Of a stretch of 11,240 bases of DNA, positions 1-11,240 are shown piece after piece. A model generated the notes under the pieces. That model was not told the DNA's origin, searched no databases, and saw nothing but the letters and a program-made list of their open reading frames with translations. Where the stretch lies: contig QNBS01000043.1 in assembly GCA_003644175.1 (NCBI GenBank), positions 1 to 11,240 of the forward strand. Direction: 5' to 3'. Within the stretch, counting starts at the first letter, position 1; each line of letters opens with the position of its first letter. Both the position numbers and the translations under genes were made by a program. The DNA comes from Planctomycetota bacterium. Lineage in GTDB: Bacteria; Planctomycetota; Phycisphaerae; Sedimentisphaerales; Anaerohalosphaeraceae.

Positions 1-247
1 CGAGGATCCCGACTATGTCAACAAAATCGCCACCGAGGTGTTCGAGTTGCCCCCCGATCGCCCCGCCAACCAGCCCATCAAAGTAACCTACAGTTACGAC
101 CTGAACCAGCGAATGCATTGTCGCTTTGAAGATGAAGAGTCCGGACGCGCCATCGAGGTCGATTTCTGTGTCGGGGAAAACGGCGAAATGAGCAGCCAAA
201 ACGTCAGCAAAAGAGCCAGAGAACTGGAAAAACTCAAGGTTGAATGA
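1..247 (+). CDS. Hsp70 (DnaK)-family protein, C-terminal fragment
   Basis: An open frame enters from the left edge (first full codon at position 2) and ends at TGA 245-247, leaving about 81 C-terminal residues. The stretch reading ELPPDRPANQPIKVTYSYD, followed by LNQRMHCRFEDEESGR, follows the beta-sandwich substrate-binding domain of Hsp70 proteins, where a Pro-rich turn leads into a strand of the type IxVTFxxDxNGxLxVxAxDxxTG. The fragment ends soon after a charged helix (residues SKRARELEKLKVE), so it lacks the long alpha-helical lid of DnaK. This suggests a short, DnaK-like Hsp70 rather than DnaK itself. The ATPase domain lies outside the window. The next gene starts 21 bases later on the same strand and encodes a J-like protein, which supports the Hsp70 reading. 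It was recognised from the domain pattern only. Confidence 0.72.
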   Translation, partial: EDPDYVNKIATEVFELPPDRPANQPIKVTYSYDLNQRMHCRFEDEESGRAIEVDFCVGENGEMSSQNVSKRARELEKLKVE

Positions 248-257
248 TGCACCCGGC

Positions 258-262
258 GAGGA
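258..262 (+). promoter_or_regulatory. Ribosome binding site deciding the start at 269
   Basis: GAGGA at 258-262 touches the ATG at 263 with no spacing. It lies 6 bases before the in-frame ATG at 269, a normal Shine-Dalgarno distance. The second ATG is therefore preferred as the start of the membrane-anchored J-like gene. The difference is two residues (Met-Ala). Confidence 0.5.
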
Positions 263-268
263 ATGGCT

Positions 269-1363
269 ATGGCTGAATGTATTCTCATTTCGACTATACT
301 GTTTGCCTGGCTGATGTTCGGACGCACCATACTGAAACCAAACTCGCCGGTGATCAACTTCCTGCGAACATTAGGGCGACACAGAAAGACCGCTTTGGGG
401 CTCGACAATTGCACCCCCCTGCCGCATCGGCCCGACACGGCGTTTGCCTGTAAAGTGCAGCTCGACTTTGAATCGTCCGATACCGGCGGCGCCTTTGCCG
501 TCATGATTAGGGGCGCCGTGCCCGTGCCGGCGGCCATGCACGAAATCGACGTCCAGATACTGATCGCCGACGTTACCGACGGCGGCAATTCGCCACAGCC
601 GGTGCTTTGTACGGCAAAGCAATGGCAGCTTGACGAGTCGCGCGTGTTCTGTTACAGAGCCTGCAGCGGCAAAATCCCAAGCACCGATTTCGTCATCTCC
701 GACTGGCTGGGCGTTACAACAATTCCAACCGACGTCCTGGAGTTCCCTGCAAAAGGCGACAGAACACTTCAGTTCGTCGCCACGCTGATTTCCCGCGGAA
801 CCTCAAATGAACTGGCCTCTGCAAGTGTCCGGCTGGACTACCAAAACGACAAGCTCGGATACGCCGACGCCGGAAAAAACGCCGAACGAACCCAAATCCT
901 GACCCGTCAACTCGCCGCTGCGGTCTGTACCGACAGAAACGACCGCCAACCAGATATCGACGCAATCTGCAGCGAAATGGCGTCAATCGCCACCATCGTT
1001 GAGATTTACGACGCCATTGAACTGTGCCTGAAAACCGTCGCAGAGGCCGGTACGACTCGCCGACACCAGACCGAGCTCATCAGCCGTATCGCAGACGCCC
1101 TTGCCGTCGATGAAAAAAGGCTCCGGGCACTGTCCCAGAAGATACTGCCCCACGACGCGCCCGAAGAAAGGGATCTCGAGTTCATCTTTGGAATTACCGC
1201 CGATATGACCCCCCAAGAGGAAAGAAACCGCCTCCGAGACGAATACCAGAAATGGAACGCTCGCGTCAACCATCCCGACGACGATGTTCAGGCCCAGGCC
1301 GACCAGATGCTCGCCCTCATCGCCGAAGCCACCGACAGCCTTCTCCAAAAGACCTCCCAATAG
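269..1363 (+). CDS. Membrane-anchored protein with TerB-like and J-like domains (DjlA-like)
   Basis: 364 residues from the ATG at 269 (366 from 263). Residues 4-18 are hydrophobic (CILISTILFAWLMFG), a single N-terminal membrane anchor. Residues about 60-195 look beta-rich and were not recognised. Residues about 211-298 are helical, with the pattern of TerB-type domains found next to J domains: an LTRQLAAAVC helix, then LISRIADALAVDEKRLRAL. Residues about 306-364 resemble a J domain: a helix around DEYQKWNARVN, the HPD triad at 335-337, then a helix with LALIAEA where J domains have a KINEAY-like segment. The helix-to-HPD spacing is one residue longer than usual. Anchor plus TerB plus C-terminal J is the order of DjlA. 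J domains stimulate Hsp70 ATPase, and an Hsp70-family gene ends 21 bases upstream, so the two are probably co-transcribed partners. The J assignment is by eye and divergent. A helical domain with a chance HPD is the alternative. Confidence 0.62.
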   Translation: MAECILISTILFAWLMFGRTILKPNSPVINFLRTLGRHRKTALGLDNCTPLPHRPDTAFACKVQLDFESSDTGGAFAVMIRGAVPVPAAMHEIDVQILIADVTDGGNSPQPVLCTAKQWQLDESRVFCYRACSGKIPSTDFVISDWLGVTTIPTDVLEFPAKGDRTLQFVATLISRGTSNELASASVRLDYQNDKLGYADAGKNAERTQILTRQLAAAVCTDRNDRQPDIDAICSEMASIATIVEIYDAIELCLKTVAEAGTTRRHQTELISRIADALAVDEKRLRALSQKILPHDAPEERDLEFIFGITADMTPQEERNRLRDEYQKWNARVNHPDDDVQAQADQMLALIAEATDSLLQKTSQ

Positions 1364-1367
1364 TCTC

Positions 1368-1395
1368 TTGATTCTCCCGCCCGTTTGGCTATACT
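1368..1395 (+). promoter_or_regulatory. Candidate sigma-70 promoter upstream of the response regulator
   Basis: TTGATT (1368-1373), 16 bases, then TATACT (1390-1395), directly after the stop of the J-like gene. A transcript would have a leader of about 200 bases before the response regulator start. It is judged by match to consensus only. Confidence 0.35.
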
Positions 1396-1503
1396 GTGCC
1401 ATACTGAATGTCTCGCCAACCTGGTCTTTTCCTGTTGACGAGGTGAATATGGCGGAAAATCCGGCAAGAACTCCCAAATTCCCTGGTTCCAATTAATTTA
1501 GTG

Positions 1504-1532
1504 TTGACCTTAGAAACCCAAGTCCTTACATT
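1504..1532 (+). promoter_or_regulatory. Candidate sigma-70 promoter, proximal, for the response regulator
   Basis: TTGACC (1504-1509), a 17-base spacer, then TACATT (1527-1532). This predicts a leader of about 60 bases before the ATG at 1602. It and the candidate at 1368-1395 are the only promoter-like pairs seen in the 238-base gap. No terminator with a T-run was found in the gap. Confidence 0.35.
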
Positions 1533-1601
1533 AGGGGCAGGAATTTGATAATCGGCGCGGTTTTGTACAGTTGACACGGCGTTTAAGATTAGGAGTCGCA
1601 A

Positions 1602-2252
1602 ATGAGTTATAAAATACTGCTCGTTGACGACCACGAGATTATGCGCGAGGGCCTTGCCGCCCTGCTGCGAAAGCACCCCGAATATGAAATAATCGGACAG
1701 GCCGCAAACGGTCGCATCGCGCTGGAAATGGTCGATAAACTCGACCCAGATCTGGTAGTTATGGACATCGAAATGCCCAACCTCAACGGCATCGAGGCAA
1801 CACGCCGTATGATCGCCAAACACCCGGAACTCAAGGTCATGGCGCTTTCGACCCACTCGCGGCAATCAATGATCGTCAGAATGCTCCAGGCAGGCGCAGC
1901 CGGCTATATGCTCAAGGAATCGGCGTTTCCCGAACTCACAGAGGGCCTTAAGGCCATGCGCGAAGACAGAACTTACCTCTGCAGCAAGGTCGCAAAGGTC
2001 GTTTTCTCCGACTACGTCAAGATGCTCACCAGCCCCGACTGGGCCGGCGGCGACGAACTCACCAGCCGCGAACGCGAAGTCCTCCAACTCGTCGCTGAAG
2101 GCAACACAACCAAGGAAATTGCCAAAACACTCAAACTCAGTGTCAAGACCGTCGATTCACACAGAGAACATATCATGGACAAGCTCGGCATCCACAACAT
2201 TGCCGGCCTGACCAAATACGCCGTCAGAGAAGGCCTCACAGCCCCTGATTAA
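1602..2252 (+). CDS. NarL/FixJ-family response regulator (REC + LuxR-type HTH)
   Basis: 216 residues, the usual length for the family. The N-terminal receiver domain (residues 3-120) has the acidic pair D9-D10, the phospho-acceptor D55 in VVMDIEMP, the switch hydroxyl S83/T84 in ALSTHS, and K105 in GYMLKES. The C-terminal domain (about 153-212) is a LuxR/GerE helix-turn-helix: LTSREREVLQLVAEG, then TTKEIAKTLKLSVKTVDSHR and a dimerisation helix. Phosphorylation at D55 by a sensor kinase would be expected to allow DNA binding as a dimer. AGGAG at 1591-1595 lies 6 bases before the ATG, which fixes the start. No histidine kinase is in the window, so this is an orphan regulator whose targets and signal cannot be read here. 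Its TAA stop is also the left target duplication of the adjacent MITE. Confidence 0.95.
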   Translation: MSYKILLVDDHEIMREGLAALLRKHPEYEIIGQAANGRIALEMVDKLDPDLVVMDIEMPNLNGIEATRRMIAKHPELKVMALSTHSRQSMIVRMLQAGAAGYMLKESAFPELTEGLKAMREDRTYLCSKVAKVVFSDYVKMLTSPDWAGGDELTSREREVLQLVAEGNTTKEIAKTLKLSVKTVDSHREHIMDKLGIHNIAGLTKYAVREGLTAPD

Positions 2253-2408
2253 GAGCCTATCCGAATAACCTCTCGTCGGCCCGAGACCGAGCGAGTCGGT
2301 TGTGGGCAAGGAAGGCGAAGCAGGCAATGTACTGCATTGCCGATGCAGCCTGACGCCGACCACGATCGACGCAGCCGGTCGAAGCCAGAGGGTTATTGGG
2401 ATAGGCTC
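2253..2408. mobile_element. MITE-like element (156 bp, TAA target duplication)
   Basis: The left end GAGCCTATCCGAATAACC (2253-2270) and the reverse complement of the right end (2391-2408) match at 17 of 18 positions. Both ends are flanked by TAA (2250-2252 and 2409-2411), a 3-bp direct repeat of the TNA type made by several IS5-family groups. The interior has no plausible gene but carries a hairpin: GGCAATG (2323-2329), a 5-base loop, then CATTGCC (2335-2341). Small size, terminal inverted repeats, target duplication and no transposase fit a miniature inverted-repeat transposable element, moved in trans. The left TAA is the stop codon of the response regulator, so insertion left the protein unchanged. 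The IS5 link rests only on the target-duplication type. Confidence 0.75.
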
Positions 2409-2421
2409 TAAGAGCCTATCC
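2399..2421. repeat. Hairpin at the MITE right junction (third copy of the terminal 10-mer)
   Basis: The right terminal sequence GGATAGGCTC (2399-2408) is followed by TAA and then by GAGCCTATCC (2412-2421). This gives a perfect 10-bp stem with a 3-base loop. The stop codon of the leftward isomerase-like gene (2416-2418) lies in the right arm. It could stop transcription from either convergent gene, although no T-run follows on the plus strand (CTGCCTC). Alternatively it is the remnant end of a second element, or a target resembling the element's own end. Confidence 0.5.
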
Positions 2422-3369
2422 TGCCTCTTTCAACATTGTGCGCAAAGCAGTCAAGTCGCGACGCATGGCCGTGATCGTTTGCCGGCGACGTTCTTTCTGC
2501 GAGAGATTCTTATTTGCTTTATCATATACCGGATATTCGTAGTGCAATGAGATCGGGCCGCCGATGTTGAGCGATTTGACAAGTTTGAAATACTGCTTGA
2601 AATCCACCATGCCTTCACCCAGCGGCACGTGGACATCCTTCCATTTGCCGTCCTTCTTTTCCCACCGGAAATCCTTGATCACCGCCGAACGGATAAAGGG
2701 AGACAGCAGCTTCATACCCAACCGCCACGAATAACCGCCTTCGGCGGTGGCGTGCCGGACATCGTACTGGCTGCCGATCCACTTGGGATTCAAGCCTTCG
2801 AGCAAATAATACAGGTCCCAAATCGCCGCCCCGACCCGCCGCCCGGCATGGTTCTGATAGGCGCCGTGAATGTGATGTCGTTCGTTTACATCCGCCAACT
2901 GCTTCATCCTGGGTTTCAACATCTGCAAATTCTGCATGACGGTCTTCTTGTCGTCATAACTCCAGTAGCCCATGCGATAGCAGCCGACACCGCATTTCCG
3001 GGCGGTTTCCAGTACGCTCGCCGTAAGCGGGTCGTCGGGATACTGGATGCGGGTTGTGATCATCGGCATGGAAATTCCAGCCGCTTTCGTCGCTTCAAGC
3101 GCTCGCGGCAGATCATCGCCCACCCGTTCGGGCAACACATGCCCACCCGGGCGTACAGTGAGATCGACGCCGTCAAAACCGATTTCCGCCGCGACTTCGG
3201 CCATGCCCCGGTAATCCAGCCACTGCAGGTGTTTGGAAAACACGCAGATGGGCCGTTTCACCGCCGCCTGTTTTGCGGAGAGTGCGGTCGTGGATTTCGT
3301 TGCCGGGGCAGACGTTGCTAACACGGCAGCACGTATGAATGTTCGTCTGGATAGTTCTTTTGGTCGCAT
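2416..3369 (-). CDS. Tat-exported sugar phosphate isomerase/epimerase-like TIM-barrel protein
   Basis: 317 residues from ATG 3369. The N-terminus carries a twin-arginine signal, SRRTFIR at residues 7-13 followed by an Ala-rich segment to about 32, so the folded protein is probably exported. The rest fits the xylose-isomerase-like TIM-barrel family (AP endonuclease 2 fold): VAAEIGFDGVDLTVRPGGHV early, NH at 173-174 in AYQNHAG, D203 and H206 in YDVRHA, KDF at 232-234, and E278 in HYEYP near the end. These positions correspond to metal or substrate ligands in the family. The substrate is unknown; exported members usually act on sugars or inositol-like compounds. A TTG at 3384 preceded by AGGA is an alternative start, but it falls inside an intergenic repeat, so the ATG is preferred. 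The gene converges on the response regulator. Its stop lies in a copy of the MITE end. Confidence 0.85.
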   Translation of the reverse strand: MRPKELSRRTFIRAAVLATSAPATKSTTALSAKQAAVKRPICVFSKHLQWLDYRGMAEVAAEIGFDGVDLTVRPGGHVLPERVGDDLPRALEATKAAGISMPMITTRIQYPDDPLTASVLETARKCGVGCYRMGYWSYDDKKTVMQNLQMLKPRMKQLADVNERHHIHGAYQNHAGRRVGAAIWDLYYLLEGLNPKWIGSQYDVRHATAEGGYSWRLGMKLLSPFIRSAVIKDFRWEKKDGKWKDVHVPLGEGMVDFKQYFKLVKSLNIGGPISLHYEYPVYDKANKNLSQKERRRQTITAMRRDLTALRTMLKEAG

Positions 3370-3380
3370 ATCCACGTTGC

Positions 3381-3450
3381 TCAAATCCGAAATCCTAATA
3401 TCGAAATCCGAAACAAATTCAAAATACTAATGACCAAAATCTAAAACCTT
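3381..3450. repeat. AT-rich intergenic repeat with CGAAATCC-type units
   Basis: The stretch contains AAATCC at 3383 and CGAAATCC at 3388 and 3402, then AACAAATTCAAAAT and CAAAATCTAAAAC. It is much more AT-rich and lower in complexity than the flanking genes. Sequences of this style recur between genes in planctomycete genomes, as far as I recall. Only the internal repetition can be seen here. It lies directly upstream of the isomerase-like gene and includes that gene's possible TTG start. Confidence 0.45.
3395..3422 (-). promoter_or_regulatory. Weak candidate promoter for the isomerase-like gene
   Basis: On the minus strand TTGAAT (3422-3417) is followed after 16 bases by TATTAG (3400-3395), each matching consensus at 4 of 6 positions. 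It lies inside the AT-rich repeat, where chance matches are frequent. If real, transcription would start about 20 bases before the ATG at 3369. Confidence 0.2.
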
Positions 3451-3458
3451 ATATGCCG

Positions 3459-3483
3459 TGACAGTTTTTAAGGATAACCGTCA
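3459..3483 (-). terminator. Possible weak hairpin after the pseudopilin gene
   Basis: On the minus strand TGACGGTT pairs with AACTGTCA (one G-U pair) around a 9-base loop, starting in the stop codon of the pseudopilin gene. No U-run follows, so it is a poor intrinsic terminator and may only protect the 3' end. Confidence 0.2.
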
Positions 3484-4320
3484 GGGTTTCATCATTCGAA
3501 GCGCACCGACAAAACCATTGTAATCGCGAGCCCGTATATCCCAACTGGCCTGGTTGATATAATCCAGAATTTCCGGTGTATTCGAAATTAAAGTCATATT
3601 CACATGGCCGTCGCCAAACAATGCATTTACTCCAAAAGGCTTACCATCTACATCTCCTGCAAAAGACCGACCCCTTTTCCGGTGTGGAATTCTCACCAGG
3701 CTGTCGACAACCACCGGTTTATTAGTCAGCTTCAGGAAAGAAGTCTCTTCCCATGTCCAGTAGCAATAACTGCTGCGGCACCGAAGGTCTCCCGCCGGTC
3801 CTCCCCATCCACTCGACTTGTGTGGCGGCATAGACCTTACGACATTCTCAAAGTAGTAGTTAGGTGCATATTTACCGCCCAGGCTCTTTAGGGTCAGTTT
3901 AGCCGACGGGCAATAAAAAAGGTCCGGCACATCAAGATACTGCAACTCATATAATTTGCCATGGTTAAACGCCTTTAATAAGTCAGGGTCGGAGGCGCCG
4001 GTATCATCTCCTATAACATAAGACCACCAGGGCTGATAACCTGAATTTATACCATCGAAAAATTCATTTCCGTTGGAGCTGGAATTAGGGATCGCCTTCT
4101 CATTATGGCTCTCGGAATACAGGTGCAGACCAACACCGAATGACTTTAATTGGGTCGAACAGATCAGACGTCGGGCAATCTCCTTGGCCATATTCAGCGA
4201 CGGAACCAGAATACTCAAAAGCAATGCTATGATGGCGATAACCACCAGCAATTCAATTAATGTAAATCCTCTTGTTTTTTGTCGAGCAGACATGAGTGAA
4301 ACTGAAGGCGCCCGGTGCAT
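3481..4320 (-). CDS. Type II secretion/type IV-like pseudopilin (N-methylation signal, GDGHV C-terminus)
   Basis: 279 residues. A short basic leader ends with a prepilin peptidase site: G18 before F19 in RGFTLIELLVV, with the Glu at mature position +5 (E23). A hydrophobic helix follows to about residue 40 (IAIIALLLSILVPSL). The mature protein has a Cys/Trp/Tyr-rich body and the late motif VNALFGDGHVN, preceded by PHRKRGRSF. This is the His...DGxV ending typical of the large pseudopilin-like families of Planctomycetes and Lentisphaerae. Such proteins are processed by prepilin peptidase and sit in the inner membrane or extend into the periplasm; their individual roles are mostly unknown. AGGAG (CTCCT at 4327-4331 on the plus strand) lies 6 bases before the first ATG, so that start is favoured over the internal Met at residue 10. 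No other secretion or pilus gene is nearby. A near-consensus promoter lies just upstream, so it is probably a single-gene unit or reads on into the isomerase-like gene. Confidence 0.9.
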   Translation of the reverse strand: MHRAPSVSLMSARQKTRGFTLIELLVVIAIIALLLSILVPSLNMAKEIARRLICSTQLKSFGVGLHLYSESHNEKAIPNSSSNGNEFFDGINSGYQPWWSYVIGDDTGASDPDLLKAFNHGKLYELQYLDVPDLFYCPSAKLTLKSLGGKYAPNYYFENVVRSMPPHKSSGWGGPAGDLRCRSSYCYWTWEETSFLKLTNKPVVVDSLVRIPHRKRGRSFAGDVDGKPFGVNALFGDGHVNMTLISNTPEILDYINQASWDIRARDYNGFVGALRMMKP

Positions 4321-4360
4321 TTTGATCTCCTATTATCTAAAAACCATTGTCTTAATAATA

Positions 4361-4389
4361 ATTATACCCCATCACCGCCAAATTAGCAA
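4361..4389 (-). promoter_or_regulatory. Sigma-70-type promoter of the pseudopilin gene
   Basis: On the minus strand TTGCTA (4389-4384), 17 bases, then a perfect TATAAT (4366-4361). The predicted transcript start is near 4354, giving a leader of about 34 bases that contains the AGGAG ribosome site. It is the best promoter match in the window. Confidence 0.55.
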
Positions 4390-4415
4390 TATAATATTCC
4401 AGCGTAGTTGCAGGC

Positions 4416-4479
4416 CAGGCCCGAATCCTTGCTGTCGCACGGTAACGACTTGGCGCTATGTCAGCGCCATTCGGGCCTG
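4416..4479. other. Long inverted repeat with internal hairpins (possible structured RNA or terminator)
   Basis: CAGGCCCGAAT (4416-4426) and ATTCGGGCCTG (4469-4479) are perfect 11-bp complements. Inside are GGCGCT/AGCGCC (4452-4457 and 4463-4468, 5-base loop), abutting the outer stem, and a weaker GTCG/CGAC pair (4434-4437 and 4446-4449). Together they would form a three-way junction on either strand. It lies between the end of ccsA and the pseudopilin promoter. It could end the cytochrome assembly transcript, but no U-run follows on either strand. No known RNA family was recognised. Confidence 0.5.
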
Positions 4480-4548
4480 ATCTCTTTATTAGTAGAATTA
4501 ATTGGTCTTCTTCCCCGGCCCGGATATAACTGCTTTGCGGAGGGCTTG

Positions 4549-5349
4549 TCAGGCGTAGCTGTGCATGCCTTCGAATAATCTTGAGAGGTTTGCCCAGAGC
4601 AGGGTCAGGATTATGGCTACGAGTCCTGAGATGGCCCATGCGGAGTTTATGTATGCGTGCTTCTTTCCGAACATGTGGCGGAAGTGCAGGTAGCCCACGA
4701 AGAACAGCCATGAGGCCAACGACCATAGTTCCTTGGGGTCCCAGCCCCAGTAATCGCCCCACGCGATTTTGCCCCACCAGCTTCCGAGTATCAACCCGAG
4801 TGTGAGCAGGGGAAAGCCGACGCAGACCATTTGATAGGTTGCCATTTCGGCGCCGAGGAGCTGGTCGGTGGAGCGTTTCCTGAGGCCCATGAGCCGGCAG
4901 ACGGCCTGTACGGCGGCTTTGGCCATGAATATGTAGGAGAGCATGTACACGGCGACATGGGGGGCGAACAGCCAGCTTTGCAGCGCCGGCGGCAGGCGCT
5001 GGGGCTCGGCATCGAATTTGAAACCGGTGGGGAACAGGACGATAAACCCGATGAGCATATCGGTCGCAAGCGTCGCCGGGTCGCCTATTTGCAGATAGCG
5101 CTTGCAGAACAGCGATATGGGATAGATCACCAGGCCCAGGGTCAAAAAGACCTCGAAAAGGTTCTGCATGGGGATGTGAGCGACATGATACCAGCGATAC
5201 CCGTAGCAGACTACCGCCGCTACAAAGCCGAAGAAATAAACAACGCCGGCCGTCTTGCGGAGGCGCAGCAGCATCAGCACAAAGGCAACAAGATAATGGG
5301 CCATCGTCAGATAGATCAACAGACCCTGAAGTGTGTATTTAATTTCCAT
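4549..5349 (-). CDS. ccsA: CcsA/ResC-type cytochrome c assembly protein (haem channel, WWD domain)
   Basis: 266 residues with about eight hydrophobic segments, near the usual size of short CcsA proteins. The tryptophan-rich haem-handling WWD motif spans residues 189-209 (GSWWGKIAWGDYWGWDPKELW). H131 (APHVAVYMLSY) and H263 (EGMHSYA, three residues from the end) occupy the places of the two external haem-ligand histidines that flank the WWD region. H222/H225 lie where an intramembrane histidine ligand is expected. In System II, CcsA with ResB/CcsB moves haem to the outer face and attaches it to CXXCH motifs of apocytochromes c. The start is fixed by AGGA 6 bases upstream and overlaps the end of the resB-like gene by 11 bases, so the two are translationally coupled. 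No apocytochrome or thiol-reduction gene (CcdA, ResA) is in view. Confidence 0.93.
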   Translation of the reverse strand: MEIKYTLQGLLIYLTMAHYLVAFVLMLLRLRKTAGVVYFFGFVAAVVCYGYRWYHVAHIPMQNLFEVFLTLGLVIYPISLFCKRYLQIGDPATLATDMLIGFIVLFPTGFKFDAEPQRLPPALQSWLFAPHVAVYMLSYIFMAKAAVQAVCRLMGLRKRSTDQLLGAEMATYQMVCVGFPLLTLGLILGSWWGKIAWGDYWGWDPKELWSLASWLFFVGYLHFRHMFGKKHAYINSAWAISGLVAIILTLLWANLSRLFEGMHSYA

Positions 5350-6460
5350 GTGCAGTCCTTTGTTTTGCGGTTTTGAAATGTGCGATGATCGGACGGAGCC
5401 AGAGGTGATAAACGGCGCCGACGCACATCAGTGCGAAGCCGGCAAACACGAGCATCAGCCCGCTGTCGGAGGTAACGGACAGAACGGTGTATCGTCCGGC
5501 CTTGTCGTCGTATGAACTCTGGTAGAAGTGATAGCCGCCGTAATAGAGCGGATGGTTGACCTCGATAGTCTTTTCGAGCACGACCTTGCCGTCGACGATG
5601 ACCTGCAGATCGCTGAAGAAATCTTTAACCATGCCCTGGGTAACGTAACGCAGTGTGAATTCTTTGCTTTTGCCAAAGTGGCCGGGGTACATCTCAAAAA
5701 CATACTGCTTGTGCTCCGTGCCGTCGGGATACGTGATCGAGATATGGACGGCGGGATTGGACCCGGGATGGGGATCGTCGTAGGCGCCTTTATCCATATC
5801 GATCTTGAAGTTCTTGTAGGTGTTGAGAATCTTGAGGGAGGCGGCGCCGTCGAGCTGGAATGAGGCATCGGTTTCAATGGGTTTCAGCTCCCATGACTTG
5901 CCGTCGGCGGCGCCAACCAGCAGATGGGGCGGATCATAATACTCTATGCGGAAATCCTTGAGGTGGATTTCAAAAGGCAGATGAAAGATGCGGGGGTCTT
6001 CGTCGGTCAAGAGGATGGGATGTCCATGGTCGTCGAATTCGTAGATGGTGACATTATTGTTGGGGTCGATGGCATAGGCCGATCGGATTTTGTCATCGAC
6101 GACGCGGTTTTCGCTCAGGCCTTCGTAGACAGTGATCATGCCGGAGGGCATTTTTTCTCTGCCGAGGAGTTTGTGCCGGAGTTTGTGCCCGTCGCCGGAG
6201 CCCCAGAGGCCTCCGGCGAGAATCGCAATGCAGCCGAGATGAATAAGCAGCAGACCCGGAACACGAATCAGACGCCGGAAGAGGAAAAGGCTCACGATAA
6301 GCAGCAAGGCGAAGAAAATCCAGTAGACGGCCAGAGGAACGGAGTTGAAGAAGGCCTGTGAGCGTTCGGCCCCGATAAAGGCCCCATAGATCGACAATAC
6401 TGTCAGCAGGACGATTACGACCATCGCCATCCACATAACGGCCCTTTTGAGTTCTTTCAT
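5339..6460 (-). CDS. resB: ResB/CcsB-like cytochrome c biogenesis protein
   Basis: 373 residues. There are membrane segments at about 7-30, 43-61 and 69-87, a large soluble domain at about 90-330, and a last membrane segment at about 333-355. H74 in LLIHLG lies in the third segment, where CcsB-type proteins carry an intramembrane haem-ligand histidine. The motif VNHPLYYGGYHFYQSSYD before the last segment is the ResB hallmark. Its partner is the CcsA-type protein encoded immediately downstream with an 11-bp overlap. Together they form the System II cytochrome c synthase. AGGA lies 6 bases upstream of the ATG. The gene is first in its unit and diverges from the TPR/alpha-CTD gene. No strong promoter match was found in the divergent gap on this strand. 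Confidence 0.92.
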   Translation of the reverse strand: MKELKRAVMWMAMVVIVLLTVLSIYGAFIGAERSQAFFNSVPLAVYWIFFALLLIVSLFLFRRLIRVPGLLLIHLGCIAILAGGLWGSGDGHKLRHKLLGREKMPSGMITVYEGLSENRVVDDKIRSAYAIDPNNNVTIYEFDDHGHPILLTDEDPRIFHLPFEIHLKDFRIEYYDPPHLLVGAADGKSWELKPIETDASFQLDGAASLKILNTYKNFKIDMDKGAYDDPHPGSNPAVHISITYPDGTEHKQYVFEMYPGHFGKSKEFTLRYVTQGMVKDFFSDLQVIVDGKVVLEKTIEVNHPLYYGGYHFYQSSYDDKAGRYTVLSVTSDSGLMLVFAGFALMCVGAVYHLWLRPIIAHFKTAKQRTAHGN

Positions 6461-6849
6461 CTCAAATCCTTTATTTAACTGTCAGTGCTGTCCGGCCGAG
6501 TATTTCTGCAGCAATATGCATCAATACAGGGCCCAGATCGCGCCTGTGTTCGAGTCATAAAGCTCGAATCGGCAGAAACGAGGATTATCGTGAAAAAACA
6601 CGGTTTTGCAAGGAAAAAACCGGATTACGCGGTCATACGCTCAGCGGGCGGCGCAGATCGTCGGCAAGCTGCAGCAAGAGGAGATAGCCGAGCGGCCATA
6701 TTGAACTTAAAGCAGGTGTGAAATTTGTATTGCAAATCGCCGGCAAACTTCTATAATGCGCCGCTTGTCGGTGGGCTAATCCGCAGCAGGCGAAACTTCT
6801 AAAAAGAAATACGGTTAAAGAACAGCAGTAGAAAAGGGAGCGATTAACG
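6461..6849. other. Divergent intergenic region between resB-like and TPR genes
   Basis: 389 bases without a recognisable gene. It holds a dyad TTCGAG (6549-6554), 8 bases, CTCGAA (6563-6568), a possible operator. A second inverted repeat is CGGTTTT (6601-6607) and AAAACCG (6616-6622). A 43-codon frame from GTG 6590 to TGA 6721, with GAGGA 5 bases before it and a Lys/Arg-rich product, is possible but unsupported. The promoter of the TPR gene is at 6730-6757. Confidence 0.5.
6730..6757 (+). promoter_or_regulatory. Sigma-70-type promoter of the TPR/alpha-CTD gene
   Basis: TTGCAA (6730-6735), 16 bases, then a perfect TATAAT (6752-6757). The predicted start near 6764 gives an 86-base leader before the ATG at 6850. 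The leader holds no stable hairpin that I could see. Confidence 0.5.
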
Positions 6850-8151
6850 ATGGTGACAATAGAGGACGCACAGGTTGATTTATTCGGGGCCAAACTGCCG
6901 GATATGGCGGCGATTGAGAAGCTGGCCGGGTACGTTAACGGCAGTGAGATCAACCGAATTTCGTTTGAGGAGATGATTGACGGGAATTTGAAAAACAAGC
7001 TCGCCGCCGGGATTGGACTTTATATTCTGGGCAGGTGCGGCGATGCGGCCGAACGTCTCAAAAAGGCGCCCGACTGCAAAGAAAAGTATATGTATCTTGG
7101 CTACGCGCATCGCGGGCTGAAACAGTTCGACAAGGCGATCGAGAGCTTTAGCAAAGCCGGTAAGCATCACGCAGACTCGCTGACGGTTTCTCTTGAGAAG
7201 GCGGCGACATATATCATGGACAATCGCCTTGATGAAGCCGGCAAGGAGTTGAAGAGCTGCTCGAATTTTGAGAAGGTCAGCGCCGACTACCATTACTATC
7301 TCGGTCGGCATGCCGACGCCCGCGGTGAGTACGCCGAGGCGATGGCCAATTACAAGGTGGCCGCCGAGCTTGCGCCCGGACACGCCAAAGCGTTATTTCA
7401 GCTTGCTTATGCATACGATCTCCGGGGCGATGAAGACGCGGCGATCGATTATTACAGACAGGTGATCAGACAAACGCCGGCGCATGTCAACGCTTTGCTC
7501 AACCTGGCGGTGATCTATGAAGACCGGGGTGAATACGAGAAGGCGTCGGCATGCGTGGACGGCGTTTTGAAGGTTCACCCGAACCACGCCAGGGCGCTGC
7601 TTTTTTGGAAGGATATCGAAAGCTGCAAGGTGATGATTTATGACGAGGAAAAAGAACGGCGCAGAGACCGGCGTGCGAAGATACTGGAAATACCGATATC
7701 GGATTTTGAGCTTTCGGTTCGAAGCCGTAACTGTCTGAAGAAGATGGGCATTTTGACGTTGGGCGACCTGTTGCGGATCACGGAGGCGGAGTTGTTGTCG
7801 TACAAGAATTTCGGTGAAACTTCTCTGGTCGAGATCAAGAAGATACTCGATTCCAAAAGTCTGACGCTTGGTATGGCCATAGAGGAGACGGCCGCGGCGG
7901 CGGCCGCCGCCGGTGAAAACGCTGCCGCCGCCGACGCCGACGACGATGTTCTGGAAAAGACGATGGACGACCTGGAGCTTTCGGTTCGGTCGCGGCGTGC
8001 TTTGTCAAGGTTGGGGGTGAATACGCTTGTGGATCTCATTCAGAAGACCGAGGCCGAGTTGTTGGGCTGTAAGAATTTCGGCGTAACCAGCCTCAATGAA
8101 ATCAAGGACCGATTGAGCGCCTTTGGCCTGGGCCTTCGAACGCTGGATTAG
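6850..8151 (+). CDS. TPR protein with two C-terminal RNA polymerase alpha-CTD-like domains
   Basis: 433 residues. Residues about 50-265 form several tetratricopeptide-type helical pairs (for example YMYLGYAHRGLKQFDKAIESF, then ALFQLAYAYDLRGDEDAAIDYY and ALLNLAVIYEDRGEYEKA). A charged linker (about 265-280) leads to a domain at 284-345 close to the C-terminal domain of the RNA polymerase alpha subunit: ELSVRSRNCLKKMGILTLGDLL and KNFGETSLVEIKKIL. An Ala/Asp-rich linker (about 346-372) joins a second copy at 374-433 (ELSVRSRRALSRLG, KNFGVTSLNEIKDRL). Alpha-CTD binds UP-element DNA, sigma and activators; TPRs bind proteins. The protein may therefore link RNA polymerase or promoter DNA to another factor. 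It is not rpoA, because the N-terminal assembly domain is absent. No enzyme motif or signal peptide was seen, so it is probably cytoplasmic. GGGAG lies 9 bases before the ATG. Function is unknown. Confidence 0.9.
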   Translation: MVTIEDAQVDLFGAKLPDMAAIEKLAGYVNGSEINRISFEEMIDGNLKNKLAAGIGLYILGRCGDAAERLKKAPDCKEKYMYLGYAHRGLKQFDKAIESFSKAGKHHADSLTVSLEKAATYIMDNRLDEAGKELKSCSNFEKVSADYHYYLGRHADARGEYAEAMANYKVAAELAPGHAKALFQLAYAYDLRGDEDAAIDYYRQVIRQTPAHVNALLNLAVIYEDRGEYEKASACVDGVLKVHPNHARALLFWKDIESCKVMIYDEEKERRRDRRAKILEIPISDFELSVRSRNCLKKMGILTLGDLLRITEAELLSYKNFGETSLVEIKKILDSKSLTLGMAIEETAAAAAAAGENAAAADADDDVLEKTMDDLELSVRSRRALSRLGVNTLVDLIQKTEAELLGCKNFGVTSLNEIKDRLSAFGLGLRTLD

Positions 8152-8191
8152 GCTTCGGCGTGTCGGCACGAACAACCGATTCGGATGGGAA

Positions 8192-9454
8192 GTGAAGGAT
8201 TTGAGCGTTACAGAAAAGATCTCTTTTAGAACGCTTGGCGTGTTGGCGGTGATAGTTGTTTCCGGTCTTTTGCTTTTTACCATGCGCCACAAGCCCAGGC
8301 CGATAGAGCCGACGCCGGGGATGGAAACATCGCGGCGCCTGTGGGTGAGGGTTTTGCTCTTTGACAACATGAAAGAATTTGCTCTTTCGACACCGTCTGG
8401 TTTCACCGTGCTGGATGGCGACGGGCGGATAGCAGCGCAATTCACCGAGTCGTGCGGAGCGGTTCTTGTCGCGGTTCTGGAAGGTGGAATTGTGATCGGG
8501 GAGCACGTTTTCGGCAATCATGTTCGCATTGAACCGGACGATCCCTTTGTTTTCGGCGTTAATAACGAGGCGTACCGCGGACATGTGCAACTGATCGTCG
8601 CCTCCGACGGCGAGTCGTTTGATGTTGTCAATTCGCTGCCTCTGGAGTCTTATCTTGCCGGCGTTATCGGAGAGGAGATGCCGAGCTACTGGGAAACCGA
8701 GGCTCTGAAAGCCCAGACGATTGCGGCGAGAACTTATTGTCTGTTCATGAAGGCCAGGTTCGGTGCGCGCCGTGAATGGGATGTCACGCGCACGCAGGCC
8801 AACCAGGTTTACGGCGGGATCAAGTCCGAATCACCGATGGTGTGGGATGCGATTCGTCAAACGTCAGGGTGCGTGCTGGTGTGTCGCCGGGGCGACGGCG
8901 AGGAGATTTTTCCGACGTATTACAGTTCGACCTGCGGTGGTCATACCGAAGACAGCAGTCATGTTTTCGGCGATTCTTACGAGCCGCTTCGAGGCGTTCC
9001 TTGTCCGTATTGCGAGGATGTGGCGAGACGGAGTTTCTTTCAGTGGCCGACGGTATCGTTTGCAGCGGCGGATGTGAGTCGTCGGATTATCGAGCGGTAC
9101 CCGAGATTTAAGAGCCTGGAGAGAATCGTCGCCGTCGAACCGGGCCAGGTCAGTGAATACGAAGGCTTCAAGAGGAATGGTTCTCTGCGTCTGGTGGGCG
9201 TAAACGGTCGGAGCAAAACGCTTCGCGCCGAAGATATGCGGCTGACGATCGACCGTACGGGCAAAAAAATAAAGTCCAACAGCTACGAGATATCGCCGCG
9301 GGGCGAACAGTTTGTTTTTTCCGGGGGGCGCGGTTTCGGCCATGCCGTGGGAATGTGCCAGTACGGCGCCGAAGGGATGGCCAGAAGGGGAAAGGACTTC
9401 AAGACGATTTTGAAGCATTATTTTCCCGGTTCGAGTATTCGCCGTGTTCAATAG
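8192..9454 (+). CDS. SpoIID/LytB-type lytic transglycosylase, membrane-anchored
   Basis: 420 residues from GTG 8192. A membrane segment (about 14-29, LGVLAVIVVSGLLLF) is followed by a SpoIID domain: LPLESYLAGVIGEEMPSYW with the likely catalytic Glu at 162 before Met-Pro, then EALKAQTIAARTYCL. STCGGH at 246-251 and GRGFGHAVGMCQYG with H384 near the end are also family hallmarks. SpoIID enzymes cut glycan strands that lack stem peptides. Outside sporulating Firmicutes the family serves general wall remodelling, so the name does not imply sporulation. The start is uncertain: no ATG is available, a TTG at 8123 would overlap the TPR gene, and TTG 8201 is another choice. GTG 8192 lies 40 bases after the TPR stop and keeps the anchor. 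It is probably co-transcribed with the TPR gene. Confidence 0.88.
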   Translation: MKDLSVTEKISFRTLGVLAVIVVSGLLLFTMRHKPRPIEPTPGMETSRRLWVRVLLFDNMKEFALSTPSGFTVLDGDGRIAAQFTESCGAVLVAVLEGGIVIGEHVFGNHVRIEPDDPFVFGVNNEAYRGHVQLIVASDGESFDVVNSLPLESYLAGVIGEEMPSYWETEALKAQTIAARTYCLFMKARFGARREWDVTRTQANQVYGGIKSESPMVWDAIRQTSGCVLVCRRGDGEEIFPTYYSSTCGGHTEDSSHVFGDSYEPLRGVPCPYCEDVARRSFFQWPTVSFAAADVSRRIIERYPRFKSLERIVAVEPGQVSEYEGFKRNGSLRLVGVNGRSKTLRAEDMRLTIDRTGKKIKSNSYEISPRGEQFVFSGGRGFGHAVGMCQYGAEGMARRGKDFKTILKHYFPGSSIRRVQ

Positions 9455-9458
9455 CATT

Positions 9459-9493
9459 TTAGTCGTCAGTCTTTAGTCGTTAGTCGTTAGTGA
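9459..9493. repeat. Tandem heptamer array (TTAGTCG, 5 units)
   Basis: Five adjacent 7-base units: TTAGTCG, TCAGTCT, TTAGTCG, TTAGTCG, TTAGTGA. Three are identical and two vary. The array begins 5 bases after the stop of the SpoIID-type gene. The period does not allow stable pairing with itself, so no terminator role is evident. Confidence 0.7.
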
Positions 9494-9509
9494 GCGTTGG
9501 GCAAATCCT

Positions 9510-9574
9510 GTTTCCGCAACAGAAACTACTTATATGAATACCCTTTAGGGTAATAAATTTCCGCGAGAGAAATT
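9510..9574. promoter_or_regulatory. Cluster of three dyads upstream of tgt (possible operators)
   Basis: GTTTC (9510-9514) and GAAAC (9522-9526) have a 7-base centre. AATTTC (9556-9561) and GAAATT (9569-9574) also have a 7-base centre. The two share the form TTTCCGCNANAGAAA, and each is followed by a TACT(T)ATAT-type sequence. Between them lies TACCCT-TT-AGGGTA (9539-9552). The repeated geometry suggests a paired protein-binding site. No preQ1 riboswitch pattern was recognised. Confidence 0.4.
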
Positions 9575-9623
9575 GTACTATATTTCGTAAAGCGACTTAT
9601 CCGCGCATCGGAGCGCATTTTTA

Positions 9624-10739
9624 ATGTGTGATTGCTACCATTTTGAGCTTACAGCCGAAGACACGAACTCCAGCGCCAGGTGCGGGCGACTGGGCACGGC
9701 GCATGGGGTTGTCGAGACGCCGGTGTTTATGCCGGTCGGAACGCGCGGCTCGGTGAAGGGGCTGACCCCGGCGCAACTCACGGAGGCGGGTTCGACGATT
9801 GTGTTGGCCAACACGTACCATATACTGCTTCGCCCGGGCGTCGATGTGGTGCGATCATTGGGCGGATTGCATAGTCTGATGGGCTGGGACGGGCCGATAC
9901 TGACCGACAGCGGCGGGTATCAGGTCTTCTCGCTTAGTTCGCTGAATCGCATCGGCGACGACGGCGTGGAGTTTGCAAGCCATATCGACGGCGGGCGCGT
10001 CTATCTCGACGCCAGGACGGCAACCGAGGTGCAGAATGCCCTGGGAGCGGACATCATCATGTGCTTCGATGAATGTGCTCCTTATCCATGCGAGCCGAAG
10101 CGTCTGAAAGGCGCCGTCGAGCGGACGATTCGCTGGGCAAAGCAGTGCAAAGAGGCCCACGCAAACGCCGACCAGCTCTTGTTCGGCATTGTCCAGGGCG
10201 GCATCGACGGCGAGCTTCGCCGGTGGTGCTCACGCCAACTGACAGATATGAATTTTGACGGATACGCCATCGGCGGGCTGAGTGTGGGCGAAGGGCACGA
10301 CAATATGGTCCGGACGGTGCGGCGGACGGCGCCGCTTCTGCCGGAGGACAGGCCGCGGTATCTCATGGGCGTGGGGATGCCTGCCGACATTATCGCCGCC
10401 GTGCAGGCGGGTGTGGACATGTTCGATTGTGTGCTGCCGACGCGAAACGGACGCAATGCGTTTGCGTTTGTGCCCGACGGGGCGATTCGTTTGCGAAACA
10501 GCTCTCACACGGACGATCCGGCCCCGGTGCAGGCGGATTGTCCGTGTTACTGCTGTCGGAATTTCAGCCGGGCGGCGCTGAGGCATTTTTTTAATGTCGG
10601 CGAGATGTTAGGGCCGATTTTATTATCTATACATAATATAACATTTTATCAGAGACTGATGAGCACTATTCGCCGGAGGATTGCCCTGGGTGTCTTCGAC
10701 GAATGGGCGACCGAGCGGATTTCAAATATACAGGGATAA
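9624..10739 (+). CDS. tgt: tRNA-guanine transglycosylase (queuine tRNA-ribosyltransferase)
   Basis: 371 residues, the usual bacterial length. It exchanges guanine at position 34 of tRNAs with GUN anticodons (Asp, Asn, His, Tyr) for preQ1, a step in queuosine synthesis in the cytoplasm. The TIM-barrel signatures are complete. D95 in LTDSGGYQVFSL is the general acid/base and D268 in MFDCVLPTRNGRNA the nucleophile. The base pocket has D149/E150 in MCFDEC, VQGG at 190-193 and GGLSVGE at 217-223. The zinc site has C306, C308, C311 and H337. GGAG lies 10 bases before the ATG. The gene is followed by yajC 88 bases downstream, the common tgt-yajC-secD-secF order. No other queuosine gene is in the window. 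An alternative start was not needed, since the first conserved strand begins soon after the Met. Confidence 0.98.
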   Translation: MCDCYHFELTAEDTNSSARCGRLGTAHGVVETPVFMPVGTRGSVKGLTPAQLTEAGSTIVLANTYHILLRPGVDVVRSLGGLHSLMGWDGPILTDSGGYQVFSLSSLNRIGDDGVEFASHIDGGRVYLDARTATEVQNALGADIIMCFDECAPYPCEPKRLKGAVERTIRWAKQCKEAHANADQLLFGIVQGGIDGELRRWCSRQLTDMNFDGYAIGGLSVGEGHDNMVRTVRRTAPLLPEDRPRYLMGVGMPADIIAAVQAGVDMFDCVLPTRNGRNAFAFVPDGAIRLRNSSHTDDPAPVQADCPCYCCRNFSRAALRHFFNVGEMLGPILLSIHNITFYQRLMSTIRRRIALGVFDEWATERISNIQG

Positions 10740-10827
10740 GGCAAAATTGCTGATTGCCAGTGAGGTCTATACATGGTAAAGTTGTTGAATTAATAGAATC
10801 AGATTTTGATTTCGAAGGGAATTTGCG

Positions 10828-11240
10828 ATGAGTGATATTTGGGTACGGGCGGCGTTGGCCCAGGAAGATATCGAGGGCGGGGAAGGTATGGAACTGACCA
10901 GTGATGCGGGCCAGGGCACGCCCGAATCAGTCGTCGGTGTGGACAGCTCGGCAGACCAGAAGGATAAAGGGACCGATAAACAAACGGAAACGCCGAATCC
11001 ATGGATGCAGATGCTGCCGTTCATACTGATCTTTGTCGTGATGTACCTGTTTCTTTTCAGGGGTCCCAGGAAGAAACAAGCCGAGCATAAGAAGATGCTG
11101 GGTTCGCTGCGGAAGAGCGATCGTGTCCGGACGATCGGCGGGATTTTAGGGACGGTGATTGACATCAGGGACGACGAGGTTACGCTGAAGGTGGACGAAT
11201 CGAACAATACGAAGATCAAGGTGACGACCGGCTCGATAGC
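10828..11240 (+). CDS. yajC: YajC, Sec translocon accessory protein (3' end outside window)
   Basis: The frame starts at ATG 10828 and is still open at the right edge (137 full codons). AAGGGA lies 7 bases upstream. After an acidic, Gly/Ser-rich N-terminal stretch of about 57 residues comes one membrane segment (MLPFILIFVVMYLFLFRG). The conserved YajC cytoplasmic part follows: RKKQAEHKKMLGSLRKSDRV, RTIGGILGTVIDI and VTLKVDESNNTKIKV. YajC associates with SecD and SecF in the inner membrane and assists SecYEG-driven protein export. The position right after tgt agrees, and secD is expected beyond the edge. The N-terminal extension is longer than in E. coli YajC, where the membrane helix begins about 20 residues in. 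It has no clear signal peptide. Confidence 0.95.
   Translation, partial: MSDIWVRAALAQEDIEGGEGMELTSDAGQGTPESVVGVDSSADQKDKGTDKQTETPNPWMQMLPFILIFVVMYLFLFRGPRKKQAEHKKMLGSLRKSDRVRTIGGILGTVIDIRDDEVTLKVDESNNTKIKVTTGSI

Follow-up and report, generated by a model that had tools for sequence, protein, structure and literature searches.

The window, an 11,240-nucleotide stretch of planctomycete DNA, encodes a 433-residue protein in which a TPR solenoid is followed by two tandem copies of the C-terminal domain of the RNA polymerase alpha subunit (alpha-CTD), and among the genomes sampled this TPR-double-alpha-CTD protein is a core Planctomycetota innovation. Its CTDs have an RpoA-like fold and stem from the RpoA lineage. 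It occurs as a single copy in nearly every genome examined and its first CTD (CTD1) is more conserved than the source domain, so that it is probably central to promoter reading. These findings suggest a phylum-wide transcription factor candidate that is new to study, and they pose the question of whether an essential alpha-CTD is working in trans.

Architecture of the protein

The gene and its parts, with window positions and the evidence in brackets, are as follows.

6850..8151, plus strand: TPR-double-alpha-CTD protein, 433 aa, ATG start (open reading frame and translation; one relative at E<=1e-20 in 192/195 phylum genomes)
6904..7632, plus strand: TPR helical solenoid, about residues 19-261 (Pfam TPR families, model helices, paired conservation)
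7633..7680, plus strand: conserved connector from the TPRs to CTD1, residues 262-277 (invariant residues; helix 266-279 in the model)
7666..7851, plus strand: alpha-CTD 1, residues 273-334 (Pfam match; R291 is the equivalent of E. coli R265)
7885..7938, plus strand: Ala/Asp-rich linker from CTD1 to CTD2, residues 346-363 (sequence; residues 349-363 with pLDDT <50)
7939..8118, plus strand: alpha-CTD 2 (Pfam match; R380 is the equivalent of E. coli R265, and N268 is replaced by R)

Pfam assigned TPR families to residues ~90-250 and matched RNA_pol_A_CTD (PF03118) to two stretches with E 3e-41 (139.4 bits against a curated cut-off of 23.8), which scored 80.1 and 71.5 bits in a profile search of the genome. 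Two tandem RpoA-type alpha-CTDs after TPRs had been claimed for 6850-8151 in a first-pass annotation, and this match, together with the Foldseek comparison below, bears the claim out; the Ala/Asp-rich linker that it described between the CTDs is present. It had also placed the TPRs where RpoA has its assembly domain, correctly, since none of the 21 Pfam matches belongs to the RpoA N-terminal assembly families (PF01193, PF01000). For the same reason, and because the protein scored under the cut-offs of the RpoA families (NF003513, 142.7 bits against 302; TIGR02027, 134.6 against 227.8), an RpoA paralogue was rejected. The TPR class is indicated by TPR profile matches and the solenoid fold, which are both present, and the connector residues M262, Y264, D265 and E266 are invariant in 68 relatives.

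Identity to the E. coli alpha-CTD was 31 of 59 aligned residues for CTD1 and 29 of 59 for CTD2. A search of PDB sequences with residues 278-433 gave 55 matches; these are alpha subunits of RNA polymerase, with E values down to 2.9e-15, apart from two weak ones to ribosomal protein L12. An AlphaFold model of the full protein, built on an alignment of 68 relatives, had a mean pLDDT of 85.6 and a pTM of 0.60, a value at which the model does not fix the domain packing, and the best 50 of its 1682 Foldseek matches with E<=10 were TPR-type folds. The CTD1 helices of this model (290-298, 304-308, 312-316 and 323-335) are predicted to fall where those of the E. coli alpha-CTD do. For residues 270-433, a single-sequence model (pLDDT 72.5, pTM 0.39) gave 213 Foldseek matches with E<=10, the best 50 of which were all RNA polymerase entries, several of them judged by entry title alone; the matches include 9zum, a Caulobacter alpha-CTD on A+T-rich DNA, and 3n97, in which the E. 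coli alpha-CTD and sigma region 4 are bound to UP-element DNA.

A generic HhH domain was rejected because the best PDB matches are RpoA CTDs and the listed Foldseek matches are RNA polymerase. No HhH family was among the Pfam matches of the protein at E<=0.001, and in three of eight divergent relatives HHH_5 scored below its own cut-off alongside a strong CTD match. The affinity to RpoA over an unrelated HhH family, on which the first-pass annotation depended, therefore holds by the PDB sequence matches, by the Foldseek comparison and by the tree of CTDs described below. By Pfam, the eight divergent relatives (best 25 families for three of them) carry no fused domain besides the TPR-like and CTD parts; an MIT match in L086 (31.9 bits against a cut-off of 30) falls within the TPRs.

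Distribution and descent of the two CTDs

Besides the 192 of 195 Planctomycetota genomes with exactly one relative at E<=1e-20, a 193rd (G083) has one that is cut by a contig end, and two have no strong relative: G149 has a normal RpoA plus only a weak TPR match, and the single CTD of G023 lies in a 73-aa frame. PF03118 is present in 195 of 195. Three matches per genome, the expectation for one RpoA plus the two CTDs studied here, were found in 163 genomes, one match in 2, two in 7 (which include the window's own incomplete genome) and 4 to 6 in 23, where the extras may be further CTD proteins. CTD2 is missing in L086 (G125) and L234 (G061), and the presence of only two CTD matches in G066, G145 and G161 suggests its loss there too. 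The RpoA N-terminal domain was not found in the window's own genome, which is 76.6% complete, and we read this as an assembly gap.

A protein search brought 7996 of the 8000 candidates scored to E<=1e-3, many perhaps matched through their TPRs alone; the best 120 of these were 57-100% identical over 92-100% of the query, and the named organisms among them belong to Planctomycetota groups (Phycisphaerae, Sedimentisphaerales, Planctomycetes and others). JGI names relatives such as P0011, P0014 and P0017 "DNA-directed RNA polymerase subunit alpha", a misnaming, as TPRs replace the assembly domain, and other automatic names of members are "tetratricopeptide repeat protein" and "DNA-directed RNA polymerase subunit alpha C-terminal domain-containing protein". 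A phage gene was rejected, with no relative encoded in the four viral contig stretches that fit a pattern, as was a plasmid gene, with none of 61 matching plasmid records covering 80% of the query. The best 20 of those 61 comprise two TPR proteins and 18 records, annotated as rpoA or not at all, whose match is confined to residues 277-345.

In other phyla, exactly one CTD match was found in 134 of 144 Verrucomicrobiota genomes (2 with none, 8 with more than one), 43 of 48 Hydrogenedentota (2 with none, 3 with two) and 41 of 41 Armatimonadota. Thirty-five genomes were gathered by a 16S pattern; 22 of them are Verrucomicrobiota, 20 of which had one CTD match, one none and one two near contig ends, and the single Brocadiaceae (planctomycete) genome of this set had three. 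The label "specific to Planctomycetota" is meant relative to the phyla in this sample, chiefly Verrucomicrobiota, Hydrogenedentota and Armatimonadota. The four Chloroflexota genomes of the 16S set (G223, G224, G225 and G226) each have, besides a stronger match, a weaker alpha-CTD encoded in a 160-165 aa open frame, and one of the three Hydrogenedentota extras sits in a 142-aa ORF.

Extra CTD proteins were read in six of the eight Verrucomicrobiota genomes with more than one match. Two are sigma-70 proteins (regions 1.2, 2, 3 and 4) with a C-terminal RpoA-type alpha-CTD (L226:534-1757, plus strand; L227:2056-3309, minus strand), three, of ~350-370 aa, have an N-terminal alpha-CTD and then sigma region 4 (L228:1502-2623, plus; L229:987-2057, minus; L231:1711-2757, plus), and the last, a 1055-aa ORF, begins with three alpha-CTD-like repeats (L230:2-3166, minus). 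Pfam found no TPR in the five of these proteins that were scanned. The CTD-sigma fusions indicate that alpha-CTD modules have been put to new use together with parts of the initiation machinery.

A tree of 92 CTDs over 78 columns (27 planctomycete RpoA, 25 of 50 CTD1, 25 of 49 CTD2 and 15 other RpoA) set planctomycete RpoA, CTD1 and CTD2 apart from other RpoA with support 99/89; CTD1 (96/86), CTD2 (92/41) and the two together (100/97) each formed a single group, although the program cautioned that the columns were few and the branches long. The RpoA rows are genuine, as all 30 candidate ORFs align nearly full-length to one of them, and the three planctomycete RpoA scanned have both assembly-domain families. 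At position 298 (E. coli numbering here and below), threonine occupies 27 of 27 distinct planctomycete RpoA CTDs (ORFs in L003-L032), 48 of 50 CTD1 and 43 of 49 CTD2; the 14 outgroup RpoA CTDs read have lysine, a DNA contact in E. coli. The tree derives both CTDs from the planctomycete RpoA lineage by one capture and one tandem duplication, and the shared threonine fits this origin.

Mean pairwise identity was compared in 13 genomes with both genes, an uneven sample of the phylum (14 pairs, one without CTD2 dropped). It was 0.755 for CTD1, 0.645 for the RpoA NTD and 0.597 for the RpoA CTD, followed by the C-terminal TPRs (0.493), the linker (0.487), CTD2 (0.482) and the N-terminal TPRs (0.28). 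The C-terminal TPR part (145-252) is better conserved than the rest of the solenoid. Across 50 sequences the CTD1 stretches P..DFELSVR.RNCL..M and KNFGETSL.EI are nearly fixed, and conservation extends to the last part of the TPR domain and its M.YDE connector.

Contact positions, gene neighbourhood and proposed mechanism

Positions 296-302 and 259/261 are presumably involved in contact with DNA or sigma. In E. coli, both DNA binding and UP-element activation are reported to depend on R265 and N268, and substitutions of N268 to abolish this activation (PMC11434276). CTD1, the window's copy included, keeps R265 in 50/50 sequences, N268 in 48/50, C269 in 46/50, G296 in 50/50, S299 in 49/50 and E302 in 50/50, together with the acidic pair D259 (45/50, E in the other 5) and E261 (47/50). 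From the set R265/N268/C269/G296/K298/S299/E302 it thus lacks K298, lost in planctomycete RpoA too. CTD2 also lacks N268, having K or R there in 45/49 and K or R at 315 in 42/49, and it keeps R265 in 48/49, E302 in 49/49 and G296 and S299 in most members. Position 297 is E in 47 of 50 CTD1 and K in 25 of 27 planctomycete RpoA, and with no lysine at 298 the DNA contact of CTD1 may be weak; nor does its mean charge over 13 chosen positions favour strong DNA binding (+2.1, against +3.1 for the RpoA CTD, +3.0 for CTD2 and +5 for E. coli). Judged by these residues, CTD1 resembles a functional alpha-CTD whose DNA face is less basic than that of RpoA, and CTD2 looks like a diverged helper; the conservation would fit contact with both DNA and sigma for CTD1, and less well for CTD2. 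Binding of A+T-rich promoter DNA, titration and the tethering of a TPR-bound client had been put forward in the first-pass annotation as candidate functions.

We consider it most likely, with middling confidence, that the protein acts as an alpha-CTD in trans and tethers a TPR-bound client to promoter-bound polymerase, and we infer DNA binding, sigma contact, a client and an effect on transcription as its parts. A planctomycete ancestor would have copied the CTD of its own RpoA, doubled the copy and joined it to a TPR scaffold. CTD1 would then sit on A+T-rich DNA upstream of the -35 and/or contact sigma region 4 or an activator, like the CTD of RpoA, and CTD2 would add a second, altered contact with DNA or protein. 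The TPR groove would hold the client, tethering it to the initiating RNA polymerase; alternatively, the presence of the client might help or displace RpoA's own CTD. The RpoA-like fold and sequence, the contacts kept in CTD1 and its conservation, the T298 pattern and the CTD-sigma fusions argue for this mechanism, and E297, the absence of K298, the replacement of N268 in CTD2, ruvA as the commonest neighbour and the pTM of 0.60 count against it.

The mimicry of RpoA contact positions by CTD1, and the lack of an assembly domain, without which the protein cannot enter core polymerase as alpha, would also suit a decoy or competitor. Such a free double CTD would occupy UP elements, activators or sigma and lower or re-rank promoter use, with the TPRs sensing a signal. 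A decoy, however, need not exceed the original in conservation, nor occur in almost all of the planctomycete genomes examined, and we find this role unlikely. A scaffold that binds proteins but no DNA, its CTDs reserved for activators, sigma or a partner outside transcription, would account for E297 and T298 in CTD1, the replaced N268 of CTD2 and the acidic pair kept in CTD1, but the retention of R265 and E302 in both domains makes it rather improbable.

The genes downstream also bear on the choice between a trans-acting alpha-CTD and its alternatives.

8123..9454, plus strand: SpoIID/LytB-domain gene (Pfam, NCBIfam; ORF from the first TTG)
9624..10739, plus strand: tgt, queuine tRNA-ribosyltransferase, a remnant of an ancestral cluster (Pfam, locus comparison)
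10828..11238, plus strand: yajC, a remnant of the same cluster (NCBIfam, locus comparison)

The real start of the SpoIID gene is probably further in, for example at a GTG at 8192, chosen by eye. We compared 41 loci, the window and 40 relatives, hand-picked at about one per family. Among the loci outside the window's class, 22 of 30 have ruvA just downstream on the same strand, against 0 of 11 inside it; the ruvA start lies -67 to 532 bp from the stop of the TPR-double-alpha-CTD gene (with ruvC between them in L094). Over the 41 loci the other downstream genes number spoIID 13, tgt 10, yajC 9, ruvB 6, queH 4 and ruvC 1, where the ruvB count excludes another AAA protein family at two loci and the opposite-strand ruvB of L081; RuvA, RuvB, RuvC, SpoIID and YajC were confirmed in examples by NCBIfam and QueH by Pfam. 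Only 6 of the 22 loci with ruvA downstream have ruvB, so the pair with ruvA is kept more often than ruvA-ruvB itself. Four loci (L085, L086, L094 and L097) show the order ruvA-ruvB-queH-spoIID-tgt-yajC, and the window's spoIID-tgt-yajC is this order minus its first three genes.

The order ruvA-ruvB-tgt-yajC is known from other bacteria, which makes birth of the gene at the head of an old cluster the plainer reading. The downstream gene, described in the first-pass annotation as a wall-remodelling enzyme, is indeed SpoIID/LytB-like, but it looks like a remnant of this old housekeeping cluster, and a specific link to it was rejected since the cluster order accounts for the adjacency. The near-consensus promoter proposed for the TPR-double-alpha-CTD gene did not stand either: TTGCAA-16-TATAAT at 6730-6757 has 10/12 consensus matches, but two such sites were observed in the scanned region against 2.0 expected from shuffles, a chance-level frequency that gives no evidence of a promoter, and the gene's own promoter was rejected. 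Elsewhere in the window, the opposite strand upstream of the gene carries a cytochrome c assembly pair of CcsA/ResB type (4549-6460, minus), whose ResB relative clusters with a single locus (L063) among the 40 others, and a 366-aa ORF (263-1363, plus) has no Pfam match at E<=0.001.

As ruvA adjoins the TPR-double-alpha-CTD gene more often than it adjoins ruvB, a role in recombination stays a real rival. The protein would work with RuvA on branched or stalled-fork DNA, with the CTDs as HhH modules and the TPRs bridging RuvAB/RuvC and perhaps coupling repair to transcription. In the window's class, however, the TPR-CTD gene is kept where ruvA is not there, it may simply have arisen at the head of a housekeeping cluster, and its kept positions are those of the RpoA CTD, sigma-facing ones included, so we hold this role to be as improbable as the scaffold. 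The least probable reading of all is an obligatory trans alpha module, in which CTD1, more than the RpoA CTD with its phylum-wide change at position 298, would be the main upstream promoter and sigma contact and the TPRs would link initiation to another process, perhaps RuvAB fork repair.

Comparison with known systems

The architecture is already catalogued through automatic database names, and a functional study was not found in the PMC literature, where no study of a TPR-alpha-CTD architecture appeared by title or abstract (subscription papers being mostly outside it). According to a transposon paper, Planctopirus limnophila has 108 proteins of unknown function that are both essential and specific to the phylum (PMC10632474); the main text of this paper does not contain "tetratricopeptide", "TPR", "RpoA" or "ruvA". 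Excerpts of PMC8567305 and PMC3906078 contain nothing on the TPR-double-alpha-CTD protein.

The protein is like the RpoA CTD (PF03118; E. coli, B. subtilis) in fold and in most DNA- and sigma-contact positions of CTD1. It differs in having TPRs and not an assembly domain, in the tandem arrangement, in E297 of CTD1 and in K or R at 268 of CTD2, and its T298 is as in planctomycete RpoA. With the Verrucomicrobiota sigma-CTD fusions (L226-L229 and L231) it shares the re-use of an RpoA-type CTD outside RpoA, although those carry sigma regions and not TPRs, have a single CTD and are not core (five of the six extra-CTD genomes read). CarD/CdnL are phylum- or class-specific RNA polymerase accessory factors with an established polymerase contact. 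Like them, the TPR-double-alpha-CTD protein is a small conserved protein that would act on the initiating polymerase and is not a sigma factor, whereas its domains are unrelated and its polymerase contact is a putative one. SicA is a TPR chaperone. In Salmonella, InvF-SicA acts with the RpoA alpha-CTD, according to excerpts of one study (PMC10761746). We draw here a likeness without a claim of homology, in that a TPR protein, an activator and an alpha-CTD come together, in Salmonella as separate proteins and in Planctomycetota within one polypeptide.
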